Assembly: GCA_903881475.1 (NCBI GenBank)
Contig: CAIRTK010000018.1
Span: forward strand, 1-64,000
Length of the DNA stretch: 64,000 nucleotides
From: an uncultured Opitutia bacterium
GTDB taxonomy: Bacteria; Verrucomicrobiota; Verrucomicrobiia; Opitutales; Opitutaceae
Direction of reading: 5' to 3'
Shown: positions 1 to 64,000 of the stretch, piece after piece
Numbering within the stretch: the first letter of the stretch is position 1
Layout of the letters: every line of letters begins with the position of its first letter
Notes under the pieces: model-generated
Databases searched by the model: none
Told to the model about the DNA's origin: nothing
Seen by the model: only the letters and a program-made list of their open reading frames with translations
Program-made: the position numbers and the translations under genes

Positions 1-573
<573 letters not shown>

Positions 574-577
574 TTGG

Positions 578-654
578 AAACCACGAAACACACGAAATGC
601 ACCAAAGAAAAATCAGCTTCCGAATCTTTCGTGTGATTCGTGTATTTCTTAGTT
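578..654. repeat. Inverted repeat, CACGAA word family
   Basis: The left arm (AACCACGAAACACACGAA) and right arm (TTCGTGTATTTCTTAGTT) form an imperfect inverted repeat that fills the atpD-atpC gap. Each arm is built from a reiterated word of about 9 bases. A long hairpin in the mRNA is possible. It belongs to the dispersed repeat population of this window. Confidence 0.75.
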
Positions 655-671
655 AAAAAAATCCCGCCTCC

Positions 672-1079
672 ATGCCCTTGATTCTCGAAATCGTCACTCC
701 CGAGGCCCGGGTTTATTCCGACACCATCGACACCGTCGTCATCCCGACGACGTCCGGTGAAGTCGGCATCCTGCCCGGCCACATTCCGTTGCTCACCCAG
801 ATCGAGCAAGGTGAACTACGCGTGACGAAAAACGGCCAGACCCAGTGGCTCGCCGTGAGCGGCGGCTTCGCCGAGGTCGAGGGTGACCGGGTTCATGTTC
901 TCGCCGAAAACGCCATCACCGAGGAAAAGATCGATGAGCATGCGGTCGAGGCCGCGCTCAAGCGCGCCGAACAGGAACTGAAGGACGCCAAGGATATCGA
1001 TCCGCAGCAGTACGAGCACCTCCAAAGCCTCGTGCGGTACTCCGGCGTCCAACTCGCGGTCAAGCGCCGCCGCCGGTAA
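672..1079 (+). CDS. atpC: ATP synthase F1 subunit epsilon
   Basis: This encodes the epsilon subunit of F1 ATP synthase (135 aa, normal length), part of the central stalk that couples rotation and restrains ATP hydrolysis. The N-terminal beta-sandwich is visible: LEIVTPEARVYSD, then the signature GEVGILPGHIPLLTQIEQGELRV near residues 32-54. It is followed by the helical hairpin rich in Ala, Glu and Lys. It follows atpD after 98 bases taken up by an inverted repeat, and a strong terminator follows it. It is therefore the last gene of the atp operon. Confidence 0.96.
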   Translation: MPLILEIVTPEARVYSDTIDTVVIPTTSGEVGILPGHIPLLTQIEQGELRVTKNGQTQWLAVSGGFAEVEGDRVHVLAENAITEEKIDEHAVEAALKRAEQELKDAKDIDPQQYEHLQSLVRYSGVQLAVKRRRR

Positions 1080-1088
1080 TACCCGTCC

Positions 1089-1121
1089 GGCCCTGGCACT
1101 TTGTGTCAGGGCCTTTTTCTT
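1089..1121 (+). terminator. Intrinsic terminator of the atp operon
   Basis: An 11-bp stem (GGCCCTGGCAC / GTGTCAGGGCC, one G-T wobble) with loop TTT is followed by TTTTTCTT. It lies 10 bases after the atpC stop and separates the atp operon from the feo genes. Confidence 0.9.
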
Positions 1122-1163
1122 GCACCCCTACTGAAACTGAGTCTCGTTCAGCAAACCCCGCCG

Positions 1164-1427
1164 ATGAACTCAACGCGCGAACCGTTTCGACCCCAGCGCA
1201 TGCGGCTGACCGAGCTTCCCAACGGCGCCGCCGGCCGGGTCTGCGAACTCGCGGGTCAAGCCGAGGTTTGCCAGCGGCTGCGCGAGATGGGGGTGGGTGA
1301 ATCCATCATCATTGAGCGCGTGTCAGGGCAGGGGACCTTGCTCTGCCTCGTCAGCAACACCCGCATCGCGCTCAGCGAGGGCGCGGCCCGTCATATCGTG
1401 GTCGAACTCATCCGCTCGGCCCGCTGA
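1164..1427 (+). CDS. FeoA-type iron transport accessory protein (first copy)
   Basis: This is a small SH3-like FeoA domain protein (87 aa from ATG 1164; a second possible start is ATG 1200, at MRLTELPNG, closer to the usual FeoA beginning). The pattern LTELPNGAAGRV, then QRLREMGVGESIIIERVSGQG and LVSNTRIALSEGAA, matches FeoA. These proteins assist the ferrous iron permease FeoB on its cytoplasmic side. It is 8 bases ahead of a second FeoA gene, and feoB follows. No good ribosome-binding site decides between the two starts. Confidence 0.85.
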   Translation: MNSTREPFRPQRMRLTELPNGAAGRVCELAGQAEVCQRLREMGVGESIIIERVSGQGTLLCLVSNTRIALSEGAARHIVVELIRSAR

Positions 1428-1435
1428 TCCCCGCC

Positions 1436-1678
1436 ATGGCTGCCACCCTGCTCAAGCTTTCCGACCTCGCCGTGGGCGCCAGCGCCACGGTCCGGGAATT
1501 TCCCGCGCAAGACCCGGCCTTCATTCGCCTCCGCGAAATGGGCCTGCTCGCCGGCACCCGGATCACGCTCGTCCGCACCGCCCCGCTGGGCGATCCGCTC
1601 GAAATCAAGGTCCGCGGCTATTACCTCACGCTCCGCAAGGTGGACGCCGCCCACGTCCTCGTCGAACCCGTACCCTGA
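1436..1678 (+). CDS. feoA: FeoA-type iron transport accessory protein (second copy)
   Basis: This 80-aa protein is a second FeoA domain: LKLSDLAVGASATVREF, then RLREMGLLAGTRITLVRTAPLGDPLEIKVRGYYLTLRK. The central GDPLEIKVRGY block is the best-conserved part of FeoA, so this copy is nearer the canonical protein than the one before it. It is one base from feoB and almost certainly co-translated with it. Two tandem feoA genes ahead of feoB are known in several anaerobic and facultative groups. Confidence 0.9.
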   Translation: MAATLLKLSDLAVGASATVREFPAQDPAFIRLREMGLLAGTRITLVRTAPLGDPLEIKVRGYYLTLRKVDAAHVLVEPVP

Positions 1679-1679
1679 C

Positions 1680-3803
1680 ATGGCGCTGCCCTCGCACATT
1701 TCCGCGGCCCCTGTATCCGCCGGATCGCGGACTCCGGTCTACGCGCTCGTGGGCAACCCCAACTGCGGCAAGAGCACGCTTTTCAACGCGCTCACCGGCC
1801 TCAAACAAAAGGTCGGCAACTACCCCGGCGTCACCGTCGAAAAAAAGGTCGGCACCGCCTACTCCCAGCACGGCCAGCCCATCACGGTCATCGACCTACC
1901 CGGCACGTACTCGCTCGCCGCCCGCTCGCCCGACGAGGCGGTCACCCGCGACGTCCTGCTCGGCCGCCGCAGCGATACGGCCCAGCCCGACCGGATCCTG
2001 TGCATCGTCGACGCCACCAACCTTGAGCGAAACCTTTACCTCGTTCACCAGATCCTCGATCTCGGCCGGCCCGTCATCCTCGTGATGAACATGATGGACC
2101 TCGCGGCCGAGGCCGGGCTCAACGTCCGTGTCGCGCGGCTGGAGAAGGAACTCGGCATCCCCGTGATCGCCTGCGAGGCCGTCAATGGCAAGGGGTTGGT
2201 CGAGTTGCGGGTGGCCATGAGCCGCTCCGACCTGCCGCTCGCGCGCCATGCCTGGGACGTGCCCGCGCCCATCGCCCCGGCCGTGTCGGAACTCGCCGCC
2301 TCGCTGGTCGAGCACGACCGCAAGCTCCCGCTCATCGCCCGCGCCGAGGCCCTCCTTCTGCTCACCGACCAGGACTCCGTCCGCGTCGCCGGCTCCACGC
2401 CGCTCAGCCCGCGCACGGCGGAAATCCTGCACGGGTGGCAGCAACGCTGGGCCGCCGAGGGCACCGACTGGGCCGGCACACTGGTAAATTCGCGCTACGA
2501 GGCCATCGGCCGGATCGCCTCGGAAGTGGTGCTCCGCGCCGGCACGGTCGGTCCCAGCCTCTCGGACAAGATCGACGCCGTGGTCACCCATGCCGTCTGG
2601 GGCTGGCTGGTGCTGGGCTGTGTCATGACGCTGCTGTTTATCAGCATCTTCACGCTCGCCCAGGCGCCCATGGACTGGATCGGCACCCACACCGCCCTGC
2701 TGGCCGACTGGGTGAAGTCCCGCATGCCGGAGGGCGACCTGCGGGACTTGATCACCGACGGCGCCATCGGCGGGGTTGGCAGTGTGGTGACCTTCCTGCC
2801 GCAGATCCTGATCCTGTTCTTCTTCATCGGGCTGCTGGAAAGCACCGGTTACATGGCCCGCGCCGCGTTCATCATGGACCGGCTCATGAGCCGCGTCGGC
2901 CTCAACGGCAAAAGCTTCATCCCGCTGCTGAGCTCCTATGCGTGCGCCATCCCCGGCATCATGGCGACGCGCACCATCGAGGACGCCAAGGACCGGCTCG
3001 TCACCATCCTCGTCGCGCCGCTCATGAGCTGCTCGGCCCGGCTGCCCGTTTACCTCCTGATGATCGCCGCGCTGCTGCCCAACGACCGCGTGTCGCTTGG
3101 CGCCAAGGTCGGCATCATGCTGCTCATGTATGCGCTCGGCACCGTGGGGGCGTTTGGCTTTGCCTGGCTGTTCAAGCGCACGCTCCTGAAGGGCGCGCCG
3201 CCGCTGATGATCATGGAGCTGCCGCCTTACCGCCTGCCGGGCCTGAAGGACGTGGCGCTGCAGATGCTCGAGCGCGCCGGGATCTTCCTCCGCCGGGCCG
3301 GCACCGTCATCCTTGGCATCAGCATCGTCCTGTGGTTCCTCGCCGCCTATCCCAAGGCGCCCGCGGGCGCCACCCCCACCCAGCAGCTGGCCCAGAGCTT
3401 TGCCGGGCGGGCGGGCCACGCCCTCGAGCCCGTGATCAAGCCGCTCGGCTTTGACTGGCAGATTGGCATCGGGCTCATCAGCTCCTTCGCGGCGCGCGAG
3501 GTGTTTGTCTCGACGATGGGCGTCGTCTTCAACGCGGAATCCTCCGAGGAAAACACCGCCCCGCTGCGCGATGCGCTCAAGGCCGCCCGCTGGCCCGACG
3601 GCCGGGTGCTCTTCACCCCGCTGGTGTGCCTTTCCCTGATGGTCTTCTACGTCTTTGCCATGCAATGCATGAGCACCATCGCGGTCGTGAAGCGCGAGAC
3701 CAACGGCTGGAAGTGGCCCGTGTTCCAAACCCTCTACATGACTGGCACCGCGTGGGTTTTGTCGTTCATTGTGTACCAGACCGGCCACGCGCTCGGTTTT
3801 TAG
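1680..3803 (+). CDS. feoB: Ferrous iron transport protein B
   Basis: FeoB is the Fe(II) permease of the inner membrane (707 aa). The N-terminal G domain shows G1 GNPNCGKST (about residues 26-34), switch region NYPGVTVEK, G3 DLPGTYSL and G4 NMMD. The membrane part carries the FeoB gate signatures LLSSYACAIPGIMATRTI and LMSCSARLPVY, and ends with FAAREVFVSTMGVVF and YVFAMQCMSTIAVVKRET. All parts are present, so it should be functional. It starts one base after the feoA stop and is followed by a small Cys-rich membrane peptide, the usual feo arrangement. Confidence 0.97.
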   Translation: MALPSHISAAPVSAGSRTPVYALVGNPNCGKSTLFNALTGLKQKVGNYPGVTVEKKVGTAYSQHGQPITVIDLPGTYSLAARSPDEAVTRDVLLGRRSDTAQPDRILCIVDATNLERNLYLVHQILDLGRPVILVMNMMDLAAEAGLNVRVARLEKELGIPVIACEAVNGKGLVELRVAMSRSDLPLARHAWDVPAPIAPAVSELAASLVEHDRKLPLIARAEALLLLTDQDSVRVAGSTPLSPRTAEILHGWQQRWAAEGTDWAGTLVNSRYEAIGRIASEVVLRAGTVGPSLSDKIDAVVTHAVWGWLVLGCVMTLLFISIFTLAQAPMDWIGTHTALLADWVKSRMPEGDLRDLITDGAIGGVGSVVTFLPQILILFFFIGLLESTGYMARAAFIMDRLMSRVGLNGKSFIPLLSSYACAIPGIMATRTIEDAKDRLVTILVAPLMSCSARLPVYLLMIAALLPNDRVSLGAKVGIMLLMYALGTVGAFGFAWLFKRTLLKGAPPLMIMELPPYRLPGLKDVALQMLERAGIFLRRAGTVILGISIVLWFLAAYPKAPAGATPTQQLAQSFAGRAGHALEPVIKPLGFDWQIGIGLISSFAAREVFVSTMGVVFNAESSEENTAPLRDALKAARWPDGRVLFTPLVCLSLMVFYVFAMQCMSTIAVVKRETNGWKWPVFQTLYMTGTAWVLSFIVYQTGHALGF

Positions 3804-3804
3804 G

Positions 3805-3972
3805 ATGAACCCGCAATTCCAATCGTTCGCCGCCCTCGTTGTGGTCGCCCTCGCGGCGGCTTGGCTCGTGCGGCGTTCGCTCGCGAAGAAAAAACATCCG
3901 GGCTGCGGCGGCGACTGTGGTTGTGCGTCATCCGAAGTGAAGGCCGCGGCCGCCAAAATCGCCCGGCCCTAG
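3805..3972 (+). CDS. FeoB-associated Cys-rich membrane protein
   Basis: This 55-aa protein has one N-terminal membrane segment (SFAALVVVALAAAWLVRR), a basic stretch (SLAKKKH) and a Cys cluster, PGCGGDCGCAS. This is the layout of the small FeoB-associated Cys-rich proteins found after feoB; a role in handling Fe(II) or in complex assembly is suspected, not shown. I chose ATG 3805, one base after the feoB stop (TAG 3801-3803), because a start further upstream would lie inside feoB. Confidence 0.85.
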   Translation: MNPQFQSFAALVVVALAAAWLVRRSLAKKKHPGCGGDCGCASSEVKAAAAKIARP

Positions 3973-4026
3973 TCCGCGGCGTTTTCCCGGTTGCGCAGGC
4001 GTCTCCGCCGGCTAGCGTCCCCGGCC

Positions 4027-5364
4027 ATGCTTCCCCGCCCCCTTCGTCAGCTGGCGTTGTTCATGGGCCTCGCCGTCCTCGTCTGCGCCCAGGAGAAACC
4101 GCTGGCCATCACCGGTGCGCAGATCATCCCGATCGCCGGCGATCCCATCGCCCATGGCGTGCTCCTCGTCCAGCATGGCAAGATCCTTGCCGTAGGTTCC
4201 GCCAACACCGTGAAGATTCCCGCCGGGGCCGATGTGCTCGACGCCACCGGCCAGGTCCTCATGCCCGGGCTCATCGACTCCCACAGCCATATTGGCGCCG
4301 GCTCGGGCGGCGATGGCTCCAATCCCATTCAGCCCGACGCCCGCGTCCTCGATTCGCTCGATGTTCGCGACGCCTCGATCCAGAAGGCGCGGGCCGGCGG
4401 TATCACGGCGGTCAACGTGATGCCCGGCTCCGGCCATCTCATCAGCGGCCAGACCCTTTACCTCAAGCTGCGCGAGGCCCGCACCATCGACGACCTGCTG
4501 ATCAAGCTGCCCGACGGCAGCAATGCCGGCGGCCTCAAGATGGCCAACGGCACCAACTCCATCAAGGCCGCGCCTTTCCCCGGCACCCGCGCCAAGTCCG
4601 CCGCCCTCGTCCGCGAGGAGTACATCAAGGCCCAGGAATACCGCGACAAGGTCAGGCGCGCCAACGGCGATCCGGAAAAAATGCCGCCGCGCGATCTCGC
4701 CCTCGAGGAACTCGTCGAGGTCCTCGACGGCAAGCGCATCGTCCAGAACCACACGCACCGCCACGACGACATCCTGACCGTGATCCGGCTGTCCAAGGAG
4801 TTCGGCTTCAAGGTCGTGCTGCACCACGTCAGCGAGGGCTGGAAGGTGGCCGACGAAATCGCCGCCGCCCACGTGGCCTGCTCGGTCATCATCGTCGATT
4901 CGCCCGGCGGGAAGCTCGAGACCCGCGACGCCGACTGGCGCACCCCGGCCATCCTGGAGAAGGCCGGCGTGCTGGTCGGGTTCCACACCGATGACCCCAT
5001 CTGCGACTCCCGCCGCTTCCTGCGCACCCCGGCGCTCGCCGTCCGCGCGGGCATGACGCGCAAGGGCGCCCTCGAGGGTGTGACCATCGCCAACGCCAAG
5101 ATCATCGGCCTAGAGGACCGCATCGGTTCGCTCGAGCCCGGCAAGGACGCCGACTTCATCCTGCTCTCCGGCGATCCCCTGAGCATCTATACCCACGTCG
5201 AACAGACCTGGGTCGAGGGCCGCAAGGTCTTCGATCTCTCCCGGCCGCAGGATCACCTGTATGCCGCGGGCGGAGTGGGGGCGGGGGATTCCCGCCGTGC
5301 CCAGCTCTGCTGTTTCACCAGCGCGTGGGACCTTATCGCCGCCGCCAACGGAGCCAACCAATGA
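4027..5364 (+). CDS. Secreted imidazolonepropionase-like amidohydrolase (active type)
   Basis: This 445-aa metal-dependent amidohydrolase starts with a signal peptide (LALFMGLAVLVCAQ). It has the beta-sandwich start LAITGAQIIPIAGDP and the HxH motif in PGLIDSHSHIG (H86, H88). Further ligand candidates are the His cluster NHTHRHDD (H242, H244, H246), H266/H267 in VVLHHVSEG and H320 with D322 in GFHTDDP. The end GSLEPGKDADFILLSGDP is typical of the superfamily. The substrate is unknown; relatives act on cyclic amides and dipeptides. ATG 4027 is chosen because it gives the signal peptide. The stop overlaps the start of a paralogue that lacks the metal ligands. Confidence 0.88.
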   Translation: MLPRPLRQLALFMGLAVLVCAQEKPLAITGAQIIPIAGDPIAHGVLLVQHGKILAVGSANTVKIPAGADVLDATGQVLMPGLIDSHSHIGAGSGGDGSNPIQPDARVLDSLDVRDASIQKARAGGITAVNVMPGSGHLISGQTLYLKLREARTIDDLLIKLPDGSNAGGLKMANGTNSIKAAPFPGTRAKSAALVREEYIKAQEYRDKVRRANGDPEKMPPRDLALEELVEVLDGKRIVQNHTHRHDDILTVIRLSKEFGFKVVLHHVSEGWKVADEIAAAHVACSVIIVDSPGGKLETRDADWRTPAILEKAGVLVGFHTDDPICDSRRFLRTPALAVRAGMTRKGALEGVTIANAKIIGLEDRIGSLEPGKDADFILLSGDPLSIYTHVEQTWVEGRKVFDLSRPQDHLYAAGGVGAGDSRRAQLCCFTSAWDLIAAANGANQ

Positions 5365-6599
5365 AAACCCCGGCCCGCCTTCCGCTCCTGCTCGCCCTCC
5401 TCGTCGCCCCGTTCGTTCTGCGCGCCGAGAACCTCGCCGTCACCGGCGGCACCGTCTACACCATGGCCGGCGCCCCGCTCAAAAACGGCGTCGTGCTCAT
5501 CCGCGATGGCAAGATCGAGGCCGTCGGCCCGGCCGACACGGTGAAAATTCCCGCCGGCTACCGCGTGCTCCACGCCGTCGTCGTCACCCCCGGCCTGATT
5601 GATGCGCATGCCACCGTCGGCCTGTCCGGCCTGCTCAACCAGCCGCAGGACCAGGACATGCTGGAAAAATCCTCGCCCATGCAGCCCGATCTCCGCGCCA
5701 TCGACGCCTACAACGCCAAGGACGAGCTCGTCGCCTGGGTGCGCTCGTTCGGCGTCACCACCGTCAATACCGGCCATGCGCCGGCCGCGCTGATTTCCGG
5801 CCAGACGATGATCGTCAAGACCTTCGGCCGCACGGCCGACGAGGATGTCGTCAACCCCGCCGCCACGACGTCGGTCACGCTCGGGCGCAACGGTCTCGCC
5901 AACGACGGCTCGCCGGGTTCCGCCGCCAAGCCGCCCGGCACGCGCTCCAAGGCCGTCGCCATGCTGCGCGACGAGCTGATCAAGACGCAGGAATACGCCA
6001 AAAAACGCGCCGGCAAGGACGAGGCCAAGCGCCCCGGCCGCGACCTGCGGTACGAGACGCTGCTCCGCGCCTTCGACGGCACGCAGCCGCTGCTCGTCAC
6101 CGTCAACCGCCAGCAGGATATCATCTCCGCGCTGCGCCTCGCCCGGGAATTCAAGCTCCAGATCATCCTCGACGGCTGCGCCGACGCCCAGCTCGTGCTC
6201 GCGGAGATCAAGGCCAGCGGCTTCCCCGTCATCATCCATCCCACCATGCAGCGCAGCTACGAGGACATGGAAAACCTCAGCGTGGAAACCGCCGGCAAAC
6301 TCCACGCCGCCGGCATCCCGATTGCGCTGCAGAGCAGTTATGAGGGCTACGTGCCGAAGACCCGCGTCGTGCTCCTCGAGGCGGGTGTCGCCGCGGCCAA
6401 CGGCCTCGGCTTCGAGCCCGCGCTCGCCAGCATCACCATCGACGCCGCCAAACTGCTGCGCATCGCCGACCGCGTGGGTTCGCTGGAAAAGGGCAAGGAC
6501 GCCGACCTCGCGCTCTACGACGGCGACCCCTTTGAATACACCTCGCACTGTGTCGGCACCCTCGTCGAGGGCCAGGTCTTCGCCGATGGCCCGCGCTAA
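5361..6599 (+). CDS. Amidohydrolase paralogue lacking the metal ligands
   Basis: This 412-aa protein has a signal peptide (LPLLLALLVAPFVLRA) and the fold and ends of its upstream neighbour (LAVTGGTVYTMAGAP; GSLEKGKDADLALYDGDP). Every metal-site position that I can align is changed. HSH becomes HAT (residues 83-85), NHTHRHDD becomes VTVNRQQD, LHHVSEG becomes LDGCADA, and FHTDDP becomes LQSSYE. It is therefore probably not a hydrolase and may be a partner or stabilising subunit of the active copy. The ATGA overlap at 5361-5364 supports coupled synthesis. Confidence 0.85.
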   Translation: MKTPARLPLLLALLVAPFVLRAENLAVTGGTVYTMAGAPLKNGVVLIRDGKIEAVGPADTVKIPAGYRVLHAVVVTPGLIDAHATVGLSGLLNQPQDQDMLEKSSPMQPDLRAIDAYNAKDELVAWVRSFGVTTVNTGHAPAALISGQTMIVKTFGRTADEDVVNPAATTSVTLGRNGLANDGSPGSAAKPPGTRSKAVAMLRDELIKTQEYAKKRAGKDEAKRPGRDLRYETLLRAFDGTQPLLVTVNRQQDIISALRLAREFKLQIILDGCADAQLVLAEIKASGFPVIIHPTMQRSYEDMENLSVETAGKLHAAGIPIALQSSYEGYVPKTRVVLLEAGVAAANGLGFEPALASITIDAAKLLRIADRVGSLEKGKDADLALYDGDPFEYTSHCVGTLVEGQVFADGPR

Positions 6600-6607
6600 C
6601 CGATTCC

Positions 6608-7393
6608 ATGGAAGTCATCATTCGCAAGGACGCTGAAGCCGGCTGCCTCCTCGGCGCCCGGATCATCGCGCGGCTGGTGCGCGACAAGCCCGCCGCCGTG
6701 CTCGGCCTCGCCACGGGCCGCACCCCCCTCCGGCTTTATCAGGAACTGATCCGCCTGCATCGCGACGAGGGGCTCGATTTCAGCCGGGTCACCACGTTCA
6801 ATCTCGACGAATACGTCGGGCTGCCCGCGACCCACGACCATTCCTACCGGTATTTCATGCGGGAAAATTTTTTCCGCCACATCAACATCGACCAGGCGCG
6901 CACCCATGTGCCCGACGGCACGGCGGCCGACCTGCACGCCGAGTGCCGCGCCTATGAGGAGCGCATCACCGCGGCCGGCGGCATCGATCTCCAGCTGCTC
7001 GGCCTCGGGCGCAACGGCCACATCGGGTTCAACGAGCCGTCCGGCTCGCTCCGCTCCCGCACCTGGATCAAGATCCTCTCCGAGCAGACCCTGCAGGATA
7101 ACAGCGACGCCTTCGGCTCCCGCTCCACCATGCCCCGCCATGCGATCACCATGGGCATCGGCACCATCCTGGATACACGCCGCTGCCTGCTGCTCGCCTT
7201 CGGCCCGCCCAAAACCCGCGCCGTCGAGCGCATGATCGAGGGTCCGCTCGCCGCCATTTGTCCCGCCTCGGCCCTCCAGCTCCATCCGCGCGCCACGGTC
7301 GTGGTCGACGAGTCGTCCGCGTCCGCGCTGCAGTTCGCCGACCATTACCGCTGGATCGACGCCAATAAGCTCCCTTGGCAGCGCTACGATTGA
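6608..7393 (+). CDS. nagB: Glucosamine-6-phosphate deaminase
   Basis: NagB converts glucosamine 6-phosphate to fructose 6-phosphate and ammonia in the cytoplasm (261 aa, normal length). Visible motifs are LGLATGRTPLRLYQEL near residue 38, TFNLDEYVGL with the catalytic Asp, the block LLGLGRNGHIGFNEPSGSL with the catalytic His, and ITMGIGTILDTRRCLLLAFG. It starts 8 bases after the amidohydrolase pair. A common transcript is likely, but a functional link between amino-sugar use and the amidohydrolases is not proven. Confidence 0.95.
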   Translation: MEVIIRKDAEAGCLLGARIIARLVRDKPAAVLGLATGRTPLRLYQELIRLHRDEGLDFSRVTTFNLDEYVGLPATHDHSYRYFMRENFFRHINIDQARTHVPDGTAADLHAECRAYEERITAAGGIDLQLLGLGRNGHIGFNEPSGSLRSRTWIKILSEQTLQDNSDAFGSRSTMPRHAITMGIGTILDTRRCLLLAFGPPKTRAVERMIEGPLAAICPASALQLHPRATVVVDESSASALQFADHYRWIDANKLPWQRYD

Positions 7394-7541
7394 GGCCGGT
7401 GGCCGCAGGTGTCCCATCGGCGGCAGCGGCGGCGGCTCACCTGCACGGCAAGGTGAGACCCGCCGTTGAAGGGCAGGGCAAATTCCCCGGGTGAGCCGTG
7501 CGCGGAGCCAGTCGCGAAGTCAAAGAACAGAAAAAAGCCGC

Positions 7542-7573
7542 TTGACCTTATTGGTAAGTTTTAACTTACCATT
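7542..7573 (+). promoter_or_regulatory. Promoter with ArsR-type operator palindrome
   Basis: A perfect 9-bp inverted repeat, TGGTAAGTT (7552-7560), TT, AACTTACCA (7563-7571), ends 7 bases before the start codon of an ArsR-type gene. A TTGACC box at 7542-7547 could be the -35 element, which would place the palindrome over the -10 region. The layout is that of an autorepressed operon. The surrounding bases are AT-rich against a GC-rich background. The -10 box is not clear. Confidence 0.7.
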
Positions 7574-7578
7574 GGGCC

Positions 7579-7932
7579 ATGTCGTATCCCACCGATGAGC
7601 TGCTGGCCCTCGCGAGCGAAACGCGCGCCACCATCCTGCAGCGGTTGGAGGCGGGGCCGCGGACGGTCGGCGAAATCGCGCAGGGCCTGCCGGTCAGCCG
7701 GCCGGCAATTTCTCAGCACCTGCGGATCCTCGAGCAGGCGAAGCTTGTCACCGAGGAATACCAGGGCACGCGGCACATTTACCGGATCGATCCCACCGGC
7801 CTCGCCACGCTGCGCACCTGGCTCGACCGCTTCTGGACCCGCTCGCTCGATGCCTTTGCCGCCGAAGTCGAACGCCAAAACCAAACCCCTCATCCCTCCC
7901 ATGCAAAACAGCGCCGTGCCTCCCGTCCGTAA
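7579..7932 (+). CDS. ArsR-family winged-helix transcriptional regulator
   Basis: This 117-aa regulator has the ArsR fold: LLALASETRATILQRLEAGPRTVGEIAQGLPVSRPAISQHLRILEQAKLV is the DNA-binding helix-turn-helix (residues 5-55), followed by the wing EEYQGTRHIYRIDP. No Cys metal-sensor motif is seen. It is therefore closer to the metal-independent members that are commonly paired with SRPBCC (AHSA1-like) genes. Exactly such a gene overlaps its 3' end. Autoregulation through the palindrome just upstream is likely. The C-terminal 25 residues are low-complexity and polar. Confidence 0.92.
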   Translation: MSYPTDELLALASETRATILQRLEAGPRTVGEIAQGLPVSRPAISQHLRILEQAKLVTEEYQGTRHIYRIDPTGLATLRTWLDRFWTRSLDAFAAEVERQNQTPHPSHAKQRRASRP

Positions 7933-8386
7933 GTCCATCGCCGTCTCCACCTCGCCCGACCGGGCCTTCGCTATCTTCACCGGTGGCATGCACCAGTGGT
8001 GGCCGCGGGCCCATACGCTCAACCCCAAGGCGGAACGTGCCGCCGTGATCGCCGAGCCCCGCGCCGGCGGGCGCTGGTTCGAACGCGCAGTGGATGGCAC
8101 CGAGTGCACCTGGGGCCAGGTGCTGACCTGGGAACCTCCCCACCGCGTCATCCTCGGCTGGCAGCTCGATGAGCAGTGGCAGTACAACCCGGCTTTCCTG
8201 ACCGAGGTCGAGATCCGCTTCGAGTCCAAGGACGGAAAATCCACCCAGGTGACCCTCGAGCACCGCAATCTCGAACGCTACGGCGTCCATGCCGCTACAC
8301 TGCGTGCCGGCCTGGACTCCGATGAGGGGTGGATGGGCGGCTTGCGCGGCTTTGCCGCCGTCGCGGGTTCGGCCGCTGCATCATGA
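7901..8386 (+). CDS. SRPBCC (AHSA1/START-like) domain protein
   Basis: This 161-aa protein of the SRPBCC helix-grip fold shows KSIAVSTSPDRAFAIFTGGMHQWWPRAH at the start, EPRAGGRWFERAVDGTECTWGQVLTWEPPHRVILGW in the middle and VTLEHRNLERYG near the end, all typical of the AHSA1 family. These proteins bind small hydrophobic ligands; the ligand here is unknown. The gene overlaps the ArsR gene by 32 bases in another frame. Its stop forms an ATGA overlap with the next gene, so three genes are coupled. ATG 7901 matches the family N-terminus. Confidence 0.88.
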   Translation: MQNSAVPPVRKSIAVSTSPDRAFAIFTGGMHQWWPRAHTLNPKAERAAVIAEPRAGGRWFERAVDGTECTWGQVLTWEPPHRVILGWQLDEQWQYNPAFLTEVEIRFESKDGKSTQVTLEHRNLERYGVHAATLRAGLDSDEGWMGGLRGFAAVAGSAAAS

Positions 8387-8841
8387 AAGCCTCCACCTTG
8401 CTCCGCGCCGCGGCCATTGTCCTGCTGCTTCACTCGCTGGGTCATACGCTCGGCGGTGTGGTTTTCTATCGGCCGCATTCACCGGCGGAAGCCAGCGTCA
8501 TCGCGGCGATGCAGTCCAGCCGGGTGACGGCGGGTGGCACAACCCGGTCCCTCTGGGACTTTTACTACGGCTCGGGTCTGGCGGTGGGCGCGCTTTCCTT
8601 CATGCTTGCAGGCATCGTGTGGACGCTCGCCCGCCTTGCCCGCGCGCCCGGCGCCCACCTCGGCACCATCTTGGTCTGGATCATTGCCGGCTGCCTGCTG
8701 CAGGTCGCCCTTTGCCTCCGTTATTTCTTCGTTCTGCCCGCCCTGCTGCTGTTGGCCGCCGCCGGCCTGTGCGGTGCGGCCGGCTGGGTCCAGCTCTCCA
8801 CCCGTCGCCTCAGCCCACCAGCCAGTGATGGCCGCGCCTGA
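8383..8841 (+). CDS. Four-helix integral membrane protein, unknown
   Basis: This 152-aa protein appears to have four membrane segments: near residues 5-25 (LLRAAAIVLLLHSLGHTLGG), 60-80, 92-112 and 115-132. The pattern of an N-terminal LLHSLGHTLGG and a periplasmic loop with SSRVTAGGTTRSLWDFYYG recurs in small LIC_13387-like membrane proteins that sit next to ArsR/AHSA1 genes; I do not know its function. ATG 8383 overlaps the previous stop (ATGA). Its 3' end overlaps the convergent exoD-like gene by 32 bases. Confidence 0.75.
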   Translation: MKASTLLRAAAIVLLLHSLGHTLGGVVFYRPHSPAEASVIAAMQSSRVTAGGTTRSLWDFYYGSGLAVGALSFMLAGIVWTLARLARAPGAHLGTILVWIIAGCLLQVALCLRYFFVLPALLLLAAAGLCGAAGWVQLSTRRLSPPASDGRA

Positions 8842-9457
8842 ACAGTTCAACCAGCACGCCCGCAAATAAACCCAGGTAACAGAGCGTGACCGCAAGCAGT
8901 CCGTAGGCCGCCGCGATGGCGGCGCCGTCCCGCTCCATCATACCGAGCATCCCCACGACAATGACGAGGGCCGGCAGGGTGTTGGTGAAGGGAATCCCGC
9001 CCAGTGGCAGCAGCAGCAGGAATCCGCTGAACCCCACCAGTGCGGTATGCCACCTCAACCGGCCCGTGGTCTGCGTCCACCACCGCCAGCGCGGCCGCAG
9101 CCGGCGTTCGATCCCGCCGATAAACCGGCTCGCACCTTGCAGCACGGCGCGAAAAAACCGCGGTGGCAGTTGCGTTGCCAGTAGGCGCGCCGGCAGCCAG
9201 GGCGGCAGACCCAGCGTGTAGCGGGCCGCGATAAACAGGATCACCGCGCCGAAGGGGATCGACAGCCCGGGAATGGCGATCGGGGCGCAAAAGGGCAGGG
9301 CGAGAATGATGATCAGCAGCCCGGACGCCCGCGCACCCAGCCTCGCCATCACTTGCCCCAGGGTCACCCGCTGTTCCGCAAACCGCCCGGCCAGCTGGTG
9401 CAGTTCCTCGGAGAGTTTCCGGTGCGGATCCGGGCCGCCGGGGATGGATTGAAACAC
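8810..9457 (-). CDS. ExoD-family exopolysaccharide synthesis protein
   Basis: This 215-aa membrane protein matches the ExoD family: KLSEELHQLAGRFAEQRVTLGQVMARLGARASGLLIIILALPFCAPIAIPGLS, then GAVILFIAARYTLGLPPWLP and several later hydrophobic helices (LVGFSGFLLLLPL, LVIVVGMLGMMERDG). ExoD influences exopolysaccharide production and alkaline tolerance in rhizobia, but its molecular function is not known. The gene lies 16 bases after queE on the same strand and may share its transcript. Confidence 0.85.
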   Translation of the reverse strand: MFQSIPGGPDPHRKLSEELHQLAGRFAEQRVTLGQVMARLGARASGLLIIILALPFCAPIAIPGLSIPFGAVILFIAARYTLGLPPWLPARLLATQLPPRFFRAVLQGASRFIGGIERRLRPRWRWWTQTTGRLRWHTALVGFSGFLLLLPLGGIPFTNTLPALVIVVGMLGMMERDGAAIAAAYGLLAVTLCYLGLFAGVLVELFRRGHHWLVG

Positions 9458-9473
9458 AACGGTCCGTGGACCC

Positions 9474-10166
9474 TCAGGTGCCGCGTTGGTTGCCGTAAAG
9501 CTCCAGGTGCAGCCGGTGCGCGTAGCGATAACCCCGCGCCTTGCACAGTTCGCCCAGCCAGCCGGCCCGCCCGCGGATTTTCTCCAGCGTCACCCCCTCG
9601 GGCATGAGCAGGACGCGGTGCCGCGGGATTTCCCGTTTCAGCGACGCCAGCATGCCCTCGATCTCGTCCACGTCGCCGGGTTGCGCGACCACAAACTTCA
9701 GCTGGTAGTCGTACTGCTCGATCCATGCGCGCATGACGGCGGGCTGCCAGCGCAGCGACTCGTGCTTTTTCCGCCACGTCTGGCTCAGCCGGGCATCGGG
9801 AGCCGAGTTGAGGAGCTTGGGCGACAGCGAGGCCAGATCGCAGGCAATGCCCTCGGGCGCGACCGTGGCCGCGGTCTCGATCGTGAGATGGCGGCCCAGT
9901 TCCTTGATCGCCGCCGCCAGCATCCGGACCTCCTTCGCAATCATCGGTTCACCGCCGGTCAGCACGACATGCCGCGCCGGATGCCGTTCGATCTCCGCCA
10001 CGACCTGCGCGACGGTCCTCGCCTCGCCCTCGGGATTCCACGAGGCGTACGGCGTGTCGCACCAGTTGCAGCGCAGGTTGCAGCCGCTGGTCCGCACAAA
10101 GACCGACGGCGTCCCGGTCAGGGTGCCTTCGCCCTGGATCGAATAGAATATCTCGGAAATCAGCAT
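9474..10166 (-). CDS. queE: 7-carboxy-7-deazaguanine synthase
   Basis: QueE is a radical SAM enzyme of queuosine (7-deazaguanine) biosynthesis; it contracts the ring of carboxy-tetrahydropterin. The 230-aa protein has the start EIFYSIQGEGTLTGTPSVFV and the cluster motif C29-x3-C33-x2-C36 (SGCNLRCNWCDTPY). It also has the substrate/SAM block VLTGGEPMI and the later LSPKLLNSAPD. It lies 48 bases after queC, and a queuosine-precursor transporter is encoded at 15888-16403, so this region supplies part of the tRNA queuosine pathway. The queC-queE gap carries an inverted repeat. Confidence 0.95.
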   Translation of the reverse strand: MLISEIFYSIQGEGTLTGTPSVFVRTSGCNLRCNWCDTPYASWNPEGEARTVAQVVAEIERHPARHVVLTGGEPMIAKEVRMLAAAIKELGRHLTIETAATVAPEGIACDLASLSPKLLNSAPDARLSQTWRKKHESLRWQPAVMRAWIEQYDYQLKFVVAQPGDVDEIEGMLASLKREIPRHRVLLMPEGVTLEKIRGRAGWLGELCKARGYRYAHRLHLELYGNQRGT

Positions 10167-10173
10167 GGCGTGA

Positions 10174-10252
10174 CGATTACGAGAATGATTAAGAACAGGA
10201 GAACGAGCCGGGATTCATCGTGCTCGTGCTTCATTCTCCCAATCGTTCTCCT
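10174..10252. repeat. Inverted repeat, GAGAACGA word family, entering queC
   Basis: The left arm reads GATTACGAGAATGATTAAGA and continues as ACAGGAGAACGAG; the right arm is GTGCTCGTGCTTCATTCTCC and continues as CAATCGTTCTCC. They are imperfect complements. The repeat spans the queC-queE gap and encodes the last 11 or so residues of QueC, so it extended the gene. Confidence 0.65.
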
Positions 10253-10934
10253 TTTTCGGTTTCAGTGGCAGCGGATCCGTCGAGGCATAGACCGTCGGGT
10301 CGGCCACCCCCGCCTGCGCAAAGGCCTCCCGCCGCTCCACGCACGTGCCGCACTTCCCGCAGTGAATGGCCCCGCCCTTGTAGCATGACCATGTCCGCGC
10401 AAAATCCACGCCCAGCCGCGCCCCCTCGGCCACGATCCGGCCCTTGCTCAGCGCGATGAAGGGCCGCAGCAACTGTACGTTCGCATACGTGCCGAGCCGC
10501 ATCGCGTCACCCATCGCTTGCATGAATTCCTCCCGGCAATCCGGATAAATCGCATGGTCGCCCCCGTGGGCCGCGATCACCAGCCCCTCCGCCCCCGTGC
10601 TCTCCGCCAGCCCGCAGGCAATCGAGAGCATGATCGCATTCCGGAAGGGCACCACGGTTTGTTTCATGTTTTCCGCCTCATAGTGCCCTTCGGGCACGTC
10701 CCCGCCGCTTTTCAGCAGGTCCGACGCAAACAGCCGGTTGACGAAATCCAGCGGAATCACCTCATGCCGCACGCCAAACTTGGCGGCATGCTCCGCCGCA
10801 AAGGGCAGCTCGCGGTGGTTGTGCTTCGCCCCGTAGTCGAAGCTCACGACCGCCGCGACGTCGTGCCCGTGCCGCGCCCAATAAAGCGCCGTCACCGAAT
10901 CCATGCCACCCGAGCAAAGCACCACGACTTTCAT
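10215..10934 (-). CDS. queC: 7-cyano-7-deazaguanine synthase
   Basis: QueC makes preQ0 from carboxy-deazaguanine, ammonia and ATP. The 239-aa protein starts with the PP-loop VVVLCSGGMDSVTALYWA and has SFDYGAKHNHRELPFA and IAAHGGDHAIYPDCREEFM. It also has the zinc-binding cysteines CYKGGAIHCGKCGTCVERREAF. I chose the start at 10934 because MKVVVLCSGG is the family N-terminus; a longer reading would take in an inverted repeat upstream. The tail after DPLPLKPK (ENDWENEARAR) is encoded by the repeat at 10174-10252 and is probably not functional. Confidence 0.95.
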   Translation of the reverse strand: MKVVVLCSGGMDSVTALYWARHGHDVAAVVSFDYGAKHNHRELPFAAEHAAKFGVRHEVIPLDFVNRLFASDLLKSGGDVPEGHYEAENMKQTVVPFRNAIMLSIACGLAESTGAEGLVIAAHGGDHAIYPDCREEFMQAMGDAMRLGTYANVQLLRPFIALSKGRIVAEGARLGVDFARTWSCYKGGAIHCGKCGTCVERREAFAQAGVADPTVYASTDPLPLKPKKENDWENEARAR

Positions 10935-10940
10935 CCGCGA

Positions 10941-11076
10941 AGTTGGCCACAAAGCGGCGCAAAAAGACACCAAAAGAAAACCCGGCCGGAAGGGTGGACG
11001 GGCACAGGGACGTGGCCGCCCACTTCTTAACCGGCGCTTGGTTTTTGCGCGTTTTCGTGCCTCTTGGTGGCCACTC
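10941..11076. repeat. Inverted repeat between queC and the deacetylase gene
   Basis: Left arm from AGTTGGCCACAAAGCGGCGC and right arm ending CGTGCCTCTTGGTGGCCACT are imperfect complements built from AAG-containing words. The repeat fills the divergent intergenic region, so the promoters of both genes must lie in or beside it. Confidence 0.7.
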
Positions 11077-11080
11077 ACCC

Positions 11081-11953
11081 ATGGTCATCGTCCACGATCC
11101 GCGCTGCGCCGACTACGGCTCCTCGCTGCGCCCCGAGCAGCCCGCCCGCGTCACGCGCAGCGCGGCCCATCTGCGGGCCGCGCATCCCGACTGGACCTGG
11201 CAGCTCCCGCCCGCGGCGGTGCCCGATGAAATCCTGCTGCTCGCGCATACCCCGGCCCATTTGAAACGTCTGGGCCAGCCGCGCGATTTCGATGCCGACA
11301 CCCCATTTCTCCCCAACATTCCCGACCATGCCCGCCAGGCCGTCGCCGCCGCCCTGACCGCCGCCGATCTCGCCCTGGCCGGCCGTCAGGCCTTCAGTCT
11401 CATGCGTCCGCCCGGCCACCATGCGACCTCCTCGCAGGCCATGGGCTTTTGCTATCTCAACCAGATCGCCATCGCCGCGCTGTCCGCCCGCACCCGCGGC
11501 CTCGCCCGGGTCGCCGTCTGGGATTTCGACGCCCATCACGGCAACGGCACCGAGGCCATCCTCCATCGCCGCGAGGGCCTGCTCTTCAGCTCCGTCCACC
11601 AGTACCCCGGCTATCCCGGCACGGGCACCGTCTCCTTCGACAACTGCCGAAACTGGCCGGTCGCCCCGCGCACCCCGCGCACCCAACATCTGGCCGCCCT
11701 GCGCGAATCGCTCGATGCGGTCATCGCCTTCCAGCCCGGCCTGGTGCTCGTCTCCGCCGGATTCGACGCCTACGCCCGCGACCCGATCACGGCGATGACC
11801 CTCGAAACGGAGGATTTCGCCACCCTCGGCCGCTGGCTGCGGGAGAGCGGGCTCCCCGCCGCCGCGATCCTGGAAGGCGGTTATAGCGACGACCTTCCTT
11901 TGTTGATTGATGCCTTTCTCAGCGCGTGGCAGAAGATCCCGCCCGCCGCATGA
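11081..11953 (+). CDS. Histone deacetylase / acetoin utilisation (AcuC-like) family protein
   Basis: This 290-aa zinc-dependent deacetylase-fold protein shows FSLMRPPGHHATSSQAMGFCYLNQIAIAA (catalytic His pair), the metal site VAVWDFDAHHGNGT and SAGFDAYARDP, and the end AAILEGGYS. Substrates of bacterial members include acetylated polyamines and acetyl-CoA synthetase; this one cannot be assigned. ATG 11081 follows the intergenic repeat directly. Its stop overlaps the start of the RNase D gene (ATGA at 11950-11953). It is the first gene of a five-gene run that includes oleC and oleD. Confidence 0.9.
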   Translation: MVIVHDPRCADYGSSLRPEQPARVTRSAAHLRAAHPDWTWQLPPAAVPDEILLLAHTPAHLKRLGQPRDFDADTPFLPNIPDHARQAVAAALTAADLALAGRQAFSLMRPPGHHATSSQAMGFCYLNQIAIAALSARTRGLARVAVWDFDAHHGNGTEAILHRREGLLFSSVHQYPGYPGTGTVSFDNCRNWPVAPRTPRTQHLAALRESLDAVIAFQPGLVLVSAGFDAYARDPITAMTLETEDFATLGRWLRESGLPAAAILEGGYSDDLPLLIDAFLSAWQKIPPAA

Positions 11954-13128
11954 TTTCCCGCTTCCTTCCGATCCCGGTTCGCCGTTTGCTCGGCGTAAAA
12001 GTGACCAACCGTCCGCCCGCCTACCAGCTGCTCCACCAACTCGGTTCCCTAGCACCGCTGCTCGCCGCCCTCGACCGCGTGGACGAAGTCTCCCTCGATA
12101 CCGAGGCAGACAATATGTACCACTACAAGACGCGGGTCTGCCTCATGCAGTTCCTCGTCGGGCGCGAGGTCTTCCTCGTCGACGTGCTGGCCCCGGGCCT
12201 GAAACTGGAACCGCTGCTCACCCGCCTCGCCACCAAGCACCTGCTGATGCACGGGAGTGATTTCGATCTGCGCCTGCTGCACGACCTCTGCGGCTTCCGC
12301 CCGAAGAGCATTTTCGACACGATGCTCGCCGCCCAGCTGCTTGGCCGGGAGCGCATCGGTCTCGCCTCGCTGCTCGAGTACCATTTCGGCGTCGCCGTGG
12401 ACAAATCCGGCCAGAAGGCCAACTGGTCCGCGCGTCCCATCACGCCCAAGCTCCTCAACTACGCCGCGCTCGACGTCTGGCATCTGCCCGCGCTCCGCGA
12501 TATCCTCACCCGCGAGCTCACCAAGCTCGGCCGCCTCGACTGGCTTAACCAGCAATGCCGCGCCCAGATCGAGGCCGGCGCCACCGGTTTTGCCCCCGCG
12601 ACGGAGAACGACTGGCGCATCGGCCGCAGCGAACGCCTCCGCGGTCCCGGCCTGGGCGTCCTGCACGCCATCTGGCACTGGCGGGAACAGCAGGCCCAGC
12701 GCCTCGACACGCCGCCGTTCAAGGTCTGCGGCAACACGCTGCTGCTCCAGATCGCCGAGGCGGCCGAGGCGGGCGACTCCGAGGAATCCATCCTCACGCG
12801 CGTCAACCTCGGCCGGCGCCACGACCGCATCTTCGCCTCGCTCGCCACCGCCGTTCGCGCCGGATTAGCGCGCGACCCGAAGACCCTTCCGCGCCGGCCC
12901 GGCCGCGATCCAAATCACGTCTCACTCACCCAGGCCGAGATCGAGCTCCAGGACCGCATCAAGGCCGACCGCGACGCCGTCGCCAAGAAGCTCGGCATCG
13001 AGGCCACGCTCATCGCCAATCGCTCCGTCCTCGCCCAAATCGCCCGGCAGCCCCGCAAGCTCGACGAGCTTCTCCTGCCGTGGCAGGCCGACCTGCTGCG
13101 CGACGTGCCTTCACTCAAGCCCGCCTGA
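11950..13128 (+). CDS. rnd: Ribonuclease D (DEDDy exonuclease with HRDC)
   Basis: RNase D trims 3' ends of tRNA and other small RNAs. The 392-aa protein has the DEDDy exonuclease motifs: VSLDTEADNM (D50, E52), LLMHGSDFDLRLLHDLCG, FDTMLAAQLLG and LLNYAALDVWHLPAL with the Tyr and last Asp. The HRDC-type region follows at about 215-290, and the C-terminal part includes KLGIEATLIANRSVLAQIAR. The gene is translationally coupled to the deacetylase gene and sits 13 bases before oleC. It is complete. Confidence 0.93.
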   Translation: MISRFLPIPVRRLLGVKVTNRPPAYQLLHQLGSLAPLLAALDRVDEVSLDTEADNMYHYKTRVCLMQFLVGREVFLVDVLAPGLKLEPLLTRLATKHLLMHGSDFDLRLLHDLCGFRPKSIFDTMLAAQLLGRERIGLASLLEYHFGVAVDKSGQKANWSARPITPKLLNYAALDVWHLPALRDILTRELTKLGRLDWLNQQCRAQIEAGATGFAPATENDWRIGRSERLRGPGLGVLHAIWHWREQQAQRLDTPPFKVCGNTLLLQIAEAAEAGDSEESILTRVNLGRRHDRIFASLATAVRAGLARDPKTLPRRPGRDPNHVSLTQAEIELQDRIKADRDAVAKKLGIEATLIANRSVLAQIARQPRKLDELLLPWQADLLRDVPSLKPA

Positions 13129-13141
13129 CCGCGGGACCGCC

Positions 13142-14863
13142 GTGTCCGAGCCAGCTGCCAACGCCAACATCGCGCGTCACCTCGCGCTCATGGCGGCAGC
13201 GCGGCCCGACGCCCCCGCGCTCAAGATTCCGCGCGGCCGGACCTCAGCCGGCGCGATTGATTATCTCACGCTCAGCTTCGTCGAGCTCGACACAGAGGCC
13301 GCCGCGTGGTGCGAACGCCTCACCGCCGCCGGCATCCGCCGCGGCGACCGCACGCTGGTGATGGTCCGCCAAGGCCTTCCGCTCATTGCCGCCGTTTTCG
13401 CGCTCTTCCGCCTCGGAGCCGTCCCCGTCGTCATCGACCCAGGTATGGGCCGAAAGGCCTTCCTCTCCTGCGTCGCTCGCTCCAAGCCCCGCGCCCTCGT
13501 CGGCATCCCGCTCGCGCAAATCACGAGCCACGTTTTCCGGACCGCCTTCGCCTCCATCCAAATCCGTGTCTGGGCCAACAATTCTCCCATTACGCGGTTA
13601 GTCCCATCTCCGGTCTCCCATCCCCCATCTCCGGGCAGCGAGGTCGCCAGTGGCGCTAGCGACCTCGCAGCCATCCTCTTCACGTCCGGCTCCACCGGCG
13701 CGCCCAAGGGCGTCTGCTACGAGCACGGCATGTTCGAGGCCCAGGTCCGGCTGATCCGCGAAACCTACGGCATCACTCCCGGCGAAGTCGACCTGCCCAT
13801 GCTGCCGATCTTCGCGCTGTTCAATCCCGCCCTCGGCCTAACCACCGTCGTGCCCGAGCTTGATCCCCGGCGGCCTGCCGACGTCGACCCCGCGAAGATC
13901 GTCCAGGCCATCCTCCAGGAAACCGTCACCAACTCCTTCGGCTCCCCCACGCTCTGGCTCAAGGTCAGCGACTACTGCCGCCGGTCCGGCATCCAGCTGC
14001 CCAGTCTCCTCCGCGTGCTCAGCGCCGGTGCTCCCGTGCCCGCCGCGCTGTGGGAAAACTCCCGGACCCTCCTGCCCAACGGCCGCCTGCACAGTCCCTA
14101 CGGCGCCACCGAGGCGCTTCCAGTCGCGAGCGTCTCCAGCAGCGAAATCGACCCGGTCTCCGTCCGCGGGGCCTGCGTCGGCCGGCCGCTGCCCGGCCTC
14201 CAGGTCAAAATCATCCGCCTCACCGACGCTCCCATTGCCACGCTCGGCGAAATTCAGGAGCTCCCGACCGGCGAAACCGGCGAGATCATCGTGCAGGGCC
14301 CGGTCGTCACGCGGACCTATGACGACCTGCCGGAGGCCACCGCCATGGCGAAAATCCAAAGCCGAAGCACGAAACCCGAAAGGGATTCCAGCGATCCTCG
14401 GATTTCGGACTTTGACCTTCGTGCTTCCCCGCCCTCCGGCGGGGTCTGGCACCGCATGGGCGATTGCGGCTACGTGGATTACTCCGGCCGGCTCTGGTTT
14501 TGCGGCCGCAAGGCCGAACGCGTCGAAACCGCCACCGGGCCCATGTTCACCGAGCCGTGCGAGCAGGTCTTCCGGTTGAACCCGCGCGTGACCCGCTGCG
14601 CGCTGATCGGCCTCGGCCCGCGCGGCCACCAGCGCCCGGCCCTGGTCATCGAGGCGCCCGCACGCCGCGCCGGCGAGGCGCGCGCCTTCGCCGGTGAACT
14701 CCGCGCCCTCGCCCAACGGCACCCGCACACGGCCGCGATCTCCCTCTTCTTCTTTCATCCGAAATTCCCCGTGGACGTCCGGCACAACGCCAAGATCCAC
14801 CGCCTCACCCTCGCCGCATGGGCCGCCACCGCCCAAGGCGTGGAAACCAGGGACTCCGCATGA
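13142..14863 (+). CDS. oleC: OleC-like beta-lactone synthetase (AMP-forming ligase family) with two in-frame repeat insertions
   Basis: OleC belongs to the acyl-CoA synthetase superfamily and converts 2-alkyl-3-hydroxy acids to beta-lactones in long-chain olefin synthesis. The 573-aa protein shows the P-loop LFTSGSTGAPKGVCYEHG, the OleC-typical LPIFALFNPALGLTTVVPEL and PADVDPAKI, SPYGATEALPV, and MGDCGYVDYSGRLWFCGRKAERV. It starts with GTG. Two segments look foreign: about residues 148-176 (VPSPVSHPPSPGSEVAS) and 404-429 (KIQSRSTKPERDSSDPR and following). Both coincide with repeat DNA inserted in frame in surface loops. oleD follows with an ATGA overlap; oleA and oleB are not in the window. 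Confidence 0.85.
   Translation: MSEPAANANIARHLALMAAARPDAPALKIPRGRTSAGAIDYLTLSFVELDTEAAAWCERLTAAGIRRGDRTLVMVRQGLPLIAAVFALFRLGAVPVVIDPGMGRKAFLSCVARSKPRALVGIPLAQITSHVFRTAFASIQIRVWANNSPITRLVPSPVSHPPSPGSEVASGASDLAAILFTSGSTGAPKGVCYEHGMFEAQVRLIRETYGITPGEVDLPMLPIFALFNPALGLTTVVPELDPRRPADVDPAKIVQAILQETVTNSFGSPTLWLKVSDYCRRSGIQLPSLLRVLSAGAPVPAALWENSRTLLPNGRLHSPYGATEALPVASVSSSEIDPVSVRGACVGRPLPGLQVKIIRLTDAPIATLGEIQELPTGETGEIIVQGPVVTRTYDDLPEATAMAKIQSRSTKPERDSSDPRISDFDLRASPPSGGVWHRMGDCGYVDYSGRLWFCGRKAERVETATGPMFTEPCEQVFRLNPRVTRCALIGLGPRGHQRPALVIEAPARRAGEARAFAGELRALAQRHPHTAAISLFFFHPKFPVDVRHNAKIHRLTLAAWAATAQGVETRDSA
13584..13668. repeat. Composite repeat inside oleC (CCCATCTCC words plus 10-bp palindrome)
   Basis: CCCATCTCC occurs at 13603-13611 and again at 13624-13632 with related words between. 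It is followed by a perfect inverted repeat, GCGAGGTCGC (13638-13647) and GCGACCTCGC (13659-13668). The segment is read in frame just before the P-loop region of OleC. Confidence 0.6.
14353..14427. repeat. Inverted repeat inside oleC, CCGAA word family
   Basis: The left arm contains GCCGAAGCACGAAACCCGAA and the right arm CGGATTTCGGACTTTGACCT followed by TCGTGCTT, complementary apart from small shifts. It is translated as 25 residues rich in Ser, Arg and Asp and leaves the OleC frame open. Confidence 0.7.
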
Positions 14864-15891
14864 GCACACTGGTCACCGGTGGCACCGGTTTCCTCGGCCG
14901 TCGCCTCGTTGAACGCCTGCTCGCCGCCGACCGGCCCGTGATCGTGCTCGGGCGCACCCCCGCGCCCGACCTCGAGGCCCGCGGGGTGCGCTTTGTCCGC
15001 GCCTCCTTGGATGACTCCTCCGCCGTGCAGGCCGCCTGCGCCGGCATGGAAACGATCTTCCACACCGCCGCCAAGGTGGGCGTCTGGAGCCGCCAAGATG
15101 ACTTCCATCGCACCAACGTCCTCGGCACCCGCGCCCTGCTCGAGGGCGCCCGCACCCACGGGGTAAAATACTTCATCCACACCAGCACGCCCAGCGTGGT
15201 CTACAGCGGCCGCGACCTCGCCAACGCCGACGAGTCGCTTCCGCTCACCACGGCTTGCCCGAGCCCTTATCCGCTGACCAAAGCCCTCGCCGAGCGCGAG
15301 GTTCTCGCCGCCAACTCTGCGTCGCTCCGTACCATCGCGCTGCGCCCGCACCTGATCTGGGGCGTGGGTGACCCGCATCTCGTCCCGCGCGTACTGGCCC
15401 GTGCCCGCGCCGGCCGGCTCCGTATCATCGGCTCCGGGCAGAACCGCGTAGACCTCGTCCACATTGAAAACGCCGTCGACGCCCACCTCCTCGCCGAGTC
15501 GGCCCTGCGTCTTTGTCACGTAATACGTGACAAAGACGTCAGCCCCAACCCAGCGGGTCGCGCCTACTTCATCACCAACGGCGAGCCGGTCCTCCTCTGG
15601 GAATGGATCAACGGCCTGCTCACTGGTCTCGGTGAACCGCCCGTGACAAAGAAAATCCCCTTGGGCGTTGCCTCGGCCTTCGGCGCGGTCTGCGAGGCAG
15701 CCTGGCGCGTGTTGCGGCTGCGCGGCGAGCCGCCGATGACTCGTTTCATCGCCGCAGAACTGGCCAGGGACCACTGGTTCGACATTTCGGCCGCGCGCCG
15801 CGACCTGGGTTACGCGCCGCGCATCAGCATGGCCGCCGGAACCGCCGAACTGGTCGCATGGTATCGGCGCCAAGGCGGCCGCAGTCCATGA
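14860..15891 (+). CDS. oleD: OleD-like NAD(P)-dependent 2-alkyl-3-ketoacid reductase
   Basis: OleD reduces 2-alkyl-3-keto acids to the hydroxy acids used by OleC. The 343-aa protein is a 3-beta-HSD type short-chain dehydrogenase with the Rossmann motif VTGGTGFLGRRLVERLL (residues 5-20), FHTAAKVGVWS, TSTPSVVYSG, the active site YPLTK and RPHLIWGVGDPHL. It also has GRAYFITNGEPVLLWEW. The last block matches OleD proteins closely. Residues 217-226 (RLCHVIRDKD) come from a palindromic repeat inserted in frame. ATG 14860 overlaps the oleC stop, and its own stop overlaps the next start. Confidence 0.86.
   Translation: MSTLVTGGTGFLGRRLVERLLAADRPVIVLGRTPAPDLEARGVRFVRASLDDSSAVQAACAGMETIFHTAAKVGVWSRQDDFHRTNVLGTRALLEGARTHGVKYFIHTSTPSVVYSGRDLANADESLPLTTACPSPYPLTKALAEREVLAANSASLRTIALRPHLIWGVGDPHLVPRVLARARAGRLRIIGSGQNRVDLVHIENAVDAHLLAESALRLCHVIRDKDVSPNPAGRAYFITNGEPVLLWEWINGLLTGLGEPPVTKKIPLGVASAFGAVCEAAWRVLRLRGEPPMTRFIAAELARDHWFDISAARRDLGYAPRISMAAGTAELVAWYRRQGGRSP
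15509..15537. repeat. Palindromic repeat inside oleD (GTCACGTAAT core)
   Basis: GTCTTTGTCACGT (15509-15521) and ACGTGACAAAGAC (15525-15537) are perfect 13-bp complements with a 3-base loop. The core recurs inside rlmN at 33066-33088. Both copies are in frame and give the peptide CHVI. Confidence 0.9.
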
Positions 15892-16403
15892 AGGCGCGCC
15901 AGATTGTCCTGCCGGCCCTCGCCATGGCGGCCATTGTGCTGACCTCCAACCTGCTGGTGCAATTCCCGCTGAACGCCTGGCTGACGTGGGGGGCGTTTTC
16001 CTACCCGGTGGCCTATCTCGTCACTGACGTCTGCAATCGCGTCGCCGGTCCCTCGCTCGCGCGCCGCGTGGCCTGGCTGGGCTTCGCGACCGGCCTCGCC
16101 TGCTCGTCGGTCCTCGCGCCGGTGCGCATGGCCGTGGCCTCGGGCTCGGCCTTCATCGTCTCGCAGCTCCTCGATGTCGCGGTGTTCAACCGGCTGCGGC
16201 AGCTCAGCTGGTGGAAGGCCCCCCTGCTCGGCTCGGTGGCGGCGTCGGTGGTCGACACCGCCCTCTTCTTCAGCCTCGCCTTCGCGGGCCGCTCTTTTCC
16301 CTGGCTGCAGCTCGCCGCGGGTGACCTTGCCGTGAAGCTCGCCATGGCCGTCGTCCTTTTGCCGCCTTACCGGGCCCTGGTGCTGCGGTTCACCCGGCCG
16401 TGA
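15888..16403 (+). CDS. Queuosine-precursor transporter, VUT/YhhQ family
   Basis: This 171-aa polytopic protein has about five to six membrane segments and the family pattern VQFPLNAWLTWGAFSYPVAYLVTDVCNRVAG near residues 20-52. SGSAFIVSQLLDVAVFNRLR and a C-terminal LAVKLAMAVVLLPPYR follow. YhhQ-type proteins import preQ0/preQ1 for queuosine. This fits the presence of queC and queE at 9474-10934. ATG 15888 overlaps the oleD stop, so it is in the same transcript. It converges on an RNA methyltransferase gene 4 bases away. Confidence 0.88.
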   Translation: MKARQIVLPALAMAAIVLTSNLLVQFPLNAWLTWGAFSYPVAYLVTDVCNRVAGPSLARRVAWLGFATGLACSSVLAPVRMAVASGSAFIVSQLLDVAVFNRLRQLSWWKAPLLGSVAASVVDTALFFSLAFAGRSFPWLQLAAGDLAVKLAMAVVLLPPYRALVLRFTRP

Positions 16404-16407
16404 AGAA

Positions 16408-17217
16408 TCAGCCGCGGCCGCCGCGCTGCCGCACCGCCTCGAACAGCGTGATGATCGTGGCCATCGCCACGTTCAGCGAGTCCGCCTGGCCCGCCATCGG
16501 GATCCGCACGGGCAGGTCGGCGTTTTTCAGCCAGAACTCGCTCAGCCCGTACTGCTCGCTGCCCATGACCACCGCCAGCGGCCCGCGCAAATCCGCCGCC
16601 GTGTAAAGCGTCTCCGCCGCCGGGGTCGTCGCGATCGTGCGGATTTTCCGCGCGCTGAGCCAGGCGTGGACCGCCGGGCTTTCCGCCACCACGAGCGGCA
16701 CGGAAAACAGCACGCCGGTCGAGGCGCGCACCACGTTGGGATTGAAGATATCCGTCACCGGGTCGCACACGATCACCGCGTCGCAGCCGGCGGCATCCGC
16801 GCTGCGCAGGATGGTGCCGAGGTTGCCCGGTTTCTCGATCGACTCCACGACCAGCAGGAACGGGTCGGCCGGCAGCGCCAGCTCCGCCAGCGTGCGGTGC
16901 CATTGTGGCGCCACGGCCAGCAGGCCATCGGGGCGCTCGCGGTAAGCCACCTTGGCAAACGTGTCCTTGGTCAGCTCGAACACCAGCGCCCCGTCCGACC
17001 GGGCCTGCTCGATCAGCGCCCGCTCGTTCTCGCCCAGGAACCAATCCGGCGAAAAGTAGATCTCGGTCAGCGGGATCCTCTTTTCCAGCGCCCGCCGGAT
17101 CTCCCGGTAGCCTTCGACCAAGAACACCCCCGCGTCGTCCCGCGGGCGCCGGTCGCGCAGCTTCACCAGCTGTTTGACGCGGGGATTCTGCAGGCTGGTG
17201 ATTTTCTCCACGGACAT
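16408..17217 (-). CDS. TrmH/SpoU-family RNA 2'-O-methyltransferase
   Basis: This 269-aa SPOUT enzyme has an N-terminal substrate-binding part (SLQNPRVKQLVKLRDRRPRDDAGVFLVEGYREIRRALE). It is followed by the knotted methyltransferase domain with VVESIEKPGNLGTILRSADAAG, VVMGSEQYGLSEFWL and IPMAGQADSLNVAMATIITLFE. These are SpoU motifs 1 to 3, and the target is probably rRNA or tRNA ribose. The start at 17217 gives the usual SLQNPRVK beginning. The divergent upstream region carries an inverted repeat next to another RNA methyltransferase gene. Confidence 0.92.
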   Translation of the reverse strand: MSVEKITSLQNPRVKQLVKLRDRRPRDDAGVFLVEGYREIRRALEKRIPLTEIYFSPDWFLGENERALIEQARSDGALVFELTKDTFAKVAYRERPDGLLAVAPQWHRTLAELALPADPFLLVVESIEKPGNLGTILRSADAAGCDAVIVCDPVTDIFNPNVVRASTGVLFSVPLVVAESPAVHAWLSARKIRTIATTPAAETLYTAADLRGPLAVVMGSEQYGLSEFWLKNADLPVRIPMAGQADSLNVAMATIITLFEAVRQRGGRG

Positions 17218-17230
17218 CAGGCCCGATTTG

Positions 17231-17312
17231 AACACGGAGTTCGCAGAGCGCACGGAGAAAATCCGTGGGTGACTCCGCCGCGGTCCCCGTGCTTCCCTAT
17301 GCCCTCCGTGTT
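17231..17312. repeat. Inverted repeat, CACGGAG family, over the rlmD-like start
   Basis: AACACGGAG (17231-17239) and CTCCGTGTT (17304-17312) are the outermost complementary words. Inner words (CGCAGAG, CACGGAG) match less well. The proposed start codon of the next gene (ATG 17299) and its first residues MPSVF lie in the right arm. Confidence 0.75.
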
Positions 17313-18567
17313 TAAGAAGAAGAAATTCAACGACCACCCCTTCGCGTACCACGCCGAGCTCGAGCTGGAGATCGCCACACTCACGAACCTCGGCTCCGGC
17401 CTCGGCCGCGTGACACTGCCCGCGGTCCAAAATCGGGAATCCCAAATCGAAAACTCCTCCGGCTGGGTGGTCATGGTGCCGTTCGCCCTGCCCGGGGAGC
17501 GCGTCCGGGTCCGCGTCTTCCGCAACCATAAGAATTTCTCGGAGGCCGATCTCGTCGCCGTCCTCACGCCCTCGCCCTCCCGCGTGAACGCGACCTGCCC
17601 GCTCTTCGGCCGCTGCGGCGGCTGCCAATACCAGCACCTGGCCTATGCGGACCAGCTCGCTTGGAAACAGCGCCAGGTCGCCGAGCTCCTGCAGCACCTG
17701 GCCGGCGTGGAGTTTCCCGTCGCCCCGGTCATCGCGTCGCCCCGCGAACTGGGCTATCGCTCCAAGATCACGCCGCATTTCAACCCGCCGCGCGAGGGCC
17801 AACCGATGCCGATCGGCTTCCTGCGCCAGGGTACGCGCTTCGATCTTCTCGACGTGCCGTCGTGCCCCATCGCCACGCCGGCGATCAACGACCGGCTCAC
17901 CGCGGTCCGCGCCGAGGTGCTGGCCCGGCGCGACACCTACACCCGCGGCGCCACGCTGCTCCTGCGCGAGGCGAGCGGCGAGGTCACGACCGACTACGAC
18001 GCCATCGTCACGGAAACCGTCGGCGACCTGAAGCTGCGCTTCCTGGCCCGCGACTTTTTCCAGAACAACCCGTTCATCCTGCCCGCCTTCACCGGCTATG
18101 TGCGCGCCCAGGCCGCCGCCAGCGGCGCCCGCTTTCTCGTCGACGCCTACTGCGGCAGCGGACTGTTCGCCCTCACCGCCGCCCCGGCTTTCGAGCGTGT
18201 GGCCGGCATCGAGCTCAGCGCCAGCAGCATCACGTTCGCCCGGGAAAATGCCGCGGCCAACGGCATCGCCAACGCCACCTTCCAGGCGGGCGATGCCTCG
18301 GCGATTTTCCGGGGGCTCACTTTTTCCCCCGCCGACACCGCCGTGATCATCGACCCGCCGCGCAAGGGCTGCGACGAGGCCTTCCTCACCCAGCTTTTTG
18401 CCTTTGGCCCGCGCGCCGTGGTGTATGTGTCATGCGACCCCGCGACGCAGATGCGCGACCTGAAGCAGTTTCTGGCCGCCGGCTACATCCTGAATGCCGT
18501 CCAACCCTTCGATCTCTTCCCGCAGACCCGCCATCTGGAATGCGTCTTGACCCTGCAGCGGAGCTGA
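17299..18567 (+). CDS. TrmA/RlmD-type rRNA (uracil-5-)-methyltransferase
   Basis: This 422-aa protein is an RNA m5U methyltransferase. It has a TRAM-like N-terminus, iron-sulphur ligands CPLFGRCGGCQYQHL, the SAM motif FLVDAYCGSGLFALTAA, VAGIELSASSI, the catalytic block IIDPPRKGCDEAFL and VYVSCDPATQMRDL, and FPQTRHLECVLTL at the end. Whether it acts on 23S rRNA or tRNA cannot be told. The first residues (MPSVFKKKK) are encoded by an inverted repeat. Residues 43-52 (VQNRESQIEN) also come from repeat-like DNA. A later start is possible but none is obvious. Confidence 0.9.
   Translation: MPSVFKKKKFNDHPFAYHAELELEIATLTNLGSGLGRVTLPAVQNRESQIENSSGWVVMVPFALPGERVRVRVFRNHKNFSEADLVAVLTPSPSRVNATCPLFGRCGGCQYQHLAYADQLAWKQRQVAELLQHLAGVEFPVAPVIASPRELGYRSKITPHFNPPREGQPMPIGFLRQGTRFDLLDVPSCPIATPAINDRLTAVRAEVLARRDTYTRGATLLLREASGEVTTDYDAIVTETVGDLKLRFLARDFFQNNPFILPAFTGYVRAQAAASGARFLVDAYCGSGLFALTAAPAFERVAGIELSASSITFARENAAANGIANATFQAGDASAIFRGLTFSPADTAVIIDPPRKGCDEAFLTQLFAFGPRAVVYVSCDPATQMRDLKQFLAAGYILNAVQPFDLFPQTRHLECVLTLQRS
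17427..17456. repeat. Short repeat-derived segment inside rlmD-like gene
   Basis: The stretch with AATCGGGAATCCCAAATCGA consists of the reiterated word AATCG/AATCC. It encodes VQNRESQIEN in a loop of the TRAM-like region, where related enzymes are shorter. It is in frame. Confidence 0.5.
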
Positions 18568-18760
18568 AAGGACTGATTCTATTTCTGGAATGTAAATGTG
18601 GGGCAAAGCCTGGGGAGTATCCCTCAGTTTAAGAGGGAAGCCCTTTGATCACTGGAGATTTTCGGGCCAGTAAGCGTGGACCGCTAATTTAAGTACGAAA
18701 GTGCGTCACAATCCGGCGACTTTTTCCGTCTCGATTGTCAGGTAGGCAATCCGACTTAAA

Positions 18761-19375
18761 ATGATCCTGAGCGTCCACATTCCCAAGACCGCCGGCGTGA
18801 GTTTTCGCCAGATCCTGGCCGAGCTGTACCAGGAGGATATTCTCCTGAAATACTGGCAAATGACGGATGCGCGCGGGCAGGTTGTCTCGTGCGTTCCCGG
18901 CCATGTCCGCTGCATTCACGGCCATTTTCACCCGCAGGCGCTCCTGCCGGAATTTCCCCGGGCCAGGCTGGTCACCTGGGTTCGCGACCCGGTCGAACGG
19001 GTCATCTCTTCCTATTATCACCGGCTGCGCAGTCCCGACTGGCTGCACCCGGTGGACCGTGAATTGCACGCCAGGAAATTGTCGCTGGTTGAATTTGCGG
19101 CCCTCGACCTGATGCGCAATGAAATGACGCGCTTCTTCGGGGATAAAAAGCCCGAGGATTTCGCCTTCATCGGCCGGACCGAACAGTTCGATTCATCCCT
19201 CGACGAATTCCTGCGCCTGTTTGGATTCAGCCACGTTTCATCCCGGCGGGAAAACTGCAACCCCGGCCGCACCGCTGAACGCTACCCGGTGGACGACGCG
19301 ACCCGCGGGGAAATCGCGGCCCTCAATGAGCGGGACATCCTGATTCACGAAAAAATCTGCCAAGGGTCCGCCTGA
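18761..19375 (+). CDS. Sulfotransferase-family protein
   Basis: This 204-aa protein has the two PAPS-binding signatures of the sulfotransferase fold: HIPKTAGVSFRQIL (residues 6-19, phosphosulfate loop) and VTWVRDPVERVISSYYHRL (3'-phosphate loop). RNEMTRFFG and FAFIGRTEQFDSSLDEF follow and are typical of the Sulfotransfer_2 group that modifies carbohydrates. The acceptor is unknown. It stands alone; 193 bases of lower-GC DNA with no gene precede it. The gene itself is somewhat less GC-rich than its neighbours, which may point to transfer. Confidence 0.85.
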   Translation: MILSVHIPKTAGVSFRQILAELYQEDILLKYWQMTDARGQVVSCVPGHVRCIHGHFHPQALLPEFPRARLVTWVRDPVERVISSYYHRLRSPDWLHPVDRELHARKLSLVEFAALDLMRNEMTRFFGDKKPEDFAFIGRTEQFDSSLDEFLRLFGFSHVSSRRENCNPGRTAERYPVDDATRGEIAALNERDILIHEKICQGSA

Positions 19376-19430
19376 ACTGCGCCTGACACCCGGCCCCGGG
19401 ATTGCCAAACCCTCCTGTTCTGCTAGCGCC

Positions 19431-21629
19431 TTGGAGGTGAGCCTAACTCCGCCCCTGCTTCCTTCCTCTTCCGCCCGCCACGCCTGGAAATTCTTCCGCA
19501 CCGGCGGACTCGACCAGGTTTCCCTTGCGACCGCCGCGGATCTGCTCGCCCTCGGCCAGCTCGACCAAAAGCTCTGGGTCGCGCTCTCCTGCCCGGTCAA
19601 GGGGCTCGAACTGGATGAGAAGACCCTGGCCCTGATCGATGCCGATGGCGACGGCCGCATCCGCGTGCCCGAGCTCATCGCCGCGGTCGAGTGGACCGCC
19701 GCCCGCCTCAAGGATCCCGCGGCCATGCTGCGCGGCGCCGAAGCCCTCCCACTCGCCGCGATCAACACCGCCACGCCCGAAGGCCAGGTCATCCTGGCCG
19801 GCGCGAAGCAGATTCTCGCCAGCCTCGGCCGGCCTGACGACCCGGCCGTCCCGGTTGCCGCGACCGACGATGTCTCGAAAATCTTCGCCGCCAGTGCGCT
19901 CAATGGCGACGGCGTCATCCCGCCCGAGGCCACGACCGATCCCGACGCGCAGGCCCTGATCAAGGACATCCTCGCCTGCCTCGGCGGCGTGGCCGACCGC
20001 ACCGGCTCGATCGGTATCACCGCGGAAAAAACCGAGACCTTTTTTGCCGAGCTGGCCGCCTATGTCGCCTGGGTGGAAAAAAGCTCCGCCAAGGACATCG
20101 CCGTGCTGGGCGATGCCACCGAGGCCGCCTGCACCGCGCTCAAGGCCGTCCGAGTCAAGATCGACGATTACTTCGCCCGCTGCCGGCTCGCCGCCTTCGA
20201 CGCCCGCGCCATCGCCGCGCTCAACCGCCAGGAAAGCGAGTACCTCGCCATCGCCGCGAAGGACCTTAAGATCACCGCAGAGGAAGTCGCCGGCTTCCCG
20301 CTCGCCCGGATCGAGGCCGGCCGGCCGCTGCCGCTCTTCCAGGGCGTCAACCCGGCCTGGTCCGCCGCCCTCGCGACGCTGCATGCCGCGGTGGTCACGC
20401 CCCTGCTCGGCGCCGGCCAGACCTCCCTGACCGAGTCGGAATGGACCGCGCTGTCCGCCCGGTTCGCCGCCTACGAAACCTGGCTGGGCGGCAAGGCCGG
20501 CTCGACCGTGGAAAAAATCGGGCTCGCTCGCGCGCGCGAGCTGCTGGCGGGCAGGGGTCGCGACGTCCTCGCGGGCCTGATCGCCCAGGACAAGGCCCTG
20601 GAGCCGGAGTTCAACGCGATCTCCGCCGTGGACCGCCTCGTGCGCTATCACCGCGATCTCCGGGCGATCCTGCATAATTTCGTCAACTTCGCCGATTTTT
20701 ATTCGCCCGGCCGGCTCGCCGTGTTCCAGGCCGGGACCCTCTTCATCGACAGCCGTTCCTGCGAACTCTGCATCCGGGTGGAGGATCCCGCCGCGCACGC
20801 CGTCCTCGCCAGCACCAGCAAGGCCTACATCGCCTATGTCGATTGCCGCCGGCCCGGCGGGGAAGCCATGAAGGTGGCCGCCTGCATCACCCAGGGTGAC
20901 AGCGATTATCTGGTTCTCGGGCGCAACGGCGTGTTCTACGACCGCAAGGGTCGCGATTGGGATGCGACCATCATCAAGATCGTCGATAACCCGATCAGCC
21001 TGCGGCAGGCCTTCTGGTCGCCGTACAAGAAACTGGTCCGCATGATCGAGGAGCAGGTCGCCAAGCGTGCGGCCGCGGCGGACGCCGAGGCCAACGCCAA
21101 GGTTTCCGCGGCGGCCACGGCCGCGGCCAACGCCGACCCGTCCAAGGCACCCGCCCCGAGGAAAATCGACATCGGCACCGTGGCCGCCCTGGGGGTTGCC
21201 GTCGGGGCCATCGGCGGGGCGCTCGCCGCCCTGGCCACCGGCCTCGCCCGGCTCGCCCCGTGGCAGCTGCCGCTCGTGCTGGTCGCGCTGATCCTGCTGA
21301 TTTCGCTGCCCGCGGTCATCATCGCGTGGCTCAAGCTCCGCCAGCGGACCATCGGGCCGATCCTCGACGCCAACGGCTGGGCCATCAACGGCCGCGTGCG
21401 GATCAATATTCCGTTTGGCACCGCGCTCACCGAGCGGGCCGTGCTGCCCGCCGGCGCCCAGCGCTCGCTCAAGGATCCTTACGCGGAAAAAACCCGCGGC
21501 CGTACCGCTGTCATCGTGGTGGTTGTGCTCCTGCTGCTCGCGTTGGCTGGCGCGAAGCTCTTCGGCTGCTGGCCCTTTGAGTCGGGCGCAGCGCCGGAGG
21601 AAGCGCCCGCGGCCGAGACGGTGGGCTGA
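19431..21629 (+). CDS. Large membrane-anchored protein with EF-hand loop, unknown
   Basis: I do not recognise this 732-aa protein. It begins with TTG at 19431 (GTG at 19437 is an alternative; neither has a good ribosome-binding site). Residues 69-80 form a canonical EF-hand calcium loop, DADGDGRIRVPE; a second, weaker one (SALNGDGVIPPEA) lies near residue 160. A long alpha-helical, Ala-rich region follows. The C-terminal part holds two adjacent membrane segments (about 585-640) and a last one (VIVVVVLLLLALAGAKLFG) near 695-715. No signal peptide is seen, so the bulk is probably cytoplasmic. It stands alone. Confidence 0.7.
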   Translation: MEVSLTPPLLPSSSARHAWKFFRTGGLDQVSLATAADLLALGQLDQKLWVALSCPVKGLELDEKTLALIDADGDGRIRVPELIAAVEWTAARLKDPAAMLRGAEALPLAAINTATPEGQVILAGAKQILASLGRPDDPAVPVAATDDVSKIFAASALNGDGVIPPEATTDPDAQALIKDILACLGGVADRTGSIGITAEKTETFFAELAAYVAWVEKSSAKDIAVLGDATEAACTALKAVRVKIDDYFARCRLAAFDARAIAALNRQESEYLAIAAKDLKITAEEVAGFPLARIEAGRPLPLFQGVNPAWSAALATLHAAVVTPLLGAGQTSLTESEWTALSARFAAYETWLGGKAGSTVEKIGLARARELLAGRGRDVLAGLIAQDKALEPEFNAISAVDRLVRYHRDLRAILHNFVNFADFYSPGRLAVFQAGTLFIDSRSCELCIRVEDPAAHAVLASTSKAYIAYVDCRRPGGEAMKVAACITQGDSDYLVLGRNGVFYDRKGRDWDATIIKIVDNPISLRQAFWSPYKKLVRMIEEQVAKRAAAADAEANAKVSAAATAAANADPSKAPAPRKIDIGTVAALGVAVGAIGGALAALATGLARLAPWQLPLVLVALILLISLPAVIIAWLKLRQRTIGPILDANGWAINGRVRINIPFGTALTERAVLPAGAQRSLKDPYAEKTRGRTAVIVVVVLLLLALAGAKLFGCWPFESGAAPEEAPAAETVG

Positions 21630-21636
21630 GCCCCGT

Positions 21637-21730
21637 TTGACATTCTGAACGAAGTGAAAAATCCAGTTGGATAAGATCGAAACACCTGGCGAACCCCCGC
21701 TGAATTCTTTGCTAAGCTCAGAATGACAAT
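21637..21730. repeat. Inverted repeat, CATTCTGA...TCAGAATG family
   Basis: The left arm TTGACATTCTGAACGAAGTG and right arm GCTAAGCTCAGAATGACAA are imperfect complements. The words resemble the widespread bacterial GTCATTCTGAGCG-AGCGAAGAATC repeats. It occupies the gap between two genes. Confidence 0.75.
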
Positions 21731-21769
21731 GAGGGAATCTTAGCGTGCGAACGCTGTCCCAGTCCTGAA

Positions 21770-23335
21770 ATGCTCCGCCGGCTTTCCCGTTTCCTGTGGC
21801 CCGCCGGCTGTGCCGTCCTGATCGCGGCCTTCGTCGCGATGGTGGCGCGCTTCTATCACCCGGTTTACGGCTTCACGTCGCTGCTGCAATTCGATGCGAC
21901 AAACGAAGCCACCATGCTGCCCGAGGTGCGCGACCGCCCCGTCTACATCGACCACCGCCAGGGTGGCTATGACGGGTTGTACTATGCGCAGCTGGCCTGT
22001 CATCCGTCGCTGCGTGATCCGGCGCTGGGGCCGGCCATGGACGGCAACCTCGTCTATCGCGCCCGCCGCATCCTGGTCAGCGGGCTGGCCTGGGCGCTGG
22101 CGCTGGGCAATCCGGCCTGGGCGATCGATATTTACTCGCTGGTGAATCCCGTCTGCTGGCTCGCGCTGGCAGGCCTGGTCTTCACCCTGTTTCCCCCGCG
22201 CTCCGCGCATGATGTCATCGCCTGGGCGGGACTCCTTTTTTCCGCCGGCGCACTGGCCAGTGTCCGGCTGGCCCTGACCGACCTGCCGGCCCTCTTGCTG
22301 ATCACGGGCGCCGTGGTCGCCGTGCAACGCGGCCGGCTGAACGGCGCGGCTGCACTGCTGGCAGCGGCCGGGCTGACCCGGGAGACTTCCCTGCTCGCCG
22401 CGCCCGCGCTAGCCGGCGGTACTTGGCGCGAGAATCTTCGGCGGGGCCTGATTCTTGCCGTCCCCCTGGCTCTCTGGCTGCTCTACATCCGCATCGTCGT
22501 GGGTCCCGGCAACCAAGGGTGGGGCGCCTTCGACTGGCCCGGCGCCAGGTTGGTCGAAAAGTGGCGCGTGTCCTTGGCGGCACTCCACCAGCCGGATTCC
22601 GCAATGCTTGCCTGGACCACGTTGCTCGCCTTGTTCGCCCTGACCGTGCAGGCCGCCTGGTTGCTCGCCCGGCCGCAGGCTTCAAACCGGTGGTGGCGCC
22701 TCGGCATCGGCTACGCCGCGCTGCTCCTGCTGCTCGGCTCGGGGGTGTGGGAGGGCAACCCGGGCGCCGCCGCCCGCGTGCTGCTGCCCCTTAATCTTGC
22801 CTTCAACCTGCTCGCCCCGCGGTCCCGGGCCGGGCTGGTCCTGCTCATCCTCGGCAACCTCACGGTGCCCGCCGGACTGCTCCAATTGAACAGCCTGCCC
22901 AATGACGGGGTCGAGCTGGCCGCCGGCCGGGCGGGTTCCACCACCGTCCTCGTGCAAACCCTCTCCGGCTGGTCCGGGGTCGAGCGCGACGCAGATAACT
23001 TCTGGGCCTGGAGCTCGGGCGATGCCGTGCTGGTGGTGCGGGCCCGGCCGGCAGGAACCGCCCTCGGTCTGGCCTTTCATCTCCGCAGCCTGGCGCCGCG
23101 CACCGTGGCCGTCAGCCAGGGCGGACACAAGCTCTGGCGCGGGAAGATCGGTCCCGGCTGGCAGGCCGTTTCGCTTGCGTGCACCGACGGCGAAATCCGG
23201 TTCCACACCGACACGCCGCCCGTGGCAGAGGGGCCGCAGCCCGGCGCCCGGGCCCTCGCCTTCTGCATCGAGCGCGTGACGCTCAGCGGGATTCGATCCA
23301 CTCCGGCGACGAATACTGCTCCGTCAGCCCGCTGA
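21770..23335 (+). CDS. Polytopic membrane protein, possibly GT-C glycosyltransferase-like
   Basis: This 521-aa protein has an N-terminal membrane segment (FLWPAGCAVLIAAFVAMVARF), a periplasmic loop with HRQGGYDGLYYAQL, about eight further helices to residue 380, and a C-terminal soluble beta-rich domain. The loop GGYDGLYYAQLACHP with an Asp, and GLTRETSLLA between helices, resemble DUF-type mannosyltransferase-like proteins; the identification is weak. Its last 53 bases overlap the convergent lipoate ligase gene. Confidence 0.6.
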   Translation: MLRRLSRFLWPAGCAVLIAAFVAMVARFYHPVYGFTSLLQFDATNEATMLPEVRDRPVYIDHRQGGYDGLYYAQLACHPSLRDPALGPAMDGNLVYRARRILVSGLAWALALGNPAWAIDIYSLVNPVCWLALAGLVFTLFPPRSAHDVIAWAGLLFSAGALASVRLALTDLPALLLITGAVVAVQRGRLNGAAALLAAAGLTRETSLLAAPALAGGTWRENLRRGLILAVPLALWLLYIRIVVGPGNQGWGAFDWPGARLVEKWRVSLAALHQPDSAMLAWTTLLALFALTVQAAWLLARPQASNRWWRLGIGYAALLLLLGSGVWEGNPGAAARVLLPLNLAFNLLAPRSRAGLVLLILGNLTVPAGLLQLNSLPNDGVELAAGRAGSTTVLVQTLSGWSGVERDADNFWAWSSGDAVLVVRARPAGTALGLAFHLRSLAPRTVAVSQGGHKLWRGKIGPGWQAVSLACTDGEIRFHTDTPPVAEGPQPGARALAFCIERVTLSGIRSTPATNTAPSAR

Positions 23336-24029
23336 CCTCGCCCTCGTTGAACTCCGGCCAGGGCGTGGCTTCCGCCGTGACCTGCAGGGCCCCCGCCAGC
23401 TGCGCGACAAAATCGTCCTGAAGTTTTTCCCAGTCGATCGCCGCGCCCACCGCCGGACGCCAGAGCGAACCCTGGAAGAGCAGCCCGTGCTTGTTGCGCT
23501 TTTGCGCGCCGCCGGCGATTTTCTCCCCGCTTCGCCCGTGCACCACGTCGTAGAGCTCGGCCCGCTGGAAGCACACGCCGCTCGCCCCGCAGGTGGCGCC
23601 TTCCGCCGGCGGCTCGCAGGAGGGCTTGATCACCGCGGGCACCTCCTGCAGGCGCAGCGCGGCCGCCAGGCACTCGTGCACCTCGCGGTAGCTCTGGGTC
23701 GCGCGCAGGTCCTCCAGCGGATGTCCGCGGGGAATCACCAGCGCATAGGTCCAGTCGTCCCGGTGGTCGACCAACCCTCCGCCCGTGGGCCGGCGGCAAA
23801 GGTCCGGCTGGGTCCCCGGGGCCAGGAGACCGCGCACCAGCGCGATTTTCTGCGCGTAGCCAAAGGTAAACGCCGGCCCGTGCCAGCCATAATGCCGGAA
23901 GCGCGGCGCCGCCGGGCGCGGGTACCGCTGCAGCAGCAGGAAATCGAGCGCCATGTTTTCCGCGGCGCCGCCGCGGCGGACCGGCAGTCGCTCGAGAACC
24001 ATGGCTCGCACCGGTGCGGCGGGACTCAT
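23283..24029 (-). CDS. Lipoate-protein ligase A family protein
   Basis: This 248-aa protein belongs to the biotin/lipoate A/B ligase family. It has RHYGWHGPAFTFGYAQK, the signature CRRPTGGGLVDHRDDWTYALVIP and the late lysine motif AGGAQKRNKHGLLFQGSL. It would attach lipoate or octanoate to the E2 subunits of 2-oxoacid dehydrogenases or to GcvH. Start 24029 overlaps the stop of the histidine kinase gene (ATGA on the minus strand), so it is translated after it. The family members include amidotransferases, so ligase activity is not certain. Confidence 0.86.
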   Translation of the reverse strand: MSPAAPVRAMVLERLPVRRGGAAENMALDFLLLQRYPRPAAPRFRHYGWHGPAFTFGYAQKIALVRGLLAPGTQPDLCRRPTGGGLVDHRDDWTYALVIPRGHPLEDLRATQSYREVHECLAAALRLQEVPAVIKPSCEPPAEGATCGASGVCFQRAELYDVVHGRSGEKIAGGAQKRNKHGLLFQGSLWRPAVGAAIDWEKLQDDFVAQLAGALQVTAEATPWPEFNEGEVSGLTEQYSSPEWIESR

Positions 24030-25576
24030 GCGTCCAGCAGCGAGCGGGTCGCCTTCAACAGCTCGCTCAGGGCATAGGGCTTCGGCAGGTGGTACCACCG
24101 GCTGCGCTTGAGCCAGCCCAGGGCCGGCGGGTTTTCCCGGGCGGTGGTGCACAACACCCGGAGGCCCGGCTCGGCGGCGTGGAGCGTGCGCGCGAACTGG
24201 TCGCCCTCGCTGGAAAAGCTGGCGATGAGCAGCTGGGCCGGCTGGTGCAGGTGCCGGGCCTCGCGCAGCGCCATCGCCGGCGCCGCCACCGCGACCACAT
24301 GGTAGCCATCGGCCGTCAGGATCCCCGTCACCATCTTCCGCACCACCTCGTCCTCCTCCACCAGAAGCACGGTCTCGTGACCGCGGGTGGAGGGCAGGGG
24401 CTCGATCGCGGCGTTCCGCTCCGCGGCGCCTTCGCGCAGGTTGGTTTCCGGCAGCAGGATCTCAAACGTCGAGCCCTGCGACAGCTCGCTCCTCACGTTG
24501 ATGAAGCCGCCGCTCTGCTGGACGACGCCGTGGACCAGCGAAAGCCCGAGGCCGGAGCCCTTGCCCTCGGGCTTCGTGGTGAAGAACGGCTCGAACAGCT
24601 GCTTCTGGGTTTCGTGGCTCATGCCCGTGCCATTGTCGCTGACCGTCAGGCAGACGTAGGCGCCCGGCGGGGCGTCGGTGAAGCGACGGTTGAGGCCGGA
24701 CTTCACCCGGCGCCGGGCGGTGCCGATGACCACCCGGCCGTTCTTTTTCAACGCATCGCGCGCGTTCAGCGTGAGGTTGAGCAGCACCTGCTGGATCTGC
24801 GCCGGGTCCGCGCGCACCTGCCCGATGGTGGGATCGAGATCGAGTTCGAGCCTCCCGGCCCCGTCCAGCAGGCGGGCCAGGATGTCGGCGTTATTGCCGA
24901 CAAACCGGTTGAGGTTGATCACGCGCACCTTCAGCGGCTGGCGGCGGCCGAAGGCGAGCAGCTGGCGGGTGAGGGTGGCGGCCTTCTGGCCGGCCTGGTG
25001 GATTTCCTCGACCTCCTTCAGGACCCGCGGCTGGTCCGCGACCTGGCCGGCGAGGATCTGGCAGTAGCCGTTGATGACGGAAAGCAGGTTGTTGAAATCG
25101 TGCGCCACCCCGCCCGCCAGCCGGCCCACGGCGTCGAGCCGCTGCGCGTGCACGAGGGCCTCCTGCAGCCGGCGCTTCTCGGTCGTGTCGCGATAGGTGG
25201 CCACCAGGTGCGTGGCCCGGCCCCGGGCGGTGGGGATCACGCTGAGGTTCCACGCGGCATGGATGGTCGTGCCGTCCTTGCGCAGCAAATAACCCTCCCC
25301 GGCCAGCGGCCGGCCGGCGCGGGCGCCCCGCCGCCAGCGCCCGATTTTTTTTCCATCGGCCTTGTCGGCGTGGAGGAAGGAAGGATTCCGCCCGGTCAGC
25401 CCCGCAGATGTGTGCCCGGTCATCGCGCAGAAATTCTCATTGGCGAAAATGATCTCCAGGTCGGCCGCGGCGGGACCGCACCGGGCGATAAACACGCCCT
25501 CATCCTGGGCGCGCAGCGCGGCGCCCAGCAGGGCGTCCGGCACCACCGGGTTGGCAGGACGCCAGTTTTTCTTCAC
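24026..25576 (-). CDS. PAS sensor histidine kinase with C-terminal receiver-like domain
   Basis: This 516-aa cytoplasmic protein has a PAS domain (about 15-135, [23 protein letters not shown]) and a HisKA domain with H159 in [13 protein letters not shown]. The ATPase domain follows ([37 protein letters not shown]). A receiver-like domain occupies about 395-516. In the receiver the acidic pocket reads LLVEEDEV and the Lys is present (HLPKPY), but the phospho-acceptor Asp is replaced ([10 protein letters not shown]). It is therefore probably not phosphorylated. There is no membrane segment. It overlaps pdxH at its start and lplA at its end. Confidence 0.9.
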
Positions 25577-26211
25577 GGGGAGAGGCGCTCGACCGTCCAG
25601 CCGCCGTCCGCGGCGCGCCGGTAGCGCAGCCGGTCATGCAGCCGGCTGCGCCGGCCCTGCCAGAATTCCACCGTCTCGGGGTTGACGCGGAATCCGCCCC
25701 ACTGCGGCGGCAGCGGCACCGGGCGGCCGGCATATTTTATCTCCAGCTCCTTCATCGCCTCCTCCAGCACCTTGCGGCCGGTAATGATGCTGCTCTGCGC
25801 CGAGGCCCACGCGCCCAGCTGGCTGGGCAGCGGACGGCTGTGGAAATACGCCTCCGCCTCCTCGCGCGAAACCTTCGCCACGGGGCCCTCGACGATCACC
25901 TGGCGCTCGAAGGCAAACCACGGAAACAGCAGCGTGGCGCGCGGGTTGGCGTCAAGCTCGCGGCCCTTGCGACTCTCGTAGTTCGTGTAGAACACAAAGC
26001 CGCGGCCGTCCACGCTCTTGAGCAGCATGGTGCGAGCCGAGGGCCGGCCCTCGCGGGTGGCGGTCGCCAGCACCATGGCATTCGGCTCGACCAGCTTCGA
26101 CGCCTCGGCCTCCTGGAACCATTTCTCAAACTGCCGGAACGGATCTCGCGCCAGATCCTTCTCGGTCAGGCCGGCAAGGGAGTATTCTTTTCTGAGGTCG
26201 GCCAGTGACAT
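25573..26211 (-). CDS. pdxH: Pyridoxamine 5'-phosphate oxidase
   Basis: PdxH makes pyridoxal 5'-phosphate from the pyridoxine or pyridoxamine phosphate with FMN and oxygen. The 212-aa protein begins [19 protein letters not shown] and has [13 protein letters not shown], the FMN site [45 protein letters not shown], and the end [25 protein letters not shown]. It is full length. Its stop overlaps the kinase start by four bases, and a cupin gene ends 46 bases upstream on the same strand. It therefore begins or continues an operon with the kinase and the lipoate ligase. Confidence 0.96.
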
Positions 26212-26257
26212 GGGAGGGTCGCGCGACCTTGGGCGCGCACAGGCGCCCTGTCAAAAA

Positions 26258-26749
26258 TCATCTCGTCAGCGCCCGGATCCATTCCGCCGCGGCGGGAAAC
26301 GCCTGCAGCAGCGCGGCCCGCCCGCCGAGCTCGAACTCCCGTTCGTCCCATGCGGGCGTCACGGTGCAACCCAGCAGGGCCCAGCCCAGCGGATTCGCCC
26401 CCGGCACCAGCCGGGCCGCCTGCCACGCGCCGCCCGGCACGGGAAGCTGCGGCCGCTGGCCCGCCGCCACCTGCGCGCCGAGCCGCGTCACCCGCAGGGC
26501 TCCGCTTGCGGGCTCGATCAGGGCGTGTTCCACCGGGTCACCCGCATAATGATGCCAGAGTTCCTCCGCCTGCAGCCGGTGCCAGGCCGAGAAATCGTCC
26601 GGCGTCAGCAGGAACCAGATCGCCGAACCCGCGGCTCGGCCCGACGCCAGCCGGGTTTCACTCACCCACGCCGGCCGAAAATAGCCGCCTTCCCGCGGCA
26701 GCGGCACGAGCCCCAGTTCCGCGATGATTTTTTCCGCTTCGGCGTTCAT
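26258..26749 (-). CDS. Cupin_5 (DUF985) family protein
   Basis: This 163-aa cupin has the DUF985 pattern: IIAELGLVPLPREGGYFRPAW, AIWFLLTPDDFSAWHRLQAEELWHHYAGD with the cupin His/Glu ligands, and PGGAWQAARLVPG followed by LLGCTVTPAWDEREFELGG. Function in this family is mostly unknown; a sugar-isomerase-like role has been suggested. Start 26749 (MNAEAEKI) matches the family; a longer frame upstream only covers an inverted repeat. It lies just upstream of pdxH on the same strand. Confidence 0.9.
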   Translation of the reverse strand: MNAEAEKIIAELGLVPLPREGGYFRPAWVSETRLASGRAAGSAIWFLLTPDDFSAWHRLQAEELWHHYAGDPVEHALIEPASGALRVTRLGAQVAAGQRPQLPVPGGAWQAARLVPGANPLGWALLGCTVTPAWDEREFELGGRAALLQAFPAAAEWIRALTR

Positions 26750-26802
26750 GCGTTCAGCCAACCATGGAAAGCGGGCCGGGTGAAAGCCCGGAGTGGGACT
26801 GG

Positions 26803-26900
26803 GACCCGGAGCCCGCGGAGAACACGGAGAGAAGCCGGACAGGGGGATGGTACCCCGGCATGCTTCCTCGTTTTTCTCTCCGTGTCCTCCGGGTTGAAAA
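26803..26900. repeat. Inverted repeat, CACGGAGA family
   Basis: Left words GACCCGGAGCCCGCGGAGAA and CACGGAGAGAAG pair imperfectly with TTTTTCTCTCCGTGTCCTCC and GGGTT. It occupies the divergent gap between the cupin and TSUP genes, where both promoters should lie. Confidence 0.7.
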
Positions 26901-26947
26901 ATTAAAACCGCGCTTCCGTTTCGGCGCCATTCCCCGATTCTCCCCGG

Positions 26948-27706
26948 ATGCATTTTGCCCCGTGGATCTATCCGCTGTTCTTCGTGATCGGCCTGCTGGC
27001 CGGGTGGGTGGACACGATTGCCGGCGGCGGCGGGCTCATCGCCCTGCCGGCCCTGCTAACCCTCGGGCTGCCGGTACCGCTCGCGCTCGGCACCAACAAG
27101 CTCCAGTCGGCGTGCGGCACGCTCTCCGCCTCGTGGCATTTCGCGCGCAGCCGGCTGGTCGACATCCGCACCTGCGGCCTCGGCATCGGCGCCACGCTGG
27201 TCGGGGCGGCGGCCGGCACGCTGACCGTGCAGCAGGTCGATTCCCGCCTGCTGGGCCGGTTGGTCCCGTGGCTGCTGGCGGTGATTCTGATCTACACCGT
27301 TTTCCGGCCCGCCGTGGGCGTGGAAGACCGGCCGCCGCGGCTGCGGGCGGGCGTGTTCTTCGGGATCTTCGGGCTGCTGCTGGGATTTTATGACGGGTTT
27401 TTCGGGCCCGGGGCCGGGGCGTTCTGGGCGATCTCACTGATCGTGCTGCTGGGTCAGAACTTCGCCCGGGCCACCGCCCACACCAAGGTGATGAACGCCA
27501 CCAGCAACGTGGTGTCCGTGATCCTGTTTGCCCGCGCCGGGCTCGTCGTCTTCGGGATCGGACTGGTCATGGGCGCCGGCCAGCTCGTTGGCACCTGGTT
27601 GGGCTCGCGGCTGGTGGTTCAGCGGGGCTCCCGGTTCATCCGGCCCGTTTTCTTGACGGTGGTCGCCTTGACGCTTCTCCGGCTGCTCTGGGTCAATTAC
27701 CGGTAA
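26948..27706 (+). CDS. TSUP-family (TauE/SafE) sulfite/anion exporter-like permease
   Basis: This 252-aa membrane protein has the TSUP pattern: about eight helices with the repeated motif seen as LLAGWVDTIAGGGGLIALPALL in the N-terminal half and GFYDGFFGPGAGAFWAISLIVLL in the C-terminal half. LALGTNKLQSACGTLSASWHF and ATAHTKVMNATSNVVSV are also typical. The family moves sulfite, sulfoacetate or related anions across the inner membrane; the substrate here is open. It stands alone, with a divergent repeat-filled upstream region. Confidence 0.92.
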   Translation: MHFAPWIYPLFFVIGLLAGWVDTIAGGGGLIALPALLTLGLPVPLALGTNKLQSACGTLSASWHFARSRLVDIRTCGLGIGATLVGAAAGTLTVQQVDSRLLGRLVPWLLAVILIYTVFRPAVGVEDRPPRLRAGVFFGIFGLLLGFYDGFFGPGAGAFWAISLIVLLGQNFARATAHTKVMNATSNVVSVILFARAGLVVFGIGLVMGAGQLVGTWLGSRLVVQRGSRFIRPVFLTVVALTLLRLLWVNYR

Positions 27707-27760
27707 GCCTGCTTTAAGGCTTTGGCTGGGCCGGCCCGCGGGGTAGGTTAAATCATCCTC

Positions 27761-29002
27761 ATGTCACCCGCCGCCTATCTCGACCGCCACGCCGCTGACC
27801 TGACCGGCCTGCTGCACCGGCTCGTCCGCCTCCCGACCGTCAATCCGCCCGGGGAGCACTACGACGCCATCACCTCGCTGCTCGCGGCGGAGCTCCGCGC
27901 GACCGGCCTGGCCACGCAGCGCTTCACGATCCCCCGCGCCCAGCTGCGCCGCCACCTTCCGCCCGACCAGCACGCTTTCCCGCGCTACAACGTCCTGGGC
28001 AAGCTCCGGGCCCCCGATGCAAAAAAAACGGTTCATTTCAACGCCCACTACGACGTCGTGCCGGTTTCCGGCCAGTGGCAGCACGGCGGCCCGTTCAGCG
28101 GCAAGGTGGCCGGCGGCTGGATCTATGGCCGCGGCAGCTCCGACATGAAGGGTTCCCACGCGAGCCTCTTGATGGCGCTCCGCGCCCTGCGCGCCACCGG
28201 CACCGCGCCGCGGATGAATGTCGAGGTGTCCTTCACCGCCGACGAGGAAACCGACTCCTTCCTTGGCACCGGCTGGCTTGTCGAGCACGCCCCGATCCGG
28301 CCCGACTACGCCATTGTCATGGAAGGCGGCGAAGGCGGCCACGTCTGCTGCGGCCACAACGGCGTGGTCTGGCTTGAGGTCACGGTCCACGGCCGCGCGG
28401 CCCACGGCTCGCTGCCCGAGCGCGGCATCAACGCCCTGGAGAAAATGTCCGCGCTCGTCCTCGGGCTCGGCGACTACCAGCGCCAGCTCGCGCGCCGCAC
28501 CTTCACGACGCCCGAGGGCAAGGTCATGCACCCGACGCTCAATCTCGGCGGCACCTTCAGCTCCGGCGAGGGCGGCAAGATCAACACCGTGCCCGCGCTC
28601 GCGCGGTTCTCCATCGACCGGCGCGTCATCGCCATCGAGACCGTCGCCGCCGCCGAACGCGAGCTGCGCGCCGTCCTCGCGGCCACCGCCCGCCGCATCC
28701 CCGGCTGCCGCATCACCGTGGCCAAGGTGTCCGACAACCATCCCTGTTACAACGCCCCGAGGCATCCCTTTTTCGCCGCAATGGCCCGGAGCGTCACCCG
28801 CGTGCGTCGCTCGCCGACGACCTTCAACGTCTCCACCGGCTTCAACGACATGCATTTCTTCTCGCACCACCTGAAGATCCCGACGCTCGGCTACGGTCCC
28901 GGCGGCCAGAACGAGCACGCGATTGACGAGCGCGCGCGGGTGAAGGACCTCGTCGCCGGCGCCAAGATCTACGCCGACCTGCTGACAACGTTCGCCGGCT
29001 GA
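27761..29002 (+). CDS. M20-family metallopeptidase (ArgE/DapE/CPG2-like)
   Basis: This 413-aa zinc peptidase shows VRLPTVNPPGEHYD near residue 26, the metal motif FNAHYDVVP and GRGSSDMKGSHASLL. The catalytic Glu pair is in VSFTADEETDSFLGTGW, GHNGVVWLEVTVHGRAAHGSLPERGINA marks the dimerisation domain, and a terminal YGPGGQNEHAIDERARVKDL carries the last His. It should hydrolyse an N-acyl amino acid or small peptide; the precise substrate cannot be read. It stands alone and converges on marC across an inverted repeat. Confidence 0.92.
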   Translation: MSPAAYLDRHAADLTGLLHRLVRLPTVNPPGEHYDAITSLLAAELRATGLATQRFTIPRAQLRRHLPPDQHAFPRYNVLGKLRAPDAKKTVHFNAHYDVVPVSGQWQHGGPFSGKVAGGWIYGRGSSDMKGSHASLLMALRALRATGTAPRMNVEVSFTADEETDSFLGTGWLVEHAPIRPDYAIVMEGGEGGHVCCGHNGVVWLEVTVHGRAAHGSLPERGINALEKMSALVLGLGDYQRQLARRTFTTPEGKVMHPTLNLGGTFSSGEGGKINTVPALARFSIDRRVIAIETVAAAERELRAVLAATARRIPGCRITVAKVSDNHPCYNAPRHPFFAAMARSVTRVRRSPTTFNVSTGFNDMHFFSHHLKIPTLGYGPGGQNEHAIDERARVKDLVAGAKIYADLLTTFAG

Positions 29003-29007
29003 TCGCG

Positions 29008-29081
29008 GGATCGCGGAAACGCGGAAGGGAGGAAACCCTGAAATCCGAGGTCATTTCCGCGCTTCCGCGCTTCCGCGATCC
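29008..29081. repeat. Inverted repeat, CGCGGAA words, between convergent genes
   Basis: GGATCGCGGAAACGCGGAAG on the left and GCGCTTCCGCGATCC on the right are nearly perfect complements, with a partly duplicated CGCGGAA word. The element lies in the convergent gap and could also end transcription from both sides. Confidence 0.8.
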
Positions 29082-29090
29082 AGATTCCGC

Positions 29091-29672
29091 TCACCGCGCG
29101 AGTCCGTGGCGGATCATATTCACCGCGATCGCGGCGAGCAGGAGGGCGATGATCTTCGAGATCGCCCGCAGGCCCGTTGTGCCGATCTTGCGCCCGAGCC
29201 AGTCGCTGTAGGCGAAGGCCAGCACCACCAGCACGAGGTTCGCCGCGAGCGCGACCAGCGTCACCTGCCAGCCAAGCGTCTGCGCTAGCAGGATCAGCGT
29301 GGTGATCGAGGCCGGCCCGGCGATCAGCGGCATGCCGAGCGGCACCACGCCAAAGTCATCGGCCAGCTTTGCCGGCTCCTCGGCCGCGGATTGGATCAGG
29401 TCGCGCGCGGCCAGGATGAAAAGGATCAGCCCGCCCGCGATCTGGAAGTCGCTCACCGTGATCCCGAGCGCGGCAAAGATCGTCTGGCCGAGAAACAGGA
29501 ACAGCAGCGCCACGAGGCCGCCCGTCCAGGTCGCCTGGTTGGCGATCTTCTTCCGCCGCTCGACCGGCACCCCCGCGCCCATCGCCAGGAAGATCGCCGC
29601 CAGCCCGACCGGGTCGATCGCCACGAACAGCGGGATGAAGGCTTTCAGGAAAATTTCCAGGGGCGCGGCCAT
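29091..29672 (-). CDS. MarC family integral membrane protein
   Basis: This 193-aa protein has six predicted helices and the MarC pattern: IFLKAFIPLFVAIDPVGLAAIFLAMGAG at the start, GGLVALLFLFLGQTIFAALGITVSDFQIAGGLILFILAARDL, VVPLGMPLIAGPASITTLILLA and the C-terminal GLRAISKIIALLLAAIAVNMIRHGL. MarC proteins were once linked to multiple antibiotic resistance but their role is unsettled. The start at 29672 (MAAPLEIFLK) is chosen over an upstream one that would add only a non-hydrophobic tail. Confidence 0.93.
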   Translation of the reverse strand: MAAPLEIFLKAFIPLFVAIDPVGLAAIFLAMGAGVPVERRKKIANQATWTGGLVALLFLFLGQTIFAALGITVSDFQIAGGLILFILAARDLIQSAAEEPAKLADDFGVVPLGMPLIAGPASITTLILLAQTLGWQVTLVALAANLVLVVLAFAYSDWLGRKIGTTGLRAISKIIALLLAAIAVNMIRHGLAR

Positions 29673-29720
29673 GCCGCCCAATCTTCCCGTCGTCCCGGCC
29701 GGGCGCAAGCCCTTGGGCGG

Positions 29721-30968
29721 TCAGAGCGCCCGGGCCAGGGCCTCGGCCGCGCCGGCCTCCTCCGCCGCCGGCAGGTAAAGGTGGAAGGTGGTGCCGCGGC
29801 CCACCGTTGATTCCACCTCCATCCGTCCGCCATGCCGGGTGACGATCGCGTAAACCGTCGCGAGGCCTAGGCCTGTGCCGGTCGCCTTGGTCGTGAAAAA
29901 GGGATCGAAAATCTTCCGGAGGTTTTCCGGGGAAATGCCGCTCCCGGTGTCGGCCAGGCTCACCTGCACCACCCGCGACCCGGCGGGCAGGGCGCCCCGG
30001 CCCTCGGCCAACAGCAGGTTGCGCGCGGTGACCTGCAGGGTGCCCTGCTGGTCCATGGCCTGCACCGCGTTGAGCGCGAGGTTGTTGATCACCTGGCCCA
30101 GCTGGCTCGCGTCCGCCTCAACCTCCCAAAGGTCCGGCGCCGTGACGACAGCCACGTGCACCGCCGGGGCCTCCATCACCGCCAGGCCAACGGACTCCCG
30201 GATGATTCCGGGCAAGGCCATCCGCTGCTTGGTGAGCAGGCCCCCGCGGGCGAAGGTGAGCAGTTGCTGCGTGAGCCCGCGCGCCCGCCACGTGGCCTTT
30301 TCGATGCTCTCGAGCCGCAGGTCGAGCACCGGGGAAAGCCCGGGTTCGGTCTGCGCGAGCGAGAGCTGGCCGATGATGACCGTGAGGATGTTGTTGAAAT
30401 CGTGGGCGATCCCCCCGGCCAGCAGGCCGAGTGACTCGAGCTTGGCCATGCGCTCCCGTTCCTCGGCCCGGCGCCGGTCCTCCGTGATGTCGCGGAATAC
30501 ACCGAAGATGCCCACCGGCCGGCCGGCGATATCCCGGATGATATCGGCCCGGACAAACGCCGGGATCCGGCGGCCGTCCTTCGTCTTCACCTCGGTTTCG
30601 CCCGCCCACGAGCGGCCGGCCCGGATGCTCCGGTGGATTTCCTGGGCTGTCGCCGGATCGGCAAAGAGCGCCCCCGGTGTTTCCACCGCATTGAGTTCGT
30701 CCACGGAATAGCCGAAGAGCGCTTGGTGTGCCCGGTTGTGATAGAGCGACGTGGACTCCATGTCGCCGATGCCAATGGCCTCCGAGGCGCTTTCCACCGC
30801 CTGGCTGATGCGCAGCAGGGTTTGCTCCGTCCGCCGCAACTCGGCCGCCACCCCCTCCTGGGCGCGCACGACCGCCTCGTGGCGGCGCCGCAGCCGGAGG
30901 CCGAGCCCCAGGCCCGCAGCGAGGAGGAACCAGGGCAGGAACAGCAGGACGGTCATGAACCCGTTCAT
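29721..30968 (-). CDS. Membrane-anchored PAS sensor histidine kinase
   Basis: This 415-aa kinase has one N-terminal membrane helix (MTVLLFLPWFLLAAGLGLGL), a short coiled coil, and a PAS/PAC domain (about 50-165, VGIFGVFRDITEDRRRAEE). The HisKA domain has H189 in LAGGIAHDFNNILTVIIGQL. The ATPase domain has NNLALNAVQAMDQQG, VSLADTGSGISPENL, IFDPFFTTKATGTGLGLATVYAIV. The response regulator is not adjacent, so it is an orphan. The GxGLGLA and FDPFFTTK boxes place it in the same broad kinase class as the one at 24026-25576. Confidence 0.92.
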   Translation of the reverse strand: MNGFMTVLLFLPWFLLAAGLGLGLRLRRRHEAVVRAQEGVAAELRRTEQTLLRISQAVESASEAIGIGDMESTSLYHNRAHQALFGYSVDELNAVETPGALFADPATAQEIHRSIRAGRSWAGETEVKTKDGRRIPAFVRADIIRDIAGRPVGIFGVFRDITEDRRRAEERERMAKLESLGLLAGGIAHDFNNILTVIIGQLSLAQTEPGLSPVLDLRLESIEKATWRARGLTQQLLTFARGGLLTKQRMALPGIIRESVGLAVMEAPAVHVAVVTAPDLWEVEADASQLGQVINNLALNAVQAMDQQGTLQVTARNLLLAEGRGALPAGSRVVQVSLADTGSGISPENLRKIFDPFFTTKATGTGLGLATVYAIVTRHGGRMEVESTVGRGTTFHLYLPAAEEAGAAEALARAL

Positions 30969-31087
30969 GGTTGCGGCCGGCCGGTCACGGGCCCGGGGGC
31001 CGCTGAGACTACGCGCGCCGGGGGCCGGCGGATGCTTTCGCCCTTGTTTCGCCTACCGCCTGCCGGCAACTTTGCCGGGTCTATCCC

Positions 31088-32458
31088 ATGAAAATCGACG
31101 CCACGCTCACTCCAGCCCAGCTCCTGCAGAAGGTTTCCCGCGTGTTTGAACTCGCGGGCCAGAAAATCCGCGCGATCGACGCGTCCTGGGACTCCGCCCG
31201 GGGCACGCCGGTCTTCACCGTCAAGGGCAAGTACACCTCGCGCGGCTGGACGGAGTGGACGCAGGGTTTCCAGTTCGGCCTGGCTTTCCTGCACTTTGAC
31301 GCCACCGGCGACCAGGGCTCGTTGAAGCTGGGCCGGGAAAAGACCCTGAAGTACATGGCGTCGCATGTTTCCCACATCGGCGTGCATGACCACGGCTTCA
31401 ATAATATCTCCACCTACGGCAACCTCCGCCGCCTGATGCTCGAGGGGAGGATCCCCTTCAACCAGGACGAGCTGAACTACGCCGAGCTCGCGCTCAAGGT
31501 GTCCGGGGCCGTGCAGGCCGCCCGCTGGTCCACCACCGCCTACGGCACCGGTTATGTCTACTCCTTTAACGGCCCGCACTCGCTCTTTTCGGACACCATC
31601 CGCTCGATGCGCTCGCTCGTCGTCGCCGACCAGCTCGGCCATGTCCTGATGGGCGAGGGGGACAAGCCCGCCAACCTGCTCCTCCGGGCCCTGGAGCACG
31701 CGAAGACCACCGCGCGCTTCAACGTCTACTTCGGCGAGGGCCGCGATCATTACGATGTCCGGGGCCGCGTCGTCCATGAGTCGATCTTCAACCGCAATGA
31801 CGGCAATTACCGCTGCCCGTCGAGCCAGCAGGGCTTCTCGCCGTTCACCACGTGGACGCGCGGCGCCGCCTGGATCATCGCCGGCTACGCCGAACAGCTG
31901 GAGTTCCTCGACACCGTGAAGGGCTCCGCGCTGGACGCGGCCGGCGGACGCCGCGCCGTCACCGACCTCTTCCTCAAGACTGCCCGTGCGACCAGCGACT
32001 ACTACATCGACGGCTATACCGCGAAGGACGGCATTCCCTACTGGGATACCGGCGCGCTGCACACCCACGCGCTGGGCGACTACCAGCAGCGCGCCGCGGA
32101 CCCGTTCAATGCCTTCGAGCCCGTCGACAGCTCCGCCGCCGCGATCGCCGCGCAGGGTCTCATCCGCCTCGGCAATTACCTCGCGGCCCACGGGGAAAAG
32201 GCCGCGGGGAAAAAATACCTGCAGGCCGGGCTCACCGTCGCCCACACGCTCTTCGCCGAGCCATACCTCTCGACCGATAAGAAACACCAGGGCCTGATCC
32301 TCCATAGTGTTTATCACCGCCCGAACGGCTGGGATTACATCCCGAAGGGTCAAAAGGTGCCGTGCGGCGAGTCCTCGATGTGGGGCGACTACCACGCGAT
32401 GGAACTCGCGCTGCTCATTTCGCGGATGGCCGCCGGAAAGTACTACACGTTCTTCTGA
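31088..32458 (+). CDS. Glycoside hydrolase family 88 (unsaturated glucuronyl/rhamnogalacturonyl hydrolase)
   Basis: This 456-aa protein resembles GH88 enzymes, which remove 4,5-unsaturated uronic acids from lyase products. Visible blocks are YTSRGWTEWTQGFQFGLAFL, ASHVSHIGVHDHGFNNISTYGNL (with the Asp expected in catalysis), SFNGPHSLFSDTIRSMRSLVVADQLG, FNRNDGNYRCPSSQQGFSPFTTWTRGAAWIIAGYAEQ and IPYWDTGALH. No signal peptide is seen, so it probably works in the cytoplasm on imported oligosaccharides. No other polysaccharide-use genes are adjacent. Confidence 0.88.
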   Translation: MKIDATLTPAQLLQKVSRVFELAGQKIRAIDASWDSARGTPVFTVKGKYTSRGWTEWTQGFQFGLAFLHFDATGDQGSLKLGREKTLKYMASHVSHIGVHDHGFNNISTYGNLRRLMLEGRIPFNQDELNYAELALKVSGAVQAARWSTTAYGTGYVYSFNGPHSLFSDTIRSMRSLVVADQLGHVLMGEGDKPANLLLRALEHAKTTARFNVYFGEGRDHYDVRGRVVHESIFNRNDGNYRCPSSQQGFSPFTTWTRGAAWIIAGYAEQLEFLDTVKGSALDAAGGRRAVTDLFLKTARATSDYYIDGYTAKDGIPYWDTGALHTHALGDYQQRAADPFNAFEPVDSSAAAIAAQGLIRLGNYLAAHGEKAAGKKYLQAGLTVAHTLFAEPYLSTDKKHQGLILHSVYHRPNGWDYIPKGQKVPCGESSMWGDYHAMELALLISRMAAGKYYTFF

Positions 32459-32491
32459 GCGCCGTGCCAGACGGCAGGGAGTTGAGCGCCC

Positions 32492-32577
32492 AGACGCTTA
32501 GAGGCAAAGGCCTGAGCCAAGAACTGAGGGAGGCTTGCTTCAGATCGAACTTTGCGCCTTGGCGTCTTTGCGCTTAA
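32492..32577. repeat. Imperfect inverted repeat, GCAAAGACGC family
   Basis: The left part (CAGACGCTTAGAGGCAAAGG) pairs poorly with the right part (CTTTGCGCCTTGGCGTCTTT, then GCGCTTAA). The right arm is the better-preserved copy. It lies between the GH88 gene and rlmN and ends 13 bases before the rlmN start. Confidence 0.6.
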
Positions 32578-32590
32578 TAAAATTCACGGA

Positions 32591-33682
32591 ATGTCCGCCA
32601 CGCTCCTCAACCTCTACGACCTCACCCATGAGGAGCTGCGCGTGCAGCTGGTGCGCTGGGGGTTCAATCCGTTTCACACGGCCCGGCTCTGGAACTACCT
32701 CTACATCGAGCTCGCGGACTCGTTCGACGCCATGCCGGAGCTGCCGGCCAAGGTGCGCGCGCGGCTCGCCACGGACGCCCGGCTGGGCGTGCTGGCCACG
32801 GCGCTCGAGACCGATTCAAGCGATGGTTTCACCCGCAAATACCTGCTGTCTCTGGCCGATCAGGAGCGCATTGAGACCGTGCTCATGCGCTACACCGGCC
32901 GGGTGACGGCCTGCATCTCCAGCCAAGTCGGCTGTGCGATGGGCTGCGTCTTCTGCGCGACCGGCCAGATGGGCTACACCCGGCACCTCACGCCCGGCGA
33001 GATCGTTGCGCAGGCCGTCCACGTCGCCCGCGCCCTGCGACAATCCACCCAGCCGCCCCACAGCCAGTGTCACGTAATAGGTGACACTTCCGGACCCCGC
33101 CTCCGCAACGTCGTGCTGATGGGCATGGGCGAGCCGCTACACAACTACGACGCCGTCATGCAGGCCGTGGACATCCTGCGGGACGAGCGCGGCCTCGCCC
33201 TCGGCTCCGAGCGGATCACGCTCAGCACCGTCGGTGTCGTCCCCGGCATCCTTCGGCTGACAAAGGAAAAGCGTCCCCTCCATCTCGCCGTCTCACTGCA
33301 CGCCGCCACGCAAGCCGGCCGCGCCGCCCTCGTGCCCGCCGCGAAGAAATGGCCGCTGGACGAACTCATGGCCGCGTGCCGGACCTACAGCGAGACGACC
33401 GGCCGGCGGATTTTCTACGAGTGGACGCTGATCGAGGGACAGAACGATTCCGCCGACCACGCCCGGGCCGTCGGCCGGCTGCTGCACGGCCTGCCCGCGC
33501 AGGTGAACCTGATCCCGCTCAATCCCACCGCGGGTTACGCTGGCAGCCCGACGCGCACGGATGCCGCCCGGCACTTCCAGCACATCCTCCAGGAGGAATT
33601 CAAACTCCCCAGCACCGTGCGCCAGCGCCGCGGCATCGACATCGCCGCCGGCTGCGGCCAGCTCGCCGTGGCGGAGAAATGA
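32591..33682 (+). CDS. rlmN: Dual-specificity RNA (adenine-C2) methyltransferase RlmN, with repeat insertion
   Basis: RlmN is a radical SAM enzyme that methylates C2 of A2503 in 23S rRNA and A37 in some tRNAs. The 363-aa protein has the cluster motif SQVGCAMGCVFCATG (C115, C119, C122), GYTRHLTPGEIVAQ, VLMGMGEPLHNYD, ITLSTVGVVPGI, LAVSLHAAT, and the end RQRRGIDIAAGCGQLA with the catalytic Cys. Residues 159-167 (QCHVIGDTS) are encoded by a small palindromic repeat also found inside oleD. The insertion is in frame, in a variable loop just before the VLMGMGEP block. Confidence 0.95.
   Translation: MSATLLNLYDLTHEELRVQLVRWGFNPFHTARLWNYLYIELADSFDAMPELPAKVRARLATDARLGVLATALETDSSDGFTRKYLLSLADQERIETVLMRYTGRVTACISSQVGCAMGCVFCATGQMGYTRHLTPGEIVAQAVHVARALRQSTQPPHSQCHVIGDTSGPRLRNVVLMGMGEPLHNYDAVMQAVDILRDERGLALGSERITLSTVGVVPGILRLTKEKRPLHLAVSLHAATQAGRAALVPAAKKWPLDELMAACRTYSETTGRRIFYEWTLIEGQNDSADHARAVGRLLHGLPAQVNLIPLNPTAGYAGSPTRTDAARHFQHILQEEFKLPSTVRQRRGIDIAAGCGQLAVAEK
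33066..33088. repeat. Palindromic repeat inside rlmN (GTCACGTAAT core)
   Basis: AGTGTCAC (33066-33073) and GTGACACT (33081-33088) are perfect complements around GTAATAG. The core is the same as that of the oleD element at 15509-15537. Confidence 0.85.
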
Positions 33683-33685
33683 TTC

Positions 33686-33862
33686 TCACCACGAAGGGCA
33701 CGAAGCCCACGAAGATCGATCCCTTCCATCCCACCGCAAAGGATGCGAAGGCAGAGCGATGACTTCCTGATTCAGGGCATCTTGGCGCTCTTTGCGTCCT
33801 TTGCGGCAAAATCCAGCCTCCGTGGGCTTGGTCTTCTTGGGCTTGGCGCCCCTCTTGGTTAA
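33686..33862. repeat. Nested double inverted repeat between rlmN and the DAHP synthase gene
   Basis: The outer arms are CACGAAGGGCACGAAGCCCA (left, from about 33690) and CGTGGGCTTGGTCTTCTTGG with CTCTTGGTTAA (right, ending 33862). The inner arms are CCGCAAAGGATGCGAAGGCA and GCGCTCTTTGCGTCCTTTGC. Two word families are thus nested, as if one repeat was inserted into the loop of another. The TAA stop of the minus-strand gene is at the edge of the right arm. Confidence 0.75.
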
Positions 33863-34917
33863 CTTTTCCCGCGCCGCGCCTGCACTGCCGCAGCCAGTTG
33901 GGCGAAGAGCGGGGGCGTCTTTTCCCATGCCAGACAGCCATCCGTGATGCTCCGGCCGTAGACCAGCGGCTTCGCCTGGTAGTCCTGCGCGCCGCCGAGG
34001 AGATTGCTCTCGATCATCACGGCGGCAATGACGGTTTCGCCGCCGGCGATCTGCTCCGCGACGTCGGCCACGACGGCCGCCTGCTTCTCCAGGTCCTTGC
34101 CGCTGTTCGCGTGGCTGCAGTCCACCATGAGATGGGGCGGCAGCTGGTTTTTCTTCAACAGCGCCGCGGCGCCCTGGACGTGTGCCGCGGAATAATTCGG
34201 CCCCTGGCTGCCGCCACGCAGGACCAGGTGCCCGTGCTCGTTGCCCGCCGTGCCCATCACGGCCGGCGCGCCTTCGCGCGTGAGCGAGGGAAACCAGTGC
34301 GGGTGGCGCGCCGAGCGGATCGCGTCCACCGCCACCTGGATGTCGCCGTCGGTGCGGTTCTTGAACCCCACCGGCATCGACAGCCCCGAGGCCAGCTCCC
34401 GGTGCACCTGGCTCTCGACCGTGCGCGCACCGATCGCGCCCCACGAGACGAGGTCCGCGTAGTACTGGCCGAGCGTGGTATCGAGAAACTCGGTCGCCAC
34501 CGGCACGCCGAGCCCGGTGACGTCGATCATCAGCTTCCGCGCGATGCGCAGGCCGGCGTTGATCTGGAAACTGCCATCGAGGAACGGGTCGTTGATCAGG
34601 CCCTTCCAGCCCAGCACCGTCCGCGGCTTCTCAAAATAGACGCGCATGAGCAGCAGCAGATCCTGCGCATAGATCGGCGCCACCTCCCGCAGCCGCTGGG
34701 CATACTCGACCGCTGCCGCCGGGTCGTGAATCGAGCACGGGCCCACCACCACGAGCAGCCGGGAGTCCGCCCCGGTGACAATCGCCTCCACCTCGCGGCG
34801 GCTGCGCGCCACGAGGGCGGCGCGGGCATCGTCGAGCGGCAGGTCGTCCTCCAGCACGGCCGGGGCGATGAGCGGCTTGGTGGCGCGGATGCGCAGGTCG
34901 GAAGTGGAGGGATGCAT
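33859..34917 (-). CDS. 3-deoxy-7-phosphoheptulonate (DAHP) synthase, class I (AroF/G/H type)
   Basis: This enzyme condenses phosphoenolpyruvate and erythrose 4-phosphate, the first step of aromatic amino acid synthesis. The 352-aa protein has VVVGPCSIHDPAAAVEYAQRL, MRVYFEKPRTVLGWKGLINDP, VATEFLDTT, SWGAIGARTVESQVHRELASGLSMPVGFKN, MVDCSHANSGKD and IMIESNLLGGAQ-like VMIESNLLGG, then YGRSITDGCLAWE. The length and motifs match the E. coli type. Which aromatic amino acid inhibits it cannot be told, so aroF, aroG and aroH are not distinguished. It is apparently monocistronic. Confidence 0.94.
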   Translation of the reverse strand: MHPSTSDLRIRATKPLIAPAVLEDDLPLDDARAALVARSRREVEAIVTGADSRLLVVVGPCSIHDPAAAVEYAQRLREVAPIYAQDLLLLMRVYFEKPRTVLGWKGLINDPFLDGSFQINAGLRIARKLMIDVTGLGVPVATEFLDTTLGQYYADLVSWGAIGARTVESQVHRELASGLSMPVGFKNRTDGDIQVAVDAIRSARHPHWFPSLTREGAPAVMGTAGNEHGHLVLRGGSQGPNYSAAHVQGAAALLKKNQLPPHLMVDCSHANSGKDLEKQAAVVADVAEQIAGGETVIAAVMIESNLLGGAQDYQAKPLVYGRSITDGCLAWEKTPPLFAQLAAAVQARRGKS

Positions 34918-34985
34918 GGGAGGTGAAGCCTATAGGCCGGCTGGCCGGCTGCCATCTTTTCCGCGAGGTGAGTCGGGCAAGGCGG

Positions 34986-35082
34986 AACGTCCAACATTCA
35001 ACGCTGAACATTGAACATCGAAGTCCGGAGACGGTGGAGCGGACTTCAAGGTGAGGTGTTCGCTGTTGGACGTTGGATGTTT
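34986..35082. repeat. Inverted repeat, AACGTCCAACATT family
   Basis: Left AACGTCCAACATTCAACGCT ending in GAAGTCCG, and right CGGACTTCAAGGTGAGGTGT ending in GTTGGACGTTGGATGTT. The arms are complementary with a few shifts. It lies upstream of the DAHP synthase gene and downstream of the minus-strand unknown gene. Confidence 0.8.
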
Positions 35083-35123
35083 CTGCATCCACCACCCGCC
35101 AGCCAGTCTCGCCACCGCAACGC

Positions 35124-36461
35124 CTATGACCCAAGCAACTGCTGCGCCTGCTTCACCACCGCCGTCGGCCGGACCTGTACCTCGGCCAGGTTGCCCACCA
35201 GGCCGTGGCGCCGGCCGGCATGGATCAACGTCAGCCAGCCAAGCGACGCAGCTTCCGTGGTCGAGGCCTGCTCGGCGGCGGCATCGATCACCGCAGCCGG
35301 CAGCACCAGCTGATCCTTCGGCAGCAATCCCTTGTCGCCGAGGAAAAGGGACAGCGAGGACCCGAGCAGTCCGAGCCAGGCCGTGGGCCGGGCCGCCGGG
35401 GCATAGATGACCCCGCTCTTTTCCGGCGACCATTCCATGAACATGCGGACCTGCTCGTGCAGCTGGGTGAGCTCGGAGTCCGCCGTGGTGGAATTCCACC
35501 GCACGTTGAAGACCTTGCGCTCGCGCAGCTTTTTGACCTCCCAGACTCTGAGCACGAGTTCGTAGTCGTCCGCGACCTGGCGCAGCGCCCCGGTGAAAAT
35601 ATAATCGAGTCCACCCGAGGTGGTTTCGATGAGCTGCCGGAGGTTATCCGTGGTCCACTCGTTCCCGAGTAGGGCGTAGTGCTGCTGGTTCATCACCCCG
35701 ATGGCCGCAATCGGCGCATAGTGGGGCGAAAAATAAAAGGTCTCCGCCAGCCAGAGCGGCAGCGCCCGGGTCAGCCGGCCCGCCCCGGTCTCGGGTTTCC
35801 GCATGACTTCCGCGAGGTCGCTGACGCCCATCAGCGCCAGCTGGGTGAACGCCACGCGCCGCAGCCGCTCACCCTTGGCCGGCAGGATCTGTCCCGCCAG
35901 CGCCTCGAGCCCGTAAAACCACATCGGCTTGCTGATGGAGACAAAGTTGACCTGCGGGGGCGCGGCCGGCGCATCCGGCGCCCCGGGTGAGGTTTCCAGC
36001 GGCAGCAGGTCCGCGTTGATCAGTTCGGCAATCGCATTCGAAAAACCATGGAGCCGCTCCTCCAGCTCGGGCCGCTGGAGGGCAAACAGGATGTCGAGCA
36101 CATGCTGCGCGGCATCGGCCTGGCGCAGCACCAGATAAGCCTGGAGCAGGTTCAGTCCGGTCGCGGGACCGTGGCGCTCGGCGTCGTAGCGCGGCGCCAC
36201 CAAATCCACGATTTCCCGGACGTGTCCGTTGATTCCAAGGTCGGCCGAGATGGTCACCAGCACATCGGCGCGGTCACCCGCCACCGCCAGCACCTGTTCG
36301 TAAAGGATGAGGGCGCCCGCAAGATCCTTTGCCTCAAGCCGCTCGCGGGCGGTGACCAACTGGGGGAGCACGCCGCCGCCGGCCGCCGCGGCGCTTTCAG
36401 CGGTGGTTGGCACCGCCGCCGGGTCCGGCTTCTTGCCTGAGAGTCGGTCGAAAAATCCCAT
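35124..36461 (-). CDS. Unknown cytoplasmic protein with TPR-like start
   Basis: I do not recognise this 445-aa protein. It starts MGFFDRLSGKKPDPAAVPTT, a linker typical of cytoplasmic proteins. It is followed by a helical, TPR-like part (about 35-150: LEAKDLAGALILYEQVLAVAGDRADVLVTIS and LLQAYLVLRQADAAQHVLDILFAL). A long mixed domain contains VNFVSISKPMWFYGLEALAGQILPAKG and YELVLRVWEVKKLRERKVF. There is no signal peptide or membrane segment. Start 36461 is chosen because residues before it would run into low-complexity sequence. A rhomboid-like gene ends 38 bases upstream on the same strand. Confidence 0.7.
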   Translation of the reverse strand: MGFFDRLSGKKPDPAAVPTTAESAAAAGGGVLPQLVTARERLEAKDLAGALILYEQVLAVAGDRADVLVTISADLGINGHVREIVDLVAPRYDAERHGPATGLNLLQAYLVLRQADAAQHVLDILFALQRPELEERLHGFSNAIAELINADLLPLETSPGAPDAPAAPPQVNFVSISKPMWFYGLEALAGQILPAKGERLRRVAFTQLALMGVSDLAEVMRKPETGAGRLTRALPLWLAETFYFSPHYAPIAAIGVMNQQHYALLGNEWTTDNLRQLIETTSGGLDYIFTGALRQVADDYELVLRVWEVKKLRERKVFNVRWNSTTADSELTQLHEQVRMFMEWSPEKSGVIYAPAARPTAWLGLLGSSLSLFLGDKGLLPKDQLVLPAAVIDAAAEQASTTEAASLGWLTLIHAGRRHGLVGNLAEVQVRPTAVVKQAQQLLGS

Positions 36462-36499
36462 GGACCCCGAGAAAAGCAGCGAGCCCGCAGCTGGCGACG

Positions 36500-37087
36500 C
36501 TAAATCCGGCGGCGCCAGAGATAGACCCCGCGGGCACAGACCACGCCCGCCACCGCGGCCAGCGGCTCCGGCCGCACGCCGGGATCGGCCAGCGCCGCAA
36601 ACAGCGGCCGGCCCGAGTAAAGCTCGATGAGGATCTTCAGGACCAGCAGCCCGAGCAGGACCCACCAAAACCAGGCGTCGCTTTGCCGCCGGGAGCTCTG
36701 TTCAAAGGCCAGCAAAGCCACCATCCCGGCCGTCAGCCCGGACAATCCGCCGTAGCGCAGCAGGGTGGGCTCCAGCATCAGCAGGAGCGCCCCGATCAAG
36801 GCTGGGGCCAGCGCGAGCAGCCAGCGGGTGCGGCCGGGCGCGATCTGCTCCGCCCAGATTCCCGCCGGCACAAGCACGGCCAGGTTCCACCACAGCTGGC
36901 GCGCACCAAACTGGACGAAACTTCCCGTCCACAACCGCCATACTTCACCCTGCAAGACCGCCGCGCGGTCAAAGACCAGCGCGGACTCCCAGCCGCGGCT
37001 GATCGGCACGACCAGCGCCAGCACCGCAACCGAGACCGTCGCCCACGGCGTGACCAGGCGGGGAGTTTCAGAACGGTCCGGCGGCAT
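36500..37087 (-). CDS. Rhomboid/rhombosortase-like membrane protein without the usual histidines
   Basis: This 195-aa protein has about six membrane helices and the outline of a rhombosortase: RAAVLQGEVWRLWTGSFVQF near residues 41-60, LWWNLAVL, then the Ser motif YGGLSGLTAGMVALLAFEQ near 113-131. In active relatives the first block reads like WRL-TGHFVH---HL--N and the last helix carries a catalytic His before a Gly-rich turn. Here the block is TGSFVQ...RQLWWN and the last helix reads EPLAAVAGVVCARG. So Ser is kept but the His positions are lost, which suggests a non-proteolytic member. The family assignment itself is moderate. Confidence 0.65.
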   Translation of the reverse strand: MPPDRSETPRLVTPWATVSVAVLALVVPISRGWESALVFDRAAVLQGEVWRLWTGSFVQFGARQLWWNLAVLVPAGIWAEQIAPGRTRWLLALAPALIGALLLMLEPTLLRYGGLSGLTAGMVALLAFEQSSRRQSDAWFWWVLLGLLVLKILIELYSGRPLFAALADPGVRPEPLAAVAGVVCARGVYLWRRRI

Positions 37088-37145
37088 CGGTGAAAGCGTG
37101 GCGGCCGAGGTGCAAGGCCTGGGTTCGGTTCATAAAATAGGTTTC

Positions 37146-37222
37146 AAACGCAAAGACACGAAGGACACAAAGATCGATCGAAAGAAAGACAACCTGGCGC
37201 CAACCTTCGCGTCTTGGCGTTT
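37146..37222. repeat. Inverted repeat, ACGCAAAGAC family
   Basis: AAACGCAAAGACACGAAGGA on the left and CCTTCGCGTCTTGGCGTTT on the right form an imperfect inverted repeat. It ends eight bases before the stop of the lytic transglycosylase gene. Confidence 0.75.
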
Positions 37223-37229
37223 ATCCGGT

Positions 37230-38174
37230 TCACGCCCCGGGCGCCGGAATATCCCCGGGCGCCACGCCCGTGCGCACCGCAATCGTGGCGCAGACTTTCG
37301 GAACATACATGCGGGTCTCCGTCGACAGCGCATCCGCGACTTCGGCAAAGCTGTGCGCGCTCCTTGCCGCCAGCAGCCGCCGCACGCGGCCCTCGCCGGC
37401 ATTGTAGGCCGCGAAGGCCAGCGGCCAGTCGCCGAATTTCTCGTGCAGGGTCCGGAGATAATGCGCCGCGGCCCGGGCGGACTTCTCCGCGTCGGCCCGT
37501 TCATCCGGCAGGAAGGTGCTGAGCCCCAGCGCGCGCGCCGTGTCCGGCATGAGCTGGAAAAGTCCCTTGGCCCCCACCGGGCTGCGGGCTGCGGGATCGA
37601 GCGTGGATTCCGCCTCGGCCAGCCAAGCCAGCTCGGGAGGCACGCCTTCGGCGACAAACGCCGCCCGAAGGATCGGGATCAGCTCGTCCGCCCGCGCCGG
37701 CCGCGGACGGGCGCGGACGCGGGCCAGCCAGAGATCGTAATAGGGAATAGTGACGACGGCCCGACCGGGCCGGCTGACCGGAGGCCGCAATGCCGACCGC
37801 CGGACCGCTTCCTTCGCCGCCTCGATGTAGTCGAGCCGCACCCCCAGCCAGTCGGCATAATCCTCGTAGCCCGGCAGCACGCGCAGGGCGGCCAGCGCGG
37901 CCCTCGCCTCATTTTCATACGCGGCCAGCGCGGCGAGATCGTTGTTGTCCAGCGCCTGCTGGAGCCGGGTGGCAAAGTCGTTCCAGCGCTTGCGCGAGGG
38001 AAACTCGTACTGCGCCTTCACCTCCGGTGGCGCGTAGGCGTCGAACAGGGATTTACCCGCCTCGTAAAGCTCATCGGAGGACGGCAGATCGGGCGGCTTC
38101 GCCGGCGGCGACGGTTCCGCCGCGGCCAGAACGGTAGCCGTGGCCAAGACGGACAAGATCACACGGGAACGCAT
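37230..38174 (-). CDS. Secreted lytic transglycosylase (SLT domain)
   Basis: This 314-aa protein has a signal peptide (SVLATATVLAAA, residues 8-19) and a helical N-terminal part (about 35-150). The C-terminal SLT domain has the catalytic Glu in ELAWLAEAESTLDPAARSPVGAKGLFQLMPDTARALG. FGDWPLAFAAYNAGEGRVRR and a final YVPKVCATIAV also fit. Such enzymes cleave peptidoglycan between MurNAc and GlcNAc, forming 1,6-anhydro ends, in the periplasm. The gene is alone; inverted repeats lie on both sides. Confidence 0.94.
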   Translation of the reverse strand: MRSRVILSVLATATVLAAAEPSPPAKPPDLPSSDELYEAGKSLFDAYAPPEVKAQYEFPSRKRWNDFATRLQQALDNNDLAALAAYENEARAALAALRVLPGYEDYADWLGVRLDYIEAAKEAVRRSALRPPVSRPGRAVVTIPYYDLWLARVRARPRPARADELIPILRAAFVAEGVPPELAWLAEAESTLDPAARSPVGAKGLFQLMPDTARALGLSTFLPDERADAEKSARAAAHYLRTLHEKFGDWPLAFAAYNAGEGRVRRLLAARSAHSFAEVADALSTETRMYVPKVCATIAVRTGVAPGDIPAPGA

Positions 38175-38273
38175 GGTAAAACAGACCCCGATGAACCCAA
38201 CAGGTTGCCGTCATCTAGGCCAGCCCCGGGGTAAAACAGTCAGCGCCGCAATCAGGTTCAAACCAACTGAATT

Positions 38274-38386
38274 TTTTAACCAAGGATTATACGGATTCGA
38301 TCCGAATGTTGGAGCTGAACCGGAGCGATCAATCCCCGTCGGAAAGTTTTATCCGGATCGAATCCGTGTGATCCGTGGTTAAATTT
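38274..38386. repeat. Inverted repeat, ACGGATTCGATCCG family
   Basis: The arms TTTTTAACCAAGGATTATAC plus GGATTCGATCCGAAT, and ATCCGGATCGAATCCGTGTG plus ATCCGTGGTTAAATTT, are nearly perfect complements. It fills most of the 300-base gap between the transglycosylase gene and miaB; nothing else is visible in that gap. Confidence 0.85.
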
Positions 38387-38474
38387 TCCGGTGAATTGGA
38401 AATGTCCTCGCCACGACCCGGGAGTTTACCGTTTGACCCTCCCGGGGCGGGCTTTAATCAGGACCGCTCCCGCC

Positions 38475-39842
38475 GTGAACCGCGTCCACGTCAAGACCTA
38501 TGGGTGCCAGATGAACGAGCGCGACAGCGAGGCTGTCGCGGCCATGCTGCGCGCCCGGGGTTATCGCATCGTGGGCCGGGAGGACGACTGCGACATCCTG
38601 CTGCTCAATACCTGCTCCGTGCGGGACGCCGCCGAACAGAAGGCGATCGGCAAGGCCGGCAATGTGCTCGCCCGCAAAAAGAAGAACCCCGACTTCGTCC
38701 TCGGGATCCTCGGGTGCATGGCGCAGAACCGCGGAGCCGCGCTCCTCGACCAGCTGCCGGACGTCGACCTGATCGTCGGCACCCAGAAATTCCACCAGGT
38801 CCCGGACTATCTCGACAACCTCCGCGCGGCCCGCGACGCCGGCGTGCCGCTCGGCGCGACAATCGTCGATCTGGCCGAGGAAGCTGGCTCGCAGAACACC
38901 ATCCGCGACCACGAGCTCGCCGAGCACCAGGTCAGCGCCTTTGTCTCGATCCAGCAGGGCTGCAACATGGACTGCGCCTTCTGCATCGTCCCGAAGACCC
39001 GCGGCGATGAACGCTCGCGGCCGATGGATGAGATCGTCGCCGAATGCCGGACCCTCGCCGCCCGCGGCGTGAAGGAGGTCACCCTGCTCGGCCAGATCGT
39101 GACCAGCTACGGCCGGCGCGATTACGTCCACACCGGCGGCGTGACGCCGTTCGTACAGTTGCTCGAGCGGGTGCACGCCCTCGACGGCATCGAGCGCATC
39201 CGCTTCACCTCGCCGCATCCGCGCGGGTTCAAGCAGGACCTGGTCGAGGCCTACGGCCGGCTGCCGAAGCTCTGCGGCTATGTCCACCTGCCGATGCAGT
39301 CCGGCAGCAACCGCATCCTCCGCGCGATGAACCGGCCCTACACGCGTGAGCGCTACCGCGAAATTGTGGACGCCCTGCGCGCCGTGCGGCCCGACATGTA
39401 TTTCTCGACGGATGTGATCGTCGGCTTTCCCGGCGAGACCGAGGAGGACTTCGCCCAGACGCGCGAGCTGTTCGAGGCCTGCAACTACGACATGGCCTAT
39501 GTGTTCAAGTACTCGATCCGCACCGGCACGCCCGCCGCGACCATGGAGGGGCAGGTGTCCGAGGAGCAGAAGGAGGCGCGCAACCAGACCCTGCTGGCGG
39601 TGCTTGCCCGCAATTCCGAGCGCCGCAACGCCACCCTGGTGAACACGGTCGAGGAGGTCCTGGTCGAGGGCCCCGACAAGACCGGCCGGCGCTTCACCGG
39701 CCGCACGCGCGGGAACCGCGTGTGCATCTTCGAGGCGGAACCCCGGCTCATCGGTTCGCTGGTGCCGCTGAAAATCACGCGCGCCAGCGTGAGCACGCTG
39801 TATGGCGAGTTGGTGTTATCGGGTGTGACAAGTGACCTGTGA
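38475..39842 (+). CDS. miaB: tRNA-2-methylthio-N6-dimethylallyladenosine synthase
   Basis: MiaB is a radical SAM methylthiotransferase acting on i6A37 of tRNA. From GTG 38475 (455 aa) the protein reads MNRVHVKTYGCQMNERDSEA. It has cysteines in NTCSVRD and LGCMAQN for the auxiliary cluster, the radical SAM motif QQGCNMDCAFCIVPKTRGDERSRP and LPMQSGSNRILRAMNR. YFSTDVIVGFPGETEEDF and the C-terminal TRAM part with GRTRGNRV follow. A more distant GTG at 38391 lies next to a repeat and is less likely. The last residues (SGVTSDL) and the stop are in an inverted repeat that also holds the next start. Confidence 0.95.
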   Translation: MNRVHVKTYGCQMNERDSEAVAAMLRARGYRIVGREDDCDILLLNTCSVRDAAEQKAIGKAGNVLARKKKNPDFVLGILGCMAQNRGAALLDQLPDVDLIVGTQKFHQVPDYLDNLRAARDAGVPLGATIVDLAEEAGSQNTIRDHELAEHQVSAFVSIQQGCNMDCAFCIVPKTRGDERSRPMDEIVAECRTLAARGVKEVTLLGQIVTSYGRRDYVHTGGVTPFVQLLERVHALDGIERIRFTSPHPRGFKQDLVEAYGRLPKLCGYVHLPMQSGSNRILRAMNRPYTRERYREIVDALRAVRPDMYFSTDVIVGFPGETEEDFAQTRELFEACNYDMAYVFKYSIRTGTPAATMEGQVSEEQKEARNQTLLAVLARNSERRNATLVNTVEEVLVEGPDKTGRRFTGRTRGNRVCIFEAEPRLIGSLVPLKITRASVSTLYGELVLSGVTSDL

Positions 39843-39927
39843 CAGGTGACGCGTTCGAACCCCGGTCGCATCTCTCAGAATTTACTCGTCACGGTCCCCG
39901 CGCCACTCGTCACTCGTCCCATGTCAC
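39825..39927. repeat. Inverted repeat, GTGACGAGTGAC family, bridging two genes
   Basis: GTGACAAGTGACCTGTGACA with GGTGACGCG on the left pairs with CGCGCCACTCGTCACTCGTC with CCATGTCAC on the right. The left arm encodes the end of MiaB and the right arm holds the ATG (39921) of the next gene. Confidence 0.8.
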
Positions 39928-40460
39928 TTTTTCTCGCCACCCTTCTGCCCGGCCTGTTCCTCGCCGTGCTGGGTGGCTTGCTGGTTTCCAACCAAACCGT
40001 GGTGACGGCCTCCCTGCAGTCACTGCCCCGCTCAACGACGGCCACGGTCCTGCTGTTTGGCGGCGGCGCGCTGTGGTTCCTCTGGATCGTCTGGCATTCG
40101 TCGATGGCGGATAATTTTGAGCACCCGGTGCTGCTGACGGCGGCCTTCGCCGTCGTGGCCGGGCTGTCATTCAAATGCGTGCCCGATTTTCTCGCCGTGC
40201 GCGGGCTCTGCGTGCTGGTGCTGCTGGGGGGGTGGTACCTGCGCGCCGCGGCCTACATGGAATATGACAAGCCACTGCGCCTGTTGATGGTGACACCCCT
40301 TTACCTGCTGATTGCCGCTGCGATCTGGCTCGGCGTGCAGCCTTACCGGCTGCGGGATTTTTTCGGCTGGCTCTTCCTGCGGTCCGGGCGCGCCCGGACC
40401 CTCGGGGCCGGGCTGCTGGCCTACGGGCTGCTGCTGGCGGGCGTGGCCTTCACTTACTGA
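39921..40460 (+). CDS. Integral membrane protein, unknown
   Basis: This 179-aa protein has about six membrane helices: LFLATLLPGLFLAVLGGLLV, ATVLLFGGGALWFLWIVWHS, LLTAAFAVVAGLSF, GLCVLVLLGGWYLRAAAYM, LMVTPLYLLIAAAIWLG and LGAGLLAYGLLLAGVAFTY. It has no motif that I recognise. ATG 39921 gives a hydrophobic N-terminus directly and is placed in the right arm of a repeat. It precedes gmk by 10 bases and probably shares its transcript. Confidence 0.75.
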   Translation: MSLFLATLLPGLFLAVLGGLLVSNQTVVTASLQSLPRSTTATVLLFGGGALWFLWIVWHSSMADNFEHPVLLTAAFAVVAGLSFKCVPDFLAVRGLCVLVLLGGWYLRAAAYMEYDKPLRLLMVTPLYLLIAAAIWLGVQPYRLRDFFGWLFLRSGRARTLGAGLLAYGLLLAGVAFTY

Positions 40461-40470
40461 CCCCGGCACC

Positions 40471-41070
40471 GTGACCAGCGAAACGCCCGTCCTCCTCATC
40501 CTCGCCGGTCCCGCCGGCTCGGGCAAAAGCACGCTGTGCGACCGGCTCGTGGCCGAGGTGCCGGGATTCTCCCGCGTCGTCACCACCACCACGCGCACGC
40601 CGCGGACCGGGGAAGTGGACGGCGTCCATTATCATTTCCTCACGCCGGAGCAGTTTGACGCCAAAGTCGCCGCCGGCGCCTTTCTGGAATGGGCGTGGGT
40701 GCACGGCCGGAAGCGCTACGGCACGCTGGCTTCCAGCGTGCTCGATCCCATGGCGCAGGGCCGGAGCCTCGTCCTCAGCGTGGATGTGCAGGGCGTGGAG
40801 AGCTTCCGCCGCGCCGCGGCGGCAAACCCCCTGCTCGCCCGGCGCATGACCACGGTCTTCATCGTCGTGGACCACGAACGGCTCGTTGCGCGCATGCGCG
40901 GACGGGCGCAGGACGACGAGGAGGAGATCGCCGCCCGGATGCGGACCGCGGAGCGCGAGCTGCGCGAGGCGTCGAAGTTTGACTTCCTGATCGAGAGCCG
41001 CACGCGCGACGAGGATTTCGCCGCGCTGCGGGCGATCCTGGAAAAAGCGCGCGTGCGCGCGATGGGTTAA
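40471..41070 (+). CDS. gmk: Guanylate kinase
   Basis: Gmk phosphorylates GMP to GDP with ATP. The 199-aa protein starts MTSETPVLLILAGPAGSGKSTLCDRLVAEVPG with the P-loop at about 13-20. It has the GMP-binding block RVVTTTTRTPRTGEVDGVHYHFL, GAFLEWAWVHGRKRYGTL, SVDVQGVESFRRAA, and the lid and end RGRAQDDEEEIAARMRTAERELREASKFDFLIES. GTG 40471 is chosen as it gives the proper N-terminus; an upstream frame overlaps the previous gene. It converges on gnd across an inverted repeat. Confidence 0.94.
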   Translation: MTSETPVLLILAGPAGSGKSTLCDRLVAEVPGFSRVVTTTTRTPRTGEVDGVHYHFLTPEQFDAKVAAGAFLEWAWVHGRKRYGTLASSVLDPMAQGRSLVLSVDVQGVESFRRAAAANPLLARRMTTVFIVVDHERLVARMRGRAQDDEEEIAARMRTAERELREASKFDFLIESRTRDEDFAALRAILEKARVRAMG

Positions 41071-41150
41071 ACGCTAAGACGCGAAGGCCAGAGCGAAGCA
41101 ATTCCCCTTGCTTTGCTCCGAAATTTGCGCCTTCGCGCCTTTGCGTTTTT
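41069..41150. repeat. Inverted repeat, ACGCGAAGGC family, between convergent gmk and gnd
   Basis: AAACGCTAAGACGCGAAGGC and GCCTTCGCGCCTTTGCGTTT are complementary outer arms. Inner words AGAGCGAAGCAA and TTGCTTTGCTC pair as well. The element starts in the gmk stop codon and ends at the gnd stop codon. Confidence 0.85.
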
Positions 41151-42652
41151 CAGACCGCCGACTGCGGCCGGGACGGCTGCGGCCAGTCGAGGTGGAAGAA
41201 CTTCCCGCGCGGCTGGTCGGTGCGCTCGTAGGTGTGGGCGCCGAAGTAGTCGCGCTGCGCCTGGAGCAGGTTCGCCGGCAGGCGGGCCGACCGGTAGCTG
41301 TCGTAGTAGGCGAGGGCGGAACTGAAGGTCGGCGCGGCCACGCCGCACTCGGCGGCGAGCGAGACGACCTTGCGCCAGTTGGCCTGGGCCGACCGGACCG
41401 TCTTGGCGAAATACGGGTCGAGCAGCAGGTTCGCGAGGTCCGGCTTCCGGGCGTAGGCCTCGGTGATCTTCTGCAGGAACGCCGCGCGGATGATGCAGCC
41501 GCCGCGCCAGATCTGGGCGATCTCGCCGAAGTTGAGCGTCCAGCCGTATTCCTGCTGCGCCGTCCGCATGAGCTGGAAACCCTGCGCATAGGAGCAGATT
41601 TTCGAGCAGTAAAGCGCGTCGTGGATCGCGGCGAGCAGCGCCTTGCGGGAGCCGCGGTACTTTTTGTCGGGACCCTTCAGGATCTTCGAGGCGGCGACGC
41701 GCTCCTCCTTGATGGCGGAGATGCAGCGCGCGAACACCGCCTCGGCGACCGTCGGCGCGGGCACGCCCATGTCGAGGGCGTTGGTCGAGGTCCACTTGCC
41801 CGTGCCCTTCTGGCCGGCGGTGTCGAGGACGATGTCCACGAAGGGCTTCTTCGTGACCGGATCCTTCTGCTTAAGGATGTCCGCCGTGATCTCGATCAGG
41901 AAGCTGTCGAGGCTCCCGGTGTTCCATTCCGAAAAGATCGCGCCCATCTCGGCGGGCTTCAGGCCGAGCAGGCCCTTCAGCAGGGCGTAGGCCTCACAGA
42001 TCATCTGCATGTCGCCATACTCGATGCCGTTGTGGACCATCTTCACGTAATGGCCGGCGCCGTTGGCACCGATGTAGGCCGTGCAGGGCACGCCGCCGGT
42101 GACGGGCTTGCCGGGCGCGGCGCCCGGGATGGGCTTGCCGGTCTTCGCATCGACCTTGGCCGCAATCGCCTCCCAGATCGGCTTCAGCTCCAGCCAGGCG
42201 GCGAAATCGCCACCCGGCATCAGCGACGGGCCGAAGCGCGCGCCTTCCTCGCCGCCGGACACGCCGGAGCCGATGAAGCGGAGATTCTTTTCCCGCAGCG
42301 CCTTTTCGCGGCGGATTGTGTCGGTCCAGAGGGCGTTGCCGCCGTCGATGACGATGTCACCCGGCTCCAGCAGCGGCACGAGGCTGTCGATGACCGCGTC
42401 CGTGGCCTTGCCGGCCTGCACGAGGATCACCATCTTCCGCGGCTTCGCGAGCGAGGCGACGAACTGCTGGATGGTCTGGGTGCCGATCACTCCGCCGGGC
42501 GTGGACGGATTTTCGGCGACGAACTTGTCGGTCTTTTCCGTCGTGCGGTTGAAGACGGAAATCTGAAAGCCGTGGTCGGCGATGTTGAGGGCGAGATTTT
42601 GACCCATCACGGCGAGACCGATGAGTCCAATGTCAGAAAGGGCTTTGGGCAT
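41150..42652 (-). CDS. gnd: 6-phosphogluconate dehydrogenase (decarboxylating)
   Basis: Gnd oxidises 6-phosphogluconate to ribulose 5-phosphate with NADP in the pentose phosphate pathway. The 500-aa protein has the nucleotide motif [45 protein letters not shown], the active site [47 protein letters not shown] and the C-terminal [22 protein letters not shown]. It is complete and of the long, E. coli-like type. A small repeat and another minus-strand gene lie upstream. Confidence 0.97.
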
Positions 42653-42703
42653 AGGGAGAAGCGTTTCTATGTCCCTGCCCGCGCAAAAACCACTCTGTTT
42701 TTC

Positions 42704-42746
42704 GTCACCCTGTCATAATCCGGTGACACCCGCGGGGCGCCCCGCG
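42704..42746. repeat. Short inverted repeats upstream of gnd
   Basis: GTCACC (42704-42709) and GGTGAC (42722-42727) flank CTGTCATAATCC, a weak relative of the GTGAC repeats. A 16-bp palindrome, CGCGGGGCGCCCCGCG, follows at 42731-42746. Confidence 0.5.
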
Positions 42747-42760
42747 CCGGCCGGGCGTGG

Positions 42761-43072
42761 CTATTTTCCGCCGGGCGTCTGCTGCTGCTTGGCGCCATAG
42801 CTGCCCTTGCTGGGCAGGAAGGGCGCGATCTTGTCGACCAGCGGGGTCAGGAATTTCGGCTCGTTGCGCTCGTAGATCCAGTTGAAGCCGACGACGGTCA
42901 CGACCACGAAAATGATGATCGCCAGCACGATTTTGTTCATGTGGGCCACCTTCTGCAGGATGATCACCGCCACGATCAGCCCCAGCACCACCAGGCCGAC
43001 CTTCCACCAGAACTCCGGGGGGACGCGCTTCAGTTTGTCGATCGTGGTCTCGGCCGTGGCAAGAAACAGCAT
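42761..43072 (-). CDS. Small membrane protein, unknown
   Basis: This 103-aa protein has two membrane helices (FWWKVGLVVLGLIVAVIIL and NKIVLAIIIFVVVTVVGFNWIY) and a C-terminal polar tail (PFLPSKGSYGAKQQQTPGGK). The N-terminus before the first helix is short and charged (ETTIDKLKRVPPEF). I recognise no family. It lies on the same strand as moeA (86 bases upstream) and gnd. Its lower share of GC-only codons is due to Ile and Val runs. Confidence 0.7.
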   Translation of the reverse strand: MLFLATAETTIDKLKRVPPEFWWKVGLVVLGLIVAVIILQKVAHMNKIVLAIIIFVVVTVVGFNWIYERNEPKFLTPLVDKIAPFLPSKGSYGAKQQQTPGGK

Positions 43073-43158
43073 GCCCGATGACTAACAGCCGCCGGGTCTG
43101 AGACCAGACGAAACCCGCCGGCCGGGACGGGTTCAGCTTTTCTTTACCCTACCCGAAT

Positions 43159-44364
43159 TCAGGTCCAGGCGCGGAAAGGCGCGACGAAACCCAGGGGAAA
43201 ATCCGTCTGGTCCGCCGGCAATTCGACAAACCCGTCCGTACCCACCAGTCCGGCAAAATCCCCCGAGGTGTTGCTGGGATCGGGCAGGGCCAGCCGTTCG
43301 GCTCCCGCCCCGCTCGCGAGCCGGACCGGCAGCAAATACGCGAGCTTGGGCCGGAACGTGACCGGCGCGGCCAGCGCCACCGTGACCGGCGCGGCCGGCG
43401 GCTGGCCGCTGGCCTGGGCGAGGGCCGGCAGCACATAGCGGTGCAGGCACGTGTAGGCGGACACCGGATTGCCCGGCAGGGCGAATACCGGCTTGCCGTC
43501 CGGGTTGACGCCAAACCAAAACGGCTTGCCCGGCCGCTGCGCGACGCCGTGGAAGATCTTCTCCACGCCCTGGGCGGCCAGCTCGTCCGGCAGGAAATCG
43601 AATTTCCCCTTTGAAACCCCGCCGGTGATCAGCACGACATCGAATTCCGCGATGATGTGCCAGAGCATGTGCTCGATCTCGTGCCGCATGTCGTGGAGGT
43701 GAAACCGTTCCACGCGCGGATAGCCCGCCATGATCAGCGCCGCGCGGAGGGCGTGGTCGTTGCTGCGGCGGATCTGGTGGGGCGCCACCGGATCCCCGAC
43801 CTCCACCAGCTCGTCCCCGGTCGACACCACGGCAATCTTCGGCACGCGGCTCACCGTGAGCCGCGTCGCCCCGATGGCCGCGGCCACGGCCACTTCCCGG
43901 CCGGTGATGCGGGTGCCCGCGCGCACGATCACCCCGCCGAGCCGGTGGTCGCTGCCCCGGCGGTGCACGGCCTGGCCGGGTTTCACGGCCGGCACTGCGG
44001 GCCGCACCGTCATGCGTCCGTCGGCGCTTTCCGTATCCTCGTAGGGGATGACGCTGTCGGCTCCCTCCGGCAGCACCGAACCGGTCATCACCTCAATGCA
44101 GGCATCGGCCGCAGGGCCCAGTTGAAAGGGTCGCATCCCCGCCGCCTGCGTGGCCTCGACCCGGAAGGTCCGCTGGCCGGCCGCGAGTGCGGCGGCGCGC
44201 ACCGCGTACCCATCCATCGTCACCCGGTCAAAAGGCGGCAGGTCCCGGTCGCCGCGGAGGTCCCGGTGCAACACCCGGCCGGTCGCATCGGCAAGCGGGC
44301 ATTCCTCACTGGAGAACACCGGGAGGTTTTCCCGGATTTTGCGCTCGGCTTCAGCTGGAGTCAT
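43159..44364 (-). CDS. moeA: Molybdopterin molybdenumtransferase
   Basis: MoeA inserts molybdate into adenylated molybdopterin. The 401-aa protein starts at MTPAEAERKIRENLPVFSSE. It has PPFDRVTMDGYAVRAAAL, AGMRPFQLGPAADACIEVMTGSVLPEGADSVIPYED, VAVAAAIGATRLTVSRVPKIAVVSTGDELVEVGDP, ITGGVSKGKFDFLPDEL, GKPFWFGVNPDGKPVFALPGNPVSAYTCLH and a C-terminal domain with YLLPVRL. I chose 44364 because the upstream residues come from an inverted repeat. It is downstream of a transporter gene; other molybdenum cofactor genes are not in the window. Confidence 0.94.
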   Translation of the reverse strand: MTPAEAERKIRENLPVFSSEECPLADATGRVLHRDLRGDRDLPPFDRVTMDGYAVRAAALAAGQRTFRVEATQAAGMRPFQLGPAADACIEVMTGSVLPEGADSVIPYEDTESADGRMTVRPAVPAVKPGQAVHRRGSDHRLGGVIVRAGTRITGREVAVAAAIGATRLTVSRVPKIAVVSTGDELVEVGDPVAPHQIRRSNDHALRAALIMAGYPRVERFHLHDMRHEIEHMLWHIIAEFDVVLITGGVSKGKFDFLPDELAAQGVEKIFHGVAQRPGKPFWFGVNPDGKPVFALPGNPVSAYTCLHRYVLPALAQASGQPPAAPVTVALAAPVTFRPKLAYLLPVRLASGAGAERLALPDPSNTSGDFAGLVGTDGFVELPADQTDFPLGFVAPFRAWT

Positions 44365-44373
44365 GCAATCGGG

Positions 44374-44466
44374 GGTGGAACGCATTGTCCCCAATGCGCT
44401 GGTTGGCTCCGCCGACGATCAAGCCCGGATGGCGCGGCACAGCGCGTTGGGGACAACGCGCTCCAC
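44374..44466. repeat. Inverted repeat, GTTGTCCCCAACGCG family
   Basis: GGTGGAACGCATTGTCCCCA with ATGCGCTGG and CAGCGCGTTGGGGACAACGC with GCTCCACC are complementary with few mismatches. The element lies between the OPT gene and moeA, so the moeA promoter or leader contains it. Confidence 0.85.
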
Positions 44467-44521
44467 CTTTCAATCCTTGGTCCAGCGCCACCGACTTCAC
44501 GATCAAGTTCCCGGCCATGGT

Positions 44522-46504
44522 TCAGTAGAACAGGACGTTGATCACGGAGTTCGCGATGCCGGTGAGCGCCCAGCCGGCGATCAGGCCCGCGCAGATCGGC
44601 TCGCAGCCCTCGACCCAGAACACGTTGCCGGGGGTGCCGGGCACCGGGTTTCGCCGGCCCTGCCACCAGAACAGCAGGGCCCCGAGCCACATCGTTAACA
44701 CATACTCGGGCGGCAGCACGACCCCGAGCCCGATCGAGACCGCACTCAGCGGAAACCGGCCCTTGGTCGCGATCCGCGCGAGCTCGATGGCCGCGGCGCA
44801 TACCGCTGCGACAATCATCGAGGCCACGGCCGAGGCCGGCAACGACTTCAGGCCGTGGGCGATCAGGTCCGCCACACCGCGCCACTGCACGGCCGCGGGC
44901 ATGGCGAACTGGTCGGACACAATGGTCGAGGCCGAGCGCAGCCCGTCCTTCGCCGGCGGGAGGAACAGCAGGTAAAACAGCGGCACGGCGACCAGCGCGC
45001 CGGCGAAGATGCCGATCACATGGCCGATGGCCTGCTGCCGCGGCTTGGCGCCGAGCATGTAGCCGGGCTTGATGTCGGAGAGCAGGTTCGCCGCGTTGGC
45101 AGAAATCTCGGCGGTCATGCCGCCGGGAATGAGGTTGCTCGCCGGATTCGTGCGGTCGAACGCCGCCATGGTGAACTGCGTGATCTTCGCCAGCGAGCCG
45201 GTGGGCGTCCACGACGTGAGCGCCATGGAGTTCGTGCAGATCACGGCCAGCACGAAGATCAGCGGGAAAGAGATGAAGGCCAGGAACCACGGCACGCCGA
45301 AGAACGCGTGGGACACCGCCGCGCCCAGCACCGCGAGGACCGGCACTGCCACCGCCGACATCCACAGCGGCAGCTCGATGGACTTGAGCACGTCAGGCTC
45401 GCCCGGGCCGGCCGCCGGGGCCGGCCGCTTGAAGAGGCCCCGGAAAAGCTCGGGCTTGCCGGCGAGGCTGACGAGCGAACCGACTACCATCATCGCCACG
45501 GCCCACCAGAGGGACCACTGGTTGACGATCTCGGCGCGGGAGATCGCGATGACCGCGCCGCTGGCCGCCACGCGCGGCGCGATGTCGCCGTGCCGGATCA
45601 TGAGCGGCGCCAGGATGACGAAGTTGATGAACGCCCCGAGCAGGCAGCTCGTGGCCACCCGGATCCCCATCAGCCCGCCGACGCCCACCATCGACAGGTC
45701 CAGCGTGAGCCGCAGCCCGAGCTGGCGGAAGTCGGTGCCGAGGATGGACGGCGTCCAGAGGTGAAACCTCGCCGCGAGGTTATAGTAGTAGGAATCGAGG
45801 CGCTCGGGCCAGGTCCACGGCTCCTTCATCCCCAGCCAGGAATTCATCCGCAGCAGGGTGAACTGCACCAGCCGCATCCAGCCGTCACCGGTCAGAAAAT
45901 TGACGAAGGCCGCCAGCGCCGCGGTCCAGCCCAGCTGGCGGGCCTTGAAGAGGCCGGCCTCCGCTTTGCCATGGTACAGGGCATCGAGCACGACGCCAGC
46001 GGCCCGGCCCTCGGGAAATGGCAGCTGCTCCTCGTTGATGAACCGGCGCTTCATCGGAAACGCGAGGAAGACCCCCAGCACGGCGACCACGAGCATCCAC
46101 GCCAGCATGTGCCACCACGGGATGATTTTGCCCGTGACGATCATGTAGGCCGCCAGCGCCGAGATGAGCGGCGACGTCATGTAACCCGCCGCGGTGGCGA
46201 TCGATTGCGTGCAGTTGTTCTCGAGGATGGTGAAGTCCTGCGCGAATCCGCTCCGGGCCAGCGCGCGATAAAACGCGAAGGCCAGGATCACCGAGGTGAG
46301 GCCGACCCCGGTCGTGATGCCGGTCTTGCCGCCGATATAGAGGTTGGTCGCCGCGAGGACGCCGCCGAGCAGGAACCCGGTCAGGGCCGACCGCAGGGTC
46401 AGCTGCGGCATGTCGCCGCGATAGACATTTTCAAACCACCAGCGGTCCTTTTGCGCCCGGGTCCAGGTGCGGATCTGCTCGTCGGTCAGTTGGGGTAGAG
46501 CCAT
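44522..46504 (-). CDS. OPT-family oligopeptide/metal-chelate transporter
   Basis: This 660-aa protein has about 14 to 16 membrane helices and OPT-family blocks: LTLRSALTGFLLGGVLAATNLYIGGKTGITTG, the signature FTILENNCTQSIATAAGYM, FPMKRRFINEEQLPFPEGRAAG and VGVGGLMGIRVATSCLLGAFIN. INTNSMALTSWTPTG-like CTNSMALTSWTPTGSLAK is another. OPT transporters take up short peptides or metal-siderophore complexes with protons. The start at 46504 gives the usual soluble N-terminus (MALPQLTDEQIRTW). No other transport genes are adjacent. Confidence 0.88.
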   Translation of the reverse strand: MALPQLTDEQIRTWTRAQKDRWWFENVYRGDMPQLTLRSALTGFLLGGVLAATNLYIGGKTGITTGVGLTSVILAFAFYRALARSGFAQDFTILENNCTQSIATAAGYMTSPLISALAAYMIVTGKIIPWWHMLAWMLVVAVLGVFLAFPMKRRFINEEQLPFPEGRAAGVVLDALYHGKAEAGLFKARQLGWTAALAAFVNFLTGDGWMRLVQFTLLRMNSWLGMKEPWTWPERLDSYYYNLAARFHLWTPSILGTDFRQLGLRLTLDLSMVGVGGLMGIRVATSCLLGAFINFVILAPLMIRHGDIAPRVAASGAVIAISRAEIVNQWSLWWAVAMMVVGSLVSLAGKPELFRGLFKRPAPAAGPGEPDVLKSIELPLWMSAVAVPVLAVLGAAVSHAFFGVPWFLAFISFPLIFVLAVICTNSMALTSWTPTGSLAKITQFTMAAFDRTNPASNLIPGGMTAEISANAANLLSDIKPGYMLGAKPRQQAIGHVIGIFAGALVAVPLFYLLFLPPAKDGLRSASTIVSDQFAMPAAVQWRGVADLIAHGLKSLPASAVASMIVAAVCAAAIELARIATKGRFPLSAVSIGLGVVLPPEYVLTMWLGALLFWWQGRRNPVPGTPGNVFWVEGCEPICAGLIAGWALTGIANSVINVLFY

Positions 46505-46555
46505 GGGGAGTTTCCGGCGCAGCGTGGCTCGCATCGGAAAAAACACGAGGCTTTC

Positions 46556-46630
46556 GTAGCAGCCGACGTGAGGAGGCTGGTTTGAAACTCACGAGTAATG
46601 ACAGCCCAGCCTCCTCACGTCGGCTGCTAC
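46556..46630. repeat. Perfect 25-bp inverted repeat, TAGCAGCCGACG family
   Basis: The 25 bases at 46556-46580 (beginning GTAGCAGCCGACGTGAGGAG) are the exact reverse complement of 46606-46630. The spacer is 25 bases. A single related arm occurs at 60442-60466. The perfect match suggests a recent or maintained element. Confidence 0.95.
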
Positions 46631-46656
46631 CGGCGGATACGGGCCGGATCTTCCCC

Positions 46657-47535
46657 CTACTCGTAGCGCGCCGCGCGGCCGAAGTAGTTCAGCGTCCAGA
46701 TTTCCTTCCACACGCGGTAGCGGCCCTCGTGCGTGATCTTGCCGAGGTCCTCGCGATCCTGCTGCGAGTGGAGAAACCCCAGCTCCGTGTTCAGCCGGTC
46801 CAGCTCGCCCTGGGTGGAATTCAGGTCCGTGAGGGGATCCGTGGTGAACGGCACCGCCGTTTCCCCGGCCCGGGCCAGGCGCTGGCGGTGGCGCTCCAGC
46901 AGGCGCCCCAAGGACCGGCAGAGCGGCAGGCGTTCCACGGACCAGTGCTCGGGATAAAAGCCGGCGAAGGGGACATACAGGTTGTCGGTCACAAAGCGCC
47001 GGCCGCCGGCCGTCAGTGACATCACGGCAAAGCAGACGGTCACCGCGCCGCTGGACTGGGGAATGAAAGTCACCTGGATCCGGATGGCGGCATCGGGGCT
47101 TTGATAGATCGAGACCCGCAGGTAAATGCCCCCGCCGATCTCGGCCTTCATCGCCTGGGCCTGCTTGAAGCCCTGCGACCGCAGCCAGTCTCGCAGCTGC
47201 AGCATCCGGCGCTGGGTCGGCCATTCATCACCACCCTGGTTGGCGACATAGCGCGGGAACAGGGGCAGCGGACTCACGCTGAGGGCGTAGATACTGAGCC
47301 AGTTGAGCAGGGTCTCGCCCAGGAACCAGAGGAGGAAAAAGACCGTCACGAGCGCCCAGTATGGGCGGTCAACGAACTGGAAATCGAGGCAGACCTGCGC
47401 CGCGCCAAAGGCAAACACGCCCCAGCGCAACCAGCGGTCGGCAATGGACAGCACGGGGGAGGCCACGCGCTGGTTGACCTGGGCGAGCACGAGCGAGAGG
47501 AGGATGGCGGCAAGGATGAGGTAGGGGATTTCCAC
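46657..47535 (-). CDS. Membrane protein with cytoplasmic domain, unknown
   Basis: This 292-aa protein has three or four N-terminal membrane helices (MEIPYLILAAILLSLVLAQV, WLRWGVFAFGAAQVCLDFQF, ALVTVFFLLWFLGETLLNWL). A soluble domain from about residue 105 to the end follows, with a polar helix-rich pattern (PFTTDPLTDLNSTQGELDRLNTELGFLHSQQDREDLGKITHEGRYRVWKEIW). I recognise no family. A highly symmetric inverted repeat follows, then dnaN on the same strand. Whether this protein belongs with the replication clamp is not clear. Confidence 0.7.
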   Translation of the reverse strand: MEIPYLILAAILLSLVLAQVNQRVASPVLSIADRWLRWGVFAFGAAQVCLDFQFVDRPYWALVTVFFLLWFLGETLLNWLSIYALSVSPLPLFPRYVANQGGDEWPTQRRMLQLRDWLRSQGFKQAQAMKAEIGGGIYLRVSIYQSPDAAIRIQVTFIPQSSGAVTVCFAVMSLTAGGRRFVTDNLYVPFAGFYPEHWSVERLPLCRSLGRLLERHRQRLARAGETAVPFTTDPLTDLNSTQGELDRLNTELGFLHSQQDREDLGKITHEGRYRVWKEIWTLNYFGRAARYE

Positions 47536-47573
47536 GAGGGGTCGGGAGCAGCGGAGAAATTGGGATGCCGGGG

Positions 47574-47626
47574 CAGGGCGGATTATCCCTCATCCGCCGC
47601 GGCGCGTTAAGGATAACGCGCCCTAC
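47574..47626. repeat. Inverted repeat, AGGGCGCGTTATCC family
   Basis: AGGGCGGATTATCCCTCATC and GGCGCGTTAAGGATAACGCG with CCCT are complementary with a few mismatches. A second member of the family is at 55411-55463. It lies 22 bases from the dnaN stop. Confidence 0.85.
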
Positions 47627-47648
47627 CATCGTCACCGGAGTCGAAAAA

Positions 47649-48773
47649 TCAACTGAGCCGGACGGGCATGATCACACAGATGAAGCTGTCGAGGGTCTTG
47701 AAGACCCCGGGGCTCACCTCGTCCTTCAGCTCGAAGAAAATCTCGTCCTTGGTCAGCGCCCGGAGCGGATCCATCACAAACACCGGATTGAACGCGACCT
47801 GCAGTTCCGGCCCGCTGTAGCCTATCGCCATCGATTCGTGCGCCTCGCCGAAATCCGGGCTCTGCGCGGTGATCTCGAGCAGGTTGCTCGAGAGCTTGAT
47901 CTTGACCGAGTTGGATTTCTCCGAGCATACGAGCGCGGCGCGGTGTACGCACTGGAGGAAGAGCTCGCGCTCCAGCTTGATGCGCTGGTGGGTCTCCTTC
48001 GGGATGACCTGGTTGTAGTTCGGGTAGTTGCCCTCGACGACCTTCGAGTAGAGATAGACGTGATCGATGAGCCCGCTGGTGTCCTTGTCCGTCGCGATCT
48101 GGAACGCCGCGCGGCGCTCGTTGAAGTTGATCTTCAGCTTCTCGCCCTTGTCGAGGAGTCGCGTCAGCTCGCCCACGGTCTTGGCTGGCAGGATGATGGC
48201 GCCGGCGGAGGCCGCGGGCACGTCGAGTTCCTTCGAGACCAGGGCCAGGCGCCGGCCATCGGTCGCGACCAGCGAGAGCTTGGCGTCCTTGAAGTTGAAA
48301 TAGACACCGTTGAGGATGTAACGCGTCTCGTCGCTCGACTGGGCGTAGGCGACGCTCTTGAGCATCGCGGTGAGTTCGGCCTGTTCGAGCGTGTAGGCCT
48401 TTTCGTCGCCGAATTCCGGCAGCGGGGGAAATTCCTCCTTGCCGATGCCCATGATGCGGAAATTGGAGCCGCCGGAGGTCAGCTTGACCTGGTGGTTCGG
48501 CGAAGCGTCGAAGGTGACATCGACGTTGGGCAGCTCGCGCACGATGGTGGCAAGGCGCTTGACCGGCAGCGTGACCGACCCGGTTTCCTTCACCTCGGCC
48601 TTGATCTTGCAGCGGATGCCGAGGTCGAGGTTGGTGGTGGTCAGCGAAATCTGGTCCTTCTCGGCCTCAATCAGCACGTTGCTCAGGATCGGCATCGTGG
48701 CCTTGGAGCCGACCACGTTGAGCACTTGGGCAAGGCCGTTGGCGAAATGGTCGCGGTTGATTTTAAATTTCAT
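47649..48773 (-). CDS. dnaN: DNA polymerase III beta sliding clamp
   Basis: The 374-aa beta clamp has all three clamp domains: [44 protein letters not shown] at the start, [12 protein letters not shown] and [14 protein letters not shown] in the middle. The C-terminal [45 protein letters not shown] is the conserved end with the partner-binding pocket. It is the processivity factor for chromosomal replication. dnaA is not beside it in this window, and no cluster of DnaA boxes was seen upstream. Confidence 0.97.
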
Positions 48774-49001
48774 GAGGCAGGGTGGGAGAACCGGCTGTGG
48801 GATGCTAACAAAGTCTATTAGGATAAGGGATCAATAAGTAATTAAAGCAGTATTATTATAGGCGGCCAGCAACTCCAACAATCGGCCCTTTTACCTCTGA
48901 AAACGGGCTGGTTTTGTCCGGTGAAGAACCGCCGCCGGCCGGCCGGCAACCCCGGGGTTATTCGCCGGCCCGGAATTGCTGGCAAGTCATGGGCAGCTTG
49001 T

Positions 49002-49892
49002 TCACACGGGATTCGCCGGCAGGGGCGGACGCGGCCGGCCGGGCCGGCGCCATTGGCGGATCAGTCCGTAGAAAATATAGCCTAGGCAGGCGCAAAGCAG
49101 GGCCACTTCCTTGAAGAGCACCACCAGGCCGGCAAAGGCCAGGAAGAGCACGAAGGGCTGCAGCCGCGTCCGGGTCTGGAGATCCACGCCCTTGCCGCTC
49201 GGGTAGCGCACCGTGCTCACCATCAGGATCGCGATGAGCAGCATCAGCGGCGGCAGCGCGAGGGCCCAGAGCCGCAGCGATTTGTCCGTGGCCGCCAGAT
49301 GCAGCAGGAAAAGCACGAGCGAGGCCACGGTGGCCGCCGCGGCCGGCACCGGCAGGCCGACGAAATCCCTGTTGGTGTCCTTCTTGTTGCCGTGGAGCAG
49401 GGGGTTGGTGAGGACGTTGAACCGCGCGAGCCGGACCGCCGCGCACAGCAGGTAGATGAAGCCCAGGAACCAGCCGATGTTGCGGAAGCTCTCGTAACCC
49501 TGCGTCGGCGAAAGGATCAGGAAGAAAACCATCAGGGCCGGGGCGATGCCGAACGAGATGACATCCGCGAGGGAATCGAACTCCGCGCCAAACAGGGACT
49601 CGCGGCCGCCCATCCGGGCCAGCCGGCCGTCCAGCGTGTCGAACGCCGCTGCCCCGAAGATGAACCACACCGCCTGCGTGTAGTGGCCGGAGGAGGATTG
49701 GTTGAGGTATTCCCCGGTCGGGAGCGTTTCCGCCAGCCGGGCCTGGATGCAGTGGATCACCGCGACAAAGCCGCAGAACAGGTTGCCCGCCGTCATCAGG
49801 TTCGGCAGGAAGTAGATCCGGCTGGCCTGCGTGACATTATACGGGTCCTCGCGCGCGGCGAGGTCGTCGGAACCGGAGCGGCGGAAGTTCAT
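49002..49892 (-). CDS. pssA: CDP-diacylglycerol-serine O-phosphatidyltransferase
   Basis: PssA makes phosphatidylserine from CDP-diacylglycerol and serine, the entry to phosphatidylethanolamine. The 296-aa membrane protein has the CDP-alcohol motif D85-x2-DG-x2-AR-x8-G-x3-D-x3-D110 in AAAFDTLDGRLARMGGRESL and on to FDSLAD, with eight or so helices. It begins with a hydrophilic N-terminus that includes SRIYFLPNLMTAGNLFCGFVAV. Its start overlaps the stop of a RelE-like gene by four bases (49889-49892), so the two are co-translated. The 228 bases to dnaN hold no gene. Confidence 0.93.
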   Translation of the reverse strand: MNFRRSGSDDLAAREDPYNVTQASRIYFLPNLMTAGNLFCGFVAVIHCIQARLAETLPTGEYLNQSSSGHYTQAVWFIFGAAAFDTLDGRLARMGGRESLFGAEFDSLADVISFGIAPALMVFFLILSPTQGYESFRNIGWFLGFIYLLCAAVRLARFNVLTNPLLHGNKKDTNRDFVGLPVPAAAATVASLVLFLLHLAATDKSLRLWALALPPLMLLIAILMVSTVRYPSGKGVDLQTRTRLQPFVLFLAFAGLVVLFKEVALLCACLGYIFYGLIRQWRRPGRPRPPLPANPV

Positions 49893-50239
49893 TTCGTGAG
49901 GCTCTCCAGGTATTTCCAGAACTTGGAATGCTGTTCGACCAGCTGCTGCTCGGACACGGGCAGCTTGTTGCGGAGCAGGAAGTCCTCCAGCGAGTTCTTG
50001 TGGAGGATGTAGTGCGTGTGCAGGGTTTCGCCCTTGACCTCGAAATAGAACCGGTAGTCGCCCGCGCGCAGCCGGTAGTATTCGCGCTCGCCGCGGTGAA
50101 ACCGCCCGAGCGGCTCGCGCGGGTGGGTAAGGTCCGCCGGCTTAAGGCTGCTGATGGGCTCGATGAGCTCGAGCTGGGCCAGCTTGTCCAGCCGGTTGAG
50201 CTCATGCATGCTCTGCTCGGAAAACGTGACCTGGTACAT
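49889..50239 (-). CDS. RelE/ParE-fold protein without antitoxin
   Basis: This 116-aa protein resembles RelE/ParE-type plasmid stabilisation proteins: YQVTFSEQSMHELNRLDKLAQLELIEPISSLKP, then PLGRFHRGEREYYRLRAGDYRFYFEVKGETLHTHYILHKNSLEDF. The RLRAGDYRFYF block is the core of the RelE fold. No antitoxin gene is adjacent. Instead the stop overlaps the pssA start. It is probably not a classical toxin but a domesticated relative, perhaps acting on translation or RNA near the membrane-lipid gene. Start 50239 (MYQVTFSEQ) is chosen over an upstream one. Confidence 0.75.
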   Translation of the reverse strand: MYQVTFSEQSMHELNRLDKLAQLELIEPISSLKPADLTHPREPLGRFHRGEREYYRLRAGDYRFYFEVKGETLHTHYILHKNSLEDFLLRNKLPVSEQQLVEQHSKFWKYLESLTK

Positions 50240-50386
50240 GGCGGACGGGTCACTCGCCACCAAGGCGGGCTCCCGGCGTCATGCCCGGAGCCGGTCGCAG
50301 GTGGGAAATTTGGCAGGGGGCGCCCATGAAAAAAACGGTTCTATCTCCGTCCCCTTGCTCGGCAACGCTATTCCATGACGCGGCAC

Positions 50387-50450
50387 GGGCGTAGCGCAGG
50401 CATTCTGCCTGCATCGGAATAAAAGCAGGCAAGATGCCTGCGCTACGCCC
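50387..50450. repeat. Perfect 17-bp inverted repeat, GGGCGTAGCGCAGGCAT family
   Basis: GGGCGTAGCGCAGGCAT (50387-50403) and its exact complement at 50434-50450 enclose two further copies of GCAGGC/GCCTGC words. It lies in the divergent gap between the RelE-like gene and ilvA, where no other feature is visible. Confidence 0.92.
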
Positions 50451-50495
50451 ATCTTTCTGGTTCCCACGCGGCGGCGGGCGGGCTAGACCGTCGCC

Positions 50496-51710
50496 ATGCC
50501 TGTTACTTTGTCCGACATTCGCGCCGCCCAGCGCCGCATCGCGGGTGGGGTCATCGTCTCGCCCTGTCCCGAGTCTATTCCGCTTTCCGAGATCACCGGC
50601 GCGCGCATCGTCTGCAAACTCGACAACTTCCAGCGGACGGGCTCGTTCAAGGAGCGCGGCGCGCGCAACGCCCTGCTGCGGCTTTCCCCCGCGGCGAAGC
50701 AGCGCGGCGTGATCGCCGCTAGCGCCGGCAACCACGCGCTCGGGCTCGCCTACCACGGCCGGCTGCTGGGTATCCCGGTCACGGTGGTCATGCCGGACTA
50801 CGCCCCGCTCATCAAGATCACCACCTGCCAGCGGCTCGGCGCCACCGTGATCGTGCGCGGGAAGGATTTTGCCGAGGCCCGCGCGGAGGCCGATCTTCTC
50901 GTCGCCAGCCGGCACTTCACCTACATCCATGGGTTTGACGCGCCCGACATCATCGCCGGCCAGGGCACCATCGGGCTGGAAATCCTGAAGCAGGTGCCGG
51001 ACGTCGACGCCATCGTCTGCCCGGTCGGGGGCGGCGGGCTCATCGCCGGCCTGTCCCTCGCGGTGAAGTCCCTGCGCCCGCGCGTGAAGGTCATCGGCGT
51101 CGAAAGCGTTTCCACCGGAAATTTCGCCGCCGCACTGCGCGCGGGCAAACCGGTCACCGTCGCCCGCCGGCCCACGCTGGCCGACGGCCTGGCCACGCTC
51201 ACGGTGGGCGCCAACGCCTTCGCGTTGGCCCGCCGCCATGTGGACCAGGTCGTGAGCGTGACCGAGGACTGGATCTCCCTCGCCATCCTGCGGATGGTCG
51301 AGCTGGAGAAGACCGTGGTCGAGGGCGCCGCCGCCACGCCGCTCGCGGCGATGATGGCCGGCCGGCTGCCGAAGCTGCGAGGGAAGAAGGTCGTGCTGGT
51401 CGTCTGCGGCGGCAACATCGACCCGGCCATCCTCAGCCGGGTGATCGAGAAGGGCCTGGTGCACGACGGCCGCCTGACGCGCTTTACCGCCAAGATCAGC
51501 GACCGGCCCGGCGGGCTCGCCATGCTGTGCCGCGTGATCGCCGACGCCGGCGCCAGCATCAAAGACATCACACACGACCGCGCCTTCAGCGGGCCGGATG
51601 TGTACGCGGTGCATGCCGTCTGCACGGTCGAGACCCGCGACCACGCCCACATCGCGGCGCTGCACCGTGCCCTGAAGAAGCACGGCTTCCCGCTCGTCGT
51701 GGAGCAATGA
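50496..51710 (+). CDS. ilvA: Threonine ammonia-lyase with ACT domain
   Basis: This 404-aa PLP enzyme deaminates threonine to 2-oxobutanoate, the first step to isoleucine or of threonine breakdown. It has KLDNFQRTGSFKERGARNALL with the PLP Lys (K52), ASAGNHALGLAYHGRLLGI, YIHGFDAPDIIAGQGTIGLEI, the phosphate loop CPVGGGGLIAGL, EKTVVEGAAATPLAAMM and VVCGGNID. The C-terminal 80 residues (ISDRPGGLAMLCRVIADAG) form one ACT domain. The single ACT domain and length resemble the biodegradative type (tdcB-like), so the biosynthetic role is not certain. Its stop overlaps the start of a sugar ABC gene. Confidence 0.9.
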   Translation: MPVTLSDIRAAQRRIAGGVIVSPCPESIPLSEITGARIVCKLDNFQRTGSFKERGARNALLRLSPAAKQRGVIAASAGNHALGLAYHGRLLGIPVTVVMPDYAPLIKITTCQRLGATVIVRGKDFAEARAEADLLVASRHFTYIHGFDAPDIIAGQGTIGLEILKQVPDVDAIVCPVGGGGLIAGLSLAVKSLRPRVKVIGVESVSTGNFAAALRAGKPVTVARRPTLADGLATLTVGANAFALARRHVDQVVSVTEDWISLAILRMVELEKTVVEGAAATPLAAMMAGRLPKLRGKKVVLVVCGGNIDPAILSRVIEKGLVHDGRLTRFTAKISDRPGGLAMLCRVIADAGASIKDITHDRAFSGPDVYAVHAVCTVETRDHAHIAALHRALKKHGFPLVVEQ

Positions 51711-54019
51711 CACCACTGCCGCACGTCCGCTGCCGGCTGGGAGTCTGGGTTTTCCTGCTGGCGGTGCTCCGGCTGCACGCGGTCACCGAGATCGACATCC
51801 CGATCTTTACCGGCGGATTCGGCATCGGTTTCTACGAGCAGACCGCGCGCAAGTTCGAGGCGCTGCGTCCCGGCGTGAAGGTCAACGTGTACGGCGACCC
51901 GCGCATCTGGGACAAGGTCCGCGTGCGCGTGCTCAGCGGGGATTACCCGGACGCCACCACGGCCACGCTCTATTGGCCCAATCTCATCCGGGCGGGAAAG
52001 CTTCTGGATCTGACTCCGTACCTCGACGGACCGAACTGGGAAGGTGACGCCCGTTGGAGCGACACGTTTATCCCCGGCGTGCTGGGCAAATGGCGCAGGG
52101 ATGGCCGCTACTACGGGCTGCCGCTGATGAACGCGGCCTGGGTGCTGTACTACAACAAGGCCCTCTTCCGCGCCCACGGCTGGAATCCGCCCCGGACATG
52201 GGAGGAGTTTTTTACCCTGGCGGAAAAGATGCGCCGCGCCGGAATCGCCCCGCTGAGCCTGCCCGGCGTCTACATGAAGTACGGCGACTGCATCATCAAT
52301 GCCGCCTACTACAATCTGACCGGTCCCGGAGGCTGGCTTATGTTTAATGCTTACGCGCCCGGGGCGCGAGCCAATCCCCGGTTCTACCGCGCGGCGGAGG
52401 TCGCCCGGCGCATCACGAACGAGTGCATGATCCCTGGCTGGGAGGGTATGACTCACACCTCCGCCCAGCTCGCTTTTTTCGAGGGCCATAGCGCCATGAA
52501 CATCGCGGGGACTTGGCTCGTCAGTGAAATGGCAGGAAAAATCCCCGCTGATTTCGAACTCGGGGTGGTGAACCTGCCGGTGTTTGCCGACGGCGTCGGC
52601 GATCCCACCGCAACCCAGACGGGCAGCAATTTTTTCTTCGTGTTTGCCAGCGGCGATCCGCGGCGCGAGCAGCTCACGGTGGAATTTCTCCGCTACCTCA
52701 CCTCGCGGGAGCGGGCGGATGCCGCCGTGCGGGCCATCGACTCGCCGGTGGCGATCTCCGGCGTGCCGTTGGACCGGTTTTCCCCGCGGATGCGCGAGTC
52801 GGCGCGGATTGTGAACGAGGCGCGGGACACCTACAACGCCACGGATGACATGCTCGTGCCGCCGGGTTATGCACAGGCGTTCATTGACGCGCGCCAGCAA
52901 TTGTTCACCGGCCGGATGACCGCACAGGAGTTTGGCGACCGCCTTGAGGCCGCGGCGGCCGCCGACCAGGACCGGCAGGCCCATCCGGACCGGGTGAAAC
53001 AGGTGCACCCCTGGGCGGCGGCCGGCCTACTCGCCGGGCTGACCGCGACGTGCCTCTGGCTGGGCTGGCAGTGGCGGCGGCGCAGTGTGCAAAAGGAGGA
53101 GAAAATGGAAGGGGTGTATTTTGCCCCGCTGCGGGCCCCGCTCGCCCTGGGCTTTGTCGGACCGGCGCTGGCGTTGTTCGGCATCTTCGTGGTTCTGCCG
53201 GGGATCACGTCCCTCGCCTGGGCTTTCACGCACTGGGACGGCATCGGCGAGCGCACCTGGGCGGGCTGGTTCAACTTCAAGGTCCTGCTGCTCGAAAGCG
53301 ACGGGTTCTGGGCCGCCTTGAAGAACAATCTCTATCTCATGGTCGTGCCGGCGCTGGTTGTGGTGCCGCTTTCGCTGCTGTTCGCCAGCCTGATCCACCG
53401 CGGGGTCTGGGGTGCGAAGACCTTCCGCGCGCTGTTTCTCTTTCCCAACCTGCTCGGCGGCATCGCGGCCACGCTGCTCTGGATGAGCGCGTACGATCCG
53501 CACAACGGCATCGTGAACGCCGCGCTGGTGGCGCTGGGCAACCGGCTCGATGTGGACTGGCTCCGCGGCTTTGCGGCGCATCCCTGGCTGTCGCCGGACC
53601 ATCTCTATGGCTCGCTGATCCCGATCTATATCTGGATGGCCTGCGGGTTTAACCTGATCCTCTACCTCGCCGCGATGGAGGGGATCGATCCGCAACTCTA
53701 CGAGGCGGCGGAAATGGACGGCGCCCCGGCGTGGCGGCAGTTTTTCGCCATCACCGTGCCGATGATCTGGGAGGTGCTGGTCATCTCCGCGGTCTTCATC
53801 GTCATCGGCGGGCTCAACGCGTTTGAGCTTGTCTGGCTGCTGACCTCGCAGGAACCCGGCACCGGCTCGCACACGCTGAGCACGCTGATGGTCTCCACGA
53901 TGTTCAAGGACTTCCAGGTGGGACGGGCCACCGCCATCGCGGTCATGATGTTTGTCTTCGTACTCGTCGGCAGCGCGTCGGTCATGCGCGGGCTGAAGCG
54001 GGAGGCGGTGGAGTCGTAA
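51707..54019 (+). CDS. Sugar ABC transporter: binding protein fused to permease
   Basis: This 770-aa protein joins a solute-binding protein (residues 1-430) to a MalF-type permease (about 467-770). The binding part has a signal-like N-terminus (LGVWVFLLAVLRLHAV), FTGGFGIGFYEQTARKFEALRPGVKVNVYGDPRIW, YYGLPLMNAAWVLYYNKALF and the family 1 end. A helix (WAAAGLLAGLTATCLWLGW) and RRR link it to six further helices and the permease EAA motif EAAEMDGAPAWRQFFAITVPM. An AGGAGG and ATG at 53094-53107 could also start the permease alone. The ATPase is not in the window. Confidence 0.86.
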   Translation: MTPLPHVRCRLGVWVFLLAVLRLHAVTEIDIPIFTGGFGIGFYEQTARKFEALRPGVKVNVYGDPRIWDKVRVRVLSGDYPDATTATLYWPNLIRAGKLLDLTPYLDGPNWEGDARWSDTFIPGVLGKWRRDGRYYGLPLMNAAWVLYYNKALFRAHGWNPPRTWEEFFTLAEKMRRAGIAPLSLPGVYMKYGDCIINAAYYNLTGPGGWLMFNAYAPGARANPRFYRAAEVARRITNECMIPGWEGMTHTSAQLAFFEGHSAMNIAGTWLVSEMAGKIPADFELGVVNLPVFADGVGDPTATQTGSNFFFVFASGDPRREQLTVEFLRYLTSRERADAAVRAIDSPVAISGVPLDRFSPRMRESARIVNEARDTYNATDDMLVPPGYAQAFIDARQQLFTGRMTAQEFGDRLEAAAAADQDRQAHPDRVKQVHPWAAAGLLAGLTATCLWLGWQWRRRSVQKEEKMEGVYFAPLRAPLALGFVGPALALFGIFVVLPGITSLAWAFTHWDGIGERTWAGWFNFKVLLLESDGFWAALKNNLYLMVVPALVVVPLSLLFASLIHRGVWGAKTFRALFLFPNLLGGIAATLLWMSAYDPHNGIVNAALVALGNRLDVDWLRGFAAHPWLSPDHLYGSLIPIYIWMACGFNLILYLAAMEGIDPQLYEAAEMDGAPAWRQFFAITVPMIWEVLVISAVFIVIGGLNAFELVWLLTSQEPGTGSHTLSTLMVSTMFKDFQVGRATAIAVMMFVFVLVGSASVMRGLKREAVES
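53094..53107 (+). promoter_or_regulatory. Internal ribosome-binding site and start in the SBP-permease gene
   Basis: AGGAGG at 53094-53099, a 5-base spacer and ATG at 53105-53107 lie in frame between the binding-protein and permease parts. Translation from here would give a 304-residue permease starting MEGVYFAPLRAPLALGFVGP. Such a perfect site is rare inside genes. It could also be the original permease start kept after a fusion. Confidence 0.6.
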
Positions 54020-54020
54020 A

Positions 54021-54446
54021 ATGGAACACGGAGGACGCAGAGAGAAAGTCGTGAAACACCCTAATGAAATTACCGAGGCGATCATTGGCGCGGCCATTAA
54101 AGTTCATCGGGAACTCGGGCCGGGGCTGTTGGAATCCGCCTATGAAGCCTGTTTGGCTTATGAGCTGGCGAAGCAAGGCCATGCAATAGAGAGACAAAAG
54201 CGCGTACCCATTGTCTACGACGGAATTGAAATTGAGGAGGGGTATCGAATTGACCTGTTCGTGGACGGAACCGTGGTGGTCGAGCTGAAGGCCATATCCC
54301 GCCTTGAGGAAGTCCACTCTGCCCAGCTCCTCTCCTATGTCCGCCTGATGAAGCAACCCGTCGGTCTGCTCATCAATTTCAACGTCCTCCGGCTGATCGA
54401 TGGCGTGCGCCGGGTCGTCAACGGCCCCATCAGCCTTGCTCCGTGA
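54021..54446 (+). CDS. GxxExxY family protein
   Basis: This 141-aa protein is of the GxxExxY family: EITEAIIGAAIKVHRELGPGLLESAYEACLAYEL, with GPGLLESAYE giving the name, then YRIDLFVDGTVVVELKAISRLEEVHSAQLLSYVRLMKQPVGLLINF. The acidic and Lys residues in IDLF-VELKA look like a PD-(D/E)xK nuclease-type core; the function is unknown. Its ATG (54021) lies in one repeat arm and its TGA just before the other; GTG 54051 is an alternative start. It interrupts the sugar ABC operon, and its GC content is clearly lower than that of its neighbours. Confidence 0.86.
   Translation: MEHGGRREKVVKHPNEITEAIIGAAIKVHRELGPGLLESAYEACLAYELAKQGHAIERQKRVPIVYDGIEIEEGYRIDLFVDGTVVVELKAISRLEEVHSAQLLSYVRLMKQPVGLLINFNVLRLIDGVRRVVNGPISLAP
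54025..54042. repeat. Left arm of the repeat pair around the GxxExxY gene
   Basis: AACACGGAGGACGCAGAG. It is the near-exact complement of 54448-54465 (17 of 18 bases). The gene's ATG lies at its edge. Confidence 0.85.
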
Positions 54447-54447
54447 G

Positions 54448-54465
54448 CTCTGTGTCCTCCGTGTT
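54448..54465. repeat. Right arm of the repeat pair around the GxxExxY gene
   Basis: CTCTGTGTCCTCCGTGTT starts one base after the GxxExxY stop codon. It is the complement of the left arm and belongs to the AACACGGAG word family also seen at 17231-17312 and 26803-26900. Confidence 0.85.
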
Positions 54466-54484
54466 AAATAAATTCATGAGATTG

Positions 54485-54507
54485 AACACGGAGGGCGCGG
54501 AGAGCAC
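54485..54507. repeat. Third AACACGGAGGGC copy after the GxxExxY gene
   Basis: AACACGGAGGGCGCGGAGAG, in the same orientation as the left arm, lies 19 bases after the right arm and just before the permease gene. It is likely a remnant of the element that hosted the insertion. Confidence 0.7.
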
Positions 54508-54534
54508 AGCGATAGCCCTGAAGCAGGTAAAACC

Positions 54535-55413
54535 GTGTCCCCGCCCTTAGAGATCCCTGTGTTAAAACAAAAATCCATCGTCACCAAACCGCTCATCCTC
54601 GCCGTGCTGCTCGGCTATGCGCTCTGGGTGGTCTATCCCATGGTGTGGATGGTCTATTCGTCGCTCAAGACCGACGCCGCCATCGCGCACGAGCCGTTTG
54701 CGCTGCCGCCGTTTTCCGACCTGCGCTTCGACAATTACGGCCACGCTTGGCGGGAGGCGCATTTCAGCGATTATTTTTTCAACTCCGCGGTCGTGACCGT
54801 CGTCTCAGTCGGCGCCATCCTGGCGCTGGGATCAATGGCGGCCTACGCGCTGGCTCGGTTTTACCATCCACTGGGCAAGGCCGTGTTCTGGCTGTTCCTG
54901 TCCGGCCTCATGATTCCGGTGCAACTCTCGATCATCCCGCTGTTCTTTGAGATGCGCACGCTCGGCCTGCTCAATTCCAAGCTGGGCCTCATCCTCGTTT
55001 ACACGGCCAACGGCCTGCCGTTCGCGATCTTCATCCTCGCCGGTTTTTTCCGGTCGCTCCCGCGCTCGCTCTACGAGGCGGCGGTGATCGACGGGTGCGG
55101 CGAATTCGCCGCGTTCTGGCGCGTGCTGCTCCCGCTGGCCAAGCCGGGGCTCATGACCGTCGCAATCTTCCAGTTCATCGGCGTGTGGAAGGAATATTTC
55201 TTCGCCTTCATGCTGACAGGCGGCGACACGACCAACGGTGCCCGCACGCTGCCGCTCGGCCTTGCGAACCTTTCCATCACCGCCCAATACAACACCGACT
55301 ACGGCATGCTCTTCGCCGGCCTGGTGCTGGTGACGCTTCCGATCCTCGCGCTTTACCTGCTGCTCCAGCGGCACATCGTGAAGGGCGTGTCCGCCGGAGC
55401 GCTGAAGGGGTAG
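54535..55413 (+). CDS. Carbohydrate ABC transporter permease, MalG type
   Basis: This 292-aa inner-membrane permease has six helices and the MalG pattern: ALWVVYPMVWMVYSSLKTDAAIAHEPFALPPF, YFFNSAVVTVVSVGAILALGSMAAYALARF, IPVQLSIIPLFFEMRTLGLLNSKLGLILVY. The EAA loop is SLYEAAVIDGCGEFAAFWRVLLPLAKPGL. It is the partner of the binding protein-permease fusion 515 bases upstream; a GxxExxY gene separates the two. GTG 54535 is taken as start, with GTG 54559 as an alternative. The TAG stop (55411) is formed by the first bases of the following repeat. Confidence 0.92.
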   Translation: MSPPLEIPVLKQKSIVTKPLILAVLLGYALWVVYPMVWMVYSSLKTDAAIAHEPFALPPFSDLRFDNYGHAWREAHFSDYFFNSAVVTVVSVGAILALGSMAAYALARFYHPLGKAVFWLFLSGLMIPVQLSIIPLFFEMRTLGLLNSKLGLILVYTANGLPFAIFILAGFFRSLPRSLYEAAVIDGCGEFAAFWRVLLPLAKPGLMTVAIFQFIGVWKEYFFAFMLTGGDTTNGARTLPLGLANLSITAQYNTDYGMLFAGLVLVTLPILALYLLLQRHIVKGVSAGALKG

Positions 55414-55463
55414 GGCGGATTATCCCTAGTCCGGCGCGGCTCGTTAGGGGTAACTCGCCCGAC
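55411..55463. repeat. Inverted repeat, TAGGGCG...TAACTCGCCC, providing the permease stop
   Basis: TAGGGCGGATTATCCCTAGT pairs with CTCGTTAGGGGTAACTCGCC (and the following C) imperfectly. It is a relative of 47574-47626. The permease TAG stop is its first codon. Confidence 0.75.
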
Positions 55464-55479
55464 CTTAACCTAACACCCT

Positions 55480-56115
55480 CTACGGCTTGGGTGTGGTGGA
55501 GGGCACGTCAGTCTGGACATATGTCGTCGTGCGGCTCGTGGTCGTGCCGTTGGGTTTAGTGATGTCGGTCACGCGCGTGTCCGTGCCGCCCGGGCCAAAC
55601 GTGTTGGTGACATTCTTGTCCACGGTCTGGCCGTTGGGGCCCGTGATGGTGCCGGTGGTCGAGCTGCCGGTCGCGGTCCGGACGGTGTTATTGGCGTAGG
55701 TGGAGGTTTTGCCCGAGGGACCAGTGATGGTGCCCTGGCCGGAAACCGAGCCATCGGCGTTCTTGGTCAGCGTACCTTGGCGCGAGGAGGTCTTCCCGTT
55801 GAATCCGGTGGTTGAAGAGGAAACGGTGCCCGTGCCGGCCGCCCGGTTCCACGTGCGGGTCGCAGACTGGTTGGCCGTTTGGCCGTTCTGATTGGTCACC
55901 GTCGAGAGCCGGGTCCGGGTACCCGCGCCGCGCGTGATGGTGGAGTTGACGGTCCCGCTGTTGCCATTGCTGGATTGATAGGTGCCGGAGCGGGTCTTGG
56001 TGGTGGTTTTCGGCTCTGTGGTTTCATCGGCGGCGCGTGCCGGGGTGAAGAGGGCGAGGAAAACGCCGGTCAGGATGACCGCGGCAACGACTTTGAAGGA
56101 GTGATCATTTTTCAT
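55480..56115 (-). CDS. Secreted low-complexity Thr/Ser/Gly repeat protein
   Basis: I do not recognise this 211-aa protein. A signal peptide (KVVAAVILTGVFLALFTPARAA) is followed by a Thr, Ser, Gly and Asn-rich chain with about five repeats of period near 24. Each contains a Gly-x-Asn/Ser-Gly-x-Thr core: NQNGQTANQSATRT, GFNGKTSSRQGTLT, GPSGKTSTYANNTV, GPNGQTVDKNVTNT, KPNGTTTSRTTTYV. The chain ends PSTTPKP. It lacks Cys and aromatic residues, as surface or matrix fibres often do. It stands alone on the minus strand. Confidence 0.75.
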   Translation of the reverse strand: MKNDHSFKVVAAVILTGVFLALFTPARAADETTEPKTTTKTRSGTYQSSNGNSGTVNSTITRGAGTRTRLSTVTNQNGQTANQSATRTWNRAAGTGTVSSSTTGFNGKTSSRQGTLTKNADGSVSGQGTITGPSGKTSTYANNTVRTATGSSTTGTITGPNGQTVDKNVTNTFGPGGTDTRVTDITKPNGTTTSRTTTYVQTDVPSTTPKP

Positions 56116-56248
56116 GGTAAGGGCAGGGAAGGGTTATGGGCCGGAAGACGCTGCGAGTCCCCGGCGATTTCAAAATCCCCCAGCGAAAGGCCGCGATATC
56201 TTGGGCCCTGATGTAACCGAAAGGCCCCGGACTCGTCCCGCGGCCGGG

Positions 56249-56788
56249 CTATTTCACCTTCGCACAGACGATGCAGTCGCGCGGTTCCGGGCCGAGGTTG
56301 GAGCAAATATGCCACCGCCGCAGAACACCTTCGCGCTGCATCCCCGCCTTTTCCATCACCCGGGCGGAGGCCGGGTTCTCGGCGTCACAGAAGGCCCAGG
56401 CCCGGTAGATTTCCGGCTGGGAGAGGGACCAGTCGACCACGTGGCGGAGCGCCTCGGCCATCAATCCCTGCCGCCAGAATTTTTGCCCGAGCACATAGCC
56501 GAACAGCGCGTCATGGGCCTGCAGCGTGACCCCGATGGACCCGGCCAGCTCGCCGGTCTCGCGCCGGTGCAGCAGCCAGCCGAATTGGCCGTCGCCCGTG
56601 CGCCACGTCTCGGCCCGCGTCGCAAGAAATTCTCCGAGTGGCGGCACGGTCTCGTAGAATCGCCAGGAAAGATAACGCGTCACCACCGGATCGTTCGCAT
56701 ACGCCGCGAAGACCGCCGGCGCATCGCTGGCCGCCGGCGGACGCGCGGTCAGACGTGCGGTGGTGAAAGTTTCCGGGGGGCGCAGCAT
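56249..56788 (-). CDS. GNAT-family N-acetyltransferase (RimJ/RimL-like)
   Basis: This 179-aa protein has the GNAT layout: TARLTARPPAASDAPAVFAAYANDPVVTRYLSWRF, GDGQFGWLLHRRETGELAGSIGVTLQAHDALFGYVLGQKFWRQGLMAEALRHVVDWSL with the acetyl-CoA loop, and FCDAENPASARVMEKAGMQREGVLRRW. It resembles the RimJ/RimL group that acetylates N-termini of proteins or small molecules. The target is not known. It stands alone, with inverted repeats and a possible leader region on the far side. Confidence 0.9.
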   Translation of the reverse strand: MLRPPETFTTARLTARPPAASDAPAVFAAYANDPVVTRYLSWRFYETVPPLGEFLATRAETWRTGDGQFGWLLHRRETGELAGSIGVTLQAHDALFGYVLGQKFWRQGLMAEALRHVVDWSLSQPEIYRAWAFCDAENPASARVMEKAGMQREGVLRRWHICSNLGPEPRDCIVCAKVK

Positions 56789-56847
56789 GCCTCCTTAAAC
56801 GGCAACGCTCGTCCGTGCGTCAAGGGCGGGGCGGAATTCCCAGACTA

Positions 56848-56925
56848 TTTTTACCGGAGGTAATGGAGAGAACGGAGAAGTGACGCTCAGCTCGCTCCGT
56901 TTCCTCCATTACCTCCTGTAAAAAA
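56848..56925. repeat. Inverted repeat, TACCGGAGGTAATGGAG family
   Basis: TTTTTACCGGAGGTAATGGA and TCCATTACCTCCTGTAAAAA are complementary with few mismatches. It is the same family as the perfect repeat at 59986-60069. Each arm contains an AGGAGGT-like word in the RNA. Confidence 0.85.
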
Positions 56926-57001
56926 GCCCGGCCGAATTATTTTCAACCGGGGTCTTGATTCCGGGCCGGGTTGGTCCGTATCTCCCTTTGTTCCCACTCC
57001 C

Positions 57002-57139
57002 ATGATGATCACGTCCACGCCCAAATTCGACCGCGCCCGCGCGGAATCGCTTGGCGCGTCCATGCACGTCGATCGTCCGGCCGCCATTCAGGTCCGTTAC
57101 ACCGGCCTGGATTTTGCCCCTGGAAGTGGTGTCACCTGA
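57002..57139 (+). CDS. Small open reading frame of 45 codons before the sigma factor, unknown
   Basis: The frame encodes MMITSTPKFDRARAESLGAS, then MHVDRPAAIQVRYTGLDFAP and GSGVT, ending at TGA 57137-57139. It is too short for family recognition. It is followed after 29 bases by a strong terminator hairpin, and its last codons contain GGAAGTGG, which can pair with one arm of that hairpin. It may be a leader peptide of an attenuator, or simply a small gene with its own terminator. Confidence 0.5.
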   Translation: MMITSTPKFDRARAESLGASMHVDRPAAIQVRYTGLDFAPGSGVT

Positions 57140-57203
57140 TCGGATCACGAATCCCGATCCATCCCTGACCCACTTCCGCCCGGAAGTGGGTTTTTTGCTT
57201 TTT
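57122..57203 (+). promoter_or_regulatory. Candidate attenuator (anti-terminator/terminator pair) upstream of the sigma factor
   Basis: Segment 1, GGAAGTGG (57122-57129), is at the end of the small reading frame. Segment 2, CCCACTTCC (57169-57177), pairs either with segment 1 (read-through) or with segment 3, GGAAGTGGG (57182-57190), forming the terminator. Another short stem, GATCGG (57138-57143) with CCGATC (57154-57159), lies between. A ribosome at the small frame's stop would cover segment 1. Confidence 0.5.
57169..57203 (+). terminator. Intrinsic terminator before the sigma factor gene
   Basis: CCCACTTCC (57169-57177), loop GCCC, GGAAGTGGG (57182-57190), then TTTTTTGCTTTTT. This is a 9-bp perfect stem. 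Only 40 bases separate it from the sigma factor start. Confidence 0.88.
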
Positions 57204-57243
57204 AGCCGAGGCCGCGTCCGGGAACCCCCACCCCCTGTTCCCC

Positions 57244-57942
57244 ATGACCTCTTCACCTCCTCTCTCCCAGCTCGTCGACACGCTCTCCGTCGTGGAGTCC
57301 GTGTTGCAGCATGTCGGCCGGCGCCTGCCGGTCCATGTCTCGCGCGAGGATCTCGCGAGCGCCGGCAAGGTCGCGCTCGTCGAGGCCCTGCTGCGCTTCA
57401 CCGGTCCGCCCGCCGAGGCCCGCGCTTTCTGCTATGCACGGGTGCGCGGCGCCATGCTTGATGAACTCCGCCGGCTCGATCCGCTTTCCCGCCGGACGCG
57501 TGCCCGCGTCCGCCTGGTGGCGCGCGCCACCACCGAGCTCACGGGCGAACTCGGCCGCGAGCCGGCGGACTTCGAAGTCGCCGCGGTCACCGGCCTGAGC
57601 GTCGGCGCCATCCGCGAGGCGGGCCGCATCGCTGTTACCGAGACCTGCCCGATTGACGGCATGGACCGGGAATTGCGCGACCGGATGGCGCCCTGTCCGG
57701 CGGAATCGGCGGCCGAAGGCGATGCCGCCACCTCGGTGCGGGCGGCGCTCGCGCGCCTGCCGGCCAACCAGGCGCTGGCCCTCCGGCGTTACTACCTCGA
57801 GGACGCCACGCTCGACGACATCGCCGGTGAACTCGGCGTGTCGCGCGAACGCGCGCGCCAGGTGCGCGAGGCCGGCGAGAAAAAACTCCGCGCCGACTTC
57901 GTCGTGCTCGCCCTGTGGCAGTCGTTCCTCGTCCGCCGCTAA
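57244..57942 (+). CDS. FliA/WhiG-like sigma-70 family RNA polymerase sigma factor
   Basis: This 232-aa sigma factor has region 2 with REDLASAGKVALVEALLRF and CYARVRGAMLDELRRLDPLSRRTRARVRL, which is the FliA-type motif. Region 3 has LGREPADFEVAAVTGLSV, and region 4 has ALARLPANQALALRRYYLEDATLDDIAGELGVSRERARQVREAGEKKLR. It would direct polymerase to a special set of promoters; flagellar genes are not in the window, so the regulon is unknown. A possible attenuator precedes it and a 72-codon frame follows. Confidence 0.92.
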   Translation: MTSSPPLSQLVDTLSVVESVLQHVGRRLPVHVSREDLASAGKVALVEALLRFTGPPAEARAFCYARVRGAMLDELRRLDPLSRRTRARVRLVARATTELTGELGREPADFEVAAVTGLSVGAIREAGRIAVTETCPIDGMDRELRDRMAPCPAESAAEGDAATSVRAALARLPANQALALRRYYLEDATLDDIAGELGVSRERARQVREAGEKKLRADFVVLALWQSFLVRR

Positions 57943-57997
57943 ACCCAGCAACCCACGCCCGCTCCTCCGGCCCGGCCGGAAGCAAAAATCCATCACC

Positions 57998-58216
57998 ATG
58001 AAACCGTTTCCCTTGATCCGCTTCGTACCCAAACCCCTGTGTTTGACCCGGCTCTTCCACCGTCAAGCCAAGCCCGCGGCCGGACCGCCATCGGTGGTGC
58101 CGGCCGAGCCTCCGTCCGATCCGGTCCGGTTCGCGCCGGTCTGGTTCGGCGGCCAGGTGCTCCCGTTCATCATCGATACGCGGAACCGGGACCGCCGGCG
58201 GGATCCCTATGACTGA
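57998..58216 (+). CDS. Small protein of 72 residues after the sigma factor, unknown
   Basis: The frame starts with ATG 57998 (KPFPLIRFVPKPLCLTRLF) and ends with DRRRDPYD; the middle is Pro-rich (PSVVPAEPPSDP), with VRFAPVWFGGQVLPFIIDTR. It has no membrane segment and no known domain. It lies 55 bases after the sigma factor, and a strong hairpin follows. It could be an anti-sigma or partner protein, but this is a guess from position alone. Confidence 0.55.
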   Translation: MKPFPLIRFVPKPLCLTRLFHRQAKPAAGPPSVVPAEPPSDPVRFAPVWFGGQVLPFIIDTRNRDRRRDPYD

Positions 58217-58222
58217 CTAAAC

Positions 58223-58249
58223 GCAGGGCGGGTCAAAGACCCGCCCTGC
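58223..58249. repeat. Perfect 12-bp hairpin, GCAGGGCGGGTC / GACCCGCCCTGC
   Basis: A 12-bp perfect stem with loop AAA lies 6 bases after the 72-codon frame. It has no T run, so it is a weak terminator at best, but its place after the sigma operon suggests a role in ending or stabilising the RNA. Confidence 0.75.
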
Positions 58250-58294
58250 TCGCAGTTGGAAGATCGTAGATCGCAGTTCGAAGTGCAGTGCGCC

Positions 58295-59368
58295 TCACGC
58301 CACTGTCTGCCAGCTCGCTGACTTCATCGAGTCCAGGATCGCGCCCAGCACGCGCTGCGCCTTGAGGCCGTCCGCGAAGGTGGGGAACTCCACCTTTTCC
58401 CCGCGGATGGCCGGCACGATCGCACCGGGCGAGGGCGGGCCGCCCTGCTTGAGGAAGTCCGTCGGCAGCTTCTGCAGCGGAAGGTCCGTCTTCCACGAGG
58501 CATAGCGCGTGAGCGTGGCGCCGGTGCGCAGCCAGATCTCGTCCGGGTGATCCGAATGCACGGCGAGGGTTCCGCGCTCGCCGGAAATCTCGATGCGGAA
58601 AAAATTCCCGAAGCCCGGGGCGACCTGCGTCGTCTCGAAGGTCGCGACCACCCCGCTCGTCAGCTCCGCGAGGAAGGCCGCGTTGGTGTCGGTGGTGATG
58701 CGCTGCATCCGGCCCGCCGCGTCGGGCTTTTCCGGGATGAGCGTCTGGGCGACCCCGACCACGCGGCGGTAATCGAGGCCCGTGACATAACGGACGCCGT
58801 CGATCATGTGCACGCCGAGGTCGCCGAGCGCCCCGAAGCCGGCGAGCGTAACATCATTGCGCCATGAGTACGGGGTCGCGGCGGCGCCGAGGAAGCTCTG
58901 CAGGTAGACCGTGTTGACGCGCGTGAGCCGCCCGAGCTCGCCCGCGGCAATGAGTTCGCGCGCAAAGCGGAAGGCCGCGACGTTGCGGTAGGTAAAGTTG
59001 ACCCCGCCCAGCCGGCCCGCGGCGGCGCGCGCCGCCTCCATCGACTCGGCCTCGGCGATGGTCATGGCCAGCGGCTTCTCGCAGGCCACGTGCGCGCCGT
59101 GCTTGAGCGCGAGCAGCGTGAGTTCGCAGTGAAACCGGTTGGGCGTGCAGATGGACACGAGGTCAGGCCGCGTTTCCCGGAGCATCTTTTCCGCGTCCTG
59201 GAACCGCGGCACGGCGGCCTGTGCGGCGGGCACGCGCCAGCCCTTCGGGTCGGCGGTGTCGGACAACCCGACCACGGTGACGCCCGGCTGCGCCGCGATC
59301 CCACTGAGGTGATAGCTGGCAATGCCACCCATCCCGACGACGGCATAACGGAGCGCAGGAGTTTCCAT
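58295..59368 (-). CDS. Gfo/Idh/MocA-family NAD(P)-dependent oxidoreductase
   Basis: This 357-aa protein has an N-terminal Rossmann fold, YAVVGMGGIASYHLSGIAAQPGVTVVGLSDT, then ICTPNRFHCELTLLALKHGAHVACEKPLAMTIAEAESM with the EKP motif. A C-terminal sugar-binding domain includes FGALGDLGVHMIDGVRYVTG, which holds the typical Asp-His pair. It would oxidise or reduce a sugar or inositol; the substrate is unknown. The start at 59368 is chosen since the upstream residues do not fit the fold. It stands alone. Confidence 0.92.
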   Translation of the reverse strand: METPALRYAVVGMGGIASYHLSGIAAQPGVTVVGLSDTADPKGWRVPAAQAAVPRFQDAEKMLRETRPDLVSICTPNRFHCELTLLALKHGAHVACEKPLAMTIAEAESMEAARAAAGRLGGVNFTYRNVAAFRFARELIAAGELGRLTRVNTVYLQSFLGAAATPYSWRNDVTLAGFGALGDLGVHMIDGVRYVTGLDYRRVVGVAQTLIPEKPDAAGRMQRITTDTNAAFLAELTSGVVATFETTQVAPGFGNFFRIEISGERGTLAVHSDHPDEIWLRTGATLTRYASWKTDLPLQKLPTDFLKQGGPPSPGAIVPAIRGEKVEFPTFADGLKAQRVLGAILDSMKSASWQTVA

Positions 59369-59425
59369 AGGGCGGGCAGGATGGGAAATGTGCGCGGCCG
59401 TGTAACGCGAAATCACGCCGGCGGG

Positions 59426-59890
59426 CTATTTCGCACTGATGCGGTCCTGCGCGGCCTCCGCCCACTGGCAGAGCGAGGCCACCTGCGCGTCGGTCAGCCG
59501 GGCCTCGCGATGGACGAGCGTGTAGGATTTCAACGGCATCGTGCGGTCGCGGACCTCGTCGCACAGGGCGTCGAGTTTCTTCACCTGCCGCTTGGCGGGA
59601 TAAGTGCCGAACTGGGAGAAATTCAATTCCCGGCGTCCGTCCTTGATATGGTCGGCCAGCCACCAGCCGACCGGCTGGATCTCCGCATACCACGGGTAGC
59701 GGGTGTGGTCCGAGTGGCAGTCATAGCAGGCCGTCGCGAGGATCTGCCGGACCTCGGGCGGGGGCGGATGGAGCGCGGTGATGTCGTCCTTGCCGGCAAA
59801 CGGCACCGCCGCTGACAGGTTTTTCGCCGGGCGGAAGGCCTGGATCACGAGGAAAATCGCCGCAAGCCCGAGGAGGATCCTGGTTTTCAT
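59426..59890 (-). CDS. Haem-binding domain protein with one CxxCH
   Basis: This 154-aa protein has an N-terminal signal or anchor (ILLGLAAIFLVIQAF). A haem-binding domain of the Haem_bd type follows: VRQILATACYDCHSDHTRYPWYAEIQPVGWWLADHIKDGRRELNFSQFGTY with CYDCH at about 55-59, and the end SLCQWAE. The C-type haem would be in the periplasm. Related proteins occur in membrane-linked redox systems of Bacteroidota and Verrucomicrobiota. It stands alone. Confidence 0.88.
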   Translation of the reverse strand: MKTRILLGLAAIFLVIQAFRPAKNLSAAVPFAGKDDITALHPPPPEVRQILATACYDCHSDHTRYPWYAEIQPVGWWLADHIKDGRRELNFSQFGTYPAKRQVKKLDALCDEVRDRTMPLKSYTLVHREARLTDAQVASLCQWAEAAQDRISAK

Positions 59891-59985
59891 GAAGTGGCGA
59901 TACGGTGCAGAGCGCGAAGTTGGGACACGTCGGGATTAAGGAGTTCCGGGTGTCGCGGGCAAGCGGACAGAGGACCGCATGTTGT

Positions 59986-60069
59986 TTTTACAGGAGGTAA
60001 CGGAGAGAACGCAGGTCGGAAATAGGAGAGCGCAGGCCTTCTCCGTTCTCTCCGTTACCTCCTGTAAAA
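59986..60069. repeat. Perfect 26-bp inverted repeat, TTTTACAGGAGGTAACGGAG family
   Basis: The 26 bases at 59986-60011 (TTTTACAGGAGGTAACGGAG, then AGAACG) are the exact reverse complement of 60044-60069, with 32 bases between. A degenerate relative is at 56848-56925. The perfect arms suggest recent formation or correction. Confidence 0.95.
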
Positions 60070-60141
60070 GCAGACCGGAATGCCGAAACGATTGCGCGCA
60101 CTGGGATACGCGGACAGCATCCGGAGCGTTTGCCAGCTCTC

Positions 60142-60444
60142 GTGAAAACGCCGACCGACTGTCTCCGCTGTGGTGCCTGCTGTTTTTCGCCGGCGGAGGC
60201 GTTTGTCCGCGTGACCGGCCCCGACTGGGCCCGGCTGGGTGACGCCGCGGAGCGGCTCGCGCATTTCATCGGGCATCGCGCCTACATGAAAATGGCCGAC
60301 GGCCACTGCGCGGCGCTGGAACTCCGGACCACGCCGGCCGGGGAGCCGGAATTTTTCTGCACGGTTTACGAGAACCGGCCGCAGATCTGCAGGGACCTGG
60401 CCCGGGGCTCGCCCGAGTGCGAGGGCGAGCGGGCCAAAGTATAG
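60142..60444 (+). CDS. YkgJ-like cysteine cluster protein
   Basis: This small protein (100 aa from GTG 60142, or 104 from TTG 60130) has the zinc/iron cluster pattern CLRCGACCFSP near the start, then DGHCAALEL, FFCTVYENRPQICRDL and a late Cys. YkgJ/Fe-S-Cys cluster proteins of this type are widespread; the metal and function are not well established. The TAG stop at 60442 is also the first codon of a TAGCAGCCG repeat arm. Confidence 0.85.
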   Translation: MKTPTDCLRCGACCFSPAEAFVRVTGPDWARLGDAAERLAHFIGHRAYMKMADGHCAALELRTTPAGEPEFFCTVYENRPQICRDLARGSPECEGERAKV

Positions 60445-60466
60445 CAGCCGACGGAAGGAGGCTGGG
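60442..60466. repeat. Single TAGCAGCCGACGG repeat arm
   Basis: TAGCAGCCGACGGAAGGAGG and CTGGG form one arm, with a base change, of the perfect repeat at 46556-46630. No complementary arm is nearby. It supplies the stop of the YkgJ-like gene. A short CGCGAAA-type word cluster follows at 60477-60500. Confidence 0.8.
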
Positions 60467-60519
60467 TACGGATAATCGCAAAAACGCGAAACCCGCGAAG
60501 GACGGAACAAAGGCCGCAC

Positions 60520-62988
60520 TTATTCCGTTTTGACTTCGTAGACTTCAATCAGGCCCTCACCGGTGGTACCACCTACGCCCGAAAGCTGGACACTGTAGAT
60601 GCCTGCCGGGAGATCGATGACCAATGCCGCGTCATTGCTGCCGGCGTCCAGGCCGAACGCCCCGACTTGAGTAAATGTTGTCGCGAGACCGGCATCCCAG
60701 TTGTCGTTGGCCGCGATTTTAACTCCCTTGCTGTCGTAGATCGCGAGCTGCGGATCAGGCAGCACGCCGGCCACGTTGTACTTGGCCAGCGACGGCCCTA
60801 CCCCGCGGATCAATAGCCGCTCACTGCCTGAACCGCTGATCACGAAACCGGCGATAAGGATGCCTGCACCTGTGCCCACCTGGCTTCGCGCGGACAGATT
60901 CACCAGCCGCCGCAACGGCGTACTCTCGGCGTCGTATACCTCAAGCAGCAGCGCACCGCTTCCCGTGCCGGACGCCAACATTGAATTCACTCCATTCAAT
61001 GTCACGGAAAGGGCGGCGTCCTTGCTGCCTGCCGGAAAGTCGAAGGCCCCCAGCGCCGTGAATAACGGCTGCAACGACGCGTCCCAATTGTCATTCTGCG
61101 CGATCAGATTCGAGGCACTGTCGAAGACCTGGATCGCCGGGTCGGGTAGCCCGCTGAGTCCGTAGGCATTGAGCGCCGGTCCGGCCGCGCGCAGCAATAG
61201 CGGCTTCGGCGCGTTGGTCACGAATCCAGCAATCGCCGTCTGGCCGGTCGAAAGATTCAAGCGGACGGAGAGATTGCTTAGCTGCGCCGACGAACCGAGT
61301 TGGAGCGGCACGGGCGCGGACTCCGTGGAACCATTGTCGGCTCGAACGAAGCAGAAGTAGGTTCCCGCGCTTTCGGCCGTGACAGGATTTACGATGTAGG
61401 TCCGATCGGTGGCTCCGGCGATGGCTTGGTTACCCTGATACCACTGGTATTGCAACGGGCTCGCCCCGGTTGCGAAAATCGTGAAAGAGATGATACCGCC
61501 GGGCTGCACCAGCTGCGAAGACGGCGGCGTGATGATCGTTGGCGCAGCCGGTTCGACGTGCAGCGTGATAGGTTGGCTCGTGACGTTCCCGTGCGGACCC
61601 GTCACGGAAACCGTGTAAGTACCGGCATCCGAGGATTGGACGTTCGAGATCGGCAGCGTCACGGGGGTGGTCCCATGAAACCACTGAAAGGTCAGCGAGT
61701 CGTCGCCCGTCACCACAGGGTCGTAATTGAGACTGGTGCCCGTCGCCGCATAGAGGTCGTTCGGGACGGCCTGCACAAACTGGGGCGGCGAAGAAACCGT
61801 GCGGTTAGGGTCGTATCGGAGCAAGCCGCCGTAACCCTGGGCAATGACCGGGCCATCCGGTTGGACGACGACATTGCTGGGCGTGATCTTCAGCCACGCG
61901 CTGGAGCCGGAATCAAGGCGCCGCAGACCGATGACCGGGGCCGCTGCCGTCGTATAGACCTGAGAGACGACCGCATTCCGGACATAGATCACGTCGTTTA
62001 CCCGATTCAGCACCAGCGACCCGCTGAGCGTGGTGGAAAACGTCGGATCGATCGTGAAGTCGGCCTTGTACTTGACGATGGGGCGCGGATAGTAGCTCGT
62101 GCCCCCGCCGGCCGGCTCAACCCATTCGACGTAGAAGGCTCCGCTCTTGGTCGCGTAGACGTTACCCATGAACTGCGTGCTCACCACCAGTGAGTAGGTG
62201 ACGGTCGAGAGCGTCTGGGTCCGATCTACGGAACCGTCGCCGTTCAGACGCTGGACGGTGAGCGTGTCATTGATGACCGTGGAACCGTCCGACGCCGTGC
62301 CCACCTGCGGGTTGTCGGAGAGCACGAGCAGCTGGCCATTGCTGTCGACATCCATGCTCTTGATCTGGCCACTGATGATGAAAGACGTGAAGGTCGGGTC
62401 GACGGCACCCGCTGAGTTTAAGCGGACGATCTGGGCGTAGGTCGCGACGTAGAGACGCCCCTGCGAATCCGCGACCGTCGTCCCACTGGCCGGCGTGGTG
62501 CCGCCGATCGGCAAGTTGACCTGGTAAGTAGGGTCGATCCGTCCGTCGGAAAATAACCTGATCGCGTTTTGCACTGCCACGGCGTTGTAGGTGGTGAACG
62601 AACCCACCACGATCACCGTGCCGTCGGGCTGGGGATAGATCGCATTGACCGAGTTGCCGACATTGAACCCGCTGCCGGCGTCAAACGTGAAGTCCACCGA
62701 GCCGTCGGCATTCAGCCGGACAATTCCACGCTGCGCGTGCCCGTTGACGGTCTCGACGAAGTTACCGCCGGCGCACAGCAATTTTCCGTTCATGTCCAAG
62801 GCCAGGGCATTCGGAGAGATCGGCACGCCAATCGAGAAAGCAGGATCGATCGACGAATAGCTCTGAGCCCGCGTCACCAGCACTAGGCCCACTGCGAGGA
62901 ATGAAAACGTGAGCACACGGAGACGGAGCGCACGACTGAAAGCGGAAAATGAAGCCGTCATGGGTGGAAAAGCCTTGGGAATCTTCAT
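60520..62988 (-). CDS. Secreted delta-60 repeat and Ig-like domain protein
   Basis: This 822-aa protein has an N-terminal signal ([22 protein letters not shown]). Beta-propeller-like delta-60 repeats follow (about 30-400; [39 protein letters not shown], and further copies). Two Ig-like domains with [10 protein letters not shown] and [18 protein letters not shown] come next. The C-terminal part has two copies of a domain ending [20 protein letters not shown] and [20 protein letters not shown]. The start 62988 has an upstream AGGAAG site. It probably binds or presents surface polymers. No anchor is seen at the C-terminus. Confidence 0.85.
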
Positions 62989-63261
62989 CGCTTCCTGACA
63001 ACCCAGCGTGGCTTTTCTGCCATTCGACATGTCCTAAAATAGTATCTTCAACGGAAAAGTCTAGGGCCAGGAGTTCCGGTTATCGATACGGACGCCGACC
63101 GCCGTTCTCGGCAACAGGCATTCGCTTATCTGCGTCTGGGCGTCCCTTTTGCGCCGCGTGGCGCTCCGCTTGGGAGCACAGATTCTGCACCGGTTGGCCG
63201 CTACATTTTTCGCACGAGAATCCGCCGCTGGTAAATTCGCCGCACCTGCACAGCTTGTCGG

Positions 63262-64000
63262 ATGGTTCCGTTCTCCATGCTCGATCTCTCGCCGATCACC
63301 CAGGGCGGCACGGTCGCCGACGCGCTGCACCGCTCGCTCGACCTGGCGCGCCAGGCCGAGCAGCTGGGCTATCGCCGGTACTGGGTGGCGGAGCATCACA
63401 ACATGCCCGGAATCGCGAGCGCGGCCACGGCCGTGGTGATCGGGCACGTGGCGGCGGGCACGTCTACCATTCGCGTCGGCTCGGGTGGAATCATGCTGCC
63501 GAATCACTCGCCCCTCGTGATCGCCGAACAGTTTGGCACGCTGGCCGCCCTGTTTCCGGGCCGGATTGATCTCGGCCTCGGCCGGGCGCCCGGCACGGAT
63601 CCGGTCACGGCGCGGGCCCTGCGCCGCGGCGGCACGAACAGCGCCGACACGTTTCCGCAGGACGTGATTGAGCTGCAGAATTATTTTCATCCCGCCGTGC
63701 CCGGCCAGGCCGTGCAGGCGGTGCCCGGCGCGGGACTCGAGGTGCCGATCTGGCTGCTGGGCTCGAGCCTGTTCAGCGCACAGGTCGCGGCGGCACTGGG
63801 CCTGCCGTTTGCCTTCGCCTCGCACTTTGCGCCGGACCAGCTCGGCGAGGCGCTGGATACCTACCGGCGCGAGTACACGCCTTCCCCGCAATGGCCCAAG
63901 CCATACTCCATGGCGGCCATCGCCGTCATTGCGGCGCCCACCGACGAGGAAGCCGCCTACCTGTTTACTTCCCAGCAGCAAAGTTTCATGAGCCTCCGGC
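63262..64000 (+). CDS. Luciferase-like flavin-dependent monooxygenase (partial)
   Basis: The first 246 residues of a bacterial luciferase-like (LLM) oxidoreductase are in the window; the gene runs past its end. It begins [20 protein letters not shown], then [92 protein letters not shown], the LLM core. The family uses FMNH2 or F420H2; the substrate is unknown. ATG 63277 is an alternative start. The 273 bases before it hold no gene that I can see. Confidence 0.88.

Follow-up and report, generated by a model that had tools for sequence, protein, structure and literature searches.

The GxxExxY gene of the window (the whole stretch of DNA analysed, 64,000 nucleotides from an uncultured Opitutia bacterium of the Opitutaceae) sits in the loop of a hairpin whose arms are arrays of a short word. 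We explain it best, with a probability a little below 0.6, as part of a miniature selfish hairpin that has its own PD-(D/E)XK nuclease, spreads partly by re-invading conserved junctions in a homing-like manner and is accompanied by gene-less, non-autonomous copies; its mobility and nuclease activity are what we infer.

We conceive that the unit would work as follows. The nuclease gene lies in the loop of a long hairpin, whose arms are arrays of 7-base words at 8-10-base steps, and the GxxExxY nuclease would recognise the words of its own arms. The unit would spread by nuclease cutting and host repair, mostly by homing into the orthologous junction of a genome without the unit and more rarely into new places, and the nuclease would also mobilise gene-less hairpins in trans. 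The arms would pair in RNA, and RNase III may cut them there, much as it does with rRNA intervening sequences; the insert would then be tolerable to the host operon. In addition, the purine-rich 5′ arm may double as the ribosome-binding site of the GxxExxY gene.

The element and its surroundings contain the following features.

51527-54019, plus strand: upstream host gene, a solute-binding protein/ABC permease fusion (ORF and profile match)
54021-54446, plus strand: GxxExxY gene with a predicted PD-(D/E)XK nuclease fold; conserved D, E-x-K and Q-x-x-x-Y
54025-54051, plus strand: 5′ arm, purine-rich, overlapping the ORF start; words CACGGAG at 54027-54033 and CGCAGAG at 54036-54042
54439-54465, plus strand: 3′ arm with three inverted words, pairing with the 5′ arm in predicted RNA
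54485-54567, plus strand: probable gene-less hairpin; three-word 5′ arm at 54485-54511, unique loop, degenerate 3′ arm
54535-55413, plus strand: downstream host gene, an ABC permease (ORF and profile match)

A preliminary description of this DNA had placed inverted arms around the gene and a third arm copy downstream, and both are borne out. The 5′ arm is AACACGGAGGACGCAGAG at 54025-54042, its complement (17 of 18 bases matching) is at 54448-54465, and a third copy of the AACACGGAGGACGCAGAG type, with two mismatches, is at 54485-54502. The 3′ arm extends further than that description gave it, and the stop codon is not in front of it: the TGA (54444-54446) overlaps the innermost of three 3′ words (CTCCGTG at 54439-54445, CTCTGTG at 54448-54454 and CTCCGTG at 54457-54463). 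The third word of the 5′ arm is decayed. The copy at 54485 is best taken as a full 5′ arm belonging to another hairpin, one without gene, whose degenerate 3′ arm, with its putative boundary, probably enters the start of the downstream permease; comparison with relatives suggests that this permease starts near 54562.

The ORF at 54021-54446 encodes 141 amino acids and matches TIGR04256 (GxxExxY) with 147.4 bits (cut-off 35) and PF13366 (PDDEXK_3) with 145.3 bits (cut-off 22) in profile searches. GTG at 54051 may be the actual start codon served by the purine-rich arm. Two further early claims hold: the gene is GC-poorer (0.556) than its neighbours (0.654 and 0.617), and it splits the binding protein-permease gene from the second permease according to ORFs and profile matches. 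RNA folding of the element is predicted to pair the arms with a z of -3.1, and no part of the window matches Rfam at the gathering threshold. Apart from this element, a Thr/Gly/Asn-rich repetitive ORF without Pfam match lies on the minus strand at 55480-56115.

Inverted arms were scored at GxxExxY loci elsewhere. GxxExxY genes are present in 129 of 150 family genomes, and at least 581 loci were confirmed in a scan of bacterial and archaeal genomes. Each species is represented by one genome throughout, and many of the genomes are drafts or MAGs. Arms scoring at least 30 flank 64 of the 89 usable family loci (94, less one not located and four too short; chosen by best profile scores, which under-samples weaker copies) and 54 of the 76 usable global loci (80, less four too short), the latter spread over many phyla of named genomes, two Methanosarcinales MAGs among them. 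When flanks were swapped, the rates dropped to 8.3% and 8.7%, respectively. Among ordinary ORFs of 100-300 amino acids from the genus of the window, 3 of 138 reached 30 and none of 138 reached 36. Such arms usually go with GxxExxY genes in many phyla, in line with the early remark that these genes are often found beside such repeats. A CACGGAG-type pattern with up to two mismatches has 112 + 102 matches in the genome of the window, compared with 27 + 34 for the pattern read backwards; from these counts and the two controls, the arms in the window are not a product of chance.

Five GxxExxY genes are found in this genome, at the window junction, between gyrB and gyrA, before uvrB, beside argH and between nusB and ftsY (these gene names, like gatA and gatB below, come from the best NCBIfam match of each partial protein, in some cases under the full-length cut-off). 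Four of the five have arms and the fifth (L003) has a decayed trace by eye, which supports gene plus arms as one inserted unit; the arm sequence differs from copy to copy. The other neighbour of the argH-side copy resembles mutL by eye. Two GxxExxY copies in congeners (L327 in G002, L328 in G004) have a stop codon inside the profile match and are decaying copies.

The arms follow a grammar. An arm consists of up to three heptamers (sometimes four, by eye) separated by spacers of 1-3 bases, the heptamers mostly have the form CRCNRAN (CACGGAG in the window), and the mirror arm carries the same words. A word triple occurs in both arms at 64 of 89 loci, compared with 50 of 266 after swapping and 8 of 89 with one flank reversed. 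With one element for each of 59 sites, the two arms are 89.5% identical in words and 49% in spacers, although the words are inflated in identity and in pairing because elements were picked by word similarity. Spacer lengths are equal in 100 of 118 cases; swapping gives expectations, from 55 elements, of 38% for equal spacer length and 36% for spacer identity. Word and spacing are thus conserved and the letters of the spacers almost unconstrained, unlike the trace expected of a recent inverted duplication.

Pairing was analysed in 16 elements with 2-base spacers, where words and outer bases are 90.3% paired and spacers 65.6% and 43.8%. Covariation is 0.371, compared with 0.182 after shuffling, and further pair types are weakly raised (38 versus 33.4, reached by 23 of 500 shuffles). 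The pair table behind the 55-element expectations above covers only words that start with CAC or CGC (55 of 64 elements), and hairpin ends are approximate.

Structure prediction and conserved residues point to a nuclease fold whose active site is intact, and nuclease activity would follow from this. AlphaFold2 with 60 aligned sequences gives a mean pLDDT of 90, whereas single-sequence prediction gives 42. In this alignment, with the window protein first and 59 of the 70 global proteins without stops taken, D78, E88, K90, Q102 and the GxxExxY motif are invariant. The nearest solved fold is Cas4 SSO0001 (Foldseek E 1.7e-3; VIA-align Z 9.2, rmsd 4.3 over 101 residues), followed by the restriction-endonuclease-like protein 3ijm (Z 8.6, rmsd 3.1, 100 residues), BpuSI (Z 8.0, rmsd 2.5, 93 residues) and an archaeal Holliday-junction resolvase (Z 7.3); most VIA-align Z values are below 8, a range for which common arrangements are warned of. 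Foldseek gave nothing against the PDB at E ≤ 0.001, and a profile search of PDB sequences gave no match at E up to 1.

On the sequences compared, the arm words follow the nuclease protein tree. The tree was built from 125 columns and kept 103 of 114 elements, the rest being without readable word. It requires 47 word changes, compared with 73.9 for shuffled labels (minimum 67). Because many of the 103 loci share a site, flanks were clustered and one locus was taken per site: 173 loci fell into 101 sites, of which 60 had a word and were used, although clustering by translated similarity can merge loci that share merely a gene family. With the 60 sites, word positions 4 and 5 require 15 and 10 changes, compared with 22.7 and 19.5 when shuffled, and none of 500 shuffles reached either value. 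Equally low values turned up in 2 of 500 shuffles for position 7, in 2 for the whole word and in 7 for position 2.

The arm rule extends to a second protein family. IVP genes (PF05635, a four-helix bundle) are present in 81 of 100 family genomes, and 27 of 34 IVP loci have inverted arms scoring at least 30 (3.5% after swapping). Their best lag is 7 in 26 of 27, whereas the best lag of GxxExxY arms is 8-10 in all 62 cases from the family and in 45 of the 52 global ones; arms outside 18-70 bases were omitted from the GxxExxY counts, which kept 62 of 64 and 52 of 54, respectively. Arm period separates GxxExxY from IVP almost completely. A periodic inverted-repeat scan of 101 loci found 21 pairs that enclose at least 180 bases, and these contain the GxxExxY gene that recruited the locus (10), a profile-confirmed IVP gene (2) or neither (9).

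Arms also occur without genes. Because a strict de novo word scanner found only eight hairpins across 462 kb, taken from seven genomes of this genus (one in a simulated control), a general inverted-repeat search was used. Among the 45 hairpins that it found, 21 match arms of the 34 gene-bearing elements of the genus, compared with 2 of 45 when arms were reversed, and many of the unmatched ones look REP-like. In the genome of the window, CACGGAG hairpins have arms alike and loops of about 50 bases that look unrelated by eye. Besides the probable one at 54485, gene-less hairpins of the window include the following, without assigned strand.

17231-17312: imperfect CACGGAG hairpin
29008-29081: hairpin with CGCGGAA words; arms match the GxxExxY element L326 of congener G008
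56848-56924: hairpin of the ACAGGAGG/AACGGAG family; arms match the GxxExxY element L314 of congener G007
59983-60072: second hairpin of the ACAGGAGG/AACGGAG family

The link between hairpin count and a gene with matching arms is loose among the GxxExxY copies compared. Matches to ACAGGAGG/AACGGAG words number 135 in G007 (backward control 16), which carries the element L314 with such arms, 85 in the genome of the window (2) and 69 in G008 (3), and range from 0 to 46 in the other nine genomes. For CACGGAG words, the count is 33 in the genome of the window and 56 in G007, whereas the genomes nearest to that of the window have 7 (G008), 13 (G011) and 17 (G009).

REP/RAYT elements are intergenic hairpins, and REP-like families are also in the window. 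REP-like palindromes of the GTAGCAGCCGACGTGAGGAGGCTGG type and two G+C-rich types lie at 46556-46630, 47572-47627 and 50387-50450, and similar ones occur in the congener stretches L258, L259, L260 and L273. Their words differ from ours, none of their arms matches arms of GxxExxY or IVP elements, and the GxxExxY gene does not encode a Y1 transposase. Arms of the TGTCATYCTGAGCG type mark another dispersed hairpin family (L257 12174-12261, L259 6877-6967), without gene-bearing match.

The preliminary description had proposed that gene and arms depend on an outside enzyme. In one form of this proposal, an enzyme encoded elsewhere, such as a Y1-type transposase or a reverse transcriptase, moves the hairpins, and GxxExxY and IVP are cargo in their loops. 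The arm architecture common to two unrelated protein families would fit, and a shared outside enzyme may be hinted at by the IVP genes, whose arms are similar although no nuclease is annotated for them. The commonness of gene-less hairpins would fit too, as would the abundance of the ACAGGAGG family in genomes without a matching-arm gene among the GxxExxY copies compared. However, random cargo would not be expected to have an arm period that splits by protein family and words that track the nuclease tree, nor does it suit the invariance of the nuclease residues across the aligned proteins. The data thus lend no support to a need for an outside enzyme, although we leave this alternative a minor but real probability. 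A cognate protein fits the agreement of word with tree and of period with family, although co-inheritance of word and nuclease without recognition could give part of it and may also be compatible with the shuffle results.

An empty site in related Opitutaceae had been named early on as support for insertion, and comparison of the same ABC operon found it. The downstream permease ortholog is present in 11 of 11 congeners searched, and the junction is empty in all 11, with the two permease genes overlapping or a few bases apart. This supports the early claim that gene plus arms are an inserted unit. A tree built from both permeases places the window within a set of empty congeners: its starred group of four rows lies inside a group of 12 (support 83), and all rows but the window are empty.

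Outside the genus, this junction can be empty, hold a gene-less hairpin or hold a GxxExxY gene. Related GxxExxY genes fill it at eight loci, two of which (L075 and L160) are identical over the stretch compared, so the junction has been repeatedly colonised, or the unit has been kept and lost. Gene-less hairpins with a different word are there in L054, L055, L059 and L061, recognised by eye and labelled by gap length in a 30-row comparison; in L056 the upstream gene is missing. On the 30-row host tree, in which the identical stretches L075 and L160 are counted twice, filled versus not filled requires six changes and the three states require nine. In the nuclease tree, the window protein falls together with those site-mates whose word is readable, in a group of 8 rows that has support 93 and is drawn open. 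These related genes at the same junction, the arm rule for IVP genes and the gene-less hairpins were all omitted from the earlier reading.

Signs of both movement and descent are found at other sites. In one family genome (G062), two copies (L098 and L139) are 83% identical over gene and arms while their flanks are otherwise unrelated; the right border is the arm end, and the left border is less clean. At the gatA-gatB site, three species of one genus hold nucleases of two clades (p-AU 0.0006). Among five other multi-row genera at this site, three are not rejected (p-AU 0.26, 0.66 and 0.66), one is already a branch, and in the fifth L121 and L126 are a starred pair in the free tree. Because most of these other genus groups are not rejected, vertical inheritance matters. 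On this evidence, one nuclease took the place of another at gatA-gatB on at least one occasion, or both existed side by side and were later sorted, and much else fits descent.

Descent alone would make the unit a resident regulatory module, in which an old vertical gene has arms that regulate its own or the operon mRNA and patchiness comes from loss. Several sites are indeed common to genera (flank clusters of 24, 10, 9, 8 and 6 loci), gene and host distances correlate weakly at gatA-gatB (24 loci; r 0.26, Mantel p 0.008), and the arms pair in predicted RNA. Against this, the empty congeners around the window lineage would require losses that are several and exact, two nuclease clades share one site within one genus, copies sit at unrelated sites, and gene-less hairpins have the same arms. 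We regard this alternative as improbable, more so than the outside enzyme.

Transposon/MITE pairs are gene-bearing and gene-less units with common terminal inverted repeats, which our units resemble. They differ in that the arms are word arrays and the gene-less loops look unrelated by eye. Repeats of at least 7 within 40 bases are found in 14.6% of 144 elements, compared with 7.4% after swapping, but with exact ends uncertain there is no clear excess of abutting repeats as from target-site duplication. Outer-flank inverted repeats give no clear signal, either. No DDE transposase is in the element, which matches only TIGR04256 in NCBIfam and PF13366 plus a sub-cut-off Cas4 in Pfam. An ordinary DDE-type transposon with terminal inverted repeats, despite that resemblance, or chance hairpins beside a gene, which the flank-swap and ordinary-ORF controls disfavour, are thus very hard to sustain.

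By analogy, the selfish hairpin would join two known models, a hairpin like the rRNA intervening sequence (IVS) and a free-standing homing nuclease. First, the Coxiella burnetii IVS has ends that form a 28-bp stem and is excised by RNase III in vitro; its S23/IVP ORF follows two or three GACAGAT heptamers in tandem (PMC4990558). Like our proposed unit, the IVS is a short selfish unit, in which terminal inverted repeats form a stem around one ORF, with sporadic distribution and conserved insertion sites (PMC4990558). Unlike the IVS, which is in rRNA genes, the window unit lies between protein genes for an ABC transporter, its ORF matches PF13366 and not PF05635, and its words are spaced with a period of 8-10 rather than tandem; RNase III excision is reported for the IVS only. 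The Coxiella IVS resembles the IVP version of the arm architecture found here.

Second, the seg/mob free-standing homing endonucleases of T4-like phages are lone nuclease genes between conserved genes (PMC2988022). The window gene is likewise a lone nuclease gene between conserved genes, and its junction is patchily occupied, with all 11 congeners empty and related copies in other genera. However, the seg/mob enzymes are of the GIY-YIG or HNH type and are carried by phages (PMC2988022), whereas the window unit is PD-(D/E)XK, chromosomal and has word arms. PD-(D/E)-XK is itself counted among homing endonuclease families (PMC6083498). Carriage by plasmids or phages looks rare, as a search with the window protein matched 8 of 72,556 plasmid records and none of 50,697 phage records.

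The TAACTGA repeats of Beggiatoaceae likewise form arrays of heptamers between genes, usually a short way upstream of a start codon (PMC4679880). They are direct, with one indirect in that genome, whereas the window words are mirrored in a partner arm; the abstract-level account describes them without an inverted partner arm around a gene family (PMC4679880). Among the open-licence papers listed in a literature search, none described such nuclease-hairpin units. The name GxxExxY is scarce in that literature, and a passage that carries it gives no function.

Tentatively, and with somewhat less than even confidence, we suggest an undescribed superclass of selfish hairpins with word-array arms, in which the grammar is family-specific, the protein reads the word, gene-less partners occur in bacteria and archaea, and 23S rRNA intervening sequences are one special case. 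The word grammar makes a prediction, namely that protein clade predicts arm word, and offers a route to the function of two little-understood families, GxxExxY and IVP. The arm rule links GxxExxY units to rRNA intervening sequences, and GxxExxY/IVP elements are a possible origin for a class of intergenic hairpins.

Some loci have composite arrangements. In the gyrB-gyrA gap (L240-L248, by eye), a GxxExxY element is in two genomes, gene-less hairpins with two words in two, an arm remnant in one, nothing in two and another insert in one, and one contig ends there. In L085, the GxxExxY gene lies between two near-identical stretches of about 119 bases, each resembling a complete gene-less hairpin. 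Hairpins with different words are nested in the loops of other hairpins by eye (L257 17912-18093, L254 5878-5991, L263 14159-14363 and L032), as if hairpin loops were preferred or harmless targets.
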